54,749 nucleotides of DNA, from the NCBI GenBank assembly GCA_002726205.1, contig PBSL01000029.1, positions 1 to 54,749 on the forward strand. The letters run 5' to 3'. Positions 1 through 54,749 of the stretch are shown here, piece after piece; the stretch's first letter is position 1, and the number at the start of each line of letters is the position of its first letter. Source of the DNA: Planctomycetaceae bacterium (lineage in GTDB: Bacteria > Planctomycetota > Planctomycetia > Planctomycetales > Planctomycetaceae). The position numbers and the translations under genes were made by a program. A model generated the notes under the pieces. That model was not told where the DNA came from. It was given only the letters and a program-made list of their open reading frames with translations, and did not search any database.

Positions 1-23
1 AAGCAGGGTCGGGTTTTGGCGGG

Positions 24-1148
24 ATGTCGCGGGTCCACGCGCAAACGATACTCGAGGACACCCTGGGACTGAAGAAGTTGAACCTGGCGTTCCGCAAGGG
101 AGCTGCCAAGCGGGGGGTGCCCAGTTTGATCGTGACTGGTGTCGGCAAGAGCAGTGCCAGTTTCGAACTGGTGGGGGCGCAGGACAAGTTGGTGGAGATA
201 ACGATTTCTGCGGCCGGGTCGAAGTACGAGGCCAACAAGGCCCTCGAGGCGATGCCGACGGTGATGAAACCGTTTGTTCCCTGGCTCAACAAGAAATTCA
301 TCGAAGCGCTGGCAAAGGCCGGGCAGATGGACGTGAAGATCGATGGCGTGCGGGTCGTCGCCTCCCGGACCGAGAAGGACAACAAGCTGAACTGGACGTT
401 GACGGCCATGGACCTGCTGCACCAGTCCGGGCCGGGCGACCAGGGGATCGATGGAATCTGGCAGGTGGAGTCAGCCACCACGGCCGGCAAGCTCTCGCCG
501 ACGATCAAGGGACGGATTCTCGCCTTCGACGAGGGCAAGGCCTGCCTGAGAGCGGAGTCAATACAGATGATCGACTACCGTTTCAACTACGAGATCGAAA
601 GCTCGACGAAGCCCCGGACGTTTGCCGTGTACAACGGGGAACGGGCCATGCTGCGGGGGGTCTACAAGCAGGAGGGGGGACGGTTGTACCTTTGTTTCGG
701 CCGGGGCAAGGCGAAGCCACCGGAGGAATTTTCCGGCAAGGGACTTCTCCACACGCTTTACGTGCTGAAGAAGGTCAAGACCGGGACCACCGAAGAAAAA
801 CCGGCCACGACCAGCAAGTGGGCACCCGAGTCGGCTGCGCGGGCGTTGCTGGCCATGCTGGTCAAGGGCGAGTTCGAGGCGGCCGCAGACACCTTCGATG
901 CCAAGGTCAAGGCCGCCCTGCCCGCCGACAAGCTCCAGGCGACCTGGCAGCAGGTGCAAGGCCAGGCCGGCAAGTTCAAGAGCGTTGCGAAGAAGGCCAG
1001 GCTGCTTGACGCCGAGGAAAACAAGATCGTCGATCTGCTGTGCACCTTCGAGAAAGCGGTGTTGATCGTGCGGCTGAGCTACAGCAAGGAAAAAAAAGTG
1101 GCCGGCCTGTTCTTCCTGCCCGGGCCGAAGCAGAAGGCCGCTCCGTAG
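24..1148 (+). CDS. TIGR03067/DUF3887-like protein, 5' end unresolved
   Basis: Function unknown. Two modules can be seen. Residues ~140-240 resemble the planctomycete domain TIGR03067: 'GIDGIWQVES' at the start, then 'GVYKQEGGRLYLCFGRGKAKPPEEF', split here as GVYKQEGG and LYLCFGRG followed by a PPEEF ending. Residues ~265-370 resemble DUF3887, a small alpha/beta fold with 'LLAMLVKGEFEAAADTFD' near its start. The first ~130 residues are not recognised and contain no signal peptide. The frame stays open upstream of this ATG to the first base of the window, so the true start may lie outside and the N-terminus shown may be incomplete. The domain calls are by family resemblance only; no catalytic residues are evident. 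Confidence 0.75.
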   Translation: MSRVHAQTILEDTLGLKKLNLAFRKGAAKRGVPSLIVTGVGKSSASFELVGAQDKLVEITISAAGSKYEANKALEAMPTVMKPFVPWLNKKFIEALAKAGQMDVKIDGVRVVASRTEKDNKLNWTLTAMDLLHQSGPGDQGIDGIWQVESATTAGKLSPTIKGRILAFDEGKACLRAESIQMIDYRFNYEIESSTKPRTFAVYNGERAMLRGVYKQEGGRLYLCFGRGKAKPPEEFSGKGLLHTLYVLKKVKTGTTEEKPATTSKWAPESAARALLAMLVKGEFEAAADTFDAKVKAALPADKLQATWQQVQGQAGKFKSVAKKARLLDAEENKIVDLLCTFEKAVLIVRLSYSKEKKVAGLFFLPGPKQKAAP

Positions 1149-1189
1149 AGTCCCCGGGGTGTTCACGACATTGGCCACCGCGGGGCCGG

Positions 1190-2671
1190 TCAGCGGTCCA
1201 GTGGAAACACCGGCCGGACGACATGCTGAAACGGCAGTCGGGTGACGTCGCTTGAGCAGGGGCCGGGGGTGTCGACGGTGTAGCTGTGGGCGGTGATCGG
1301 GTTCCAGGTCTGGCGGTGAGCGACGGCCGCCTTGATATTGACGACCGAACACTCCTCGGGTGTGATTCCCTGGCTGCGGAGTTGGGCGAGATCAAACGGT
1401 GGGGTCTTGAGCGTGGTCAACAGGATCTGCACGCCACCGTGCCGCACGACGGCCGAGGGACCCATCGAGGCGTGGATGCCGCCGCCGCTGGCCATGTGGC
1501 TGTGACGATCTTCGAGCGTGAACTCACCGTTGCTTGTCGAGACGAGTTCGACGGTCAATTCGACCGGGCCCTCGGTCAGCCGACTGCTCTTGCCACCGAT
1601 GGCCAGCGTGATCGTGTCGCCGACAGCCAGCCCCGATACGGCGGCGACCGAGTCGGGATCGTTGATGATTGAGACCGAGCCGGGCCAGTCCCGGTTGATC
1701 AACTCGCGGAGGATCGTCGTGGCGTCTCCGGGTGCACCGCCGCCGATGTTGTCCGACGGTTCGACCAGCAGCACCGGGGTTTCGCCGGCGGCGACATGAT
1801 CGGTGACGGCTTCGATACAGTCGGCCAGGGGGGGATCGACCACGTTGCCTTGCTCGCGGTGCGCGACGGCAAAGTCGACCAGCGTGGCCAGGTGGTCCCG
1901 GGCCTCGTCGAGGTCGCCGTGGCTGACGGCGGCAAAACTGACACCGGTCTCGGGCGTGTCGGCAAAGCTGAAACCGCCCATGACGTTGATCGCCACGATG
2001 TCGGCAATCTCCTGCTCGATCCTGCGAGCCATCGCCTCGAGTGTTTTCATCGGTTCGTCGTCGGTGCCGGTGCCGGTTGGTGGCCACATCAGCGGTGGCC
2101 GGGCCCAGACGCAGCCGGGACGTCGGCCGCTGTGCATGATCTCCTCGAGCAACCGTGCCGCGTCGACGGCCGCCTGCAGGCCGTCGGTGTGCGGGTTGCA
2201 GCGGTAGGAGATCAGTCCCTGGGTGTCTTCGATCGTCGAGCGGGAAATGTTGCCGTGCAGGTCCAGGACACCACAGAGCGGCAGGGGGGCCAGGTCAGGT
2301 TCGGCGCGGATGCGGCGGATGATCTCACCCTCGACGTCCGGGCAGGACTGGCAGGCCATCGCGCCGTGGAGCACCAGGTAGATTCCGTCGAACGGCCCGG
2401 CCTCCAGGCCCGATCGCAGCCCCTCCCAGAAGACTTCCAGGACCTCGTCGACGACGATCCCGCTGGGAGTCGCCCGCATGTCGATCGTCGTCGTGACGTC
2501 CCAGCCGCACTTGTCGGCCACCGACAGCACGCCGGCCAGCGGAGACCCGTCGTCACGGGCCTCTAACATCTGTTCGCCCCGTCGGACGGTCCAGTCGGCC
2601 AGCGGTGTGGGCCTGTCGACGAAGGTGTGGGTTTCGTGGAAGAGTCCGGCCAGTAGAACACGATGAGTCAT
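1190..2671 (-). CDS. M81 family metallopeptidase (MlrC-like)
   Basis: 493-residue MlrC/microcystinase-C-like protein. The N-terminal domain carries 'FHETHTF' (residues 11-17), 'LHGAM' (101-105), 'DLHGN' (137-141) and 'NPHTD' (159-163). Asp137, His139 and His161 have the same spacing as the Asp-x-His...His zinc ligands of MlrC, so a zinc site is very likely intact. The C-terminal half matches the MlrC C-terminal domain ('EPSDNIGGGAPGD'). MlrC cuts linearised microcystin peptides, but most family members have unknown substrates and nothing here points to microcystin. The start codon overlaps the stop of the acyltransferase gene by 4 nt (ATGA), so it is the last gene of a cdsA-plsC-M81 operon. 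No signal peptide; probably cytoplasmic. Confidence 0.9.
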   Translation of the reverse strand: MTHRVLLAGLFHETHTFVDRPTPLADWTVRRGEQMLEARDDGSPLAGVLSVADKCGWDVTTTIDMRATPSGIVVDEVLEVFWEGLRSGLEAGPFDGIYLVLHGAMACQSCPDVEGEIIRRIRAEPDLAPLPLCGVLDLHGNISRSTIEDTQGLISYRCNPHTDGLQAAVDAARLLEEIMHSGRRPGCVWARPPLMWPPTGTGTDDEPMKTLEAMARRIEQEIADIVAINVMGGFSFADTPETGVSFAAVSHGDLDEARDHLATLVDFAVAHREQGNVVDPPLADCIEAVTDHVAAGETPVLLVEPSDNIGGGAPGDATTILRELINRDWPGSVSIINDPDSVAAVSGLAVGDTITLAIGGKSSRLTEGPVELTVELVSTSNGEFTLEDRHSHMASGGGIHASMGPSAVVRHGGVQILLTTLKTPPFDLAQLRSQGITPEECSVVNIKAAVAHRQTWNPITAHSYTVDTPGPCSSDVTRLPFQHVVRPVFPLDR

Positions 2672-3441
2672 GGGGCAGGGTCCGTGGTGGGTGGTTTGTT
2701 GGTGGTGTTTGTGTTGCGACCGGCGGTGGTTGCAGCCAGTGCCCGCACATCGGTTTCCAGGGTGCGGGACACCTCGTCCCAGCCCGGTCGACGGTTCTCC
2801 AGGTGTTCGAAGGTCCTTGGCTTGCCGATTCGGATCGAGACCCGGTGCAGCCGCGGGATGAACGATTCGGGTGGGAAGGCCTCGAAGGTCCCCGAGAGAT
2901 GGCAGGGGACAACCGGGATACTGGTGCCGGCCGTCATCATGCCGATGCCCGACTTGAACGGTTTCATCGAGCCGTCGCGTGTCCGGCCGCCCTCGGGGAA
3001 GAGGATATAGATGCTGGGTTCGTCGATGAGTCGTTCGCGGAGTTTTCGGATCGCGTGGGCTCCGACTTTCTTTCGCCAGACGGGCAACGCGTTGAGCACG
3101 GTGGCAGAAAATGCGGCCAGGGCCGGCGTGTGGAAGAAAACGTCACCGGCAGCGAGCGGAAAGAGCTGGTCGCGGAGTCGCAGGGGGAGCGTGGAACCGA
3201 GCACCATGGCATCGAGATGGCTGGCGTGGTTGGCGACCAGGACAAACGACGGGTATTGTGGCAGGTGCTCCCGGCCATGAACTTTCAGCCGGTGGAGCAC
3301 CTTCAGCGAGGCTCGCATCATCGTCCACCACCCGAAACGGGCGATGTTGGCCACCAGGCCGCTCTCGCGGTAGTAGCTGCGGTGACGATCGGCTCCGACA
3401 AGCTCGAGATCACGGGCCGGTTCCAGTCGCCAGTCTTCCAC
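2668..3441 (-). CDS. plsC: 1-acylglycerol-3-phosphate acyltransferase (PlsC family)
   Basis: 257 residues. Transfers an acyl group to lysophosphatidate to make phosphatidate at the cytoplasmic membrane. The catalytic HX4D motif is 'NHASHLD' (His72, Asp77), and 'FPEGGRTRDG' further on is the glycerophosphate-binding motif. Length is normal for bacterial PlsC. It lies 4 nt downstream of the CDP-diacylglycerol synthase gene and overlaps the M81 peptidase start by 4 nt. The gene order puts the maker of phosphatidate next to the enzyme that activates it, which supports the assignment. A related acyltransferase specificity (for example a lipid A or ornithine-lipid branch) cannot be excluded. Confidence 0.9.
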   Translation of the reverse strand: MEDWRLEPARDLELVGADRHRSYYRESGLVANIARFGWWTMMRASLKVLHRLKVHGREHLPQYPSFVLVANHASHLDAMVLGSTLPLRLRDQLFPLAAGDVFFHTPALAAFSATVLNALPVWRKKVGAHAIRKLRERLIDEPSIYILFPEGGRTRDGSMKPFKSGIGMMTAGTSIPVVPCHLSGTFEAFPPESFIPRLHRVSIRIGKPRTFEHLENRRPGWDEVSRTLETDVRALAATTAGRNTNTTNKPPTTDPAP

Positions 3442-3445
3442 GGAT

Positions 3446-4489
3446 CTATCCTCCCGAACCGGTCAGGATTCGGTACGGTTGATCGGCGCCCAGGGGGCCG
3501 TTTTCCCCGAGGGCCAGCGAGAGGTAGTGGTAGACGGCCGGGGGGACCAGTACGAGGCTGTCGAAGCGATCGAGTAAACCCCCGTGGCCGGGCAGCGTGG
3601 CCCCGATGTCCTTGACACCGACATCTCGCTTGATCGATGAAAGTGTCAGGCTGCCGAGTTGTCCGAGCAGGCTGATCAGCATGCCCAGCCCGATCAGCCA
3701 GCCGGGATGGTCGATCGGGGTGCCGGCAAACAGGCGGTGACCGACCAGGGTGACCAGCAGCGTGGTCAACAGCAGGGCTCCGATTGCACCCGCCCAGGTC
3801 TTGCGGGGACTCGTCGAAGGCAACAGCGGCCTCCGGCCAACCAGCTTGCCGACAAGCTCGGCGAACAGGTCATTGAGTCCGACGCCGACGATCAGCAGCA
3901 GCACGATCGGCCGGTAGTCGGGTCCGCTGCCGGCCAGTCGGCCGATGTTGGCGAAGTTGGAGATGTAGCCCAGCGAGAAACCGAACAGGGCGAATCCCAG
4001 GACACCCAGGGCGACTCGCTGGATGAATCCTCGCGGGCGATCCTGTGGAATGCTCACGATCACGATCAGTGCCGCCGTCAATGGCCCCAGGGCAAAGAAC
4101 AGCCGATCGTCCTGCCAGTGATCCAGCGCGGCAAAGGTCACCATCAGGATGCCCAGCACGATCACCGCGCAGATCGTCTTTTCCCGGAACAGCCCCGTGG
4201 CCCGCGAGTATTCACGGAAGCACAACAGGCTCAGCAACATCACCGCCAGCATGGTCCAGGCGGCGCCGGCCAGCACCGGTACGATGATCACGCCGACCAA
4301 CCAGCACCAACTCCGCCACCTCGCAAAGACCACGCGGTAGCTCTGTTCGCGCATCCGCGAACGCAGGACCAGGATCAGCACGCCGGCAATGGCCAGGCCC
4401 ACGATCACGCAGGCAACAATCTCCACCGACACCGGATGATCCAGTGCTCGCTCGTACCCGAACAGTCGTTCCCGGGTCGTCAGGTTCAG
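3446..4489 (-). CDS. cdsA: Phosphatidate cytidylyltransferase (CdsA)
   Basis: Makes CDP-diacylglycerol from phosphatidate and CTP, the branch point of phospholipid synthesis. The protein is multi-pass, and its C-terminal part carries the CdsA signature 'SSIKRDVGVKDIG...PGHGGLLDRFDS', with the Lys-Arg and terminal Asp in place. Start choice is uncertain. An in-frame ATG at 4645 would add 52 hydrophilic residues and leave only 15 nt to the divergent pcm gene. A CTG at 4489 sits 7 nt after a perfect GGAGG (4497-4501), and a minus-strand TATATT (4562-4567) lies upstream, so I place the start there. The start of plsC follows the stop by 4 nt. The family call is firm; only the N-terminus is in doubt. 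Confidence 0.85.
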   Translation of the reverse strand: MNLTTRERLFGYERALDHPVSVEIVACVIVGLAIAGVLILVLRSRMREQSYRVVFARWRSWCWLVGVIIVPVLAGAAWTMLAVMLLSLLCFREYSRATGLFREKTICAVIVLGILMVTFAALDHWQDDRLFFALGPLTAALIVIVSIPQDRPRGFIQRVALGVLGFALFGFSLGYISNFANIGRLAGSGPDYRPIVLLLIVGVGLNDLFAELVGKLVGRRPLLPSTSPRKTWAGAIGALLLTTLLVTLVGHRLFAGTPIDHPGWLIGLGMLISLLGQLGSLTLSSIKRDVGVKDIGATLPGHGGLLDRFDSLVLVPPAVYHYLSLALGENGPLGADQPYRILTGSGG

Positions 4490-4496
4490 GTGTTTT

Positions 4497-4501
4497 CCTC
4501 C
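4497..4501 (-). promoter_or_regulatory. Shine-Dalgarno site deciding the cdsA start
   Basis: Reads GGAGG on the minus strand, 7 nt before an in-frame CTG at 4489. No ATG, GTG or TTG lies at a usable distance from it in the cdsA frame. It is the main reason for preferring the short form of CdsA. Confidence 0.5.
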
Positions 4502-4561
4502 GCTGGCCGGTGATTGATCGTCATCATCACCCCATTGATAACGGGACGTGGCGGCGCCGTG

Positions 4562-4567
4562 AATATA
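4562..4567 (-). promoter_or_regulatory. Candidate -10 element for cdsA
   Basis: Reads TATATT on the minus strand, five of six matches to the sigma-70 -10 consensus. The best -35 at 17 nt is weak (CTGTCG). It lies inside the longer ATG-initiated reading of cdsA, so it only makes sense if translation begins downstream, near 4489. Confidence 0.3.
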
Positions 4568-4626
4568 ACGATCTGCAGGCAACACGACAGCGCGCAAACG
4601 CCATTCCCGCCACGAGTTTGCCAGCC

Positions 4627-4632
4627 TATAAT
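4627..4632 (+). promoter_or_regulatory. Candidate -10 element for pcm
   Basis: A perfect TATAAT, 28 nt before the pcm ATG at 4661, giving a predicted leader of about 20 nt. The -35 region at 17 nt spacing (TTCCCG) is poor. No Shine-Dalgarno sequence is obvious before the ATG. Confidence 0.35.
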
Positions 4633-4660
4633 TCCGCGGTCCCATTCAGAGAACCCGTCG

Positions 4661-5968
4661 ATGCCGGATCGATCAACGATTGCCCGTCTTCCGGGGCCAG
4701 TTCCGCGGGCCGGCACGAGTCGACTCGTGCCGCTGCTGGCCTGTCTTGCCGCCGTTGCGAGTTCGGCTTTGCCCGGCGTGCTGAGGGTTGCCGAGTCAGC
4801 CGATGACTTTGCCAAGCTGCGTTTGCGGATGGTGGAGGTCAACATCGTCCCCGAGGGAATCCGCAATCCACGAGTACTGGCCGCGATGCGGTCGGTTCCG
4901 CGGCACGAGTTTGTGCCGTTGACGCTCAGGCGGTTTGCCTACCAGGATGCCGCCTTGCCAATCGGCCATCGCCAGACGATCTCGCCCCCGTTCATCGTGG
5001 CCTACATGACCGAGACGATCGATCCACGCGAGACCGATCGGGTGTTGGAGATCGGTACCGGCAGTGGTTACCAGGCCGCGATTCTCTCGCCGCTGGTTCG
5101 CGACGTGTACACGATCGAGATTGTCGAGGCGTTGGGACGATCTGCCCGCCGGCGACTGAAGAAACTGAAACTCCAGAATGTCCACACCCGGATTGGTGAC
5201 GGCTACAAGGGTTGGGCCGAACACGCGCCGTTCGACAAGATCATTGTCACCTGCTCGCCGGAAAAAATTCCTCAACCGCTGGTTGATCAGCTCAAGGAGG
5301 GAGGCCGAATGCTGATTCCGCTCGGCGAGCGTTATCAGCAGGTCTTTCACCTGCTCGAAAAGAAACAGGGGCGGTTGGTCACTCGCAAGCTGATCCCCGC
5401 GCTGTTTGTGCCGATGACCGGGATCAGTGAGTCGCGGCGGAAGGTCAAGCCTGATCCTCGCAATCCGGCGATCGTCAACGGGGGTTTCGAAGCGACCGAG
5501 CCGGCCCCGGCCTTGCTGCGGGTCGGGGAAACGATCGACCAGCCCGTCGGCTGGTATTATCGTCGCCAGGTCCGGATCTCGACGGACTCCGCTCCCGAGG
5601 GACAACGCTGCCTGGAACTTGCCAACCAGCGTCCTGGTCGTCTGGCCCAGGCATTGCAGGGTTTTCCGATCGACGGTCGCCGCATCGGAGGACTGGAGGT
5701 CCGCTTGCAGCGACGGCTGGTGTCGGTTGTTGTGGGAACCCAACCTCGCGAACGTCCCGGGATCACCGTCGTGTTTTTTGATTCCGCACGGCGGCGGGTC
5801 GCTGAACGTCGGATCGGGCCGTGGACGACTCCGGGGTCCTGGACCCGCACGCGGCTGGTGATCAACGTGCCCGCACGGGCGCGGGAGGCGATCCTGCGGG
5901 TGGGACTCGACGGTGCCGTCGGGCGGTTGCTGATCGATGATCTGGCGATCAGCCCGAAGAAACGCTGA
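4661..5968 (+). CDS. pcm: Exported protein-L-isoaspartate O-methyltransferase with jelly-roll-like tail
   Basis: 435 residues. The PCMT core (about residues 55-265) repairs L-isoaspartyl residues using S-adenosylmethionine. It shows 'GHRQTISPPFIVAYM' and the SAM-binding 'VLEIGTGSGYQAA' (128-140), followed by 'GDGYKG' and 'PLVDQLKEGGRMLIPLG'. Two features are unusual. The N-terminus has a basic stretch and then a hydrophobic segment (about 22-42) typical of a signal peptide or anchor. Residues ~268-435 form an extra domain beginning 'NGGFE' and ending 'LLIDDLAISPKK', with the look of a CBM4/9-type jelly roll. An earlier in-frame ATG at 4514 would bury the signal and overlap cdsA, so 4661 is preferred. 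It is followed 15 nt later by ygfZ. Confidence 0.88.
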   Translation: MPDRSTIARLPGPVPRAGTSRLVPLLACLAAVASSALPGVLRVAESADDFAKLRLRMVEVNIVPEGIRNPRVLAAMRSVPRHEFVPLTLRRFAYQDAALPIGHRQTISPPFIVAYMTETIDPRETDRVLEIGTGSGYQAAILSPLVRDVYTIEIVEALGRSARRRLKKLKLQNVHTRIGDGYKGWAEHAPFDKIIVTCSPEKIPQPLVDQLKEGGRMLIPLGERYQQVFHLLEKKQGRLVTRKLIPALFVPMTGISESRRKVKPDPRNPAIVNGGFEATEPAPALLRVGETIDQPVGWYYRRQVRISTDSAPEGQRCLELANQRPGRLAQALQGFPIDGRRIGGLEVRLQRRLVSVVVGTQPRERPGITVVFFDSARRRVAERRIGPWTTPGSWTRTRLVINVPARAREAILRVGLDGAVGRLLIDDLAISPKKR

Positions 5969-5983
5969 AAGGAGTGTTCTCGT

Positions 5984-6913
5984 GTGAACATGTCCTCGGT
6001 ACTTTTCGAGGTCTCCGCCGGTGGTCGACTCGTGATGCGAGGCGACGACAGGCGGAAGTTCCTGCACAGCTTCTGCACGAACGATGTCCAGGGACTGGCC
6101 GACGGCGACACCCGCGAAGCATTCATGCCGGATCCGCGCGGGCATGTGCTGGCGCACGTGTGGGTGGTCGCCCGGCCCGAAGAGCTCTGGCTGCATTCGC
6201 TGGGCTCGCCCCTCGAGGACCTGAAGACGCACCTGGAGAAGTACGTGATCAGCGACGACGTTGTGATCGAGGATGCCAGCAGCACGACGTCGCGGGTTGT
6301 CGTCTGCGGGACCGATGCGGATGCGGCCGCGACGGCGATTGTTGGTGCGATCGGGTCGAGGGTGGCCCGCGGCCGGGTGAACTGGCTGGATGTTGACGAT
6401 GTTCTGCTCTGGGCCGATGACGTTGAGACGACCGATTTTTTCCTGGCGGCGGTAGCGGCGGGCCTGGCGGTGGGCAGTCCCGAGGACTGGGAGACCCGGC
6501 GGATTGAAGCGCTGCTGCCGATTCATGGTCGGGACGTTTCGTCAGAACATCTCGCCCAGGAGGTGGATCGGACCCGCCAGGCCATTTCGTTCTCCAAGGG
6601 TTGCTATCTCGGCCAGGAGACGATCGCCCGGATCGATTCCCGGGGTCACGTCAACCGGTTGCTGCGGGGCCTGGTCTTTGCCGGAGATTCGCTCCCGGTG
6701 ACGGGGGGGGACATTTGGGCCGAGGACTCCGAGAGCGGGGCGGCCGGTCACGAAGTGGGCCAGGTCAGTTCGGTGGCACCCCGGGTCGGGGCCAACGGTC
6801 GACTTGTGGCGATGGCGATGGTGCGTCGGGAAGCGGCGAGCAAGGGGACGCGGGTTCTTGTGGAAACGGTCGCTGGACCCGTGGTTGCCAGAATTATCGC
6901 ACCCTGCGAGTGA
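5984..6913 (+). CDS. ygfZ: YgfZ/GcvT-fold tetrahydrofolate-binding protein
   Basis: 309 residues. YgfZ proteins bind folate and help assemble or repair Fe-S clusters, for example those of MiaB-type enzymes. The diagnostic K-G-C-Y-x-G-Q-E motif is present ('KGCYLGQE', Lys205 and Cys207), followed by 'TIARIDSRGHVNRLLRGL'. The N-terminal GcvT-like domain includes 'FLHSFCTNDVQGL'. The GTG at 5984 is chosen because AAAGGAG lies 9 nt upstream; an ATG two codons later is the alternative. It is the second gene after pcm in what may be one transcript. Cytoplasmic. Confidence 0.9.
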   Translation: MNMSSVLFEVSAGGRLVMRGDDRRKFLHSFCTNDVQGLADGDTREAFMPDPRGHVLAHVWVVARPEELWLHSLGSPLEDLKTHLEKYVISDDVVIEDASSTTSRVVVCGTDADAAATAIVGAIGSRVARGRVNWLDVDDVLLWADDVETTDFFLAAVAAGLAVGSPEDWETRRIEALLPIHGRDVSSEHLAQEVDRTRQAISFSKGCYLGQETIARIDSRGHVNRLLRGLVFAGDSLPVTGGDIWAEDSESGAAGHEVGQVSSVAPRVGANGRLVAMAMVRREAASKGTRVLVETVAGPVVARIIAPCE

Positions 6914-6997
6914 CGGTTGCCGTCCACCCGGTGACTCGTTAAAAGTCGGGGACACGCTCGATTTGCCCGCTTCCTGGTTCCCAGTGAGACCCGATCG

Positions 6998-7990
6998 ATG
7001 ACCGACCCGATCCGAGTGGCCGTGACCGGTACTGCCGGCCAGATTGGCTACGCCCTTGTCTTTCGAATCGCCTCCGGCCAGATGTTTGGTCCCGACCAGC
7101 CGGTGATCCTGCAACTGGTCGAGATTCCACCGGTGTTGCCGGTACTGGATGGCGTCGAGATGGAACTCAACGACTGTGCCTTCGGGACGCTGGCCGGGGT
7201 CGAGAAGTACGACAGCGACCATCTCGAGGATGGTTTCGGAGGCGCCAACTGGGTGCTGTGTGTCGGCAGCGTGCCCCGCAAGGAGGGCATGGAACGGGCT
7301 GACCTGCTCACCGTCAATGGCGGGATCTTTGCCCCGACGGGCAAGGCGATCCAGGCCGCCGCGGCCGACGATGTGCGGGTACTCGTCGTGGGCAACCCGT
7401 GCAACACGAACTGTCTGATTGCGATGGCCAACGCACCGGACATTGATCGGAAACGTTGGTATGCCATGACGCGGCTCGACCAGAATCGCGCGGTCAGCCA
7501 GTTGGCCGCGCGTTCCGGAACTGATGTGTCCGGTGTCAAGACCATGACGATCTGGGGCAATCACTCGGCGACGCAGTATCCGGATTTCTACCACGCCACG
7601 ATTGGCGGGCGGCCGGTGGCCGACGTGATCGGTGACGAGTCCTGGTTGCAAGGTGATTTCATCAAGACTGTTCAGCAACGTGGCGCCGCGGTGATCAAGG
7701 CGCGAGGATCGTCGAGTGCTGCTTCGGCGGCCAACGCGATCATCGACAGCGTCCGCAGCATTCACGAGCCGACTCTTGCGGGGGAATCGTTCAGTGCGGC
7801 GGTTTGCAGCGACGGCAGCTACGGTGTTGACCAGGGCCTGATCAGCAGTTTCCCGTTGACATCCGACGCAACGACCTGGTCGATCGTTCCCGGCCAGCAG
7901 CACAACGAGTTCGCCGCCGAGAAAATTGCCGCCAGCGTTGCGGAACTGCGATCCGAGCGCGACATGGTTCGTGACCTGTTGCCGAACTAG
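6998..7990 (+). CDS. mdh: Malate dehydrogenase
   Basis: 330 residues. NAD-dependent oxidation of malate to oxaloacetate in the TCA cycle. The nucleotide-binding loop is 'GTAGQIG' (11-17), the substrate-binding arginines are Arg94 and Arg100 in 'RKEGMER', 'NPCNTN' (133-138) follows, and Arg164 and catalytic His189 ('WGNHSATQ') complete the active site. The sequence matches the cytosolic/type 2 MDH group rather than the LDH-like group. It starts 84 nt after ygfZ and ends 41 nt before bioA, all on the same strand. I see no clear promoter in the 84-nt gap. Confidence 0.95.
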
Positions 7991-8031
7991 GGCCGGGTCA
8001 CGCGTGTGGAGGGGAGGCGTAGTCGGGTGCG

Positions 8032-9381
8032 ATGTCGTTGATTGCCGACGACCAGCGTTACGTCTGGCATCCGTTCACGCCGATGCAGGCCTACGCTCTC
8101 GAGTCGCCGCCGGTGATCGTCGGGGGCGAGGGGTTCGAGTTGATCGACGAGACGGGGGCGAGATACCTCGACGGGGTCTCGTCACTGTGGTGCAACGTTC
8201 ACGGTCACCGTGTTCCCGAGATCGACCAGGCCATCCGCGACCAGCTCGATCGCATCGCCCACTCGACACTGCTGGGGCTGGGCGGGGGACCCTCGATCGA
8301 GTTGGCTCGGCGGTTGGTCGAGATCACGCCGGCGGGACTGGAACACGTGTTTTTTTCCGACAGCGGGGCGACCGCCGTCGAGGGGGCTTTGAAGGTCGCC
8401 TGGCAGTACCAGCGGCAGCGAGATGGCAGTGACGGGTCGCGTGATCTGTTCGTCGGGCTGACCGGCGGGTATCACGGTGACACGATCGGTGCGGTCAGTC
8501 TCGGCAACATCGACCTGTTCCACGCCGTCTACGGACCGTTGCTGTTTCAGACCATGACGGTGCCCTCACCGGTGGCGTTTCACCGTCCCGCGGGGACAAC
8601 GGCCGAGGAGTGGCTGTTGTTCTGCGAGGAAGAACTGGAACGGGTGTTGCTCGCGAATCACGAGCGGATTGCGGCGGTCGTGATCGAACCGCTTGTCCAG
8701 GGGGCCGCCGGCATCCTGGTGCACCCACCCGGCTATCTGAAACGACTCCGGGAGTTGACCGGGGAGCTGGGCCTGTTGCTGATCGCCGACGAGGTGGCTG
8801 TCGGGTTTGGTCGAACCGGGACGATGTTCGCCTGTGAGCAGGAAGAGGTGAAACCGGATCTGCTGTGCCTGGCAAAGGGGCTCAGCGGCGGATATCTGCC
8901 ACTGGCGGCAACACTGGCAACCGGGGAAATCTACGAAGCCTTCCTGGGCGAGCCGCACGAAGGACGTACCTTCTTTCACGGCCATACCTACACGGGCAAC
9001 GCGCTGGGTTGCGCCGCGGCATTGGCGTCGTTGGACCTGTTGGAAACCCGTGACGTCCTGGGCAATGTCGGCAGGATTGCCGGTGTGTTGTCGGATCACC
9101 TGGCCGCGTTGGCTGACCATCCGCACGTCGGCGAGATCCGTCACAAGGGGCTGATGGTCGGCATCGAGCTGGTGGCCGATCGTGTCGGCAACCAGGCGTT
9201 TCCCGTCGAACGCCGAACGGGCCACCTGGTGACGCTGGCTGCCCGCCGCCGTGGTGTGGTACTTCGTCCCCTGGGCGATGTTGTGGTCCTGATGCCGGCA
9301 CCGGCGATGCCGGCGGCCTCGGTCGAGACTCTCTGCCAGGTGACGATCGATGCGATCGAGGAGGCGACACGGGGCGGCTAG
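8032..9381 (+). CDS. bioA: Adenosylmethionine-8-amino-7-oxononanoate aminotransferase (BioA)
   Basis: 449 residues, normal for BioA. PLP enzyme that transaminates KAPA to DAPA in biotin synthesis using S-adenosylmethionine. N-terminal '[10 protein letters not shown]' is characteristic of BioA. The PLP aspartate is Asp253 in '[13 protein letters not shown]', and the Schiff-base lysine is Lys282 in 'LAKGLSGG'. No other bio gene is present, so the biotin pathway is dispersed in this genome. The stop codon overlaps that of the convergent membrane-protein gene by 4 nt (CTAG). A different class III aminotransferase is possible but less likely given the N-terminal motif. Confidence 0.93.
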
Positions 9382-10433
9382 TTTTCCGTGTCGGGTTTGA
9401 TGTCGGTTTCGGCGTCGGTTTCGGCGTCAGTTTCGGCGTCAGTTTCGGCTGCCGCGGCCTCGGTCATCTCCCGAAAGATCGCCGTGGGATCGGTCGTCTC
9501 GACGCCGTCGAGAGCTTCGATTGCACCGGCGGGTGCGGCGGTTGCGCGTTTCAGTCCGCTGGCGGCGAAGCGACGGTCTCCCTGCCGGGCTCGCCAGGTC
9601 AGCAGTCCGGTGACGGCGATCGCGACGGCGACAAGTCCCAGCAATGAAATTGTCCACGTCATTCGCTCGGCGGCCGTCGGTGGCAATGTCGTGGTCGTGG
9701 GTCGGGTGTTGATCCGTCGATCGATTCTCTGGGCCAGCAGCAGCGGTGCCGCGTGGACTCGCAGGTCTTTTTCGATGATGTACTGGTCGCGTTTGAAGAA
9801 ATAACCGACCACGCGGACAGCGATGGGCGGATCGATTGATTCGGCAAACGGCAGTCCCACGGGTCGTGTGGTCAGGCGGACCCGGTAGGGGGTCGTACCA
9901 CTGTCACCGGTAAAGATCAGGGCCTCGAACAACTCGGTGATGTCCTCGTCGTTTTTTCGGACAGGAAACTGGTGCAGTCGTCTCAGGTCTCCGGCGACTG
10001 CGATCAGCTGGCCCCGGAAGTGATCTGGCTGTTTCTGCAGCACGGCAAAGGCCGCATCACCGGCGATGGCATCGAGATCCTGTTGTGGCAGGTCCCGTGC
10101 CCGGGCCAGGATCCGGTGATAGGGACCGATTTCCTCACTGCGGAGACCGACCGAATCGTCCTGGATGTTCTCGAGTTCCTCGGGAGGGATTGCCACCAGC
10201 GCGGCGATTTCCTGCCGGGGCCGCGACGTGGTGCGAACCGCGGGTTGTCCGCCGACATTCGCTGCCGGGGCGGCCGCTCGCGGCCGCCCGGTCAACCAGT
10301 ACCAGGAACTCGGGCGGCGGGCGAACTGAATGGCGACCAGGACCAGGGCCAGCAGTCCGATCATCGCCAGCATCCGCAGCTGGAAACGGCGGCCAAGAAA
10401 GTCGGGTGGTGTGGTGTCGTTATCGAAACGCAT
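9378..10433 (-). CDS. Hypothetical membrane protein with acidic repeat tail
   Basis: About 351 residues, no recognised family. It has an N-terminal membrane segment (about residues 20-40), a soluble region with an OB-fold-like look ('[13 protein letters not shown] ... [14 protein letters not shown]'), a second membrane segment near residue 270, and a C-terminal tail made of four Ala-Glu-Thr-Asp repeats. The ATG at 10433 is used; a GTG one codon earlier is possible. It shares its stop region with bioA and diverges from the TPR/ExbB/ExbD cluster. The predicted promoter lies so close to the start codon that the mRNA may be leaderless. Confidence 0.75.
9402..9449. repeat. Four tandem 12-bp repeats (Ala-Glu-Thr-Asp coding)
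   Basis: The plus strand reads gtcggtttcggc twice, then gtcagtttcggc twice, all in register. On the coding (minus) strand each unit encodes Ala-Glu-Thr-Asp at the C-terminus of the membrane protein. In-frame repeats of this kind can gain or lose units by slippage without a frameshift. Confidence 0.9.
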
Positions 10434-10441
10434 CACCGGCC

Positions 10442-10470
10442 ATTCTATGCTGGAGAGCTGTTCTTGCGAA
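10442..10470 (-). promoter_or_regulatory. Candidate sigma-70 promoter for the membrane-protein gene
   Basis: On the minus strand TTCGCA (10465-10470), 17-nt spacer, TAGAAT (10442-10447). The predicted transcription start is about position 10435, at or next to the start codon (10433), which implies a leaderless transcript. The -35 occupies almost the same bases as that of the divergent promoter. Confidence 0.4.
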
Positions 10471-10492
10471 CCCGGTCAGCGCCGACTATGCT
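10464..10492 (+). promoter_or_regulatory. Candidate sigma-70 promoter for the TPR/ExbB/ExbD cluster
   Basis: TTGCGA (10464-10469), exactly 17-nt spacer, TATGCT (10487-10492). It lies 115 nt upstream of the chosen ATG at 10607 and overlaps the minus-strand promoter, so the two directions may compete for polymerase. Confidence 0.4.
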
Positions 10493-10606
10493 GAAATGGT
10501 CTGCCCGGCTCCGGTCGGATCTCCCCTCTCCTGGCAAGCTCGTTGGAGGCGGCGATTTGTCGCCGTCGTCCGCTCGATCCCGGATCACGTCAACTCGGTG
10601 GCTGCG

Positions 10607-13600
10607 ATGCGAATCTGCCTGGTTCACCTGCTCCTGCTGGCCCTGTTGAGCGGTACTGCCAAGGCCCAGTCGGGACCGGCAAAGCGGCAGATGGACTTTC
10701 TGGAAGCACTGCGGCAGCGGGGCTACTTCGAGTACGCGCAACTTTATCTCGACGATCTCAAGAAGCGGCCGGACGTGCCAGCCGAGGTCAAGGCGGTGGT
10801 CGCCTATCAACGGGCGATCACCTACCTGGAGGCGGGGCGGTCGGCATCCGGCCCGATCGAACAGTCGGCGAACTACGACAAGGCGATCGGGTTCCTTGAT
10901 CAGTTCGTCAAGGCGAACCCGAAACATGAACTGGCAGCCGCGGCCAACTCCCAACGTGGGCGGATCCTGCTGGGCAAAGCTCGCGTCGAAATCTGGCAGG
11001 CGCAATCGCCGGCCAACGCGGCCAAGCAGACCCAGTTCCAGGCCGCCGGGCGGAAGCTGGTTGTCGCGGCGCGGGGGATTTTTCAGGCGGCACACGCCCA
11101 GTACGAGAAAGCCTGGAAGGCTTTTCCGACCTTCATCGACAAGGTGAAACAGAAGGGGCGCTTCGAGCAGCGCAAGCGGGCTGAGGCCGTGTACATGCGG
11201 GCCCAGTACGACCTGGCATTGTGTAGCTACGAGGAGGCGCAAACGTGGAACCGCGGCAGTAACGAGTACAAGAAACTGCTGACGAAGTCTTCGACGGAAT
11301 TCGAGGCGATCCACACCCGCTACCGCAGCCAGGTCCTCGGCCTCTACGCCCGGATGTGGCAGGGCAAGTCGTTCGAGGAACAGGACGACATCAACAAGGC
11401 GATGGGCATCTACAAGGAGCTGCTCGATCACCCGGGCGGCTCGCAGACAATGCGGCGGATCCAGGACAAGGTGTTGCTCTTCAAGCTGATCTGCCTGAAC
11501 CACGAGAAGAAGCAGGACCACGTGCTGGTGATCGCCGAGTCAACCCAGTGGCTGGGCAAGCACACCACCCGTCAACGCCGCACTCCCGACGCACTGGGAG
11601 TGCTCTGGCAACAGGTGCGGGCCCGCGAGGCCCTGGCCGCGACCCGGACGGTGACCAAGCAGGTCCGTGACCAGCAACTCACGCAGGCGATGAACAGCTG
11701 TCGTTTCATCCAGCGGTGGCCGAGCCGGTACAAGGATGTTGCCTTGTTCAAGCTCCGCGAGTTGCAGGTCAAGCTCAGAGGCTCGGCCGTCGAACCTCAG
11801 GATTTCGACACCGCCCTGGGAATTGCCCAGGACCTCTTCAAGAAGATCAAGGATCACAATGAACTTGTCGCCGCAGCCCGGCGCGACAAGAAGCCGGCCG
11901 CCGAATTGAAGAAGCTGGCCGTAGCCCGGGACGAGCACCTGGCCAGCACGCGGGACATGCTGCAGACGGCCCTGTCACTGGTCGAACGAGACACGGCCCG
12001 TGAGGATCTGAACCGGGCCCGGTTTTACCTGGCTTACGTCTACTACCAGCGACGGCAGAACTACGAGGCCGCTGTGCTGGGTGATTTCCTCTCGCGTCAC
12101 GCCGGCCCCAAGGACACCGCGATGGCGCTGGATGCGGCCGCGATCGCGATGGCGTCTCACGTTCGGGGTTACAACGATTCGCCAACCGACGAACTCAAAC
12201 AGCAGGACTTGCGGCTGATCGAGGCCACCGCAGCACGGATCATTTCGAACTGGCCCGAGAGTGACCGGGCCCAGGACGTGCGATTGCAGCTAGCCCAGGT
12301 CTACGAGGGCAAACGGCCACTCGAGGCCGCCAGGAACTACGCCCAGGTGACCGAGAAGGCCCGTGCGTACGCGGAGGCACAGACGCGGGCGGGGCAGCAA
12401 TTCCTGCGAGCCTGGCTGGATGCCGCCAACGCTCCCCAGGCCTCACGACCCTCGCAGCAGGACCTCGACTCCTGGGTCGCCTCGGCCGAGCGGCATCTCA
12501 AGGCCGGGATCGCCCGGACCGAGCAGTCCACCCCGGCCACCGTCAAGGCCTCGGAACTGCTGATCGCAGCGAAGGTTTCCCTGGCCCAGATCCTCAACAA
12601 TAACGGGAAGTACCAGGAGTCGATTGATCTGCTGGTCAAGGATCCGCACTCTGTCATCACCGCGGTCAGTGTTGACGATGAAACGAAACGACCCGAGAAG
12701 GGAGTCCAGCGACGCGAGTTTGCCAGCCTGGCGGCGCAACTGCTGTTGCGGGCCTGGATCGGCCTGCGGAAACTCGACCAGGCCCAATCGGCAATGGAAC
12801 TGCTCGAGAAGATTGCCGGGGCAGCCAAGGGGGAGGCCGTGACGGAGTTGTACCGGCAACTTGGCGACGAGCTCAAGCAGGAACTCTCCCGGCTTTCCGC
12901 GGCCGGAAACCAGCAGCGAGTCAACGAGGTGCAGGCGGCCTTCGAGGAATTCCTGGATCGATTGCGACAACGCAGTGACCAGACGTTCAACAGCCTGATC
13001 TGGGTCGCCGAAACCTACAGCGGGCTCGGGCAGGCAGCGGTGCAGGATCAGGCGAAGGCGAACAGGTACTTCGGTCACGCGGCCGGAAGTTACCAGTCGA
13101 TCATCGATCGTACCGAAGCCAGTCCGATGTTTCTGCGGGATCCGAAGATGATGCCCGGTGTCAAGTTGAGACTGGCTGCCTGCTATCGTCACCAGGGGCA
13201 ATTCGAGGAAGCTCGCAAGATCATTGTTGATCTCGTGAAAGCGTCGCCGATGGCCCTGGATGTCCAGTTTGAGGCGGCGTCGATGTACCAGGCGTGGGCC
13301 GGGTCCGGAAAGGCAGAGAACTTCGACAAGGCGGTCATCGGAGTGAAAGCTGAGGGGGTACTCGGCTGGAGTCAGATTGCGTTGTTGCTGCAACGGCTGA
13401 TCGACAGCGGGTCCAAGGACGCCGAGCGGTACCGTGATCGTCGTTGGGAGGCTCGTTACAACCAGTTGCAGTGTCGACTCGAGCATGCCGCCGCGGTTTC
13501 CTCGGAGAGCGAGAACCAGTTGAAGCGTGCCCGGTCGGAGATCCAGAGCATGATGATGGTGACGGCGATCACCGATTCTCGCTGGACGGCTCGCTACGAC

Positions 13601-14059
13601 GCCGTCTACCGCAAGATCCTCGAGGGGCTCAATGAACCGGTGATCACGCTGGCCGAGTACCGGGGAAAGTACAAGCCGAAGCTGACTCCTGCCGTTGCGC
13701 CCAATAAGCTGGTACCCAGTGTCGCGGCGTCAACCGGGCCGGCGGCTGTTTCTGGAGCCGCCGCCGCTGTCAGCGGCGGAGGACCCGGACTCCTCGGGCT
13801 TGTCTTTGCCGGAGTGCTGCTGCTGGCCGGCGGAGTCGGGGTGGTGTTCATGCTCAAGAGCGGGTCGCGCAGTCGGCGATCGCGGCGTCGTTTCGTTCCT
13901 GATGCGGCGCCCGTGCCACGGCCGGCCGGCAGCGAGACTCGAACTCGTCGATCAGCGGCCGGGAAGAAAAAACCGTCCGGTGGGCAGCCATCCCAAAAGT
14001 CACAGGCGGCCGACTCGGCCTCGAGGTCGCGACGTCGTAAACCCGGCCCCAAGTCCTGA
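10607..14059 (+). CDS. Large secreted TPR-repeat protein with C-terminal membrane anchor
   Basis: About 1150 residues, no specific family name. A signal peptide covers residues 1-20 ('LLLLALLSGTAKA' then Gln), so I start at 10607; the frame is open further upstream but that part is not protein-like. The body is helical with many tetratricopeptide-like repeats rich in Ala, Gln, Arg and Lys. Near the end there is a Gly/Ala hinge, a membrane segment ('LLGLVFAGVLLLAGGVGVVFML') and a strongly basic tail. This predicts a periplasmic scaffold anchored by its C-terminus. It starts a five-gene run with a second TPR protein, ExbB and two ExbD proteins. Its N-terminus ('FLEALRQRGYFEYAQLYL') resembles that of the secreted TPR protein at 43594-46107. 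Confidence 0.85.
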   Translation: MRICLVHLLLLALLSGTAKAQSGPAKRQMDFLEALRQRGYFEYAQLYLDDLKKRPDVPAEVKAVVAYQRAITYLEAGRSASGPIEQSANYDKAIGFLDQFVKANPKHELAAAANSQRGRILLGKARVEIWQAQSPANAAKQTQFQAAGRKLVVAARGIFQAAHAQYEKAWKAFPTFIDKVKQKGRFEQRKRAEAVYMRAQYDLALCSYEEAQTWNRGSNEYKKLLTKSSTEFEAIHTRYRSQVLGLYARMWQGKSFEEQDDINKAMGIYKELLDHPGGSQTMRRIQDKVLLFKLICLNHEKKQDHVLVIAESTQWLGKHTTRQRRTPDALGVLWQQVRAREALAATRTVTKQVRDQQLTQAMNSCRFIQRWPSRYKDVALFKLRELQVKLRGSAVEPQDFDTALGIAQDLFKKIKDHNELVAAARRDKKPAAELKKLAVARDEHLASTRDMLQTALSLVERDTAREDLNRARFYLAYVYYQRRQNYEAAVLGDFLSRHAGPKDTAMALDAAAIAMASHVRGYNDSPTDELKQQDLRLIEATAARIISNWPESDRAQDVRLQLAQVYEGKRPLEAARNYAQVTEKARAYAEAQTRAGQQFLRAWLDAANAPQASRPSQQDLDSWVASAERHLKAGIARTEQSTPATVKASELLIAAKVSLAQILNNNGKYQESIDLLVKDPHSVITAVSVDDETKRPEKGVQRREFASLAAQLLLRAWIGLRKLDQAQSAMELLEKIAGAAKGEAVTELYRQLGDELKQELSRLSAAGNQQRVNEVQAAFEEFLDRLRQRSDQTFNSLIWVAETYSGLGQAAVQDQAKANRYFGHAAGSYQSIIDRTEASPMFLRDPKMMPGVKLRLAACYRHQGQFEEARKIIVDLVKASPMALDVQFEAASMYQAWAGSGKAENFDKAVIGVKAEGVLGWSQIALLLQRLIDSGSKDAERYRDRRWEARYNQLQCRLEHAAAVSSESENQLKRARSEIQSMMMVTAITDSRWTARYDAVYRKILEGLNEPVITLAEYRGKYKPKLTPAVAPNKLVPSVAASTGPAAVSGAAAAVSGGGPGLLGLVFAGVLLLAGGVGVVFMLKSGSRSRRSRRRFVPDAAPVPRPAGSETRTRRSAAGKKKPSGGQPSQKSQAADSASRSRRRKPGPKS

Positions 14060-14087
14060 GATTTGTTGAACCTGGAGTTCCTCAACC

Positions 14088-15164
14088 ATGACATTTCGTC
14101 TTCAACGCCTGTCGCCGGTGCTGCTGTCACTGGTCGTGTCGCTGCTCTGGCTGCAACCGCTCCAGGCGGTCGACCAGGTCTTTCGCAAGAGTTCCAAGAC
14201 CCCGATCCGCGGCAAAGTCACATCGGTCACCAGGACCGGGGTCAGCATCAAGCCGCAGGTCGGCGCGGACGTGGCGGTGGCGGCCAACGACATCCAGGAG
14301 ATTCGCTGGAATGGGGAACCTGTGAAGCTGATCACCGCCCGAAGCAGCGACCGTGCCGGGCGGTTCGAGCGGGCTCTGACGATCTACACCGAAGTGCAAT
14401 CCGACCCCAAGGCCGGTGCAGCCAACATCAAGCTGGATCTCCAGTTCCTGATTGCCCGGACCACTGCCAGGCAGGCCCTGGCTGGTATCGGAAAACTGGA
14501 AGACGCACAGGGGAAGTTGAAGGACTTCCTGACGGCCGGGACAAGCAGCTTCCGGTATTTCGATGCGGTCAACCTGCTGGGGCAGGTGCAGTTGGGAGCC
14601 GGTGAATTTGATGCTGCCAAGGCCCAGTTCGCCGGCCTGGCCAAGGCGCCCTGGACGGATTATCAACTGGCCGGGCAGAGCGCCCTGGCACGCGTGTTGT
14701 TGGCCCAGGACAATGTTGACGGAGCTCTGGCCGCCTTCCAGCAAGTGATCAACAAGAGCCAGAAGGCGCAGTCACCGGCCGAAGTCAACCAACGCTACCA
14801 GGCCGTGCTCGGCAAGTCGGCCTGCCTGATCCGCAAGAAGGGGCAGGCTTCCTTCGAGGCCGCCTTGAAGGATCTCGCCGTTGTACTCAGCGGTGCTGCC
14901 AACGAGAACGCCGAGGTACTTGCCGAGGGATACCTGCGACAAGGGGACTGTCTGCGGCTGCTCGGACGGCACAAGGAAGCGGTTCTGGCCTACCTGCACG
15001 TTGATCTGCTGTTTGCCGGCGAACCGGCCCAGCATGCCGAGGCGTTGTTTCGCCTCGGGCCGTTGTGGTCGGCGGTGGGGCAGCCGGAACGGGCGGCGAG
15101 GGCGCGGGAACGGTTGCGAAGCGACTATCCTCAGAGCAGTTGGACGAAGAAGCTGGGGAGCTGA
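14088..15164 (+). CDS. Secreted TPR protein
   Basis: 358 residues. Signal peptide at residues ~1-27 ('LLSLVVSLLWLQPLQA'). Residues ~30-75 are a small beta-rich region ('IRGKVTSVTRTGVSIKP ... NDIQEIRWNGEP'). The rest is tetratricopeptide-like repeats ('AKAQFAGLAKAPWTDYQLAGQSALARVLLAQDNVDGAL' region, ending 'LGPLWSAVGQPERAARARERL'). It starts 28 nt after the large TPR protein and precedes exbB, so the two TPR proteins and the proton channel are probably co-expressed. Likely periplasmic, where TPRs would mediate protein contacts. Function unknown. Confidence 0.85.
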   Translation: MTFRLQRLSPVLLSLVVSLLWLQPLQAVDQVFRKSSKTPIRGKVTSVTRTGVSIKPQVGADVAVAANDIQEIRWNGEPVKLITARSSDRAGRFERALTIYTEVQSDPKAGAANIKLDLQFLIARTTARQALAGIGKLEDAQGKLKDFLTAGTSSFRYFDAVNLLGQVQLGAGEFDAAKAQFAGLAKAPWTDYQLAGQSALARVLLAQDNVDGALAAFQQVINKSQKAQSPAEVNQRYQAVLGKSACLIRKKGQASFEAALKDLAVVLSGAANENAEVLAEGYLRQGDCLRLLGRHKEAVLAYLHVDLLFAGEPAQHAEALFRLGPLWSAVGQPERAARARERLRSDYPQSSWTKKLGS

Positions 15165-15245
15165 GACCTGGCAGCGAGCCTCCTGTCCGGATGACTCGCC
15201 GACTCGAATACAACCTTGATACTGACTGAAACACTGGAGAACACC

Positions 15246-16181
15246 ATGTCTGACCGCCTGTCTGCACGCCGCACGGGTGCTTGGTTCCTGTCCGGCCTGT
15301 GCCTGGTGGCCTTGTTGTCCCTGGGATCCGAGACCGCGCTGGCCTGGCAGGAGAAAAAAGCCGAACCCGCCGCCGCCGAACCAGCCGCTGCCGAACCGGC
15401 CGCCGCCGAACCGGCCGCTGTCGAACCGGCCGCTGACGCGGCTGTGGGAGAGACGGATCCGGCCGCACCGGCGGAAGACGCCGCTGGGGGAGGTGGAGCT
15501 TCGGAAAGCTATCTGGTCCGATTCGTGAAAGCCCTGGGGTGGTTCTTCGGGCCGATCTTTTTGGTGATTTCGTTCACCCTGGTTGCCCTGATCATGATGA
15601 ACGTGTTGCAGATCCGCCGCGACATCCTGCTGCCGCCGGGGTTTGTTGATGACTTCGAGCAGCAACTGGCCGGCAAGGACTACCAGGGCGCCTACGAAAT
15701 CGCCCGCACTGACGATTCGATGGTCGCCCGCGTGCTTACCGCCGGCCTCACGAAACTCAACCGCGGCTATGCCGAGGCGGTCGAGGGTATGCAGGAGGTA
15801 GGCGAGGACGAGAACATGGCGCTTGAACACCGGCTCAGCTATCTCGCGCTGATCGGTTCGATTGCCCCGATGATCGGGCTGGCCGGTACCGTGACCGGCA
15901 TGATTCTCAGTTTCGACAAGATCGCCAGTTCGGCGACCCAGCCCGAGCCGGCGGAGTTGGCCGAGGGAATTGCGACGGCGTTGTGGACGACCCTGGTCGG
16001 ACTGGGGATCGCGATCCCGGCGATGATTTCCTACAGCATTCTCCGCAACCGGGTGGCCCGTCTGGTGCTCGAAGTCGGCGGGGTCAGCGAGAGCCTGATG
16101 GGACGTTTCCAGAGTCTCGGTCGCAGCAAGCCCGCCTCCGGGGGGGCCCCGACCGCCGCACCCGCGGCACCACAGCAGTAA
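15246..16181 (+). CDS. exbB: MotA/TolQ/ExbB proton channel family protein
   Basis: 311 residues. Forms the inner-membrane proton channel with ExbD/TolR and powers an envelope process. The core has a membrane helix near residue 100 ('FGPIFLVISFTLVALIMM'), a cytoplasmic loop and the family hairpin 'LALIGSIAPMIGLAGTVTGMI ... GIATALWTTLVGLGIAIPA'. The N-terminus is extended: a signal peptide-like segment and a periplasmic linker with five Glu-Pro-Ala-Ala-x repeats. The start at 15246 has GGAG 6 nt upstream. Two ExbD genes follow directly. No TonB, TolA or receptor gene is nearby, so the energised partner is probably one of the TPR proteins or encoded elsewhere. Confidence 0.92.
   Translation: MSDRLSARRTGAWFLSGLCLVALLSLGSETALAWQEKKAEPAAAEPAAAEPAAAEPAAVEPAADAAVGETDPAAPAEDAAGGGGASESYLVRFVKALGWFFGPIFLVISFTLVALIMMNVLQIRRDILLPPGFVDDFEQQLAGKDYQGAYEIARTDDSMVARVLTAGLTKLNRGYAEAVEGMQEVGEDENMALEHRLSYLALIGSIAPMIGLAGTVTGMILSFDKIASSATQPEPAELAEGIATALWTTLVGLGIAIPAMISYSILRNRVARLVLEVGGVSESLMGRFQSLGRSKPASGGAPTAAPAAPQQ
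15363..15437 (+). repeat. Five 15-bp repeats (Glu-Pro-Ala-Ala-x) in exbB
   Basis: Five consecutive 15-nt units of the form gaaccNgccgcNgNc encode Glu-Pro-Ala-Ala-Ala/Val/Asp. They form a flexible Pro/Ala linker between the signal segment and the first channel helix. Confidence 0.85.
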
Positions 16182-16255
16182 GTTGACAATCCCGGGAAAC
16201 CGCCTGCCGCGAGGTGTTCCCGGGAAGGGTACGAGGATCTGACGGAGATTTGCGG

Positions 16256-16858
16256 ATGCGGATCAAGAAAACCGAGCCGGTACTGGCCGAAGTTGACATG
16301 ACCCCCATGATCGACATCGTGTTCCAGTTGATCGCCTTCTTCATGGTGATTTCCAATTTCGAGCAGACGCAGGCCGACGAGCGGGTGCGGTTGCCCGAGG
16401 ATGTGCTGGCGTTGCCGCCGAAGGTGAAACCGGCCCACGAACTGGTGCTGAATGTCGGGTTCCTGCGGGACGAAAAGCACAACCTGCCCGAGCAGGGGCC
16501 GGTGGTGTTTCATGCCGGCCGGTTTTGCTGGATCACTCAGCAGGACAGTCCGGCCAGCGTACGGATTTTCAATGGCCGGGCGAACGCGATCCAGACGATC
16601 GAGACGGTGGATTTCAGTTACCGGCTCAACCAGGAAAAACAGCTGTTCTATGATCGCGGTGTCGCCGTTGCCGAGAGTGTCACGGTGGTGATCCGCGCTG
16701 ATTCCCGGGTGCCCACTGGCCTGATCCAGAAACTCATCCAGTTGGCCCAGGCCGATTTCACCGGCAGCGATGGCTCGAGCCAGCCGGGGTTTGCCAAGTT
16801 CGCGTTGAAGGCCGAGCAGACCGCCGAGAGCCGGGCGTTCAAGTCACGGGGTTCCTGA
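16256..16858 (+). CDS. exbD: ExbD/TolR family protein, first copy
   Basis: 200 residues. Inner-membrane partner of ExbB with one N-terminal helix and a periplasmic domain. 'VDMTPMIDIVFQLIAFFMV' contains the conserved Asp of 'PMID' that carries protons. The periplasmic part is longer than in typical ExbD (about 140 residues), with an insert between the helix and the final 'VTVVIRADSRVPTGLIQKLI' segment. The start at 16256 has GGAG 8 nt upstream; an in-frame ATG at 16214 would add a non-membrane leader. The second exbD begins 3 nt after this stop, suggesting a mixed ExbD dimer. Confidence 0.9.
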   Translation: MRIKKTEPVLAEVDMTPMIDIVFQLIAFFMVISNFEQTQADERVRLPEDVLALPPKVKPAHELVLNVGFLRDEKHNLPEQGPVVFHAGRFCWITQQDSPASVRIFNGRANAIQTIETVDFSYRLNQEKQLFYDRGVAVAESVTVVIRADSRVPTGLIQKLIQLAQADFTGSDGSSQPGFAKFALKAEQTAESRAFKSRGS

Positions 16859-16861
16859 GCC

Positions 16862-17380
16862 ATGAAAATCAGAAACCAGGGTGGAGTGGAGAAGATCGAG
16901 CCACAGATGGCTCCGATGATCGACGTCGTGTTCCTGCTGTTGATCTTCTTCATGCTGACGCTGAAGATCGTTCAGCCCGAGGGCGACTTCAACATCAACA
17001 TGCCGGCGGTGGCCCAGTCGCAGACCGAAACGCCGAAGTTGTTGCCTGATTTCAAGGTGCGATTGGTAGCCGATGGTGCGACCGGAGCGTTGCTCGAGGT
17101 TCGCTACGGCCAGCGAAGTCTTGGCAATGGTCCGCCTGCCTTCCAACTGCTGCAGCAGATGATTCGCGAGAACATCGCCGGGAGTCCGTATGCTGATGAG
17201 GTCGAGGTCGAGATTGACGCGGACTTCGACCTGAATTACGAGCACGTGATCAGCGCGGTCAGCGCTTGCACCGGACAGGTTCAGCAGGGGTCGGACGGCC
17301 AACCGGAGGTCGTGCGGTTTGTCGAGAAGATCAAGTTCGCGCCGCCTCGCCAAAGCACCCGTGCTGCGACGGGGGGGTGA
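16862..17380 (+). CDS. exbD: ExbD/TolR family protein, second copy
   Basis: 172 residues. Same architecture as the gene before it: a short cytoplasmic start, one helix ('MAPMIDVVFLLLIFFML') with the conserved Asp, and a periplasmic domain ending 'EVEIDADFDLNYEHVISAVSACTG'. It differs clearly in the periplasmic domain from the first copy, so the two are not a recent duplication. It is the last gene of the TPR-TPR-ExbB-ExbD-ExbD run and is convergent with the recombinase gene 27 nt away. Confidence 0.9.
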   Translation: MKIRNQGGVEKIEPQMAPMIDVVFLLLIFFMLTLKIVQPEGDFNINMPAVAQSQTETPKLLPDFKVRLVADGATGALLEVRYGQRSLGNGPPAFQLLQQMIRENIAGSPYADEVEVEIDADFDLNYEHVISAVSACTGQVQQGSDGQPEVVRFVEKIKFAPPRQSTRAATGG

Positions 17381-17407
17381 TTGCCTCCGGGTGTCGCCGT
17401 CCGTGCT

Positions 17408-18349
17408 CTAGCCCCGCGGGTGACACTGCTCGTGCATCCCCTTGAGTCGGCTGTGTTCGACCTGCGTGTAGAGTTGTGTCGTGGCGACGCTGGCGTGACC
17501 GAGCAACTCCTGCAGTTCCCGGATGCCGGCGCCGCCGGCCAGCATGTGTGTGGCGAAGCTGTGTCGCAGCGTGTGCGGACTGACGTCGGCACCGATGCCG
17601 ATTCTCGCAGCATATTTCTTCACGAGGTTCCAGAGAGTGATGCGTGAAAGCTGGTTTCCGCTGCGGGTGACGAAAAACCACGGGCTGTCCCGTCCGGCGA
17701 CCATCGCGGGTCGTTCGTTGTCGAAGAATTCGCCGAGGGTCTGCTTGACGGTCGGGCTGGCGACGTAGACCAGTCGTTCCTTGTTGCCCTTGCCCAGGCA
17801 GCGACAGAATCCCTCGTCGAGGTTGAGGTCGCGGATCTGCAACGCGGTGATCTCGGATGCGCGACACCCGGTGGCGTAGAGCAGGCCAAGGATCGAGCGA
17901 TCCCGGAGTGGGTAGCGGTCGGTGTCGACGCGTCCGGGTTCCACGATCAGGCGGTCGATGACATCGAGGCTGAGAACCTTGGGAAGTCGTTGCCAGCGCC
18001 GTGGGGAGCGGAATTGTTCGATCGGCGTTTCGGTCAGCACGCCGTCAAAGACGAGGAAACGGAAGAAGGTGCGGATGGTACTGAGGCGACGGGCCTGGGA
18101 ACTGCTGGCCAGGCGGCGTTCCCGCAGCGATTGAAGATAGTCGCGAAGCCGGTCGGCATCGAAGCTGTCGAGTGGTCCCCGGTGATGTTGCTCGATCCAG
18201 CCAAGAAAGTCCCGGAGGTCGCTGCGGTAGGAACGGATCGTGTTGGCCGCCAGGCCACACTCGGCTTCCAGGTACGTGAGGAAGGCCTGCATGTGACCGG
18301 CAAAGACCGATGGACCGAGATCGCTGGTGGTGTCGTCGCGGGCCGTCAT
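17408..18349 (-). CDS. Tyrosine recombinase (XerC/XerD family)
   Basis: 313 residues, typical Xer length. Resolves chromosome dimers at dif-like sites. The N-terminal SAM-like DNA-binding domain covers ~15-105. The catalytic set is complete: Arg163 ('TGCRASEI'), Lys188, His259 and Arg262 ('HTLRHSFATHML'), His285 ('LLGHAS') and the nucleophile Tyr294 ('TQLYTQV'). XerC versus XerD cannot be decided from the motifs alone. It is downstream of the helicase gene on the same strand with an 86-nt gap. No inverted repeats, cargo or attachment sites flank it, so it looks like the housekeeping enzyme and not an element integrase. Confidence 0.9.
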   Translation of the reverse strand: MTARDDTTSDLGPSVFAGHMQAFLTYLEAECGLAANTIRSYRSDLRDFLGWIEQHHRGPLDSFDADRLRDYLQSLRERRLASSSQARRLSTIRTFFRFLVFDGVLTETPIEQFRSPRRWQRLPKVLSLDVIDRLIVEPGRVDTDRYPLRDRSILGLLYATGCRASEITALQIRDLNLDEGFCRCLGKGNKERLVYVASPTVKQTLGEFFDNERPAMVAGRDSPWFFVTRSGNQLSRITLWNLVKKYAARIGIGADVSPHTLRHSFATHMLAGGAGIRELQELLGHASVATTQLYTQVEHSRLKGMHEQCHPRG

Positions 18350-18435
18350 ACCTCTTTAGGTCGGAATCGTCCGCGGCGGTCTTGAGTCACTGTGGCGGTC
18401 GTCGGCGAGGCCACGACAGTTTCGTGGTGGCGATT

Positions 18436-20718
18436 TCAACGGGCATGGCGGCCCACCGGTTGCAGGGGACAGTGGGTGGACTGGAACGAGACACTCTCGT
18501 CGGCATCCTGAAAACGAACGGTGACGGTGCGGTCCCTGGCAAATCCGTTGACACCGGTCACCGTTCCCAGACCATATCGCGGGTGGCGGACCGCCATCCC
18601 GACGGCAAATCCCTGGCTGACGTGTGCGGATTCGGCGGTGCCGTTGAGTAACGAGGCGGCGGTTGTCAGCAGTGGCGAGTCGTCGGCGGCCTCGGCGGTG
18701 GCGGGATCGGGAAGGGGGGGCCGTGGCGTGGTGTGGCCCTCCCAGAGCGAATGGTCACGGATCTCCAGCTGCATTTCGCCAAGGAACTCGCTGGGAATCG
18801 TCGTGCGGGTTTGACCGTGAAGGTCGCGTTCGGCGGTAAGGGTCAACGCCAGTTTCGAGATGGCCCGTGTCATGCCGACGAACAGCAATCGCCGTTCCTC
18901 CTCGAGTTCCCGGGGGTTGTCCTCCCGCAGAGACCGCTCGTGTGGCAACAGGTTCTGTTCGACTCCCACGACGAATACCGTTGGAAATTCCAGGCCCTTG
19001 GCGGCATGAAGTGTCATCAAGGTGACCGTTCCCGCCTGTTCATCGATCGAGTCGGTTCCGGCAACCAGGCTGGTGGTCTCGAGAAATCCGGCCAGCGACC
19101 GTTCCTCCCCGGCGAACTCGTCATAGTGGGACGCGGTGGCCAGCAACTCGTCGATGACGGCCTGTCGCTGGATCTCCTGCTCGGAAGTGCCCTTTTGCCA
19201 GCCGACACAATAACGGGTCTGATCGATCACCTGCCGGAGCAACCCGGCAACCGAGCCGGAGTCAGTCAGCGAGAGACCGTTGATCAGCTCGTGAAACCGG
19301 CACAGCGCGGTCATCGCCGGCTTGGACAGTTTTTCGGCGCGTCGGGCCTGGCCGGCGGCTTCCAGCAGGTTGAGTTGTTCGATGTTGGCGAATCGTTTGA
19401 GTTTGGCCTGCGTCACCTTTCCGATCCGCCGCGGCGGCGTGTTGACGACCCGGCCGAACGCCGCGTCATCGGACGGGTTTTCGACCAACCTCAGGTACGC
19501 CAGAAGGTCCTTGACCTCGGCCCTTTCGTAAAAGGCCACTCCGGCGATGACCTGGTAGGGGATCCCCCACCGCGAAAACGCCAGTTCCAGTTGACGGGAC
19601 ATCGAGTTGACCCGGTAAAAGACGGCACAATCACCGTAGCGGCACGATCCTGCTGCAACCTCGTCGTGGATCCTCGAGGCGATGCCGTGTGCTTCCTCAC
19701 GTGCCGAAGGAAAGACGAGCAACTCGGCGGGCTCCCCCTCGGGATTCGCTGTCACCAGTGACTTGGGTTTGCGCAAGCGGTTGTGGGAGATCAGTTGATC
19801 GGCCGCGCGGAGAATTGCCGCAGTGCTGCGGAAGTTCTCTTCCAACCGGATGACGCGGGCCTCGGGATAGTCCTGTTCGAACCGCAGGATGTTGTCGATG
19901 CGGGCCCCCCGCCAGCCGTAAATCGACTGGTCCGGGTCACCGGTGACGCAGAGATTTTGATGGTCGTGCGATAGCAGGCGGACGATGCTGTACTGGACGA
20001 GGTTGGTGTCCTGGTACTCATCGACGAGCACGAAGCGGTAGCGGTCATCGAGTTGCCGTCGAAGCTCGGGGTTGTCGGTCAACAGGCGTTCGACGTGCAA
20101 CAGCAAGTCGTCGAAATCGACCGCATTGGCCTTCAACAGGAACTGCTGGTAACGCGGGTAGACCTGAGCAACGACTTCCTGGAGAGGATTTCCCACGCGG
20201 CGTTGGGCATCGCTGGAGACATCCTCGGGGGATTGTTGATTGTTCTTGGCATGGCTGATCCGTCCGGCGAGGCGGCTGGGAGGAAAGTGGACGGCGTCGA
20301 GATTCAGGTCGTTGAGGACGCTGCGAATAACCTGGCGTTGGTCGGTCGTGTCGAGAATCGTGTAGTTGGGTCGCAGCCCGATCATCTCGGCGTGCGACCG
20401 CAGCAGGCGAGCGCAGAACCGATGAAACGTACTGACGGCGACACGGCGTCCGGCCACCAGCCGCTCGACTCGTTCGGCCATTTCCTCGGCGGCCTTGTTG
20501 GTGAAGGTGACTGCGAGAATCTGGCCGGGATCGACGCCGCGTTCAACCAGCCGGACCATTCTCTGGGTGATCACCCTCGTCTTGCCGGACCCGGGACCGG
20601 CCAGGATCAGCAACGGGCCTTCGAAGTGGTCCACGGCCGACTGCTGTTGCCGGGTCAGGCCAGCCTGTTGTGAGTCCGGGCCGGGGAATCGGGAGTCTGC
20701 TGTGGCCAAGGTGTCCAT
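18436..20718 (-). CDS. uvrD: ATP-dependent DNA helicase UvrD/PcrA
   Basis: 760 residues. SF1A 3'-5' helicase for nucleotide excision and mismatch repair and for clearing replication obstacles. Motifs appear in order: Walker A 'AGPGSGKT', 'TFTNKAA', 'VDEYQDTN', 'GDPDQSIYGWRGA', 'LEENFRST', 'TLHAAKGLEFPTVFV' and 'RRLLFVGMTRA'. The C-terminal ~55 residues ('VGMAVRHPRYGLGTVTGV') resemble the PcrA/UvrD Tudor-like domain that contacts RNA polymerase. It diverges from the secreted-protein gene across a 308-nt intergenic region and is probably cotranscribed with the recombinase gene downstream. Confidence 0.95.
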   Translation of the reverse strand: MDTLATADSRFPGPDSQQAGLTRQQQSAVDHFEGPLLILAGPGSGKTRVITQRMVRLVERGVDPGQILAVTFTNKAAEEMAERVERLVAGRRVAVSTFHRFCARLLRSHAEMIGLRPNYTILDTTDQRQVIRSVLNDLNLDAVHFPPSRLAGRISHAKNNQQSPEDVSSDAQRRVGNPLQEVVAQVYPRYQQFLLKANAVDFDDLLLHVERLLTDNPELRRQLDDRYRFVLVDEYQDTNLVQYSIVRLLSHDHQNLCVTGDPDQSIYGWRGARIDNILRFEQDYPEARVIRLEENFRSTAAILRAADQLISHNRLRKPKSLVTANPEGEPAELLVFPSAREEAHGIASRIHDEVAAGSCRYGDCAVFYRVNSMSRQLELAFSRWGIPYQVIAGVAFYERAEVKDLLAYLRLVENPSDDAAFGRVVNTPPRRIGKVTQAKLKRFANIEQLNLLEAAGQARRAEKLSKPAMTALCRFHELINGLSLTDSGSVAGLLRQVIDQTRYCVGWQKGTSEQEIQRQAVIDELLATASHYDEFAGEERSLAGFLETTSLVAGTDSIDEQAGTVTLMTLHAAKGLEFPTVFVVGVEQNLLPHERSLREDNPRELEEERRLLFVGMTRAISKLALTLTAERDLHGQTRTTIPSEFLGEMQLEIRDHSLWEGHTTPRPPLPDPATAEAADDSPLLTTAASLLNGTAESAHVSQGFAVGMAVRHPRYGLGTVTGVNGFARDRTVTVRFQDADESVSFQSTHCPLQPVGRHAR

Positions 20719-21026
20719 CCGTGGGCTGTGGCCCGTCCTGGTGTTGCACCGATCCGATCGGTCCCCGACATATTGACCGATTGTTCACGGGTTGGCCAGC
20801 CGCGGTTAAGATATGACAATTGCCTGACCTCTTCCGGTGGACTAGACTGCGCAAGCTAGGAACGACCTTGAGGGCAAGTTGCTCGTTGCCACCGGGTGGC
20901 AGCCGGTGATTCCGGCGTCGCCGGATGGGATTTGACCGCGACCCGCGGTGGATGTCGGTCGATAACAGTGCAAAGGTGTCCGATGTTTCGATCCGCTCTC
21001 TTTCCACCTTGTTGTGTGAAACTGTC
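20719..21026. other. Divergent intergenic region between uvrD and a secreted-protein gene
   Basis: 308 bases with no convincing gene. It holds one candidate plus-strand promoter (20820-20848). The plus-strand leader of about 170 nt contains short inverted repeats around 'ccggcgtcgccgg' (about 20912-20924). I could not pick a clear minus-strand promoter for uvrD. Confidence 0.5.
20820..20848 (+). promoter_or_regulatory. Candidate sigma-70 promoter for the 21027 gene
   Basis: TTGCCT (20820-20825), exactly 17-nt spacer, TAGACT (20843-20848). Four of six matches in each box. The predicted untranslated leader is about 170 nt. Confidence 0.4.
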
Positions 21027-23252
21027 ATGACCAAATTCCCTCGCGCCGTCCTTGGCCGTTCATTTCTGACCTTCGGGTTGATTTTGTCCTTCGTCGTGGT
21101 TTCAGCGGTGGCCTCGGCCCAGGACCAGGCTCCCGGAGCATCGGTCAGCGGCAAGGGGCTGCGGGGCCTGTTGGCAGAGCAGGTTCCGGTCGACCTGACC
21201 GAGGAGTCGCTCGAGTCGCTCGGTGGCAACTGGGCTCCGGTGCGGGCCAAGCTCGTGATCTCGCTGAACCAGCTCTACGAGAACGAATCGCTCGGCATCC
21301 GCGGCCAGCGGAGGGCTCTCGAGGAACTCAAGGCCCAGGCGGCGGTGATCCGTGTCGGCATCGAGGAACTCCGTAACAAGCCCATCCAGCGAAACCTGAT
21401 CACGATCCACGGTCGTCTTTCCCGTCGCATCGGCGTGGCCGAGGCGTTGCTGGATGCGGTGACGATTTCCACCAAGGCGGCACCAGCGGTGTCGGCCGCT
21501 GAGACAGCCAGGCAGAAGTTGACCGTGTCGGTCAGGAAGTTGCACGGCTACCTGAAGTCGTTTGCGACCGGCGAGACCTGGATCGACTATCTTGGTGTTG
21601 TGCGGATCAGCGAGGACCTGAAGAAGCCGACGCCGGGCAAGTCCGGACTGGCCGTGATGCGACGCGTGCAGGAGAGGTTACAGGGGAAGGACCAGATCGG
21701 TGACGCGGCCCAGACAAAGTTCCTGAAGGAACCGCAGATCGCCGCCGTGGAAGAGGCACTTGGCGCGTACCTGACCGAAGCGGGCAAGACGACGCCGACC
21801 AAGCCGCGCCCGGTGGTGCCGCTCAACGACAAGACCCGGGCGGCCCTTCGCCCCCACCTGGCCACCTTGGCAGCGGCAATCGACCGCTACGAGTTGTCGT
21901 CGTCGAAGTCCGCGGCCACACGGGTGCGGCAGGCGCTGAAATCAGTTCAGACGATTTCCCCGTCCCAGGGTGAGCAACTCGGTGAAGCCCTGCGACCGCT
22001 TTACCTCAGCTACAACCTTCGCGTGGTCGCCAGTGAGAAACTGCTGGGACGGATCATCGGCCAGACCCGGACAAAAAAGAAACCGGTTCGCGACGTGATC
22101 CTCGAGGCGCAGGTTACCGGTGATTCGACGACCAGTGCCACGGTGGGGATCGATTTGCTGAAGAGCCAACGTGGTGCCCGCTGGAACATGGTGCTCAATG
22201 GGAAGACGATCACCGACACGCGGGCCAACAAGAAGGGGGTCAACGTCTTCACGCACGGAGAACACACCTTCTCTGCCACCAAGTTGGTCGAGTTTGATGG
22301 AGACCGTTTCAGCACCAAGCCGGCGGTGGTGGATGTCGATGCCAACAACACCATTGTCGACGTGACAGCCAAGTCGGTCATCATCCGCCGGCTGGCGAAG
22401 AAGAAGGCCGCGAAACTTAATCCTCAAACCGAGCGGATTGCGGCTCAGAAAGTTGCGGCCGATGTCTCGCCGGAATTCAACGGTGAGGTTGACAAGCAGT
22501 TCAAGAAGGCCACCACTGACCTGGCCAAGCATGTCAATGGGCCGCTCAAGCAACTGGACCTGTTTCCCGCAGCACGCAGTATCACGACGACCAACGATGA
22601 ACTGCGAGTATCGACGCAGTTGATGGGGTCCGGCGAACTGGCCGGTGGACGACCGAATCCGGCGATCACTTCCGATTCGGGCCTGGTTGTGCACCTGCAT
22701 GAATCGGCAATCAACAACGCCCTGGATCGCCTGAAACTGGCTGGCCGGACGATGACCGAGGAGGATCTTAAGGTCGAGTTCGAGAAGACGCTCTCGACGT
22801 TTCTTGGCCGCGAATTCCACTTCCCCGCAGCCGATGCGCGGACCGCCGATGAGACCGGGCCGACGACACTGGTCTTTGCTGGCGAGGATCCGATCCGTGT
22901 CCGGATCGCCGACGGCAAGCTGTTCATGGTCATCCGTGCCGGTCTGAAGCAGGAGTCCGGCAAGGAAGAAATTCCGGCCCAGGTCGTGACCGTACCGTTT
23001 GGAATCGGTGTCGATGGCGACAACGTTGTCCTCTCGCGTGGATCGGTCAAGGTGTCGGCCGTGTCGCGACCCAAGAGCCGGACCAAACAGATCGTCCGCG
23101 CCGGCGTCGTTCGCAAGAAGATCACGCGGAATCTCAAGAACCGGCTGATCGAGCGGCACATGAGCGTTCCTCGCGACGGCGCCGATTCGATCCGGTTGTC
23201 GGTGACGCGGGTCGAAGCCATCAACGGCTGGTTGAGCATCGTGTTCGAGTAG
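21027..23252 (+). CDS. Large secreted protein of unknown function
   Basis: About 741 residues, family not recognised. Signal peptide 'LTFGLILSFVVVSAVASAQ' covers residues ~13-31, which fixes the start at 21027 and not at the earlier in-frame codon at 20925. The first third is helical ('QLYENESLGIRGQRRALEELKAQAAVI' region), consistent with a coiled or bundled domain. The second half is mixed alpha/beta and contains a duplicated-looking segment around 'VVHLHESAINNALDRLKLAGRTMTEEDLKVEFE'. No membrane segment after the signal and no catalytic motif. Probably periplasmic. It ends 15 nt before the convergent alcohol dehydrogenase gene. Confidence 0.8.
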   Translation: MTKFPRAVLGRSFLTFGLILSFVVVSAVASAQDQAPGASVSGKGLRGLLAEQVPVDLTEESLESLGGNWAPVRAKLVISLNQLYENESLGIRGQRRALEELKAQAAVIRVGIEELRNKPIQRNLITIHGRLSRRIGVAEALLDAVTISTKAAPAVSAAETARQKLTVSVRKLHGYLKSFATGETWIDYLGVVRISEDLKKPTPGKSGLAVMRRVQERLQGKDQIGDAAQTKFLKEPQIAAVEEALGAYLTEAGKTTPTKPRPVVPLNDKTRAALRPHLATLAAAIDRYELSSSKSAATRVRQALKSVQTISPSQGEQLGEALRPLYLSYNLRVVASEKLLGRIIGQTRTKKKPVRDVILEAQVTGDSTTSATVGIDLLKSQRGARWNMVLNGKTITDTRANKKGVNVFTHGEHTFSATKLVEFDGDRFSTKPAVVDVDANNTIVDVTAKSVIIRRLAKKKAAKLNPQTERIAAQKVAADVSPEFNGEVDKQFKKATTDLAKHVNGPLKQLDLFPAARSITTTNDELRVSTQLMGSGELAGGRPNPAITSDSGLVVHLHESAINNALDRLKLAGRTMTEEDLKVEFEKTLSTFLGREFHFPAADARTADETGPTTLVFAGEDPIRVRIADGKLFMVIRAGLKQESGKEEIPAQVVTVPFGIGVDGDNVVLSRGSVKVSAVSRPKSRTKQIVRAGVVRKKITRNLKNRLIERHMSVPRDGADSIRLSVTRVEAINGWLSIVFE

Positions 23253-23267
23253 GCAGAGCGAACCCGA

Positions 23268-24425
23268 TCACTTCTCTCCGGGGTCGCCGGGTACGATCGT
23301 TGCCTTCAGGCATCTTTGTTCGATCGCTGCCGTCGTTGCGTCGACGATGCCCTGTTCGGAGAACGGGAAGATCTGTTGCACGAGATGCCAGGGGTAGGCG
23401 TCCTGGATCCTGTGCATCAGGTCAATGCCGGGCGGAATGTCGTTGGCCGTGAATGCCCAACTTCCGCAGATCGTCACATCCTTGGTGCAGATGCGGTGCC
23501 AGTTGGTGTCGATCGAGCCGGCATCGGTGAACTGGCCCATTTCCACCAGTGTTCCACCGTCGCGGAGCATCTCGAGTCCCTCGGGGCCCGACGAGGGGTG
23601 TCCGCTGCATTCCAGGACCAGGTCGGCACCGAAACCGCCGACAAGGTCTCGCACGGCCTCCACTCGTGATTCGGAGGTCGTGTGGTCTTCGATCGAAACG
23701 GTCGCCTCGGCACCGAATTCCCGGCAGATCGTCAACCGGGGGTCCTCGGGGGCTCCAATCACCAGCACCCGTCCCGCCCCCATCTCCCGGGCGGCAACCA
23801 GGGCCAGTAGCCCGATGGGGCCTGAGCCCTGGATAACGACAGTGTCCCCGGCGTGGAAACCGCCGACGTTGACGGCCCGGTTGATCGCTCGCATGCAGCA
23901 GGCCAGCGGTTCGGTCAGCGAGCCGGCCATGGCGGTCATCGTGTCGGGCAAACGGTAGATCTTGGTGGCCGGCAGGATGTCCAGGTCGACGTAGACCATC
24001 TCGGCCCAGCCGCCCCAGAGGTGCGGGGGTTTTTCGAACGGCAGGTAGCGACCGTAGTAGGTGGGGTTCAGGCACTTGTTCGCACGATCGGGGTAATGCA
24101 CGCAGTAGTGACACTCACCGCAAGGCATCAGCGGCGGCAGCATCACGCGGTCCCCGACGGCCAGGGGCTGGCCCATGAAATCGGCATCGAGGTTGCGGCC
24201 GATCTCGACGATTGTTCCGGCCAGTTCATGTCCCAGTGTCAGCGGCCAGGGCAATTCACGTGGCCAGTGTCCCTGGAGAATGTGCAGGTCGGTGCCGCAC
24301 ACGCCGCAGGCCTCGATCGCGATCAGTGCCGCCCGTTCCGGAACCGGCGGGCGTGGAACGCTGTGCAGAACGGGTCGGGTTCCCGGCCCGTCGAACGTCG
24401 CGACGCGAATTGTCTGGACCGTCAT
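23268..24425 (-). CDS. Zinc-dependent alcohol dehydrogenase (MDR family)
   Basis: 385 residues. NAD(P)-dependent oxidation of an alcohol; substrate unknown. The catalytic zinc site is 'CGVCGTDLH ... GHE', and the structural zinc lobe is 'PCGECHYC' followed by a fourth Cys in 'RANKC'. The Rossmann fold is marked by 'VIQGSGPIGLLALVAAREMGAGRVLVIG', shown here in part as GSGPIG. It resembles the threonine/sorbitol dehydrogenase branch. The ATG at 24425 overlaps the dipeptidase stop by 4 nt (ATGA), so the two are translationally coupled and probably act in the same pathway. Confidence 0.9.
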   Translation of the reverse strand: MTVQTIRVATFDGPGTRPVLHSVPRPPVPERAALIAIEACGVCGTDLHILQGHWPRELPWPLTLGHELAGTIVEIGRNLDADFMGQPLAVGDRVMLPPLMPCGECHYCVHYPDRANKCLNPTYYGRYLPFEKPPHLWGGWAEMVYVDLDILPATKIYRLPDTMTAMAGSLTEPLACCMRAINRAVNVGGFHAGDTVVIQGSGPIGLLALVAAREMGAGRVLVIGAPEDPRLTICREFGAEATVSIEDHTTSESRVEAVRDLVGGFGADLVLECSGHPSSGPEGLEMLRDGGTLVEMGQFTDAGSIDTNWHRICTKDVTICGSWAFTANDIPPGIDLMHRIQDAYPWHLVQQIFPFSEQGIVDATTAAIEQRCLKATIVPGDPGEK

Positions 24426-25528
24426 GCCGTGCTCCAGGCGTCCCGCAACATCCTCAACGCATTGCCACTGAGCACGTCCGCGGCGACAGTTTCCGAGTAG
24501 CCTCGTTTCAGCAGCACATCGGCGAATCCGGGGACATCGGCAATCGTATCGACGTCGGTCGGAGTGATCTCGGCTCCGAATCCACCATCCATGTCGGTAC
24601 CGATCGCGATGTTCTCCAACGAACCTCCCGCGAGGTTGGCGATGTGCTCGACGTGCGGGATCAGGTCGTCCATGCTGCAGCGGGAAACCCAATCGTGGCG
24701 GGAGGGCCGTTGGAACCAGTCGACATCGGGGTCGATGAAGAACTGGCAAAACACCAATCCGATCACTCCGTTGCGACGGATGACCTCCTGGATCATGTCG
24801 TCCTTGAGATGTCGTTGGCCGGGCACCAGCGAGCGACAGGTGCAGTGCGATGCGATCAGAGGCCCGTCCCACAGGTCAAAGGACTCGTAGACGGCCTGGT
24901 CGGCCATGTGCGTGATGTCGAGGATCATGCCGACGTCCTGCATTGCCCTGTAGAGGTCACGGGCCGGCGGCTTCAACCCGCCCTCGGTTCCGGTTCCGTG
25001 GATATAGGTGTTGTGTCCGAAGTGCGCCGGCCCGACGACCCGCAGTCCCTGCTCCCACCACCAGTCGACGTCAGCGGGATTGATGATCGGGTCGGCGCTC
25101 TCCATCGAGAGCACGTGGTAGATCGGCGTGGTGTCGGTTGGCTCCTTCCAGGCGGCTTCGGCCTCCTCGAGGTCGGCCAGGCCCAGGACCGGCTGAATTT
25201 CCCCACGGCGGGTCATGGCCTGGTAGTAGGCCAGGTGGCCGCGGCCGACGGCCATCGCCTGTTCCTGGGTTCGCATCCCGTCGCACCGCCGGTCACTTCG
25301 CGGCTCGATCCGCGACATGATCGTACTCAACATCAACCCGACCCGCCCCCTGCGCATTTCGGGAAACGTGACCGTACAGATCCCCGTGTCGAATCCCTCG
25401 GCCACCTGTGGCTGTTCGGTTTCCTCCTGCCGCCGGACCTCCCCGGGCGTGAGCGTCAGGTCACGGTTCCAGAACAGCGCATCCCAGGCCAGGTCCAGGT
25501 GCAGGTCAATCGTCAGCATGGGATCCAT
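24422..25528 (-). CDS. Membrane dipeptidase (M19 family), copy 1
   Basis: 368 residues. Zinc dipeptidase of the renal dipeptidase family, which cleaves L-Xaa-D-Xaa or similar dipeptides. Zinc ligands can be read as 'DLHLD' (His-x-Asp near residue 10), Glu in 'LSMESAD', His in 'LDITHMAD', His in 'IASHCTC' and Asp in 'GTDMDGG'. The start at 25528 has GAGAGG upstream. No signal peptide, so unlike its mammalian relatives it is probably cytoplasmic. It is coupled to the alcohol dehydrogenase and diverges from the RidA gene. A clear paralogue lies at 51193-52272. Confidence 0.9.
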   Translation of the reverse strand: MDPMLTIDLHLDLAWDALFWNRDLTLTPGEVRRQEETEQPQVAEGFDTGICTVTFPEMRRGRVGLMLSTIMSRIEPRSDRRCDGMRTQEQAMAVGRGHLAYYQAMTRRGEIQPVLGLADLEEAEAAWKEPTDTTPIYHVLSMESADPIINPADVDWWWEQGLRVVGPAHFGHNTYIHGTGTEGGLKPPARDLYRAMQDVGMILDITHMADQAVYESFDLWDGPLIASHCTCRSLVPGQRHLKDDMIQEVIRRNGVIGLVFCQFFIDPDVDWFQRPSRHDWVSRCSMDDLIPHVEHIANLAGGSLENIAIGTDMDGGFGAEITPTDVDTIADVPGFADVLLKRGYSETVAADVLSGNALRMLRDAWSTA

Positions 25529-25544
25529 GGATGCCTCTCGGTGG

Positions 25545-25568
25545 GGTTGGTTCCAACCGGTCATTATG
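25545..25568 (-). promoter_or_regulatory. Candidate -10 element with overlapping inverted repeat
   Basis: Minus-strand CATAAT (25563-25568) is a good -10 for the dipeptidase gene; its -35 is weak. The predicted transcription start falls inside a perfect 6+2+6 inverted repeat, GGTTGG-TT-CCAACC (25545-25558). A repeat placed over the start site is a plausible operator, but it is short. Confidence 0.3.
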
Positions 25569-25658
25569 AGAGGCCGCTGGTTTGAGCGGAACCGAGTGAG
25601 CCGGTAGGCTGCGACGAAGACGGGTTGTTTCCGGCACGGCAATGGAGAACCAGCAACG

Positions 25659-26255
25659 ATGAGCACGACAACACGCAGAGGATTCTTGAAGGACACGGCG
25701 CTGGTTGCGGTCGGTGTACTTGGGGGCGGGATCATCGGTGGGCGTTGGCCGGAGTCGCTAGTCAGCGGCGCCGCGGCGACGGCCGAAACACCCGAGCAAC
25801 GGTTGAAGACGCTGGGGATCGTCCTGCCGCCGGCGCCCAAGCCGGTGGCGATCTATGTTCCGGCAGTTGTCAGCGGCCATCTCTGTTTCTCCTCCGGCCA
25901 TGGACCTCGAACGGCCGACGGGAAGATGATCACCGGTCGCGTTGGCGAGGACCTGAGCCTGGCCGAGGGCAAAGCGGCAGCGCGTGTTGTTGGATTGAAT
26001 GTCCTGTCGAGTGTTCGCGCACGGTTGGGGTCCCTCAACAAGGTTGTTCGCCTGGTCAAGGTTCTGGGGATGGTCAACGCGACTTCCGATTTCAAGAAGC
26101 ACCCCCAGGTGATCAACGGTTTCAGCGAATTGATGGTCGAGGTGTTTGGCGAGGTGCAGGGCAAGGGCGCTCGTAGCGCGGTGGGCATGGGGTCGTTGCC
26201 GAGCAATATCCCATGTGAGATCGAGGCGATTTTCGAGGTCCGAACCCGGGGGTGA
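25659..26255 (+). CDS. Tat-exported RidA (YjgF/YER057c) family protein
   Basis: 198 residues. RidA enzymes hydrolyse reactive enamine/imine intermediates released by PLP enzymes. The catalytic arginine is retained (Arg172 in 'GARSAVGMGSLP'), as is the 'CEIEAIFEV' end of the fold. Unusually, the N-terminus is a twin-arginine signal: 'TTRRGFLKD' and then a hydrophobic Gly/Ala segment to about residue 42. That predicts export after folding. The next gene, 73 nt downstream, is a PLP enzyme that also has a Tat-like leader, which suggests that they work together outside the cytoplasm. The catalytic core is about 145 residues, slightly longer than a typical RidA. Confidence 0.88.
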   Translation: MSTTTRRGFLKDTALVAVGVLGGGIIGGRWPESLVSGAAATAETPEQRLKTLGIVLPPAPKPVAIYVPAVVSGHLCFSSGHGPRTADGKMITGRVGEDLSLAEGKAAARVVGLNVLSSVRARLGSLNKVVRLVKVLGMVNATSDFKKHPQVINGFSELMVEVFGEVQGKGARSAVGMGSLPSNIPCEIEAIFEVRTRG

Positions 26256-26328
26256 ACCTGGAGAGTCGGTCGCGAGACGAGATCCTCGACCAGGGGATCG
26301 AAAGACCGGGTCGGAACGAGGAGAAACG

Positions 26329-27525
26329 ATGGACATGACACGACGTGAAGCATTGGCAGCCGGTGCGACGACGGCGGCCGGCCTGGGTGCGACCGCAACA
26401 GCTGCGGCAGCCGGGCCGTCCTTGCCCGACGTGTACGCCGAACTGGGGGTGGTGCCGGTGATCAACGCCGCGGGGACGATCACGACGATGGGTGGTTCGT
26501 TGATGCCCGGTGAGGTCACCGCTGCCTGGCAGGCCGCAGCCCGCCATTTCGTTTCGCTTCCAGAACTGCAGGATCGCGTGGGAGAGAAGATCGCCGAACT
26601 GTTGAAGGTCCCGGCTGCGCTGGTGACGACCGGGGCTGCCGGCGGGATTGTTGTCGGCACCGCGGCCGCAATTACCTGGAAACATCCCGAGCGGGTGTCC
26701 CGGTTGCCGATGCCGGCCGAGGCGGGGCTGGAAGTGATCCGGCCCCGTTCGCATCGCGAGTGCTACGATCATCAGGCAACCGCCTGCGGAGTGAAGATTG
26801 TCGAGGTGGGCACGGTCAAGGAACTGGAACAGGCGATCAGTCCCCGGACCGTGATGATGCTTTCCTACAATGTCCACGAGCCCGAGGGAGGGATCAGTCA
26901 TCGCGAATGGCTGCAGGTGGCCAGGCGGCGGGGCATCATCACCCTGCTGGATGCGGCTGCCGACGTGCCGCCGTTGAGCCGCTTGTGGGATTATCACCGC
27001 ATGGGATACGACCTGGTGGTTTTCAGTGGTGGCAAGGCGATCCGTGGTCCACAGGGTGCAGGGCTGCTGCTGGGACGCAAGGACCTGATCAACGCCGCCA
27101 AGCCGAACACGGCTCCGGCGTGCAACAACATCGGTCGCGGGATGAAGGTCAGCAAGGAGGACATGGTCGCGATGTGGGCGGCGGTTCGCCGGTTCGTGGA
27201 ACTCGACCACGAGGCCGAGGAGGCAAAGTGGAGGAAGCGAATCGCCGTGATTGCCACGGCGGTCGAACGGATCCCCGGTGTGACGACGCGAATCGTCTTG
27301 CCGCCCGTCGCCAACCACGTGCCTCACCTGGTCATCGACTGGGATCGAAACCGGGTGAAGGTCACTCCGCAACAGGTCAAGCAGGCCCTGGCGACCGGCG
27401 ATCCACCGATCCTGACGGCTCGTGTTCACGGGACCGGAAACAAGGGTTTCCTGGTCAGCGTGTTCATGCTCGAACCCGGTGAGGACGCAATCGTCGGACG
27501 TCGGCTTGTCGATGCGCTTGGATGA
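26329..27525 (+). CDS. Tat-exported SelA-like PLP-dependent enzyme
   Basis: 398 residues. Fold type I PLP enzyme of the SelA/D-glucosaminate-6-phosphate ammonia-lyase group. N-terminal 'MTRREALAAGATTAAGLGATATAAAA' is a Tat-like leader, given here in part as MTRREALAAG. 'VPVINAAGTITTMGG' is the group's typical start. The PLP lysine is Lys236 in 'FSGGKAIRGPQGAG', with 'DAAADVPP' before it. The start at 26329 has GAGGAG upstream. The real substrate is unknown; such enzymes usually eliminate ammonia or water from amino acids or amino sugars, producing exactly the intermediates RidA handles. The aldo/keto reductase gene starts 17 nt after its stop. Confidence 0.88.
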   Translation: MDMTRREALAAGATTAAGLGATATAAAAGPSLPDVYAELGVVPVINAAGTITTMGGSLMPGEVTAAWQAAARHFVSLPELQDRVGEKIAELLKVPAALVTTGAAGGIVVGTAAAITWKHPERVSRLPMPAEAGLEVIRPRSHRECYDHQATACGVKIVEVGTVKELEQAISPRTVMMLSYNVHEPEGGISHREWLQVARRRGIITLLDAAADVPPLSRLWDYHRMGYDLVVFSGGKAIRGPQGAGLLLGRKDLINAAKPNTAPACNNIGRGMKVSKEDMVAMWAAVRRFVELDHEAEEAKWRKRIAVIATAVERIPGVTTRIVLPPVANHVPHLVIDWDRNRVKVTPQQVKQALATGDPPILTARVHGTGNKGFLVSVFMLEPGEDAIVGRRLVDALG

Positions 27526-27542
27526 AAAAGAGGAGAGAGACC

Positions 27543-28457
27543 ATGGAAAAAAGAGCATTTGGGCGCACGGGCCTGGACGTGTCGGTGCTGGGATTTGGAG
27601 GGGCGCCGATCGGTGTGCTGGAGACCGGTCAATCCGATGTCGATTCGGTGTTGGCGCTGTTGCTCGATCACGGAGTCAACCTGATCGATACGGCGGCCGG
27701 GTACCGGGGTTCGGAAGAGGCGATTGGCCGGTCGGTCGGTCACCGACGGGATGATTTTGTACTCGTTTCCAAGTGTGGACAGGCCTTTGATGATCTGGCC
27801 GGTGAGGCGTGGTCGGCGGAGGTCATCTCGGCGACCGTCGACCGGTCGCTGGCGAGGCTGGGAACGGAATACCTCGACGTGATGCTGCTGCATACCTGTG
27901 ATCGGGAGGTCCTGGAACGTGGCGAGGCACTCGGTGCCCTGGTACGGGCCCGCGATGCGGGGAAAGTACGGTTTGTCGGATTTTCCGGCGACAACCAGAC
28001 GGCCGCCTATGCCGCGGGACTCGACGACGTTGCCGTCATCCAGACATCGGTGAATGTCTGTGATCAGGTGAACATCGACCAGGTATTGCCCGTTGCGGTC
28101 GATCACGCTGTCGGGGTGATGGCGAAGCGTCCGATCGCCAACGCTGCCTGGAAGGACCTCAACGACCAGCCGGGTTTCTACGCTCGTTACGCTGAAACCT
28201 ACACCGAACGGCTGGCACTGATGGATGTTTCACCCGAGGACCTGGGATTCGAGGCGAGCGACTGGCCCGAAATTGCCCTGCGGTTCACGTTGGCGGCCGA
28301 GGGTGTACACACGGCGATCATCGGTACGACCAATCCCGCGCACGTACAAGCCAATCTCGAGGCCGTTTCACGAGGGCCGCTCCCCGACGACACTGTCAAC
28401 CTCTTGCGGATCGCCTTCGTCGAGGCGGCGGCCGAGGACTGGACGGGGCAGACCTAG
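27543..28457 (+). CDS. Aldo/keto reductase
   Basis: 304 residues. NADPH-dependent carbonyl reductase with a TIM barrel. The catalytic tetrad is readable: Asp and Tyr in 'IDTAAGYRGSE', Lys in 'LVSKCG' and His in 'MLLHTCD'. The start at 27543 follows AGGAGAG by about 7 nt; an ATG at 27522 overlaps the previous stop but lacks a ribosome site. It has no leader peptide and so is cytoplasmic, unlike the two genes before it. Substrate unknown. It converges with the 3-hydroxyacyl-CoA dehydrogenase gene after a 24-nt gap. Confidence 0.9.
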   Translation: MEKRAFGRTGLDVSVLGFGGAPIGVLETGQSDVDSVLALLLDHGVNLIDTAAGYRGSEEAIGRSVGHRRDDFVLVSKCGQAFDDLAGEAWSAEVISATVDRSLARLGTEYLDVMLLHTCDREVLERGEALGALVRARDAGKVRFVGFSGDNQTAAYAAGLDDVAVIQTSVNVCDQVNIDQVLPVAVDHAVGVMAKRPIANAAWKDLNDQPGFYARYAETYTERLALMDVSPEDLGFEASDWPEIALRFTLAAEGVHTAIIGTTNPAHVQANLEAVSRGPLPDDTVNLLRIAFVEAAAEDWTGQT

Positions 28458-28481
28458 TCGGTCACGTCAGGCGATTCCCGG

Positions 28482-29516
28482 CTAGGCCGCCGGTTGGCGA
28501 TGTTGGGGCTTTGCCGTGGCCGTATCGTCGTCAGCTGTCGAGGCCGGGGCCGACCGAGTGAAATCCACGAGTTGTTTGAGCCCCTGCAGGAAACGGTCAC
28601 GGCGTTCGGTCAGGTTGTTGAGTGACTCGGGCGTGTAATCGTAGAACCCCTTGCCGGACTTGGTCCCCAGCGTGCCGGCCTGCAGCATGCTGTCGAGCAG
28701 CGGTGGTGGTGAGTCGGCGTCGCCGAGGTCTTGCCAGAGGTAGCTGGCGATGCTGTGGAAGACGTCGAGACCGCCGAAGTCGGCCGCCTGGAGCGGACCC
28801 AGAAACGACCAGCGAAATCCCGGGCCACCGGTCATCGCACGATCCAGATCCTCGGGTGTCACCACGCCCTCGGCCACCAGGTGCAGGGCCTCGCGGAACA
28901 CCGCAAACTGCAGACGATTGCCCACGAAGCCGGGAACGTCGCGACGGACGTGAATCGGCTGCTTGCCGAGTTCGGTGGCCAGTTCGAGGAGTTGTTCAAC
29001 GAGTTGAGGGTCGGTTGATTCCCCCGAGACCACTTCCACCAACGGCACCAGTTCGGCCGGATTCCACCAGTGAAATCCGGCCACCTGGCCAGGGCGATTG
29101 GTGGACTGGCCCAGGCGGGTAATCGAGAGACCTGACGTGTTCGACACCAAGGCGGCGTGAGCCGGCGCCAGGCGATCGAGTTCGGCGAAGACGCGGCACT
29201 TGAGTTCGAGATTCTCGGGGATCGCCTCGATGACCAGGTCAGCCGCTGCGACTGCGTCGGCGAGACTGGTCGTAGTCGAGAGTCTCTGGTCGCCCTCGCG
29301 AGATTGCTCGGCCGTTTGCAGCCCGGCCGTTTCGAGCGTCTGGCGGCTGGTGGCGATCCGTTCGCGGGCTCGTACCAGGGCTTCGGCGTCGGTGTCGCAC
29401 ATCGTCACCCAGCGACCGTGATCGGCCAGGCACTGGGCGATTCCCGCCCCCATCGTGCCGGCTCCCAGGACAACAAACCGGGTCTGTGTCCGCGGTTCTT
29501 GACCTGTCAGATTCAT
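28482..29516 (-). CDS. 3-hydroxyacyl-CoA dehydrogenase family protein
   Basis: 344 residues. NAD-dependent oxidation of 3-hydroxyacyl-CoA, as in beta-oxidation or 3-hydroxybutyryl-CoA metabolism. The Rossmann motif is 'GAGTMGAGIAQ' near the N-terminus. 'VSNTSGLSITRL' and the catalytic His in 'GFHWWNPAELVPLVEVV' follow, and the C-terminal helical domain contains 'DVPGFVGNRLQFAVFREALHLV' in the usual place. The start at 29516 is fixed by AGGAGG 5 nt upstream. The protein ends in a Thr/Ala/Asp-rich tail of about 25 residues that the family does not normally have. A candidate promoter lies just upstream. Confidence 0.9.
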   Translation of the reverse strand: MNLTGQEPRTQTRFVVLGAGTMGAGIAQCLADHGRWVTMCDTDAEALVRARERIATSRQTLETAGLQTAEQSREGDQRLSTTTSLADAVAAADLVIEAIPENLELKCRVFAELDRLAPAHAALVSNTSGLSITRLGQSTNRPGQVAGFHWWNPAELVPLVEVVSGESTDPQLVEQLLELATELGKQPIHVRRDVPGFVGNRLQFAVFREALHLVAEGVVTPEDLDRAMTGGPGFRWSFLGPLQAADFGGLDVFHSIASYLWQDLGDADSPPPLLDSMLQAGTLGTKSGKGFYDYTPESLNNLTERRDRFLQGLKQLVDFTRSAPASTADDDTATAKPQHRQPAA

Positions 29517-29556
29517 CTTCGACCTCCTGCCGAATGTGCCAATCCCTGTTGCGCGC

Positions 29557-29584
29557 ATTCTACGCCGGGTTGACCCGGTGGCAA
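29557..29584 (-). promoter_or_regulatory. Candidate sigma-70 promoter for the hydroxyacyl-CoA dehydrogenase gene
   Basis: On the minus strand TTGCCA (29579-29584), 16-nt spacer, TAGAAT (29557-29562). The predicted leader is about 34 nt. The spacer contains an inverted repeat CCGGGT-CA-ACCCGG (29565-29578). Confidence 0.4.
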
Positions 29585-29609
29585 GAAAAAAATGAGGAGG
29601 TCTGCCGAG

Positions 29610-30467
29610 TCATTGCGGAGACTTTTTCCCGGGCAACTTGAGATCTCCCGGGGCGATTGGAATATCGAGCCCCTTTTCAGGGATCGATTGTCCGAGTGTC
29701 CAGAGAATCCCCTGCACGACCAGGCGACGGTACTCGATCCGCTTCCAGTTCTCGTGGAAATGCAGGCCGCTGAAACCAAAGCTGCGGCCACCATCGGATC
29801 GCTGCCAGCTCCAGGCAACCGTTTCGTCACGTCCATCGATCGGAACTCGCAGCAGCGGGATGATCGTTTTGGACGGACGGGAGAACTTGAGTCGGTAGTA
29901 GAACTCGTCACGCACTTCGAAGGGTCGAATTCCGCGGAGAACCGGGTGGCCGGCGGTGGCCGGGGTGGCTCGTGCGGTTACGACCGAGTACTTGCGGTCG
30001 GGGCCGCCATGACAGCCGCCCAGCAGCGCGAGATATGCGGCGATCGGTTCGGCCTTGCGGGTTCCAATTCCCCAGTGCAAACCCACAAGTCCACCGCCTC
30101 GACGAGCCAGCCTCCGAAAGGCGGCCAGCCGTTTCGGATCGTCACTGATCCACTTGGCACCCTCGGAAACAAACAACGCTGCCCCGTCGGCTCCGTCGAG
30201 CAGTTCCGGGCCCTTTGGCCAGGGGGAGTTGGCATGAACGAGAATCGTCTGAAGATTGCGGTTTGGCTGCAGCGCCTTGGCAATGATCCGCATCCCGGCC
30301 TGGTATTCGTGAGTCGCTCGAGGGTGTCCGTCGGGGCTGTGCCACAGCAGCAGCAGCCGCAGGGGCTTTTTCGGAGATGGCTTGGCGGCGGTTGCCGACA
30401 TGGAGGAGACGATGCTGGAGAGAACCAGGGCGGCCAGGGCCACGGTGTTGGCAATACTCGGTCGCAT
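29610..30467 (-). CDS. Secreted ThuA-like domain protein
   Basis: 285 residues. Signal peptide at residues ~1-27 ('NTVALAALVLSSIVSSMSATAA'), which places the start at 30467. The mature part matches the ThuA/trehalose-utilisation-like glutamine-amidotransferase fold common in planctomycetes: 'LLLLWHSPDGHPRATHEY', 'GGGLVGLHWGIGT', 'HPVLRGI', 'RDEFYYRLKF' and 'GRSFGFSGLHFHENW'. Such proteins often accompany sugar-acid or glycan breakdown genes, but the biochemical role is unproven. It is upstream of the hydroxyacyl-CoA dehydrogenase on the same strand with a 93-nt gap. Confidence 0.85.
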   Translation of the reverse strand: MRPSIANTVALAALVLSSIVSSMSATAAKPSPKKPLRLLLLWHSPDGHPRATHEYQAGMRIIAKALQPNRNLQTILVHANSPWPKGPELLDGADGAALFVSEGAKWISDDPKRLAAFRRLARRGGGLVGLHWGIGTRKAEPIAAYLALLGGCHGGPDRKYSVVTARATPATAGHPVLRGIRPFEVRDEFYYRLKFSRPSKTIIPLLRVPIDGRDETVAWSWQRSDGGRSFGFSGLHFHENWKRIEYRRLVVQGILWTLGQSIPEKGLDIPIAPGDLKLPGKKSPQ

Positions 30468-30639
30468 GATGGAGTGTCTCGTTGCGGTTCCAGGTGTACG
30501 CGGGACGGGCATTCGACCGGTCCAGGGAAAAAGTCTGCCGCTGATGGGATTCTTGTACGGAATTGTCGCCTCGAACCCACTGTTAATGCTAGGGGGGGAT
30601 CGGGACTCTTTGGCCGACCCGGCCGGCAGGACCGCCATC

Positions 30640-32712
30640 ATGCGACTGACACTAAGAACACTTCTCGCCTATCTCGATGACATCCTCGAGCCCGAACAGG
30701 CACGAGAGATCGGGAAGAAGGCTTCGGAGAGCCCGTCGGCATCGACACTGATCGGTCGAATCCGCGAGGTCACTCGTCGACGTCGGTTGACGGCACCGGC
30801 GCTGAGTGGACCCGGCGGCGGGTTGGATCCCAATATTGTGGCCGAGTACCTGGACAACACGTTGCCCAGCGAGGGTGTAAACGACGTCGAACAGGTGTGC
30901 CTGGAATCCGACGTTCACCTGGCCGAGGTGGTGGCCTGCCACCAGGTGTTGACACTGGTGCTGGGAGAACCGGTGACGGTGGTACCGGAAAGTCGCGAGC
31001 GGATGTATGCCCTGGGGGCGTCGGACAGCGGGAAGGTACTTGGAGGAGAACCGCAGCAGCAATCCTCGACGGGGACATTCGCTGTGCCGTCGTTGGAGTC
31101 TGACGAGACTCGAGATGTCGACGGAACTCCGCGCCGGCCTGTGGATGAGGAAGCCGAGGCGGCTGCCGAGGCGGCTGCCGAGATCTCACGGCGAGTCGGT
31201 GGTCGCCGTCCGCTCTGGAAACGGATTCTGCCCTACGTGGTCGTTTCGCAGGTCGTCGCAATCTGGCTGGCCCTGTTTTACCTCGAACGCCGTGTCTCGG
31301 ATGACGTGTCGTCTCCGGCGGTTAGTGGTTCGGCAGACACGGCTCGCGAGATCGTGGCCGATGCGGAAGAAGTCGCCCCCGGTGGCGATGAGTTGTCGAA
31401 CGATCCCGATCCGTTGGCAGCCAACGTGGCAGCCAACGTGGTTGCCAACCCCCTGCCGCCAGTCACCCCGCCCGACAGGGGACCGCTTGCGAAGGATCCC
31501 CCGTCCGAAGCCTCCGGCACGTCGCTGGCGGATTCTCGGGTCGAGCCCCCCGGGCCGGTCCCATTGCCGGAGACGCTCTACACCTCGCCGAGCGGCGTGC
31601 TGCTCAGGCAGGACCTCAAGACCGGCGACTGGCTGCCGATGTCTCGACGGACCTCGCTTCGTCCCGGCGAGCGTCTTGCAGTGCCGGCACCATTCACGGC
31701 GGACGTGAGCCTTGGCGGCGCGGCCGCGCGGCTGGCGATACAGGCAGGAACGACCGTGTCCCTGACCGGTGCCAACGACGTGCTGTGTGACATCAACCTG
31801 TCCCGCGGTCGGATCGTCCTGCGTACCGGCCCCCCGTCGGCCGACCAGGCCGACTCGGTGAAACTGCGATTGAGCGTCGCCAAGGAAAGCTGGCAACTGG
31901 AACTGGTCGGTGACGAGACGGTGTGTGGGATCGAGATCCAACCGCAATTTCCATCGTCCTTCGAACAGGATCTCGGAACGGATTGGTATCAGGGTGTCTT
32001 GCACGTGGCCAGCGGGACACTTCGACTGACCGACAGCAGTGGTATGACACTCGTGTTGGAATCCGGTCAGCGACAGTCGCTGGCTGCTGCCGGGGTCGAG
32101 GCGAGTACCGATCCGCCAACGACCGTGCTTCCGGCCTGGTTGAATCCGACACCACCGATAGCCCCGGCATCCCAGCGAATGAAGGCCAAACGGTTCGAAA
32201 AGAAATTCGATAGCAGTCAGCCCGTTCGGCTGAGCGTGGCGGCTGCCGTCAAGGCGCCCGAGCGAGGAATCTCGAGTCTGGCTGTTCAGTGCCTGGCGTT
32301 GACCGGGCACGTCGAAACGTTGGTCCAGGTATTGGCCGAGTCCGGATTCCTTGAATCGCGACGGGCTGCCTTTGACGGCTTGCGGTTGTGGTTGGTGGCT
32401 GAACCGGGACGGGGAAAGCCGTTGCAGGAGAGATTACGGAATTCCTTCGAGGAATCTCAGGTCAACGTGGTCTATCGCCTGCTGTGGGGTTTCAGCAGGT
32501 CTGATGGTGCCGGCAAGGAGACCTCGCGGCAACTCGTCGCCTGGCTGTCGGATGACCATGTTGCGATTCGGGAAATGGCGTTTCACCACGTGGCGCGAAT
32601 AACGGGCCGTGGAAACGATTACCGTGCCGACGCCTCGCCCGGTCGGAGACAGACGGCTGTCGCCCGCTGGGAAGCGTTGTTGAAACGAAACGGCTCCCTG
32701 GTCGTTCCCTGA
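30640..32712 (+). CDS. Anti-sigma/FecR-like membrane protein
   Basis: 690 residues. The N-terminus holds two similar modules of about 40 residues, 'LLAYLDDILEPEQAREIGKK' (9-28) and 'VAEYLDNTLPSEGVNDVEQV' (67-86), like the cytoplasmic part of anti-sigma factors. A Glu/Ala-rich linker leads to one membrane helix (196-214) and a long outer part. That part contains a FecR-like beta domain ('VPAPFTADVSLGGAAARLAIQAGTTVSL' region) and a helical C-terminus. I start at 30640 because 'MRLTLRTLLAYLDD' is a typical planctomycete beginning; upstream in-frame ATGs overlap the ThuA gene region. No sigma factor gene is adjacent. Signalling across the membrane is an inference. Confidence 0.8.
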   Translation: MRLTLRTLLAYLDDILEPEQAREIGKKASESPSASTLIGRIREVTRRRRLTAPALSGPGGGLDPNIVAEYLDNTLPSEGVNDVEQVCLESDVHLAEVVACHQVLTLVLGEPVTVVPESRERMYALGASDSGKVLGGEPQQQSSTGTFAVPSLESDETRDVDGTPRRPVDEEAEAAAEAAAEISRRVGGRRPLWKRILPYVVVSQVVAIWLALFYLERRVSDDVSSPAVSGSADTAREIVADAEEVAPGGDELSNDPDPLAANVAANVVANPLPPVTPPDRGPLAKDPPSEASGTSLADSRVEPPGPVPLPETLYTSPSGVLLRQDLKTGDWLPMSRRTSLRPGERLAVPAPFTADVSLGGAAARLAIQAGTTVSLTGANDVLCDINLSRGRIVLRTGPPSADQADSVKLRLSVAKESWQLELVGDETVCGIEIQPQFPSSFEQDLGTDWYQGVLHVASGTLRLTDSSGMTLVLESGQRQSLAAAGVEASTDPPTTVLPAWLNPTPPIAPASQRMKAKRFEKKFDSSQPVRLSVAAAVKAPERGISSLAVQCLALTGHVETLVQVLAESGFLESRRAAFDGLRLWLVAEPGRGKPLQERLRNSFEESQVNVVYRLLWGFSRSDGAGKETSRQLVAWLSDDHVAIREMAFHHVARITGRGNDYRADASPGRRQTAVARWEALLKRNGSLVVP

Positions 32713-32737
32713 GCCCCGGCCCGTCGACGCTTTATTG

Positions 32738-33688
32738 ATGCCTTCCAGTCAACACCGTCAACAGACCACGGATCAAACCGCGGGGTTCCTTGAGCGGGTC
32801 CGGCAGTTGTTGGAGTTGATCCGCTTCAGTCACACGGTCTTCGCACTGCCATTTGCCCTGCTGGCGGCCGTGCTGGCCTGGCGTGATCCCACCAACGGGT
32901 TTGCCTGGCACCAGTTGGCTGGCATCGTGTTGGCGATGGTGACAGCCAGAAGTGCGGCGATGGCATTCAATCGCCTGGTTGACCGCCATCATGACGCCGA
33001 GAATCCGCGAACTGCCCGGCGGCAATTGCCGACCGGTGAACTGGGGGTGACCCTGACCTGGTGCTTCACTCTGGTCTGTTCGGCCGGTTTCATTGCTTCG
33101 ACCCTGTTGTTTCTGTTGGGTGAACCACCCAATCCCTGGCCGATCCGGCTGAGCGTGCCGGTGCTGTTGTTTCTGCTGGGATATTCTTTTGCCAAGCGTT
33201 TCACGAGCTGGTGTCACTACTGGTTGGCCGCGGCGCTGATGCTCTCGCCCCTGTGCGTCTGGATTGCGATTCGTGGTCCGGCGATCCGGTCGGTGACGGA
33301 CTTGACCGTCCCGGGAGTCCTGGCCGCGGCAATCTTCTTCTGGGTGGGTGGATTCGACATCATCTACGCCTGCCAGGACATCGACCACGATCGGCGAGCC
33401 GGGCTGTTCAGCGTGCCAGCTCGTTTTGGTCTGGCCGGTGCATTGCGACTGGCGATGTTCAGTCACCTGTTGACGATCGTCAGCCTGTTGGGCCTGTGGT
33501 GGGTTGCCGGGCTGGGGCCGATCTTCCTGGTCGGCGTTGTGGCCGTCAGCGGATTGCTTGTCTGGGAACACTGGCTGGTTCAACCCGACGATCTTTCCAG
33601 AGTCGGCACGGCGTTCTTCAATGTCAACGCCCTGATCAGTATCGGCCTGTTGCTGATCGGCCTGGCCGACGTCCTCATTTGCGGTTGA
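32738..33688 (+). CDS. mqnP: UbiA-family prenyltransferase, probable MqnP
   Basis: 316 residues, about eight membrane helices. Attaches a polyprenyl chain to an aromatic ring. The first Asp-rich motif is 'NRLVDRHHD' (Asn78, Asp82, Asp86) and the second is 'DIIYACQDIDHD', both complete. The next gene is mqnE of the futalosine menaquinone pathway, so prenylation of 1,4-dihydroxy-6-naphthoate (MqnP) is the most likely role, although the family also contains 4-hydroxybenzoate prenyltransferases. The ATG at 32738 is preferred over a TTG one codon earlier. Cytoplasmic membrane. Confidence 0.88.
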   Translation: MPSSQHRQQTTDQTAGFLERVRQLLELIRFSHTVFALPFALLAAVLAWRDPTNGFAWHQLAGIVLAMVTARSAAMAFNRLVDRHHDAENPRTARRQLPTGELGVTLTWCFTLVCSAGFIASTLLFLLGEPPNPWPIRLSVPVLLFLLGYSFAKRFTSWCHYWLAAALMLSPLCVWIAIRGPAIRSVTDLTVPGVLAAAIFFWVGGFDIIYACQDIDHDRRAGLFSVPARFGLAGALRLAMFSHLLTIVSLLGLWWVAGLGPIFLVGVVAVSGLLVWEHWLVQPDDLSRVGTAFFNVNALISIGLLLIGLADVLICG

Positions 33689-33807
33689 AGATGGCGGCGT
33701 TTGTCCGGTCCTGCATGCTGGTCGGTGGTTAATCGGCCGTCTAGAATGCGGTTGTTGTCCGAGGCGATGTTTTGCCCGGGGTGGATCTGGCGTCGGGAGG
33801 CGGGCGG

Positions 33808-34968
33808 ATGGATGAGTTGGTCGGTGGTACGACGACCGACAAACGGCTGCTGGCGATTGCTGCGCGGGTGCAGGAGGGCCAGAGGGTCTCGTTCGCCGAC
33901 GGTGTCTATCTCGACGAACACGCCGACTTGTTGTTCCTGGGGCGTTTGGCCAACGTGGTTCGCGAACGCAAGAACGGCAACCGGGCCTACTACAACACCA
34001 ACGTCCATCTCAACCCCACCAATGTCTGTGTGTACCGATGCGTGTTCTGTGCGTTTCGAGCCGACCTCAAGGCGGATCGGGCCTACACGTTCTCCAGCGA
34101 GATGATCCGTCAACGTACACTCGAAGCGACCGGGTCGGGGGCAACGGAGATTCATGTCGTCGGCGGCCTTCATCATCAAAAGCCCTTCGACTGGTATGTC
34201 GATGTTGTGCGGGTCATTCACGAGACGAATCCCAGGATTCACATCAAGGCCTGGACGGCGGTCGAGATCAACTGGTTCAGTTTCATCACGAAGAAGCCGG
34301 TCGACTGGGTTCTGGAACAATTGATCGAGGCCGGGCTGGGGAGCATGCCCGGCGGTGGTGCCGAGATCTTCGATCCCGAAATCCGGGACCGGATCTGCGA
34401 GCACAAGTCCGATGGCCAGGCCTGGCTGGAAGTTCACCGCCGTGCTCACCAACTGGGCCTGCGGACCAACGCGACGATGCTCTACGGACACCTGGAAGAC
34501 ACGCGGCATCGAGTCGATCATCTCCAACGCCTCCGGGAATTGCAGGACGACACCGGTGGATTCCAGACGTTCATCCCCCTGGCATTCCATCCGGAAAATA
34601 CCGGGCTCGATCACCTCGACTCACCGAGCGGCCTGATGGATCTGCGGGTGATGGCATTGTCGCGGGTGATGCTCGACAATTTCGACCACATCAAGGCCTA
34701 CTGGATCATGCTCGGCGAAAAGACGGCCCAGGTCGCTTTGAGTTTTGGGGCCGACGATCTGGATGGGACCGTGGTCCACGAACGGATCTACCACGACGCC
34801 GGTGCCGGGACCCCCGAGGGGATCTCGGTCGAGGAGCTTCACAGGATGATCCGTGAGGCGGGCAGAGAACCGGTCGAACGCGACACCCTGTACCGCCACG
34901 TGATCCGTGACGACCAGGGCTGGTCGATCGGAGAACCGATCGAGACAATGCTGGCCACCGGGGCATGA
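33808..34968 (+). CDS. mqnE: Aminofutalosine synthase MqnE (radical SAM)
   Basis: 386 residues. Radical SAM enzyme joining 3-[(1-carboxyvinyl)oxy]benzoate with adenosine to form aminofutalosine, early in futalosine-route menaquinone synthesis. The 4Fe-4S motif is CxxxCxxC at Cys74, Cys78 and Cys81. 'IHVVGGLHHQKPFDWYVD' and 'GLGSMPGGGAEIFDPEIR' are characteristic of the MqnE/MqnC group; the first is close to the MqnE 'GGLHP' form. The start at 33808 has GGGAGG 7 nt upstream. It is 119 nt after mqnP, and a TAGAAT at 33742-33747 may be part of its own promoter. A menaquinone-based respiratory chain is implied. Confidence 0.93.
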   Translation: MDELVGGTTTDKRLLAIAARVQEGQRVSFADGVYLDEHADLLFLGRLANVVRERKNGNRAYYNTNVHLNPTNVCVYRCVFCAFRADLKADRAYTFSSEMIRQRTLEATGSGATEIHVVGGLHHQKPFDWYVDVVRVIHETNPRIHIKAWTAVEINWFSFITKKPVDWVLEQLIEAGLGSMPGGGAEIFDPEIRDRICEHKSDGQAWLEVHRRAHQLGLRTNATMLYGHLEDTRHRVDHLQRLRELQDDTGGFQTFIPLAFHPENTGLDHLDSPSGLMDLRVMALSRVMLDNFDHIKAYWIMLGEKTAQVALSFGADDLDGTVVHERIYHDAGAGTPEGISVEELHRMIREAGREPVERDTLYRHVIRDDQGWSIGEPIETMLATGA

Positions 34969-35025
34969 GCCTGGGGGAGAAGAGAGCCCGGGACGACCTG
35001 AAGTACCTGAACGAGAGGACTGAAG

Positions 35026-35376
35026 ATGGGACAGAATCTGCCACGGTCGATCACGTCGGCATTGCAGTTTGACAACGGATCGGCAATCGGGATCAGCAAC
35101 CGCTGGATCAACGGCCAGTACTGTTCTATCCTGACGCCGGTGGGGATCGTCGGTTGCGGGATCTATGACATGAAGGTCCCCGCCGAGTTCAACCAGGCTC
35201 TTGCGGTGGCCCAGGGAACACCCGAGGTCCCGCTGGTCGATCCCGAGGATCTTCTCGATGCCGAGATCGTCCGCTGCACACCGCGGGCCGAATCGATGGG
35301 GATCTGTCCGGGGATGTCTGGCAGGGAGGCGGTTGAGTTGATGTTGTTGGCGTCACGAGAGGAGTCGGTGGAATGA
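35026..35376 (+). CDS. YunC family protein (DUF1805)
   Basis: 116 residues, normal for this small family. It matches YunC-like proteins: 'GISNRWINGQYCSILTPVGIVGCGIYD' in the first half, given in part as INGQYCSILTP, and 'GICPGMSGREAVELML' at the end. The structure is known for a Bacillus member but the function is not. It starts 57 nt after mqnE and its stop overlaps the start of the VOC gene by 4 nt (ATGA), so the pair is translationally coupled. No signal peptide; cytoplasmic. Confidence 0.8.
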   Translation: MGQNLPRSITSALQFDNGSAIGISNRWINGQYCSILTPVGIVGCGIYDMKVPAEFNQALAVAQGTPEVPLVDPEDLLDAEIVRCTPRAESMGICPGMSGREAVELMLLASREESVE

Positions 35377-35801
35377 GCGAACAGGATGCGGCGACAACAC
35401 CGATCGTCGTACGGACGCTGGACCACGTGACGCTGGTTGTCGTCGACCTGGCGGCCAGTCGCGAATTCTACGTGGGCCTGCTGGGGATGGAAGAGGTGCT
35501 CAGACCGTCGTTTTCCTTCGACGGGTTGTGGTTTCAGAGTGGCCCAGCCCAGGTGCACCTGATCCTCGAGTCGGAGGACTCCGGCCCGGCCGGCAACCTT
35601 GTGCCGGCCGAACGTCGCGGCTCCCGAACCCACCACTGCGCTTTTCTGGTCGACGACGCCCATGCCTGTGCCGAAAGATTGCAGGCGGTGGGCGTGTCGA
35701 TTGTCGCGGGACCGAAAGAACGGGCCGATGGTGCTGTCCAGGTGTTTGTGTGCGATCCCGACGGCCACGTGATCGAATTGACATCGGTGCCCGGTCGCTG
35801 A
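35373..35801 (+). CDS. VOC (glyoxalase/bleomycin resistance) superfamily protein
   Basis: 142 residues, two beta-alpha-beta-beta-beta modules. Candidate metal ligands sit in the usual strands: His in 'LDHVTLVV', His in 'QVHLILE', a His pair in 'THHCAFLVDD' and Glu in 'HVIELTS'. Members isomerise, cleave or bind small molecules; the substrate here cannot be told from sequence. It is coupled to the YunC gene by a 4-nt overlap, which points to a shared pathway. The stop is followed by 157 nt without a gene. Confidence 0.88.
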   Translation: MSEQDAATTPIVVRTLDHVTLVVVDLAASREFYVGLLGMEEVLRPSFSFDGLWFQSGPAQVHLILESEDSGPAGNLVPAERRGSRTHHCAFLVDDAHACAERLQAVGVSIVAGPKERADGAVQVFVCDPDGHVIELTSVPGR

Positions 35802-35856
35802 TTTCGGCCAGCGATATCCAGAAAAAGGCGACTGGACCGGAGCGTTTTGACCGATC

Positions 35857-35862
35857 TATACT
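35857..35862 (+). promoter_or_regulatory. Candidate -10 element for the 65-residue membrane protein
   Basis: TATACT, five of six matches to TATAAT. No good -35 lies at 16-18 nt; the TTGACC seen just upstream is only 4 nt away. It is about 96 nt before the ATG at 35959. Confidence 0.25.
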
Positions 35863-35958
35863 GTGTTCACCGAAGAAGGGACGGCGCGCTTGACGGTGGC
35901 CGTTTGTCCGCGGAGCCCAGTCAGGGTTGGCCGTTGTTATCCAGGCAGTAGGCGATTC

Positions 35959-36156
35959 ATGAAGGCAATGATCTTGATATCGATCGGTGTCGCGGCACTG
36001 GTCGGACTCATGTCGCTGTTTGACATGATCCTGGGTTTCCTGGGCCGGGCCGAGTCGGCCCCGTTTGCCGGACAGGTGATGATGGACATCATGTTCCTGG
36101 CCGCCACCGGCGTGATTGCCTGGATGGGCTTCGAGTCGCTGCAGGATCAAAAGTGA
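35959..36156 (+). CDS. Small two-helix membrane protein
   Basis: 65 residues, no recognised family. Two hydrophobic helices (about residues 4-26 and 39-57) are joined by a short loop 'LGRAESAPFAGQ'; the end 'ESLQDQK' is polar. The start at 35959 is chosen because translation from the GTG at 35863 would add a basic stretch that is not membrane-like. It is convergent with the topoisomerase B subunit gene. Function unknown; the length and regular hydrophobicity suggest a real protein. Confidence 0.65.
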   Translation: MKAMILISIGVAALVGLMSLFDMILGFLGRAESAPFAGQVMMDIMFLAATGVIAWMGFESLQDQK

Positions 36157-36199
36157 GCGGGACACTCGTTGCCGACCGGGGTGGTGCCAACGGCTACGG

Positions 36200-38131
36200 C
36201 TAGATGTCCAGGTCGTCGACTTCGCCGGCCTCTTCCATGATCACGCGGTAGCGTTCGCTGGCGTCCCGGCCGAGAAGCTGGCGGAAGGTGTTGTCGGCGT
36301 CGAGTTGGCTTTCGATATCGACCCGCAACAGGATTCGCTTGCCTGGGTCGAGTGTTGTGTCTCTCAATTGCTCGGAATTCATCTCACCGAGTCCCTTGAA
36401 GCGATCGATGACAATCTTGCGACCGGCCGTCGCGTCGGAGATCACGCGTTCCTTGTCCGCATCATCCTGCGCATAAAACGTTTCGTTGCCGATCTCGATC
36501 CGGTACAGCGGGGGTTGTGCGATGAAGAGCTTTCCCTGCCGGATCAGTTCGCGCATGTGCCGGAAGAAAAAGGTCAACAGCAGCGTGGTGATGTGATAGC
36601 CGTCGCTGTCGGCGTCCATCAGCAGGATGATCCGCTCGTAGCGGAGCTTGTGGATATCGAAATGCGGGCCGATGCTGGTACCGAGTGTCTCGACGAGGTC
36701 CTGGATCGACTGGTTTGACATGATCTTGGATGTCGAGAGCGATTCGGTGTTGAGAACCTTGCCCCGCAGTGGCAGAACTGCCTGCGTCCGGTTGTTGCGG
36801 CCCATGGCCGCGGTGCCTCCGGCCGAGTCACCCTCGACGATGAAGAGTTCACTTTCGTCACGATTGCCTGCGCGGCAATCGTAGAGCTTGCCGGGCAGGG
36901 TGCTGCGGTGATTGACAGGAGTCTTTCGCCGAATCTCGCTGGCGGCGTCCCGGCTGGCCAGCCGGGCCCGTGCGGCCAGTACGATCCGCCCGATCACGTC
37001 ATCGGCGGTTGACGGATTGGCGTTCAACCAGGTTTCCAGTCCCGGTCTGACCAGGCTCTCGACCTGGCCGGTCATCTCGACATTGTTGAGTTTCTCTTTT
37101 GTCTGTCCCTGGAACATCGGGTCGCCGTGGAAGATCGAGAGAATGGCGACGATGCCTTCGCGGATGTCGTCGTTGGTGATCGAGACACCCTTGGGCTTGA
37201 TGCCGTGGACATCCATGTAGTTCTTGATCGCCTTGGCCACGCCACTCCTCAGACCGCTCTCATGGGTTCCACCGGCGTGGGTACGGATGCCATTGACATA
37301 GCTGCGGATTTCCTCGTCGGTGGCTTCGGTCCAGTGCAGTACCAGTTCGATGCGGATCTCTTTCTCGTCCTTTTCGGTGGCAAATGCCGTGTCGTGCAAC
37401 GGCTTCTTCTGTTCCTCGGCAGTGATCTTTTGCAGGTAGGCCCCGATTCCCTCGGGATGAAACAACTCGTGGGTTTCCTGCTTCGGTTCGTCGTGGAAGA
37501 AGATCTTCAATCCACCATGGATAAACGACACGTCCTCGAGGTGTTGGCGGATGATGTCGGAGTTGAACTTGGTGCGTCGAAAAATCGAATCGTCGGGGCG
37601 GAAATAAATCGTCGTTCCGTGTCCGCGGACGCGGCGGACTTTCTTGACCGCCGCTGTTGGTCGGCCCTGCTTGTATTTCTGGACCCATTCGTGGCCTTCA
37701 CGTCGCACGGTGGCGATCAGTTCGGCCGAGAGAGCATTGACGACCGATGAGCCGACACCGTGGAGACCTCCACTGCGGGCATAGTTCTTGTCAGAGAATT
37801 TCCCGCCGGCATGCAGAGTGGTCAGGATCAACTCGAGTGCCGATTTCTTGGTCTTGGGGTGCTTGTCGACTGGGATGCCACGACCGTTGTCGCTGACGGT
37901 GATGGAACTACCGTCCTCGTGCAACGTGACATTGATCCGGTCGGTTTCGTCGGCAAGAAACTCATCGACCGAGTTGTCGACAATTTCCCACAGCAGGTGA
38001 TGCAAGCCCCGGGTGTCGGTGGTGCCGATGTACATTGCCGGTCGGCGGCGGACTGCCTCGAGCCCCTCGAGAACTTCGATGTCCTTGGCCCGGTAGCTTG
38101 TTTTCTTCTCCATCGTGGCCGCCATCGTCAC
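36200..38131 (-). CDS. Type IIA topoisomerase B subunit (GyrB/ParE-like)
   Basis: 643 residues. ATPase and Toprim subunit of gyrase or topoisomerase IV. The GHKL ATP site has 'IVDNSVDE', 'DNGRGIPVDKHP' and 'GGLHGVGSSVVNALS'. The Toprim domain has 'EGDSAGG' (about residue 430) and 'DADSDGYH' (about 505), where most GyrB proteins have DADVDGSH; the acidic residues are kept. 'KGLGEM' follows. The long insert of proteobacterial GyrB is absent. The GTG at 38131 overlaps the A-subunit stop by 4 nt (GTGA); ATGs at 38125 or 38113 are alternatives. Gyrase versus topoisomerase IV is undecided. Confidence 0.9.
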   Translation of the reverse strand: MTMAATMEKKTSYRAKDIEVLEGLEAVRRRPAMYIGTTDTRGLHHLLWEIVDNSVDEFLADETDRINVTLHEDGSSITVSDNGRGIPVDKHPKTKKSALELILTTLHAGGKFSDKNYARSGGLHGVGSSVVNALSAELIATVRREGHEWVQKYKQGRPTAAVKKVRRVRGHGTTIYFRPDDSIFRRTKFNSDIIRQHLEDVSFIHGGLKIFFHDEPKQETHELFHPEGIGAYLQKITAEEQKKPLHDTAFATEKDEKEIRIELVLHWTEATDEEIRSYVNGIRTHAGGTHESGLRSGVAKAIKNYMDVHGIKPKGVSITNDDIREGIVAILSIFHGDPMFQGQTKEKLNNVEMTGQVESLVRPGLETWLNANPSTADDVIGRIVLAARARLASRDAASEIRRKTPVNHRSTLPGKLYDCRAGNRDESELFIVEGDSAGGTAAMGRNNRTQAVLPLRGKVLNTESLSTSKIMSNQSIQDLVETLGTSIGPHFDIHKLRYERIILLMDADSDGYHITTLLLTFFFRHMRELIRQGKLFIAQPPLYRIEIGNETFYAQDDADKERVISDATAGRKIVIDRFKGLGEMNSEQLRDTTLDPGKRILLRVDIESQLDADNTFRQLLGRDASERYRVIMEEAGEVDDLDI

Positions 38132-40575
38132 TCGCTTTCGTACTCGGACCAGTCCACCAGATCGATCTCGGGTCGCACGATCTCGGCAAATCCGGTTCGC
38201 TGCGACGTCTTCACGCCACGGCCTCCGCGGGAGGTGAGCGTGTACTTGGTCTGGCCGAAACTGAGAACCTTGTCGTTGATGTTCCTGATTCGCAGAGCGT
38301 CACTGGGACGGGTCAACTGCATGGCACCGAGTACCTCGTCCCGATCCTCGAGCTTGAGTCCGCGGACACCCTTGCCGGGACCGGCCAGAACGGGGATGTC
38401 GCAGACCCGGAAGTGGATCAACCTTGCCTCACGCGACACGATGAACAAGGTCTTGCCGCTGCCGACAAGATCGGCGTAGGCGACGTGGTCTCCGGAGTTG
38501 AGACGGCAGTACCGACGGCCATTTCGCGTTGAGGGGGCCCGGAAGGAACTGAAGCTGAACCGCATGACCTGGCCTCTTGCGGTGACAATCAGCAGGTAAG
38601 GTGCCGGCGTCGCTTCGCCGCGGACATTGGCATCCTCGGGTGTGAATCGCGGATCGGTCGTGATCGCGTTGACGATGTGAACGCCGTCGGCCAGCTTGAC
38701 GTGCTTTGACAGTGGATCACCGTAGCCGGAGGACGCGGGGACCTGGTCGGTTGAGAGCGTGTAGGCGGTGCCGTCGCTTGAGAGGATGACGACATTGTCG
38801 AGCGTGCTGGCGGGAACCACCGACAGCACGCTGTCACCCTCACGGACCCGTGTCGACTCGACCTTTGTCAGCCGTCCGACCCGCTTGACCCAGCCGTCGT
38901 GAGTGACCACGACATTGGTGTTCTCGCGAACAATGTAGGTCTGTGCATCAAACTCGGTGATCTCGTTGGTCGATCCCACGGAGGTTCGCCGCTTGTCACC
39001 GAATTCGGCAGCGACGTCGAGCAGTTCCTGCTTGACCACGGCCCACAGTTGTTTGGGTGACTTCAGCAGCTTCTCGATCTCCGCAGCCTCGCTCCGCTTT
39101 TCCTCGAGTTCCTCACGAATCCCGTTGATCTCGAGCTTGCTGATGCGATACAGCTGGAGTTCGAGGATCGCGTAGGTCTGGATTTCATCCAGCGGAAAGG
39201 CCTTCATCAGCTTTTCTGCGGCGTCGGCCTTTCCGTTGCTTCGACGGATCAGCTTCAGGGCCTTGTCGAGCCCGCTGAAGATGATCGCGAAACCCTCGAG
39301 AATGTGAATCCGTTTGCGGAGTTGCTCGAGCTGGAATTCGTAACGACGGCGGACTGTCTCGAAACGGAAGTCGTTGAAACAACGCAGTAGTTCACCGAGA
39401 CCGAGACGACGGGGTACGAGGCCGCCGCTGGAATCAGGCACCAGTGCGGTGGCGTTGTAGGAGATGTTCTGTTCCAGCGGCGTGTGCTTGTAGAGATAGG
39501 CCATCACCGCCTCGGGATCGGCGTCCGGCCTGGTTTCCAGGACGATGCTCAAACCCGATTCGTCGGATGTTTCGTCGATCAAGTCGAGCAGTTGGGGGAG
39601 CTTGCGGTCGGCAATGATCTGTCCGATTTCTGTCTTGAGAGCATCGGTGGCAACACCGTAGGGAACCGAGTGAATGACGATTCGACCGGCCGAGCCCTTT
39701 CGTTTACCCGACCCGGACTTCCACTCGCCTCGAAGCTTGATCGAACCACGTCCACTCTTGTAGGCCTCCCGGAGTGTCTTCTTGTCCGAGACGATCCGTC
39801 CGCCCAACGGGAAGTCCGGACTCTTGATGTAGGACATCAACTTGCCGGTCGTCGCCGTGGGGTTGGCAATCAGGTGGATGCAGGCCTTGATGACTTCGAC
39901 AAGGTTGTGCGGAGGAATGCTTGTGGCCATGCCGACGGCAATGCCCTGGGTCCCGTTGACCAGGAGATTGGGGAAGCGGGCGGGCAGGACGATTGGTTCG
40001 GATCGCGTCGCGTCGTAGTTCAGTCGCATGTCGACGGTCTGGTAGCGCAATTCCTGCATCAGGTGTTCTGCAACCGGTGTCAAGCGGGCCTCGGTGTAGC
40101 GGGCAGCCGCGGCCCCCATGCCCATCACAGAACCAAAATTGCCCTGGCCGTTGACGAGCGGGAAACGCAGCGTGAAGTCCTGGGCCATTCGTACCAGGGC
40201 CTCGTAGACCGCCGTCTCGCCGTGCGGGTGGTAGTTGCCGGTCGTGTCGCCGCAGATCTTCATCGACTTGCGTGGCTTGGTCGTCGGACTCAAGTGCAGG
40301 TCGTGGTACATCGCGTAGAGGATTCGCCGTTGCACCGGCTTGAGGCCGTCGCGAGCGTCGGGCAGGGCCCGTGACTGGATGACCGACATCGCGTAGTTGA
40401 GGTAGCGGCGACGAGTTTCCTGGCTGATCGAGACATACTCGATCCGGTTGTCAGCGGAGGCGTCGGCTTTCTTGCCGGACCGCTGGCGCGACGTACTACC
40501 CCGAGGCTGTGCCTTTTTTCGGGATCGACCGTTCTTTTTTGGCGTCGGCTTACGGGCCAAGCCTCTCTCCTTCAT
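38128..40575 (-). CDS. Type IIA topoisomerase A subunit (GyrA/ParC-like), divergent
   Basis: 815 residues. DNA breakage-reunion subunit. A basic Lys/Arg-rich N-terminal tail of about 40 residues precedes the core. The catalytic Tyr160 is in 'AAAARYTEARL' and the quinolone-region helix is 'HPHGETAVYEALVRM'. The segment before the tyrosine is 'GNFGSVMGMG', where usual GyrA has 'GNFGSIDGDS', so the acidic pair is missing. The C-terminal beta-pinwheel blades are present ('GKGVRGLKLEDRDEVLGA'). No canonical GyrA box (QRRGGKG-type) is seen in the first blade; 'SRGGRGVK' occurs only in the last. This looks like a second, non-gyrase paralogue, coupled to its B subunit. Confidence 0.9.
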   Translation of the reverse strand: MKERGLARKPTPKKNGRSRKKAQPRGSTSRQRSGKKADASADNRIEYVSISQETRRRYLNYAMSVIQSRALPDARDGLKPVQRRILYAMYHDLHLSPTTKPRKSMKICGDTTGNYHPHGETAVYEALVRMAQDFTLRFPLVNGQGNFGSVMGMGAAAARYTEARLTPVAEHLMQELRYQTVDMRLNYDATRSEPIVLPARFPNLLVNGTQGIAVGMATSIPPHNLVEVIKACIHLIANPTATTGKLMSYIKSPDFPLGGRIVSDKKTLREAYKSGRGSIKLRGEWKSGSGKRKGSAGRIVIHSVPYGVATDALKTEIGQIIADRKLPQLLDLIDETSDESGLSIVLETRPDADPEAVMAYLYKHTPLEQNISYNATALVPDSSGGLVPRRLGLGELLRCFNDFRFETVRRRYEFQLEQLRKRIHILEGFAIIFSGLDKALKLIRRSNGKADAAEKLMKAFPLDEIQTYAILELQLYRISKLEINGIREELEEKRSEAAEIEKLLKSPKQLWAVVKQELLDVAAEFGDKRRTSVGSTNEITEFDAQTYIVRENTNVVVTHDGWVKRVGRLTKVESTRVREGDSVLSVVPASTLDNVVILSSDGTAYTLSTDQVPASSGYGDPLSKHVKLADGVHIVNAITTDPRFTPEDANVRGEATPAPYLLIVTARGQVMRFSFSSFRAPSTRNGRRYCRLNSGDHVAYADLVGSGKTLFIVSREARLIHFRVCDIPVLAGPGKGVRGLKLEDRDEVLGAMQLTRPSDALRIRNINDKVLSFGQTKYTLTSRGGRGVKTSQRTGFAEIVRPEIDLVDWSEYESE

Positions 40576-40911
40576 CGACGGTCATTGCGTTCCTCCCTGA
40601 CACCAAGCCTCGTGTCGTCGACCCAACACCGCGTGCCGCAACGGGGTGTTAGATTGTAGGGATTCTGACGATTTTTCAAGACCAAACGGTTGCACCAGTT
40701 GATCGTATCGTAACGCTCACGTAACCAGTATCGGCAACACAACATGTTTGAATCACTTGCGTTACGTCGAAGCCATTGAAACCTCGCAAATGGATCAGAA
40801 CGGTTCATTACACCAATCCGTACAAGCCGAAGCCATGTCTGAACGCCACGAAACGCGCGGGCGTGTACTTAGCGGTTGACGAATGACGGATTCCGATGAA
40901 AGGGATGGGGC
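40576..40911. other. AT-richer divergent intergenic region
   Basis: 336 bases between the topoisomerase A gene and the first secreted-protein gene. It is visibly richer in A/T than its surroundings. It contains a minus-strand promoter candidate at 40653-40679. I found no clear plus-strand promoter; a TTGACG at 40876-40881 lacks a -10. A 78-codon minus-strand frame through it has no protein-like features. Confidence 0.5.
40653..40679 (-). promoter_or_regulatory. Candidate sigma-70 promoter for the topoisomerase operon
   Basis: On the minus strand TTGAAA (40674-40679), 15-nt spacer, TACAAT (40653-40658). Both boxes are good matches but the spacer is short. It lies 78 nt upstream of the A-subunit ATG. 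Confidence 0.4.
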
Positions 40912-41547
40912 ATGATGGCTAACAGAGTTTTCAGTGTGCTGATCTGTGTTGTGTTGGCGTCAATCGCCTTGCCCTCGACGCAGGCCTCCGAGCCCGCACC
41001 GCGACGGTCCCTCCAGCAGTGGTGGCACCAACAATCCCTGACTTTTTCGCAGCGGCACGGCAGCGACTCGGTCGCCGTACCACGGCAGGTTTACGCTCCG
41101 CGATTCGCCAGGCCGGCGACCCCGCTGCGACGGTCGCGTTCGGTGGCTGGTCCACAGCAATACCAGAGGCCGATTCGTCGCGTCTCGGGACTGGCTCCCA
41201 AGGTGCCGGCCGATCAGCCACCCAAGCCGCCGAGTGCCGCCGGAATTGTCCGCCTTAACTCACCGCTTTATCCGGCACCCCGCCAGAACATCCCGCACCA
41301 GGTCGGTGGTGTTGTTATCACCAACCCGGCACTGGCTCCGCACGAAATGCTCTACGAACACGAGTACCGTGCTCTTTACCCGCCCTTCTACTATCGCGTC
41401 AAGGGTTCGTGGATGTGGACTCCGTTTGGGATCGAGTCACACGACAAGTGGGAACTGGTCGGAACCGAAGTCCGCGTACGGTATGAGAGTGAGCAGGGCC
41501 TGATCAAGCGACTGGGCAACATGATCGTTAGACCGTTCTTTGATTGA
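40912..41547 (+). CDS. Small secreted protein, first of three
   Basis: 211 residues, no recognised family. Signal peptide 'FSVLICVVLASIALPSTQA' ends near residue 25. The mature region begins with a basic, Gln/Arg/Pro-rich stretch and ends with a compact, aromatic-rich part ('YEHEYRALYPPFYYRVKGSWMW', here in part as ALYPPFYYRVKGSWMW, then 'DKWELVGTEVRVRYES'). A second ATG one codon later (40915) is possible. Three consecutive genes on this strand encode secreted proteins of this general type with gaps of 60-80 nt, so they probably form one operon. Probably an envelope or surface component; this is inference. Confidence 0.75.
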   Translation: MMANRVFSVLICVVLASIALPSTQASEPAPRRSLQQWWHQQSLTFSQRHGSDSVAVPRQVYAPRFARPATPLRRSRSVAGPQQYQRPIRRVSGLAPKVPADQPPKPPSAAGIVRLNSPLYPAPRQNIPHQVGGVVITNPALAPHEMLYEHEYRALYPPFYYRVKGSWMWTPFGIESHDKWELVGTEVRVRYESEQGLIKRLGNMIVRPFFD

Positions 41548-41625
41548 TCCACCGCGACTTGGTGACTCAGACCACGTTCTGCACGGTTTCGAAATTCAAT
41601 GGATGATCCGAAAAGAGCCACGACC

Positions 41626-42960
41626 ATGAAGCCAACCGACACACTCTCGCGATTCGCCCGTCTTGCCTTCACCCTGGCACTGTTGGTCGCGCCGCTGATT
41701 CTCTTTGCCCAGGATTCGGTGCCCGTCGGCGAACGATTGGCGCCACCGAGCGAACCCGTCCCGCCGGGCGATGAAGAGAAGATCCTCTCGAGTCCGGAGG
41801 CGACCAGTCGGCAAGCAGGTGACCAGGGGCAGGCTGTCGAGATCCCCCGGGAAGCACGTGTAAAGGCACCTGAGAAAGCACCTGAGAAAGCACCTGAGAA
41901 AGCACCTGAGAAAGCTGTTGCGACGGCCATCGCAGAAGCTCTTACAGGCCGCACAACGGCTCCTGTGGAAGACTTCTCCGAGGTGAACCGTCGTGCGCGA
42001 TCGGCCGATCGGGACCTGTCGGATCGGCAGTCCTCGTTCCTGAAGTCGACACCGGTTCGTCAGAAGGTGATCCGGCGTCGCAGACTCGGTTTCTTGATGA
42101 TGCCCCTACGCAAGCCCAAGGCGATTGTGCCCACCCAACGCAAAGTGATTGATCCGAAGGAAGTTCGGGAGAAGACCCGGGAAGCGCTCTCGAAGATCTC
42201 TCCGATTCTCCACGGGAGTGCCCCATTGACGAACACTGACATGGCGCCGTCGTCGATCGTTCTGGACCAACTCCAGGAGATCTACCGACGCAACGGGCTG
42301 GAGATGCCCACCATGACACTCAAGGATTTCAACTTGCCGTCAGAGAATATTGCCGAAGAGTCCCCGGCACCGGGATCGGCGCCGTTTCCCGATGCGCCGG
42401 CGGTCTCGACGTTGATCTCCAACAGCGTGGTCGAGCAGAACAGCGTCGCCGAACCCGGTTTTGTCCAGATCAGTGATGCCCAGGTGACGCCGCCGACGCC
42501 GGCTGAAAGTTTCATGGAAGAACTGGTTGGGGCGTCGGCCCAGAACCCGTCTGACGCGGCAACGGTTGTCGAGGTCGGTCTGGATAGTCGTGACGATCCC
42601 CAGGACGATGAAATCGACGAGAACGCCGGTCGGGTGACGTTGACTGATCTGTGGAACGAACACTCTCTTTATTTCAGAGAACGTAACCTGGAGCAGAGCC
42701 AGGTGATTTCGACCTGGATGTACGACGAACTGGGGTTGTACACACCAGCGAGCACTGGCAGTGCTGCCCCGTTCGGAACCTACCAGATGATCTACCCGGT
42801 CAACCCCGGCTACTTTGATCCTCGAGACACTCGACTCTACGGTGCCCAGGGAGCTGGTGTCCCGATCACGGTGCCTTTGGCCCCCAACGTGGGATCGGCC
42901 TACAACTATGGCACGGGGCTGCCAGCCAGCCGACTGACCCCAATCTCGGTTCCCCGTTGA
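41626..42960 (+). CDS. Secreted low-complexity protein, second of three
   Basis: 444 residues, no recognised family. Signal peptide 'LAFTLALLVAPLILFAQ' ends near residue 30; the ATG at 41626 is preferred over one at 41599, which would lengthen the n-region. Residues ~80-100 contain four Ala-Pro-Glu-Lys repeats encoded by perfect 12-bp DNA repeats. Most of the centre is Pro/Glu/Ser/Asp-rich and probably disordered. The C-terminal ~110 residues look folded ('LTDLWNEHSLYFRERNLEQSQ', here in part as LWNEHSLYFRERN, and 'YDELGLYTPAST'). 'DLWNEHSLYF' recalls 'QWWHQQSLTF' in the preceding gene, hinting at a shared motif. Confidence 0.75.
   Translation: MKPTDTLSRFARLAFTLALLVAPLILFAQDSVPVGERLAPPSEPVPPGDEEKILSSPEATSRQAGDQGQAVEIPREARVKAPEKAPEKAPEKAPEKAVATAIAEALTGRTTAPVEDFSEVNRRARSADRDLSDRQSSFLKSTPVRQKVIRRRRLGFLMMPLRKPKAIVPTQRKVIDPKEVREKTREALSKISPILHGSAPLTNTDMAPSSIVLDQLQEIYRRNGLEMPTMTLKDFNLPSENIAEESPAPGSAPFPDAPAVSTLISNSVVEQNSVAEPGFVQISDAQVTPPTPAESFMEELVGASAQNPSDAATVVEVGLDSRDDPQDDEIDENAGRVTLTDLWNEHSLYFRERNLEQSQVISTWMYDELGLYTPASTGSAAPFGTYQMIYPVNPGYFDPRDTRLYGAQGAGVPITVPLAPNVGSAYNYGTGLPASRLTPISVPR
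41866..41913 (+). repeat. Four perfect 12-bp repeats (Ala-Pro-Glu-Lys coding)
   Basis: The unit gcacctgagaaa occurs four times without a mismatch. Codon identity in all copies suggests recent expansion or frequent slippage; each change adds or removes four residues in frame. Confidence 0.95.
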
Positions 42961-43027
42961 ACCATTCGCCTGGATCCTGTCTCCCGGTTCCTCGGGAGCG
43001 GTCAATTGACGCACGAGGCCCATACCG

Positions 43028-43564
43028 ATGCAACGACTCCTTCGCAGACCGCTGGCGTTTTCTCTCTTCAGCCTGATTGTCCTGGCTGTCGTCACCGCCA
43101 ATGTGCGGGCTGACGAACCGGCAGCGAAGGCCAGCGACAGCACGTTGGTGACCGAAACAGCCGCCCCGTCGATTCTTGCCGGGTTCCTGGACGTCGGGTA
43201 TGCTCGCGTGTCCCGAAAGGACTGGACCCCTCCGCGGAAGTTCCAGGTTTTTCGAGCACCGGCCGTCTACTCGCGAATGTACCCCGAGCGGTTTTACGGT
43301 CAGGCGGGGCCACCGACAACGGGTCCGATCCGGCATTACTCGATCATTCCGATGCCGACCGACACGACCCAGCTTGGTTACTACTACCGGCGGGTTCCTT
43401 CCTGGCAGCCTCGCCGCATGTTGCCACCAATCCCCCGTCCCTCGCGGTGGCACGATCGGACTCCCATTCCCTCGATGAGGAGTCGTGATCGGGTTCCGGC
43501 TCAGAGAACAGCCCCCGCCTCGCCCAGGACCCAGGCGGGGACCGTTCCCAACGTGATCCGCTAA
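43028..43564 (+). CDS. Small secreted basic protein, third of three
   Basis: 178 residues, no recognised family. Signal peptide 'LAFSLFSLIVLAVVTANVRA' ends near residue 28. The mature protein is rich in Pro, Arg and Tyr ('YSRMYPERFYGQAG', 'LGYYYRRVPSWQPRRMLPP') with a predicted disordered, basic tail. It follows the second secreted gene by 67 nt; that gap contains a small inverted repeat CTCCCG-N6-CGGGAG (about 42980-42997) with no T-run after it. It is convergent with the large TPR gene. A role at the cell surface is plausible only by analogy. Confidence 0.7.
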   Translation: MQRLLRRPLAFSLFSLIVLAVVTANVRADEPAAKASDSTLVTETAAPSILAGFLDVGYARVSRKDWTPPRKFQVFRAPAVYSRMYPERFYGQAGPPTTGPIRHYSIIPMPTDTTQLGYYYRRVPSWQPRRMLPPIPRPSRWHDRTPIPSMRSRDRVPAQRTAPASPRTQAGTVPNVIR

Positions 43565-43593
43565 GCCGCAGGTGAGGGACCCCGGGGCCTTTT

Positions 43594-46107
43594 TCAGGGG
43601 GCTTCGGAGAGTTCCTGTTCGAGTTCACGCAGCCCGGTTCGTGTGGTGGGTGTGCCCGCCTTGGGGTACAGCAACCGGGTGACCCGCAGCAGCTTGCGGC
43701 ACTCGACGATTTGGCCGCTGCGATGAAGTGTCTTGAGTCTGCCCAGACGGATTCTCATCCAGTCGTCCTCACCGGCCGGCACCAATCGTTCGGCGAATTG
43801 CCAGTCCGAGAGGGCGGCGGCGAGTTGTTGTTTTGTGCCGATGCCAAGACGCAGGTCGGCCAGCTGCACTCTCAACGCCTGATCCCGCGGGTTGGCTTTC
43901 ACCAGTCGTTCGTAGAGTTGTACCGCCTGGAATGAGCGACCGGTGGCAACATAGGCCTGGGCCAGGCAACGATCGAGTTGACGGCGAGTGGGCTGATCGA
44001 GTGTGGCACGTTGCGAGTCGAGTTTCAGGGCGGCCTGCAACTGGAGTTCACCGAGTCGGCGACGTCCAGCGGGCCGGGTGTTGACGAGAATGCGATCAAG
44101 GCCGTCGAGTAGAGCAAGCAGGTCGGCCGGCTGACGAGCGAATTCAGCGACCAGACTTCCCGCTGCCTTGAGACGTCCCTGGCCGGCCAGCGAGAGTATC
44201 CGGAGTTGTCGGGCCGAGTTGCGAACGGCGACGGCCGCGGGGTCCGGGTGGTCTTTTTTCGTGGTGGCCTGGCGGGGTTGTTCAACCAGTGGACCCCGTT
44301 TCAGGACCTCCTGCAGCAACGCATCGACACGCCTGAAGTCAGCCGGTTGTTCCTGGAGCCTGAGTCTTGCCAGCCGAATGGCGATGTCGGCCTGGGGAAC
44401 GTTCCATCGCTGCGGCAACTTGGGCAGCTCGGCCACGAATCGATCCAGTGAACTGATCGCCTGGGCCAGTTTTCCGGCGGTGGTCGGATCATTGCGATCC
44501 ATCGCCGCCAGCTCGGTTTCGTAGCCGGCTGCGATGAGGGAACGGGCAGCGGCGGCGCGGGCGTGCGTTGCGGGGATCTCGGCCCAGAGTTCCCTGGCCC
44601 GGGCCGACTGGCGATCGGCCTGTTCAAGATTGGCCAGCAACCATGTCGCCTCGGGCGCTGAAGGATCGGTGGCAAAGAGCCGGCGGTGAGCGACCAGGGC
44701 GCGACGATAGCCCCGGCGACGATTGTCGGTGGGTTGCTGCTGGAAGATCTGGCCAAGCGACCAGGCCCAGAGCAAGTGAGCCGCAGCCGATCGTTTGTGG
44801 GTTGGACGCTGACCGGCAAGCGAGTGGAAGGCCTGGGCGGACTCTTTGAACCGGCGTGCCTTCAGCAGCACCGAACCGCGAATGAAGGCCAGTTCGACTG
44901 CCAGTTCAACTTGATCGACGCGGTTCGCTTCGGCGATCGCCGAAGCGAACGACTTCAGTGCCTCATCGGTTCGGCCGGCCTGGTAGAGACCAATGGCCCG
45001 GTGGTGGATGCGGGCCAGTACCGGGCCGAGCGTGCGGATCGAGGCGGTGAGTTGGGCGTCCTGTCGAGACCGCGTGGCCCAGTAGGCATCGGGGATTCCC
45101 GTGGTTTGGCGAACCTGTTCGGTCAATTGCGACCAGAGGCTGTCAGCCTCCTGGTGTCGTCCGTTCTTGTGGGCCTGCTGCCAGAGGGTGTCCAGACAGG
45201 CCTGGCGGAGGTATTGCAGTTCGTCGGAAGGTGGGCCGGCGATGCGGAAACGCTTGTCGAGCATCGCCAGCGCCTCGGCCGTCCTGCCGTCATCTCGATC
45301 GACCCAGATCCGTTCAGCCAGTAATCGGTCATCGTCGGCGAATCCGGCCGCTTCCAGGATCTTCCGGGCTTTCGGAAAATCGGCCTGACGGCGGGCCACC
45401 CGCGCTCGCAATCGCGAACGGGATGTCTTGAGTTCCTCGCCCAGGGTTGTCGATGTCATCTGCTTCAACGCCTGCTCGGCCGCCAGCAGATCGGCAGCCC
45501 GATCGGGCGTTCCGGGAGTCATCAGTCTTGCTCGAGCCAGGTGGGCCTGGGCCAGTCGCCAACGACTGGTGGCCAGGAGGATTTGGACAAGATGTCGGTT
45601 GTGTTGTTTGTTCGAGTCCAATTGTCGCTGCGAGGCAACCAGCCGCTCGATTCCCTCCTGCAGGGTCTCCAGTGCCTCGCCGCGGCGGTGGCGATCGTAG
45701 GGGGCGAGATCGACAATTCGTGCCAGGTAGGTTCCGCGGGCGAGGGGCACCAGTGCGGCCTGGACATCGATCCGGATCGACTCGGGATGTCGCGGATGAG
45801 ACGCCCGGAAATCTTCCAGGACCTCGCGGGCCCGCGACCACAGATTCTTCTGCTCGTCAGCGGCAGTGATCTGGGCGTGCTCGCCTAGCGTGCGGGAGAG
45901 TTGTAGCGTGAATTCGAGACGGTCATCGTCATTGAGATCATCGCGAGTGAGTTCCTCCAGGCAGGCACTCTCGGCCAGGCTGAACAGGCCCCGTTGTCGC
46001 AGGCCGCTGAAATAGAGATCCCGTCGCGACGGGCCTTCGGCGGCGGGCGCAACGACCGACCAGCACAGCAGGACCAGCGGGCAGAGGATGTTTCGCAGCC
46101 AGGTCAT
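43594..46107 (-). CDS. Secreted TPR-repeat protein
   Basis: 837 residues, no specific family. Signal peptide 'ILCPLVLLCWSVVAPAA' ends near residue 23. The mature part is nearly all alpha-helical with tetratricopeptide-like repeats ('LYQAGRTDEALKSFASAIAEA', here in part as AGRTDEALKSFASA; 'QAYVATGRSFQAVQLYERLV', in part GRSFQAVQLYERL). Its start 'YFSGLRQRGLFSLAESACLEEL' (in part GLRQRGLFSLAES) resembles the N-terminus of the TPR protein at 10607-14059. No C-terminal membrane anchor is evident. It is last in the run FHA - kinase - membrane protein - ECF sigma - TPR on the minus strand, 88 nt after the sigma gene, and may be a target or partner of that signalling set. Confidence 0.85.
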   Translation of the reverse strand: MTWLRNILCPLVLLCWSVVAPAAEGPSRRDLYFSGLRQRGLFSLAESACLEELTRDDLNDDDRLEFTLQLSRTLGEHAQITAADEQKNLWSRAREVLEDFRASHPRHPESIRIDVQAALVPLARGTYLARIVDLAPYDRHRRGEALETLQEGIERLVASQRQLDSNKQHNRHLVQILLATSRWRLAQAHLARARLMTPGTPDRAADLLAAEQALKQMTSTTLGEELKTSRSRLRARVARRQADFPKARKILEAAGFADDDRLLAERIWVDRDDGRTAEALAMLDKRFRIAGPPSDELQYLRQACLDTLWQQAHKNGRHQEADSLWSQLTEQVRQTTGIPDAYWATRSRQDAQLTASIRTLGPVLARIHHRAIGLYQAGRTDEALKSFASAIAEANRVDQVELAVELAFIRGSVLLKARRFKESAQAFHSLAGQRPTHKRSAAAHLLWAWSLGQIFQQQPTDNRRRGYRRALVAHRRLFATDPSAPEATWLLANLEQADRQSARARELWAEIPATHARAAAARSLIAAGYETELAAMDRNDPTTAGKLAQAISSLDRFVAELPKLPQRWNVPQADIAIRLARLRLQEQPADFRRVDALLQEVLKRGPLVEQPRQATTKKDHPDPAAVAVRNSARQLRILSLAGQGRLKAAGSLVAEFARQPADLLALLDGLDRILVNTRPAGRRRLGELQLQAALKLDSQRATLDQPTRRQLDRCLAQAYVATGRSFQAVQLYERLVKANPRDQALRVQLADLRLGIGTKQQLAAALSDWQFAERLVPAGEDDWMRIRLGRLKTLHRSGQIVECRKLLRVTRLLYPKAGTPTTRTGLRELEQELSEAP

Positions 46108-46195
46108 GAAAGGGCCTCTTCGCCGACCTTAGGCCAACCGGCGGGGTGGCGGCAAGAGGTGTCTTTGTCCGGGACGAGTCGACGCCGGGGCCGGG

Positions 46196-46867
46196 TCAGT
46201 CTTCGTCGGAGAGAGCATCGGTGGTCGATTCGTCGAGTCCGAAATCGACCAGGTCGATGGTGCCAACTTGTGATCGTTGGGCCGCATCCTTGAGCTTGCG
46301 AATGACAAAGGACTTGTGGTTGGCAACGGCCTGTTCGCTGATTCCCAGGTGGGCCGCCGTGTCCTTGTTTCTCCAGCCAAGCACCAACAGCAGCTCCAGG
46401 CATTTCAGCCGTTCGAGCTGGCCCCCGGCCAGCCACTCACCGATGAGCTCCGCCAGCGTTTCGCCGATCAGGTCGGCCTCGCCGCTGCGGCCCTCGCGGC
46501 TGCGCATCAGGCTTGAAGCCGCCCGTGCGGGGCCGGCCGGTTCCATGCCAGAACTGCTTTCGCCGCTGGGTAGTAGTGGCAGCGTGGGCCTCCGGCCCTG
46601 ACGGCGGAGCACGTCAGTCAGCTTGTGAGCGGCGATCGCAAACAGGAAACTCTCCAGCCGTGTTCGCTCCGAGTCATAATTGGGCAGGCTCGTCAGGAAT
46701 CCCAGGAAAGTTTCCTGGACCACGTCCTCGCTGGTCGAACGATTTCCGAGGCGGCTTCCCACGAACGCCCGCAGTCGCCCCTCGTAGCGGGCGATCAACT
46801 CCTCCCAGGCGTCGGGTTCGCCTCGCCGCACACGGGTGACGAGTAGCTGGTCGGTGGTGTCGGACAT
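46196..46867 (-). CDS. ECF-type RNA polymerase sigma factor
   Basis: 223 residues. Sigma-70 family protein with region 2 ('WEELIARYEGRLRAFVGSRLG', here in part as EGRLRAFVGSRL, then 'SEDVVQETFLGFLTSLPNYD') and region 4 with a helix-turn-helix ('NKDTAAHLGISEQAVANHKSFV' in part NKDTAAHLGISEQAV). The linker between them is long (about 50 residues) and the C-terminus has an acidic extension ending 'DESTTDALSDED'. No dedicated anti-sigma gene is adjacent; instead a Ser/Thr kinase and FHA protein lie upstream in the same run, so phosphorylation is a possible control mode. Start at 46867. Confidence 0.9.
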   Translation of the reverse strand: MSDTTDQLLVTRVRRGEPDAWEELIARYEGRLRAFVGSRLGNRSTSEDVVQETFLGFLTSLPNYDSERTRLESFLFAIAAHKLTDVLRRQGRRPTLPLLPSGESSSGMEPAGPARAASSLMRSREGRSGEADLIGETLAELIGEWLAGGQLERLKCLELLLVLGWRNKDTAAHLGISEQAVANHKSFVIRKLKDAAQRSQVGTIDLVDFGLDESTTDALSDED

Positions 46868-46900
46868 GGCTGTGATTATTGCTTCGCCGCCATCGCGCGG

Positions 46901-47734
46901 CTAGGCCGACAGAACCGTGGCGGCGGCGATCCCGGCCGCGGCCATCAGCGAGGTGGCAGCCAACTGCAACTTGCCGCGGTGGGAGCCACCCGAGGCAAGG
47001 TCGAGTCGCAGGTAGATGTGCGTGGTCACGATCAGCAGGCAGGCCAGGCCAAGCACAACGCCCATCGCCACGAGCCGGTCACCGCCGATCTGCTCTCGCC
47101 AGTAAGGCCTGGCCAGGTCACGGGTCTTGTGGGAGAGCTCCAGTTGAACGACGCAGTAGTGCATTTCGCTGTTTGAGGCGAGGGCACTCAGCTTGTGAGA
47201 TTGCGTTGTTGCGGTCTGCTTGCGGATGGCGGAACGTTCCACGATCTCGACGGGCAGTTCCCAGCGTCCGCCGTGACCGTGCACGCGTTCGAAGTCCTGT
47301 TCGAGTCGCCTCGTGGCTTTCTCCAACGCATCACGTCGCGCCTCGGCGGGCGTCGACCAGGGGCCGCTGGCGACCGGTTCGAGAATCCTCTCGGCATTGG
47401 CAATCCAACGTGATGTCCAGTCGTGGCCTTCGACAGCCAGGCCCGCGTTGGCAGAGACTGCTGCAGTCGGGTCGTTGGCCGAATCGGAGGAAACGATCGG
47501 GGTCAGTCGAGAAGAGGCCTCCACGGCCACGATGGCAATGATTGCCATTGCCGGTGCGATCCAGGCCATCGCCCAGCTCTTCTTCCCGAGCGACTTCAGT
47601 TTGCCGTCACCGCCACGTCCCGCCCACGCGACCCGCAGTGCGATCGTCACCGACAACGCGACCAACCCGCCCCAGAGAATCCAGCTGGTTTCCGGGTTGG
47701 TCAAGTTCGTTTCAGCCATCAGCAGGCTAACCAT
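46901..47734 (-). CDS. Hypothetical four-helix membrane protein
   Basis: 277 residues, no recognised family. Two membrane helices near the N-terminus (about 17-38 and 54-71) and two at the C-terminus (about 221-241 and 258-276) flank a region of about 150 residues, probably one outside domain ('ATRRLEQDFERVHGHGGRWELPVEI' in part RLEQDFERVHGHGG). The ATG at 47734 overlaps the end of the kinase gene by 8 nt; an ATG at 47719 is an alternative. Position between kinase and sigma genes suggests a signalling or sensing role, for example a membrane sensor. That is inferred from context alone. Confidence 0.75.
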   Translation of the reverse strand: MVSLLMAETNLTNPETSWILWGGLVALSVTIALRVAWAGRGGDGKLKSLGKKSWAMAWIAPAMAIIAIVAVEASSRLTPIVSSDSANDPTAAVSANAGLAVEGHDWTSRWIANAERILEPVASGPWSTPAEARRDALEKATRRLEQDFERVHGHGGRWELPVEIVERSAIRKQTATTQSHKLSALASNSEMHYCVVQLELSHKTRDLARPYWREQIGGDRLVAMGVVLGLACLLIVTTHIYLRLDLASGGSHRGKLQLAATSLMAAAGIAAATVLSA

Positions 47735-49370
47735 GTTCGGTCACCTCCATGTAGGCCTGGCGATTTTCCGGTGAAATCCAGGGAGCGGCCAACTGCACGA
47801 CGACCGAGATTCCGACCGCCCAACTTGTTGCGGTCCTGATCGGAAAGCCCAGGACCATCGACAGCAGGCACGAGAGTGCCAGGGTCAGCACCAGCGATGC
47901 GACCCTCAACCGGCGAGGACGAAACGTGTCGGTATGCCACCACCAGCGTCGCATCCCGAACAATAAAGCGAAGAACATGACATATCCGGCCAGCGTCGGT
48001 TGGGAGCCATCGACCAGCTCCACGCTCCCGATCGAGCTGACCAGGGCCGACCCCTGGTCGGCCGCGATCGAGGGAAGATCCAGCAGCAGCACCTGGTGGA
48101 ACCACCAGGAAACCGCGCCGACTCCCCCACCCAGGCACAGCAGCGACAGTCGACGCAGGTGCAGGCTCTCGTGTCCGGTTCCTTCCCAGATCTTGGTTGA
48201 ACACAGAACCGTCCAGGCCGCCATCAGCGTGGTCAGGCCGTAGGCGACAGCCTCCAGTGGATCGTCGTGGGACATCCCCAGCAGCCAAATCCCGGTCGCG
48301 AGCAACACGGTGAAGGGAATCGCCGCCGTCATTGCCGCTGTCATTTCCATCATCCGCCGTGGCAACGGGATCGGTCGCACTGATAACGGGGGGTACGGGA
48401 CGGAAGCTGTTCGGGGTGGGCGACCGGGTCGCGTGACCGTTTTCGGGCGAGTCGGCGGGGCGTCGTCGTCGACCAGTACCACGTCGTCGGTTGTCGGGGT
48501 TTCGTTCGCGGTGCTGTCGTCGGTTTTTGCCACCGGAGGTTCTGGCGGCGGCGGCGGCTCAAGCGGCTCGCGACGGGTTTCGGCGGCATCGAATTCCTTG
48601 AGCAGTTGTTCGAGTGTCGGGGTACGGGCCGTGGGATCCTTGTTCAAGGCGTGGGCCAGGACCGGACGGAATCGAATCGGCAGCGGCGAAAGGTCGGGTT
48701 CCTCGGAGAGGTGCTTCATCAGGATCTCGGCCGTTGTCTCACCGTCAAACGGTACCCGGCCGGTCAGCAGTTCGTAGAGCACGACCGCCGTGCTGTAGAC
48801 ATCAACCTCGCGCCCGTATTCACCCCGGGACACCTCCGGGGCCATGTAATACACCGTTCCGATGCTCTCCGTCTGTGCCCCCCGCTGGCTGGGGGTGATG
48901 ATCTTGGAGAGACCGATGTCGCCGACTTTGACCAGCCCGCCCTCGCGGTAGAGGTTAGCCGGCTTCAGGTCACGGTGCACGATTCCGCGGTCGTGGAGGT
49001 ACCCGACACCGTCGGCAAGCCCCGCCAGCCACCAGCGAGCTTCCTCGGGCGGCATTCCGTCCGGGAAATCCTCGGCAATGACACGATCCAGTCCCTGCCC
49101 GGTCACGTACTCCATCACGACCCACACGTCACCGTCGTCGTCGCTCTTGATGTCGAAGATCGTGACCAGGTTCTGGTGCTTGAGGTTGAGGCACTGCCGG
49201 GTACCGCGGATCTCGATGTCGGGGTTGTTCTGAAGGAGTTTCAAGGCGACTTCCTTGCCCCCGTCGGTCAACGCATAGTAGACCTCGCCGAATCCGCCCC
49301 GCTGGATGGCTCGCTTGATCGTGTACCCCGGCAGGGGCGTTGATTCGGGAGCAAAGGTGAACTTCATCAT
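47727..49370 (-). CDS. Membrane-bound Ser/Thr protein kinase
   Basis: 547 residues. The eukaryotic-type kinase domain (about 15-275) has the Gly loop 'GGFGEVY', Lys44 in 'VALK', the catalytic loop 'HRDLKPAN' (Asp134, Asn139), 'GDIGLSK' in place of DFG (Asp151 kept) and 'MAPEVSRGEYG'. All residues needed for activity are present. A Pro/Thr-rich linker (about 275-345) leads to a C-terminal part with about six membrane helices and no large outer domain. The ATG overlaps the FHA gene stop by 4 nt; GGGAGG precedes it. A second ATG one codon later is better spaced from that site. The FHA protein encoded upstream is a likely phospho-dependent partner. Confidence 0.93.
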   Translation of the reverse strand: MMKFTFAPESTPLPGYTIKRAIQRGGFGEVYYALTDGGKEVALKLLQNNPDIEIRGTRQCLNLKHQNLVTIFDIKSDDDGDVWVVMEYVTGQGLDRVIAEDFPDGMPPEEARWWLAGLADGVGYLHDRGIVHRDLKPANLYREGGLVKVGDIGLSKIITPSQRGAQTESIGTVYYMAPEVSRGEYGREVDVYSTAVVLYELLTGRVPFDGETTAEILMKHLSEEPDLSPLPIRFRPVLAHALNKDPTARTPTLEQLLKEFDAAETRREPLEPPPPPEPPVAKTDDSTANETPTTDDVVLVDDDAPPTRPKTVTRPGRPPRTASVPYPPLSVRPIPLPRRMMEMTAAMTAAIPFTVLLATGIWLLGMSHDDPLEAVAYGLTTLMAAWTVLCSTKIWEGTGHESLHLRRLSLLCLGGGVGAVSWWFHQVLLLDLPSIAADQGSALVSSIGSVELVDGSQPTLAGYVMFFALLFGMRRWWWHTDTFRPRRLRVASLVLTLALSCLLSMVLGFPIRTATSWAVGISVVVQLAAPWISPENRQAYMEVTEHG

Positions 49371-50059
49371 CGACCTCCCGTCGGGGACTGGCCCGATGAC
49401 AGGGGTTCAAGCCGGAAGCAGAGGTCTTCGCCGGTGACGACCTGTCCGTCGTCGATCGTTGCCTCTCCGCGGATCGGCTTGCCGTCAACGCAAAGCGGCA
49501 GGCGTGGTGATCGGACAAACCAGCTCGAGTCCCGATGAATGAGGATGACCGAGTCCGTCCATTCGGGGCAACTCACGTGGCAGTCCTGGCCGGGACCGAT
49601 CAGGCAGGTGTCATCGACCAGGATGACTCCGTCGAGACTGTGGGTGGGGCGGTGGTCGCTCTGGAAGCTGAGTCGAGCGGAAGCACTGAGAATCGTGGGA
49701 CGGTTGAATTGCAGGCGAACGGTTTCGCCAAGTGAGATCTGTGCACCGTCGGTCAGTTCCACCGACTCGACCACTGGTCGGTTATTGACACGGGCCGGTC
49801 CAGCGGCTTCAAGCAGGTAGCCTCCGGCGTCGCGGTGCACGGTGGCGTGGCGACGCGAGAGGCTGGCGAGCAGCTGGATGTCGGCATCGGCCCCGTTGGG
49901 ACCGCCGATTGTCACGAGCGGTTGCGTCAGCAACAGGAACCCCCCGACGCCGTCGATCCAGAGCAGGAACCGATCCTCGTCGATCGAGGTGGTGCCGTCC
50001 TGGAGATGGCGTGGGGAGGACATCGCTCGGGTTTCCAGCAGGCCGGTCATTGGTTTCAC
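49367..50059 (-). CDS. FHA domain protein
   Basis: 230 residues. FHA domains bind phosphothreonine. One is clear at residues ~35-120: 'LVTIGGPNGADADIQLLASLSRRHATV' (in part ADADIQLLASLSRRHATV), with the Ser-Arg-Arg-His core and an Asn in 'RVNNRPV'. A second, less conserved copy may lie at ~145-225 ('LIGPGQDCHVSCPEW ... LCVDGKPI'). No signal peptide or membrane helix. The GTG at 50059 is the longest start; an ATG at 50050 is the alternative. The stop overlaps the kinase start by 4 nt, tying the two products together. It begins the minus-strand signalling operon just after a strong terminator. Confidence 0.88.
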   Translation of the reverse strand: MKPMTGLLETRAMSSPRHLQDGTTSIDEDRFLLWIDGVGGFLLLTQPLVTIGGPNGADADIQLLASLSRRHATVHRDAGGYLLEAAGPARVNNRPVVESVELTDGAQISLGETVRLQFNRPTILSASARLSFQSDHRPTHSLDGVILVDDTCLIGPGQDCHVSCPEWTDSVILIHRDSSWFVRSPRLPLCVDGKPIRGEATIDDGQVVTGEDLCFRLEPLSSGQSPTGGR

Positions 50060-50066
50060 CCCGTTG

Positions 50067-50097
50067 AGGATAACGTGTGGCCGGTCGTGAGGATCAA
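50067..50097 (-). promoter_or_regulatory. Candidate promoter for the FHA-kinase operon
   Basis: On the minus strand TTGATC (50092-50097) and TTATCC (50068-50073) are 18 nt apart; TATCCT (50067-50072) is an alternative -10 at 19 nt. The predicted start is at or within a few bases of the GTG at 50059. It lies between that gene and the upstream terminator, where the operon promoter should be. Confidence 0.3.
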
Positions 50098-50115
50098 GGG
50101 GTTGTCAGGATTTGT

Positions 50116-50180
50116 CGAAAATACGGGCAAGCCGGGTCTTCGCGAGAGTCGCGAAGACCCGGCTGCTGCACGAGTTGCCC
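50116..50180 (-). terminator. Strong hairpin terminator after the PspA-like gene
   Basis: A perfect 16-bp inverted repeat, AGCCGGGTCTTCGCGA (50130-50145) and its complement (50149-50164), with a 3-nt loop. An outer GGGCA/TGCCC pair (50125-50129 and 50176-50180) extends it. On the minus strand it is followed by gTATTTT. It starts 2 nt after the coiled-coil gene stop at 50182, so it ends that transcript and insulates the FHA-kinase operon. Confidence 0.8.
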
Positions 50181-50181
50181 A

Positions 50182-51012
50182 CTAGCGGTTGCTCTTCACC
50201 ACCGACTCACTGTCGGTCGCCGGTTCCTCGGCGACGGTGTTCGAGCCAAAGTAGTCGTCGATCCGGCTGGTGATCGACGATTCGGTCGGTTCGGTCACTT
50301 CCTCGACGGGGATCAGCCCGTGGACCTTGCCTTCCAGATTGGCCTGGCGTTCACGCACGTCCAGATGCTTGTTCAACTCGACGATCAACTTCTTGGCACG
50401 GGCCAATCGCGAGTCGTCAAAGTCGAGCGTCGCGGTGGCCTCGGCCGCCTCCACGCTACGCAGTCGGGCCTCGAGCTGCTCGAGCTGTACCTCGAGATCC
50501 TGTTTGGCCGTCAGCATCGTGTCGAGCTTCTCCTGATTGGCATTCATCGTCTTCTGCCAGGCACGCAGAATCTGACGATCGCTCTCCAGAGAACTCTCGG
50601 CCACCTTGAACTGCTTGAACCGCTTCTCCAGGTCCTTGCGAACTTCGTTGGCCGTGTAGGTGTGACTGGCATAGACAAACTCGCTGCGTCCGCTGCCCAG
50701 GTCACCCCGCAGGGCCAGGAGCGCCTTCTTCTGCGAGTCGGCTGCGACATCCTTGCGGGCGACTTCCTTGGCCTTGTACTCGATGTCAACCTGTGCCGAA
50801 GCGATCACGTGCATCATGTCGCGAATGTCCGGGACCAGGTTTTCGACTTCCACCCGTGCCCGATCGATCTCGAATTCCAGAGGAACTTCCGATTTCACAG
50901 CGGTTCGAACTGATTTGCCCCAGGTTGAGGCGTAACTGATCGCGTCACGCCCAAACACGAAAGTTCCCAGGGCCATCAGGGCGGCCGCACCAATCAACGT
51001 TTTCTTCAACAT
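50182..51012 (-). CDS. PspA-like coiled-coil protein
   Basis: 276 residues. A short hydrophobic N-terminus ('LIGAAALMALGTFVFG', residues 5-20) may be a membrane-anchoring segment. The rest is almost entirely helical with heptad-like stretches ('LDTMLTAKQDLEVQLEQLEARL', here in part as LDTMLTAKQDLEVQLEQ). 'EVPLEFEIDRARVEVENLVPDI' (in part EFEIDRARVEVENL) and 'FDDSRLARAKKLI' are typical of a widespread planctomycete protein related to PspA. PspA proteins support membrane integrity under stress; that role here is inference. The start at 51012 is used because an upstream GTG would add a stretch before the hydrophobic segment. It is followed by a strong terminator and preceded by a possible sigma-54-like site. 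Confidence 0.82.
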   Translation of the reverse strand: MLKKTLIGAAALMALGTFVFGRDAISYASTWGKSVRTAVKSEVPLEFEIDRARVEVENLVPDIRDMMHVIASAQVDIEYKAKEVARKDVAADSQKKALLALRGDLGSGRSEFVYASHTYTANEVRKDLEKRFKQFKVAESSLESDRQILRAWQKTMNANQEKLDTMLTAKQDLEVQLEQLEARLRSVEAAEATATLDFDDSRLARAKKLIVELNKHLDVRERQANLEGKVHGLIPVEEVTEPTESSITSRIDDYFGSNTVAEEPATDSESVVKSNR

Positions 51013-51068
51013 GGTACTGTCCCCTACGGCTTGTACCCACGGAGGCCTTCGACGAGAGACCATCTCAC

Positions 51069-51085
51069 GACAAAGTGCCTGCCAA
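51069..51085 (-). promoter_or_regulatory. Possible sigma-54-like promoter
   Basis: The minus strand reads TTGGCAGG-N4-TTGTC. The -24 TTGGCA is perfect for RpoN, and the 4-nt spacing after GG is right, but the -12 has TTGT where TTGC is expected. It lies about 57 nt before the PspA-like start, and no good sigma-70 -10 follows TTGGCA. Confidence 0.25.
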
Positions 51086-51192
51086 AATTGTTGTTCTGAG
51101 GGTATTTCGCCACGAAGAGACAGATCTTCGGCGCCAAGTGAAAAAAACTCCGAAAAAGAGGCGAGATTTCGACAAGAGACTCGTGGTCCCGG

Positions 51193-52272
51193 TCAGTCTT
51201 CACCCCAGGCCCGGTAGAAGAAGTGGACCCAGTTCTTGTAGAGGATGCCGTCGATGTCGTCGGCGGAGTATCCTCGCGATTCCAGGATGCCGGCGATTTT
51301 TCCCAGGTCAGCGATCGTCTCCAGGTCACCCGGACTCTGCTCCTTGCCAAAACCACCATCGAGGTCGGTGCCCAGGGCGGCGTGACGTGAGTTGCCGGCG
51401 ATCTGGCACACGTGATCGATGTGATCGACGACGTTTTCCAGGGTCACGTCATCCGGTTGTGTCACGCCGATAACCCAGCCGGGCTTGAGCATCCAGCAGT
51501 CAAATGCGGCACCGATCACCGCGTCACGGTCGATCAATGCCCGGATCTGTTCATCGGCCAGTTGGCGATCGGCGGGGACCAGGCTGCGACAGTTGTGGTG
51601 GCTGGCCAGGACGGGGCCGGAGAACACATCGAGGGCTTCCCAGAACGACTGGTCGGCGAGGTGGGTGACGTCGAGCAGCATGCCGGCCTGTTCCATTTCT
51701 TTCAGCAGTTCCGGTCCGTCGGCGGTGAGCCCGCCTTCGCTTCCGGTCCCGAAACAGTACGGTGCCGGTCCGTAGTGGGCCGGTCCGAGGATCTTCAGAC
51801 CGGCTTCGTACCATTCGGGGATCTGTGCCGCTGAGAGGATGGGGGGGCTGCCTTCCATGCTGAGAATGAACCCGATCGGCAATTCGCCGGTCGTGTCGTT
51901 CTCCCACGCGGTGACGTGCTCGCGCAACGAGGTGGCATCGGTGATTTCCCGCAACGCTCCCTGTTCGACCAGCGCGCGGTAGTAGGCCAACTGGCCGTGA
52001 CTGCTTCCGTAGGCGGCCTCGCGTGACTGGAAGTGCGACAACGCCGCATCCCGGCGATGCAGACGCGGCAACAGGGTCGAGATCGTCATGCCGACACGTC
52101 CCCGTCTGAGTTCCGCCCAGCTCACCGTGCACTCACCGGGAATGATGTTCTCGAATTGGCTCTCGAACTGCCGTAACTCGGCCACCGTCTTCGAGAGATC
52201 TCGATTCCATTCCAGCGCGTTCCAGGCCATGTCGAGATGCGCATCGAAAATCAGTCGGGGGGAATCAGCCAT
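51193..52272 (-). CDS. Membrane dipeptidase (M19 family), copy 2
   Basis: 359 residues. Paralogue of the M19 protein at 24422-25528: both share 'HLD-AWNALEWNRDL'-type N-termini, 'LRRGRVGM' and a 'DLDGGFGKEQ' C-terminal zinc motif. Zinc ligands are His-x-Asp in 'DAHLDMAW', Glu in 'LSMEGSPP', His in 'LLDVTHLAD', His in 'LASHHNC' and Asp in 'GTDLDGG'. No signal peptide. The ATG at 52272 is chosen; a GTG at 52284 is in frame four codons earlier. It is not coupled to a dehydrogenase like copy 1, and the DUF423 gene precedes it by 61 nt, so the two copies probably have different regulation or substrates. Confidence 0.9.
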   Translation of the reverse strand: MADSPRLIFDAHLDMAWNALEWNRDLSKTVAELRQFESQFENIIPGECTVSWAELRRGRVGMTISTLLPRLHRRDAALSHFQSREAAYGSSHGQLAYYRALVEQGALREITDATSLREHVTAWENDTTGELPIGFILSMEGSPPILSAAQIPEWYEAGLKILGPAHYGPAPYCFGTGSEGGLTADGPELLKEMEQAGMLLDVTHLADQSFWEALDVFSGPVLASHHNCRSLVPADRQLADEQIRALIDRDAVIGAAFDCWMLKPGWVIGVTQPDDVTLENVVDHIDHVCQIAGNSRHAALGTDLDGGFGKEQSPGDLETIADLGKIAGILESRGYSADDIDGILYKNWVHFFYRAWGED

Positions 52273-52333
52273 GCCAAGATTCACTTTCGATCAATTGCCA
52301 GGTTCAGCTTGATGCGGGTCTGCCCGCGGAGAA

Positions 52334-52798
52334 TCAATCGGATGGGTTGGAGCTGCCACAGGGACAGGCCCCGGCAGCCAGTAGAAACCAGCCGACAATG
52401 ACCAATGTGCCGCCCACCGGAGCGAGTCCGGCGACGGCAGAATTGCCAGTGACGGTCAGGACGTACAGCACACCGGAAAAGCCCACGATACCCAGGCCAA
52501 AGGCGAATCCGGCCAGGTGAAGTGGCCATCGTCGCGTGCCGGGAAGTGAACCGACCAGGCCAACGGCGATCAGGCCCAGGGCATGCCAGACGTGGTAACG
52601 AACCCCGGTGCGAAAATCGTCCAGGGCCTTGCTTGCCGCGGTGATCGAGCTTCCCAACCGCTCGACGGGGGGCTTGTTTCCATGGACTTTCATCAACTGT
52701 TCGTCGAGGCCGTGAGCACCGTAGGCTCCCGCGATGATGCCCAGTCCCAAGAGAACAGCACCGGTCGTGATCCAGCAGCGGCAGCAACCTGCAGTCAT
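52334..52798 (-). CDS. DUF423 (YgdD-like) membrane protein
   Basis: 154 residues, four predicted membrane helices. It matches the DUF423 family: 'LGIIAGAYGAHGL' at the start, 'RYHVWHALGLIAVGL' in the middle, 'VGFSGVLYVLTVTG' and 'APVGGTLVIVGWFLLAAG' at the end. The function is unknown in all bacteria studied. An insertion of about 20 residues after 'AHGL' is longer than usual. It has a Cys-rich end ('CPCGSSNPSD') and a Cys pair near the start. It lies between the M19 gene and the TauE gene on the minus strand. Confidence 0.85.
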   Translation of the reverse strand: MTAGCCRCWITTGAVLLGLGIIAGAYGAHGLDEQLMKVHGNKPPVERLGSSITAASKALDDFRTGVRYHVWHALGLIAVGLVGSLPGTRRWPLHLAGFAFGLGIVGFSGVLYVLTVTGNSAVAGLAPVGGTLVIVGWFLLAAGACPCGSSNPSD

Positions 52799-52852
52799 GA
52801 TTGAGTCCTTCGTGATGGTGGGTGAAGAAAAGGGGAGTCAGTTAAGTCAGTG

Positions 52853-53800
52853 TCAGTGAGGGATCACGTCAGCCAGTTGCGCGGCCGCCAACGCGGCGGT
52901 GCCCAACAGTAACCAGCCGAACCCCTGGCGAAGTGTTGATCCTCCCAGCCGGTTGCTGAGTTGTGAACCGATCCTCGCACCAATCGTTCCTCCGGCCAAG
53001 AGCGACATCGCCAGCCAGAGGTCAACCCGGCCATTCCATGCGTGGATTACCGAGGCCTGGGCGGCGACCAGCCAGACGATCACCAGTGTAACAGCAACGG
53101 CCTGGTGCGTCCCGAGGCCGACACAGTAGATCAATCCGGGCAGCATGATCATGCCACCCGAGAGGCCGACGAGTCCGGCGAGAAAACCGACCGCGAGTCC
53201 GAACCAGGCCAGCACGGTGATCGACATCCGCGATGCCTTCAACTGGGGAAAACTTGCGTACGGCGGCAAATGCCAGTCGGCGATCCAGCCGCGTTTCAAC
53301 GGTCGCCCCCGACGTGTTCGGCGGACCTCCCAAAGAGACAGTAGTCCGACCAGCGTCAACAATACCGTGTAGGTTCCCAGCACAACGTTCTTGCTGTTGT
53401 CGTTGGCCGTGGAGACTTCCGTGACGGCGAGTACGCTGGACCCGAACCAGACCCCGGTCACCAGCCCGCCGCTGACGATCAGGGGCAGTTGCAGGTGATG
53501 CCAGTCGAAACGCCGGGCAAGCAGACCCGTCGTGGCCTGGCCAAGGGCCTGGCACGAGGCCGTGCCAATCCAGGCCAGTCGGAAGCCGTACAGGGCCGAA
53601 AGAACCGGGACAATCAGGAACCCTCCGCCGACTCCAAACAAACCCGAAACCAGGCCAATGCCGCATCCGGCCAACGCCGTTGTCAGGATCTCCAGCGGCG
53701 CCAACTCTCCGAATCGGTGCAGGTTATCGACCTGGGCCAACAACGGTGGTGGGATCAAGAGACAGGCTGCGTTGAGAGGGGCGAGTGGGTCAAGGAACAT
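52853..53800 (-). CDS. TauE/SafE family sulfite exporter-like permease
   Basis: 315 residues, about eight membrane helices in two repeats. Each repeat has the family's Gly-rich loop: 'GLVSGLFGVGGGFLIVPVL' in the first and 'FLAGLVGLSGGMIMLPGLI' in the second. Members move sulfite, sulfonates or other anions across the inner membrane; the substrate cannot be predicted. It follows the 57-residue membrane protein gene by 9 nt and precedes the DUF423 gene by 54 nt, so the three may be one transcript. Confidence 0.88.
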   Translation of the reverse strand: MFLDPLAPLNAACLLIPPPLLAQVDNLHRFGELAPLEILTTALAGCGIGLVSGLFGVGGGFLIVPVLSALYGFRLAWIGTASCQALGQATTGLLARRFDWHHLQLPLIVSGGLVTGVWFGSSVLAVTEVSTANDNSKNVVLGTYTVLLTLVGLLSLWEVRRTRRGRPLKRGWIADWHLPPYASFPQLKASRMSITVLAWFGLAVGFLAGLVGLSGGMIMLPGLIYCVGLGTHQAVAVTLVIVWLVAAQASVIHAWNGRVDLWLAMSLLAGGTIGARIGSQLSNRLGGSTLRQGFGWLLLGTAALAAAQLADVIPH

Positions 53801-53809
53801 CGAGGTGCA

Positions 53810-53983
53810 TTAGATCTGGTAGTCAGGCAACACCGGATCTTCGATCGGTTTCCTGTCGGAACGACGACCCAGCCAGTTGAAAGCCGCGTGAACCACCAGT
53901 CCCCAAAGGACCGGAAGAATCAAAGCAGCCAGTGCCAGAAGAACCTGATTGGTCACGGGTTGGGGATGGAAGCTCAGTAGCAT
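53810..53983 (-). CDS. Small single-helix membrane protein
   Basis: 57 residues. The start at 53983 is preceded by GAGGTGA, a good ribosome-binding site. The protein has a short N-terminus ('MLLSFHPQPVTNQ'), one long hydrophobic helix (about residues 14-36, 'LLALAALILPVLWGLVVHAAF') and a basic and then acidic tail ('LGRRSDRKPIEDPVLPDYQI'). It is 9 nt upstream of the TauE/SafE gene on the same strand. The positive-inside pattern would place the tail in the cytoplasm. It may be an accessory subunit of the permease; that is inference from position. Confidence 0.6.
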   Translation of the reverse strand: MLLSFHPQPVTNQVLLALAALILPVLWGLVVHAAFNWLGRRSDRKPIEDPVLPDYQI

Positions 53984-54346
53984 GTCATCACCTCGCTCAT
54001 GGCCAAGAGTCCCGTCATTTCAATGAGGTCAATAATTCGGGAAACTCGGGTCGATCCGGAGCAGTGTGATCAGTCCAACAACACTGAGGCACCATAATCG
54101 TCCCTTCCGGAACGGTCAACGATGAGGATCGAGACACGAAAGTCATAAAAAGGCGGGATTCTCCCACCCGTGTCGTGACCCAACTGGACGAATCAGCTAT
54201 CCTTTGAAGTGCGTCGACAGGTTGGTCAACCGTGGCTGACTTGACTGGATCATCAATCGGCTTGAGATCGTTTGATTCCGTCTGCGGGTCGGGGCCGGAT
54301 TGGTTACCACTCGTCGATGGGGTTGTGTCAAACAGGAGAAGCGGCA
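53984..54346. other. Divergent intergenic region
   Basis: 363 bases between the small membrane protein and the terminal lipoprotein-like gene. It is somewhat richer in A/T than the coding sequence. It contains one plus-strand promoter candidate (54175-54203). A minus-strand open frame of 147 codons crosses it, but it overlaps the better-supported plus-strand gene and has no protein-like features. Confidence 0.5.
54175..54203 (+). promoter_or_regulatory. Candidate sigma-70 promoter for the terminal gene
   Basis: GTGACC (54175-54180), exactly 17-nt spacer, TATCCT (54198-54203). The predicted leader to the ATG at 54347 is about 137 nt. Confidence 0.3.
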
Positions 54347-54749
54347 ATGCAGAATCACTCGCGGACTCAGCCGTGCTCGGCAACGACGTGTTCCCGGAGT
54401 TGGGCAGGATTGCGATTGGCAGGCCGCACGGCCTTCGCCACCTTGTTGACACTTTCAATGCTTACCAATGCCGGTTGCTCGGGTGATTCCGACAGCGGCG
54501 GAGAGACGGTCGCCAAGTCGGACACTTCAGGCGGAAGTGCCCCCGGCGGCGGCGGTGCTCCCAGTGGTGGTCCTCCCGGTGGCGGCGCAATGCCCGGTGC
54601 TGGAGGTCCTCCCGGCGGCGGAGGCGGACAACCGGGCGCCGGCCAGGGTGGTCCCGGAGGCGGTGGCGGACAACCGGGCGCCGGCCAGGGGGGATTCCCC
54701 GGCCAGGGTGGTCCCGGAGGCGGTGGCGGACAACCGGGTGCCGGCCAGG
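54347..54749 (+). CDS. Lipoprotein-like Gly/Pro/Gln-repeat protein, 3' end outside window
   Basis: The ATG at 54347 has AGGAG 8 nt upstream, and the frame stays open to the last base. The N-terminus has basic residues, a hydrophobic segment ('FATLLTLSMLTNAG') and then Cys-Ser-Gly-Asp, a lipobox-like site ('NAGC', with Asn at -3 where Leu is usual). After it comes a short Asp/Ser-rich spacer and then a long Gly/Pro/Gln tract with repeats of GGGQPGAGQ. The frame is open for 134 codons with a sensible signal. A surface-exposed, flexible lipoprotein is likely. The length and any folded C-terminal domain are unknown. Confidence 0.75.
   Translation, partial: MQNHSRTQPCSATTCSRSWAGLRLAGRTAFATLLTLSMLTNAGCSGDSDSGGETVAKSDTSGGSAPGGGGAPSGGPPGGGAMPGAGGPPGGGGGQPGAGQGGPGGGGGQPGAGQGGFPGQGGPGGGGGQPGAGQ
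54623..54749 (+). repeat. Direct repeats in the terminal lipoprotein gene
   Basis: A 25-bp unit (beginning ggcggacaaccggg, ending ggccagg) occurs at 54623, 54665 and 54725, the last with one mismatch. In a longer view the 49 bp at 54641-54689 recur at 54701-54749 with one mismatch, a 60-bp period. The array runs off the window. Confidence 0.9.

Follow-up and report, generated by a model that had tools for sequence, protein, structure and literature searches.

Which protein carries the force of an ExbB/ExbD motor that is encoded beside two exported TPR proteins and no TonB or Tol gene? The window, the whole stretch of 54,749 nucleotides analysed here, belongs to a Planctomycetaceae bacterium and holds at 10607-17380 five co-directional genes in the order A-B-ExbB-ExbD1-ExbD2, as assigned from ORF calls and Pfam matches. 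Upstream lies a sixth gene of interest, denoted U.

9378..10436, minus strand: U, 352 aa, two predicted membrane helices flanking a periplasmic part; divergent from A
10607..14059, plus strand: A, 1150 aa, exported TPR protein (ORF; TPR_6, 2e-8)
14088..15164, plus strand: B, 358 aa, exported; small beta domain followed by a TPR solenoid (ORF and TPR match)
15246..16181, plus strand: ExbB, ExbB/TolQ/MotA-type proton channel subunit (PF01618, 2e-28)
16256..16858, plus strand: ExbD1 (PF02472, 2e-11)
16862..17380, plus strand: ExbD2 (PF02472, 4e-16)

The initial annotation had described a TPR-TPR-ExbB-ExbD-ExbD cluster free of TonB and Tol genes, and both statements are borne out by the ORFs and the Pfam scan. 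The boundaries it gave, 10607-17380, hold for the five genes but leave out U, a likely sixth member. The gaps from A to ExbD2 are short (28, 81, 74 and 3 bases) and all five genes lie on the plus strand, suggesting that they form a single operon; a simple scan of the cluster for promoters and terminators gave nothing decisive. The five genes and four neighbours yielded no FHA or TonB_C match, and neither a TonB nor a TolA domain turned up in the flanking proteins (U, a 765-aa ORF, an aminotransferase and an integrase). Searches of PDB and NCBIfam returned no family closer than ExbB, TolQ, ExbD and CpoB, viral contigs contained no relatives of the ExbB, and in the open-access literature we found no paper on the planctomycete A-B-ExbB-ExbD-ExbD arrangement.

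Components of the cluster

The ExbB residues T215 and T249 are invariant in 14 aligned rows and correspond to T148 and T181 of E. coli ExbB. The membrane-helix Asp is likewise invariant in ExbD1 (17 rows) and ExbD2 (18 rows), aligning in each with D25 of E. coli ExbD. ExbB also carries an N-terminal extension rich in Ala, Pro and Glu. The A-linked ExbB rows fall within one clade of 17 rows, with support of 85/89 that lies below the star level of the tool.

Protein A starts with a signal-like stretch, and at its C-terminal end a hydrophobic segment of 19 aa (mean KD 2.6) precedes a basic tail. AlphaFold2 predicted a helical solenoid at about residues 24-1022 (mean pLDDT 83.5), with residues 1026-1150 under a pLDDT of 50, leaving the C-terminal membrane helix, near residues 1065-1083, without a confident model. 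For B (mean pLDDT 93.5) the model placed strands within residues 29-73, followed by TPR-type helices. Among the fold matches listed for A and B there were only generic TPR solenoids, such as LGN (Z 22.6 over 314 residues of A), and fold comparison was rejected as a hint to function.

Protein U has hydrophobic segments near residues 18-40 and 260-281. Its homologues sit inside four paralogous motor clusters (L178, L224, L180 and L179; BLASTP 3e-19 for the L178 homologue), indicating that U is probably the sixth component of the cluster. Of 103 loci with at least 2.2 kb of upstream sequence, only 10 have U beside A.

Conservation and distribution of the cluster

Distribution was followed in 59 relatives and in 73 named loci, the latter through one-motif matches. 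A is present in 54 of the 59 relatives at E<=0.001, with profiles built from sequences that were afterwards scored with the same profiles. Where at least 5 kb follow A, the gene order is kept in 28/44 loci of the relatives and in 33/45 named loci, confirming the conservation in planctomycetes that the initial annotation had proposed to check. The 44 loci remain from 60 after removal of 8 in which less than 5 kb follows A and of 8 that represent second copies of this gene (L096-L103), one genome, G044, being counted twice (L091 and L092); the 45 remain from 73 after removal of 28 with less than 5 kb. The two sets overlap, some contigs being from the same MAG, and the counts are not additive. 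The order recurs across several families of the class and is more than chance, and the motor system was probably inherited vertically within the class.

In four genomes (G022, G025, G026 and G027) no motor follows A; a different contig carries the motor genes as a group, which in G022 includes B. Defining a window-type ExbB as a match of 300 bits or more, we found A and B without it in six genomes of family f2 and in G039, G048, G002 and G008; hence, the role of A and B may be partly motor-independent, or another motor may serve them. The C-terminal helix of A is present in 30/30 orthologues of family f1 with an intact C-terminus and in 57/64 named orthologues. Outside f1 only 1 of 17 exceeded the threshold, and this one (L092) is a TPR helix; the motor is linked in 7 of these loci outside f1. 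We therefore rejected the helix as a mark of motor linkage, as it tracks family and not linkage.

Relation to known envelope motors

A published cluster of the PVC bacteria consists of TPR, TolQ-like, two TolR-like and vWA genes, as described in the available text of PMC12204202. Its TPR-TolQ-TolR-TolR core corresponds in layout to B-ExbB-ExbD-ExbD, with a TolQ-like and two different TolR-like genes in the window (PF01618 and two PF02472). The window cluster differs in encoding the giant TPR protein A and neither a vWA protein nor any other protein with a TonB-like helix. The genome of the window also carries a cluster on contig C61 that fits the published description. The TPR protein of C61, B', scores 30 bits against the B profile and is collinear with B in an alignment of 310 columns that takes in the beta domain (hhalign E 5.9e-5, probability only 65%). 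The PVC vWA cluster and B-ExbB-ExbD-ExbD look paralogous. A second motor cluster, L178, has the order ExbB-ExbD-ExbD-x-y-A', in which A' is a paralogue of A.

The Myxococcus Agl-Glt core likewise combines one ExbB (AglR) with two ExbDs (AglQ and AglS), together with exported TPR proteins of 1191 aa (GltD) and 471 aa (GltE), and outside most Deltaproteobacteria this core lies in one gene cluster (PMC3169522, available text). The likeness is one of lengths and domain types, taken from Table 1 of that paper. By Pfam, GltG, a membrane protein with FHA and TonB_C domains, has no counterpart in the window cluster, and A has a membrane helix in f1, whereas the available text of PMC3169522 gives none for GltD. 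Neighbouring locus tags of Fibrobacter succinogenes, FSU_2397-2403, specify two TPR proteins, an ExbB and two ExbDs as in the window, but include a TonB family protein, FSU_2403 (available text of PMC6851124). In Campylobacter, MotA/MotB, which are related to ExbB/ExbD, are held by two periplasmic TPR proteins, PflA and PflB, of which PflB has a single membrane helix as its anchor (PMC7990780, available text); the window cluster has no flagellar rotor partners, and the likeness is one of plan only.

Tol-Pal with CpoB also joins a TolQ/TolR-type motor to a TPR protein, and the TPR part of B matches the CpoB structure 6g5s (4.8e-11). However, B falls below the cut-off of the YbgF/CpoB model (33 versus 90 bits), and TolB_N (PF04052) had no match in the window genome, while positive controls matched. 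Tol-Pal was rejected on this absence of TolB_N. One OmpA-domain protein, a possible Pal, was detected by Pfam at an unlinked site of the genome (C10:26065). The proposal of an envelope machine unlike the known Ton and Tol systems was thus too strong, since the PVC cluster has a core of the same layout and a copy in this genome, and the Agl-Glt core is built of similar kinds of components. This motor with its two large TPR proteins seems to be a version of envelope motors already described.

Candidate transducers of the motor

We put at about even the chance that the cluster encodes a conserved envelope motor that is driven by protons and has TPR adaptors of its own, with a transducer that is unlinked or unrecognised. 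Judged from homologous motors, ExbB would form a ring and ExbD1 and ExbD2 its central dimer, and protons passing the conserved Thr and Asp sites would move this dimer. A and B may act as periplasmic TPR solenoids that grip the ExbD periplasmic domains and a partner protein, as scaffold or clutch. In the family of the window the C-terminal helix would also anchor A in the inner membrane, which is not the case in other families, and the complex probably includes U with its two membrane helices. Contact with the wall or outer membrane would most likely be made by a TonB- or TolA-like protein encoded elsewhere, for which the genome has at least four vWA candidates. The A-linked order, the motor clusters on other contigs, A' in L178, the invariant residues and the ExbB clade argue for a conserved motor.

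The evidence for TPR adaptors with a separate transducer comes from two related clusters, in which a TonB-like candidate is encoded beside the TPR gene: in C61 a vWA protein with Ser-x3-His in its membrane helix lies beside B', and in L186 the neighbour of A' is protein y, which combines a toroid domain with a helix of this kind (in L178 the Ser is replaced by Ala). Four unlinked proteins of the window genome (C49:59296, C49:61439, C76:33183 and C26:97360) have Ser-x3-His helices, three of the four with Pfam vWA matches. A scan for TonB-like helices (ORFs of 180 aa, Ser at -4, flanks of 2.5-9 kb) recovered TonB (L008) and the vWA proteins in L009, L179 and L180; near window-type ExbB it detected no vWA or TonB-like (SHLS) helix ORF in the scanned loci except in G022 (L182, 3.5 kb away). 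The best-matching free vWA family, L187, was rejected as an obligate partner: G045, a one-contig genome of 99% completeness, has every gene of the cluster but not L187, and L187 is present in genomes without window-type ExbB, including f2 genomes. The absence of L187 from G045, the occurrence of A and B without window-type ExbB, the low linkage of U and the modest hhalign probability all count against a motor with adaptors.

The initial annotation had suggested that the TPR proteins may themselves be the energised partners, which is possible but less likely. A would then dock its C-terminal helix on the ExbB ring, and its solenoid would carry force to the wall or outer membrane, replacing TonB, TolA or vWA. 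Beside the B-ExbB-ExbD-ExbD core A does stand in for the vWA gene, its helix is regular within f1, and the helix scan found no other TonB-like protein near the motor outside G022. However, the helix contains no His in 83/84 cases, and thus no SHLS motif, its polarity is opposite to that of TonB and TolA, it is absent outside f1 even where the motor is linked, and the gene for A' adjoins that of a separate TonB-like candidate, all of which makes this role of A unlikely.

We likewise give a low probability to a motor without any TonB-type transducer, in which the ExbD1/ExbD2 dimer would turn in a ring held by A, B and U and act directly on the wall or a partner, like MotB. The way PflA and PflB hold MotA/MotB and the two different ExbDs of AglRQS are consistent with such a motor, and the C. 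jejuni periplasmic scaffold is among the Foldseek matches of B and A, though only at ranks 17 and 44, respectively, and with poor rmsd. TPR solenoids match many unrelated chains, making the fold result unspecific, and a TonB-like vWA protein is encoded in related clusters of this genome.

That the cluster is an ordinary Ton power unit served by a TonB encoded elsewhere is very improbable and was rejected for most genomes: the window genome does have one TonB, but it sits with its own ExbB, ExbD and TonB-dependent receptor, and 27 of the 37 genomes with window-type ExbB, seven of them single-contig (G001, G004, G007, G012, G017, G032 and G045), have no TonB_C match in a PF03544 search, which a diverged TonB, for example of the PF13103 type, could escape.

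Possible role in the planctomycete envelope

The motor system looks housekeeping rather than nutrient-specific. In P. limnophila, uptake of large molecules depends on the proton gradient, CCCP abolishing dextran uptake (816 cells), and planctomycetes show crateriform contacts between the membranes (PMC5394234, available text). The available main text of the P. limnophila transposon paper makes no mention of Tol, Exb, TPR or a proton channel (PMC10632474). In these planctomycetes, which show no TolB and mostly no TonB, A could be a new kind of force transmitter, a tail-anchored solenoid of about a thousand residues in the inner membrane that is driven by ExbB-ExbD1-ExbD2 and bridges to the outer membrane. 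It would serve either to maintain the outer membrane or to take up macromolecules in the CCCP-sensitive manner seen in P. limnophila; we regard this as a long shot. Uptake of GFP is reported in Gemmata obscuriglobus too, and in family f3, possibly that of Gemmata, 4/6 genomes have no match to A and 2 a weak one, which counts against a link between motor and uptake. A conserved motor in genomes where TonB is not detected is a concrete candidate for the drive behind some planctomycete envelope process.

Gene content and conservation of the motor locus

The cluster at 10607-17380 is a real, conserved and uncharacterised envelope motor locus. Open reading frames and Pfam matches bore out all five genes that the initial annotation had placed there, which lie on the forward strand in this order:

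A: exported TPR protein of 1150 aa, with a hydrophobic segment near the C-terminus followed by a basic tail
B: 358-aa exported TPR protein, 3' of A
ExbB
ExbD1
ExbD2

The short gaps (28, 81, 74 and 3 bases) and the common strand suggest a single operon. Structure prediction gave a very confident model for B and a confident one for residues 24-1022 of A, the tail of A not being confident. In E. coli, residues T148 and T181 of ExbB and D25 of ExbD are required for proton use. The first two align with T215 and T249 of the window ExbB, which are invariant in a 14-row alignment, and the membrane Asp that aligns to D25 is kept in both ExbD1 and ExbD2.

A is present in 54 of 59 relatives. In the relatives, 44 loci extend 5 kb or more beyond A. 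Of these, 28 hold A-B-ExbB-ExbD1-ExbD2; the others show A-ExbB-ExbD1-ExbD2 (1), A-B only (13) or A only (2). The window's own family has the complete order in 22 of 28 loci. Four of its incomplete genomes (G022, G025, G026 and G027) have their motor genes grouped on a separate contig, the G022 set including B, and no motor genes were found in the other two, G002 and G008. In other families the motor is linked to A in seven loci and unlinked in nine. A set of 73 named loci was located with one A motif, which is blind to absence elsewhere; 45 were long enough and 33 of these were complete. By their titles 71 of the 73 come from what we take, from the genus names, to be planctomycetes, and two are called only 'bacterium'. 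In the ExbB tree the A-linked rows form one clade (17 rows, moderate support, 85/89). Five loci (L048, L058, L109, L119, L128) carry an extra ExbD2 copy behind the first, giving three ExbDs, and in L069 and L155 A is broken into two overlapping ORFs by a frameshift or assembly error.

A divergent gene lies 170 bases from A:

U: 9378-10436, reverse strand, 352-aa protein

Homologues of U sit within four related motor clusters (L178, L224, L180 and L179; direct BLASTP with the L178 homologue, 3e-19), and this placement ties U, as a probable sixth member, to the motor family. Counting against membership, U adjoins A in 10 of the 103 loci with enough upstream DNA.

Comparison with known machines

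The locus does not look like a Ton or a Tol system. Profile matches in the window genome number seven for MotA_ExbB, eight for ExbD and one for TonB_C, and this sole TonB lies on contig C49 with its own ExbB, ExbD and TonB-dependent receptor. The window's ExbB type also occurs in genomes where TonB_C gave no match: 27 of the 37 genomes with a best ExbB match of at least 300 bits to the window profile have zero TonB_C matches, and seven of the 27 are assembled as a single contig. A search of the window genome for TolB_N was negative, and the genome's one OmpA-domain protein is unlinked to the cluster. The earlier claim that the cluster itself lacks TonB and Tol genes is supported. Likened by parts alone, the cluster is similar to the Agl-Glt core and the PflA/PflB stator scaffold, as presented in PMC3169522 and PMC7990780.

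A nearer relative lies on contig C61 of the same genome:

L009:5858-9667, one strand: 329-aa TonB-like-helix protein, B-like TPR protein, ExbB, ExbD, ExbD

The helix of the 329-aa protein carries Ser-x3-His, its vWA matches are weak (E 7e-4, below the cut-off), and the TPR protein has the build of B. The locus fits the motor cluster of PVC bacteria described in PMC12204202, consistent with its being a copy of that vWA cluster. B aligns with the C61 TPR protein end to end, including the beta domain, with an E value of 5.9e-5 and a probability of 65%. Scored with the window-type profile, C61 ExbB comes first among the remaining ExbBs of the genome, at 203 bits, the next one listed reaching 140. 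On these two comparisons the window cluster appears to be a sister of the C61 type, in which A takes the place that the vWA gene has in the published cluster.

Three further loci of this genome hold motor genes, large TPR proteins adjoining ExbB in the last two:

L010:6310-12079 (C8): ExbB and two ExbDs, then a 1312-aa ORF with FHA and PQQ beta-propeller domains
L011:2930-11427 (C21): TPR protein (1093 aa), ExbB, ExbD, PD40 plus squalene-cyclase-like
L012:3679-10185 (C44): TPR protein (1106 aa), ExbB, FlgI-like

Candidate force carriers

Protons would drive an ExbB ring holding an ExbD1/ExbD2 dimer, B and A would grip the ExbD periplasmic parts plus a partner, and the transducer would be encoded elsewhere. 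The parts, their order, conservation and occurrence in genomes without TonB_C are observed, and from them we infer the rest; the locus supplies a testable gene set for planctomycete envelope energetics.

The initial annotation had suggested that the TPR proteins may be the energised partners, and A does occupy the vWA gene's place, with a membrane helix in all 30 intact orthologues of the window's own family. Outside that family, however, the helix is absent (1 of 17 over threshold, that one being a TPR helix), although the motor is linked in seven such loci; 83 of the 84 helices have no His, and in two loci a paralogue, A', adjoins a different protein, y:

L178:4823-12460 (G026, C170): second kind of motor cluster, ExbB-ExbD-ExbD-x-y-A'
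L186:10870-15406 (G027, C12): only y and A' seen there

Here y combines a squalene-cyclase-like toroid domain with a TonB-like helix (Ala replacing Ser in L178), and A' is without the C-terminal helix.

As for a separate transducer, the scanned loci have no TonB-like helix protein near a window-type ExbB except in G022, where a vWA protein lies 3.5 kb away (L182). A scan match in L074 is a 226-aa ORF antisense to ExbB. The window genome encodes four unlinked Ser-x3-His helix proteins, three with a Pfam vWA match:

L187 and L190 (C49:59296-63100): two in tandem
L188 (C76)
L189 (C26)

L187 has homologues in 51 of 59 relatives. The commonest unlinked vWA family does not follow the distribution of the motor cluster and is therefore a candidate partner, not a proven one.

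Further along the window, 20955-23249 encodes an uncharacterised 765-aa exported protein with no clear Pfam match, whose position is kept in L104, L105 and L113.
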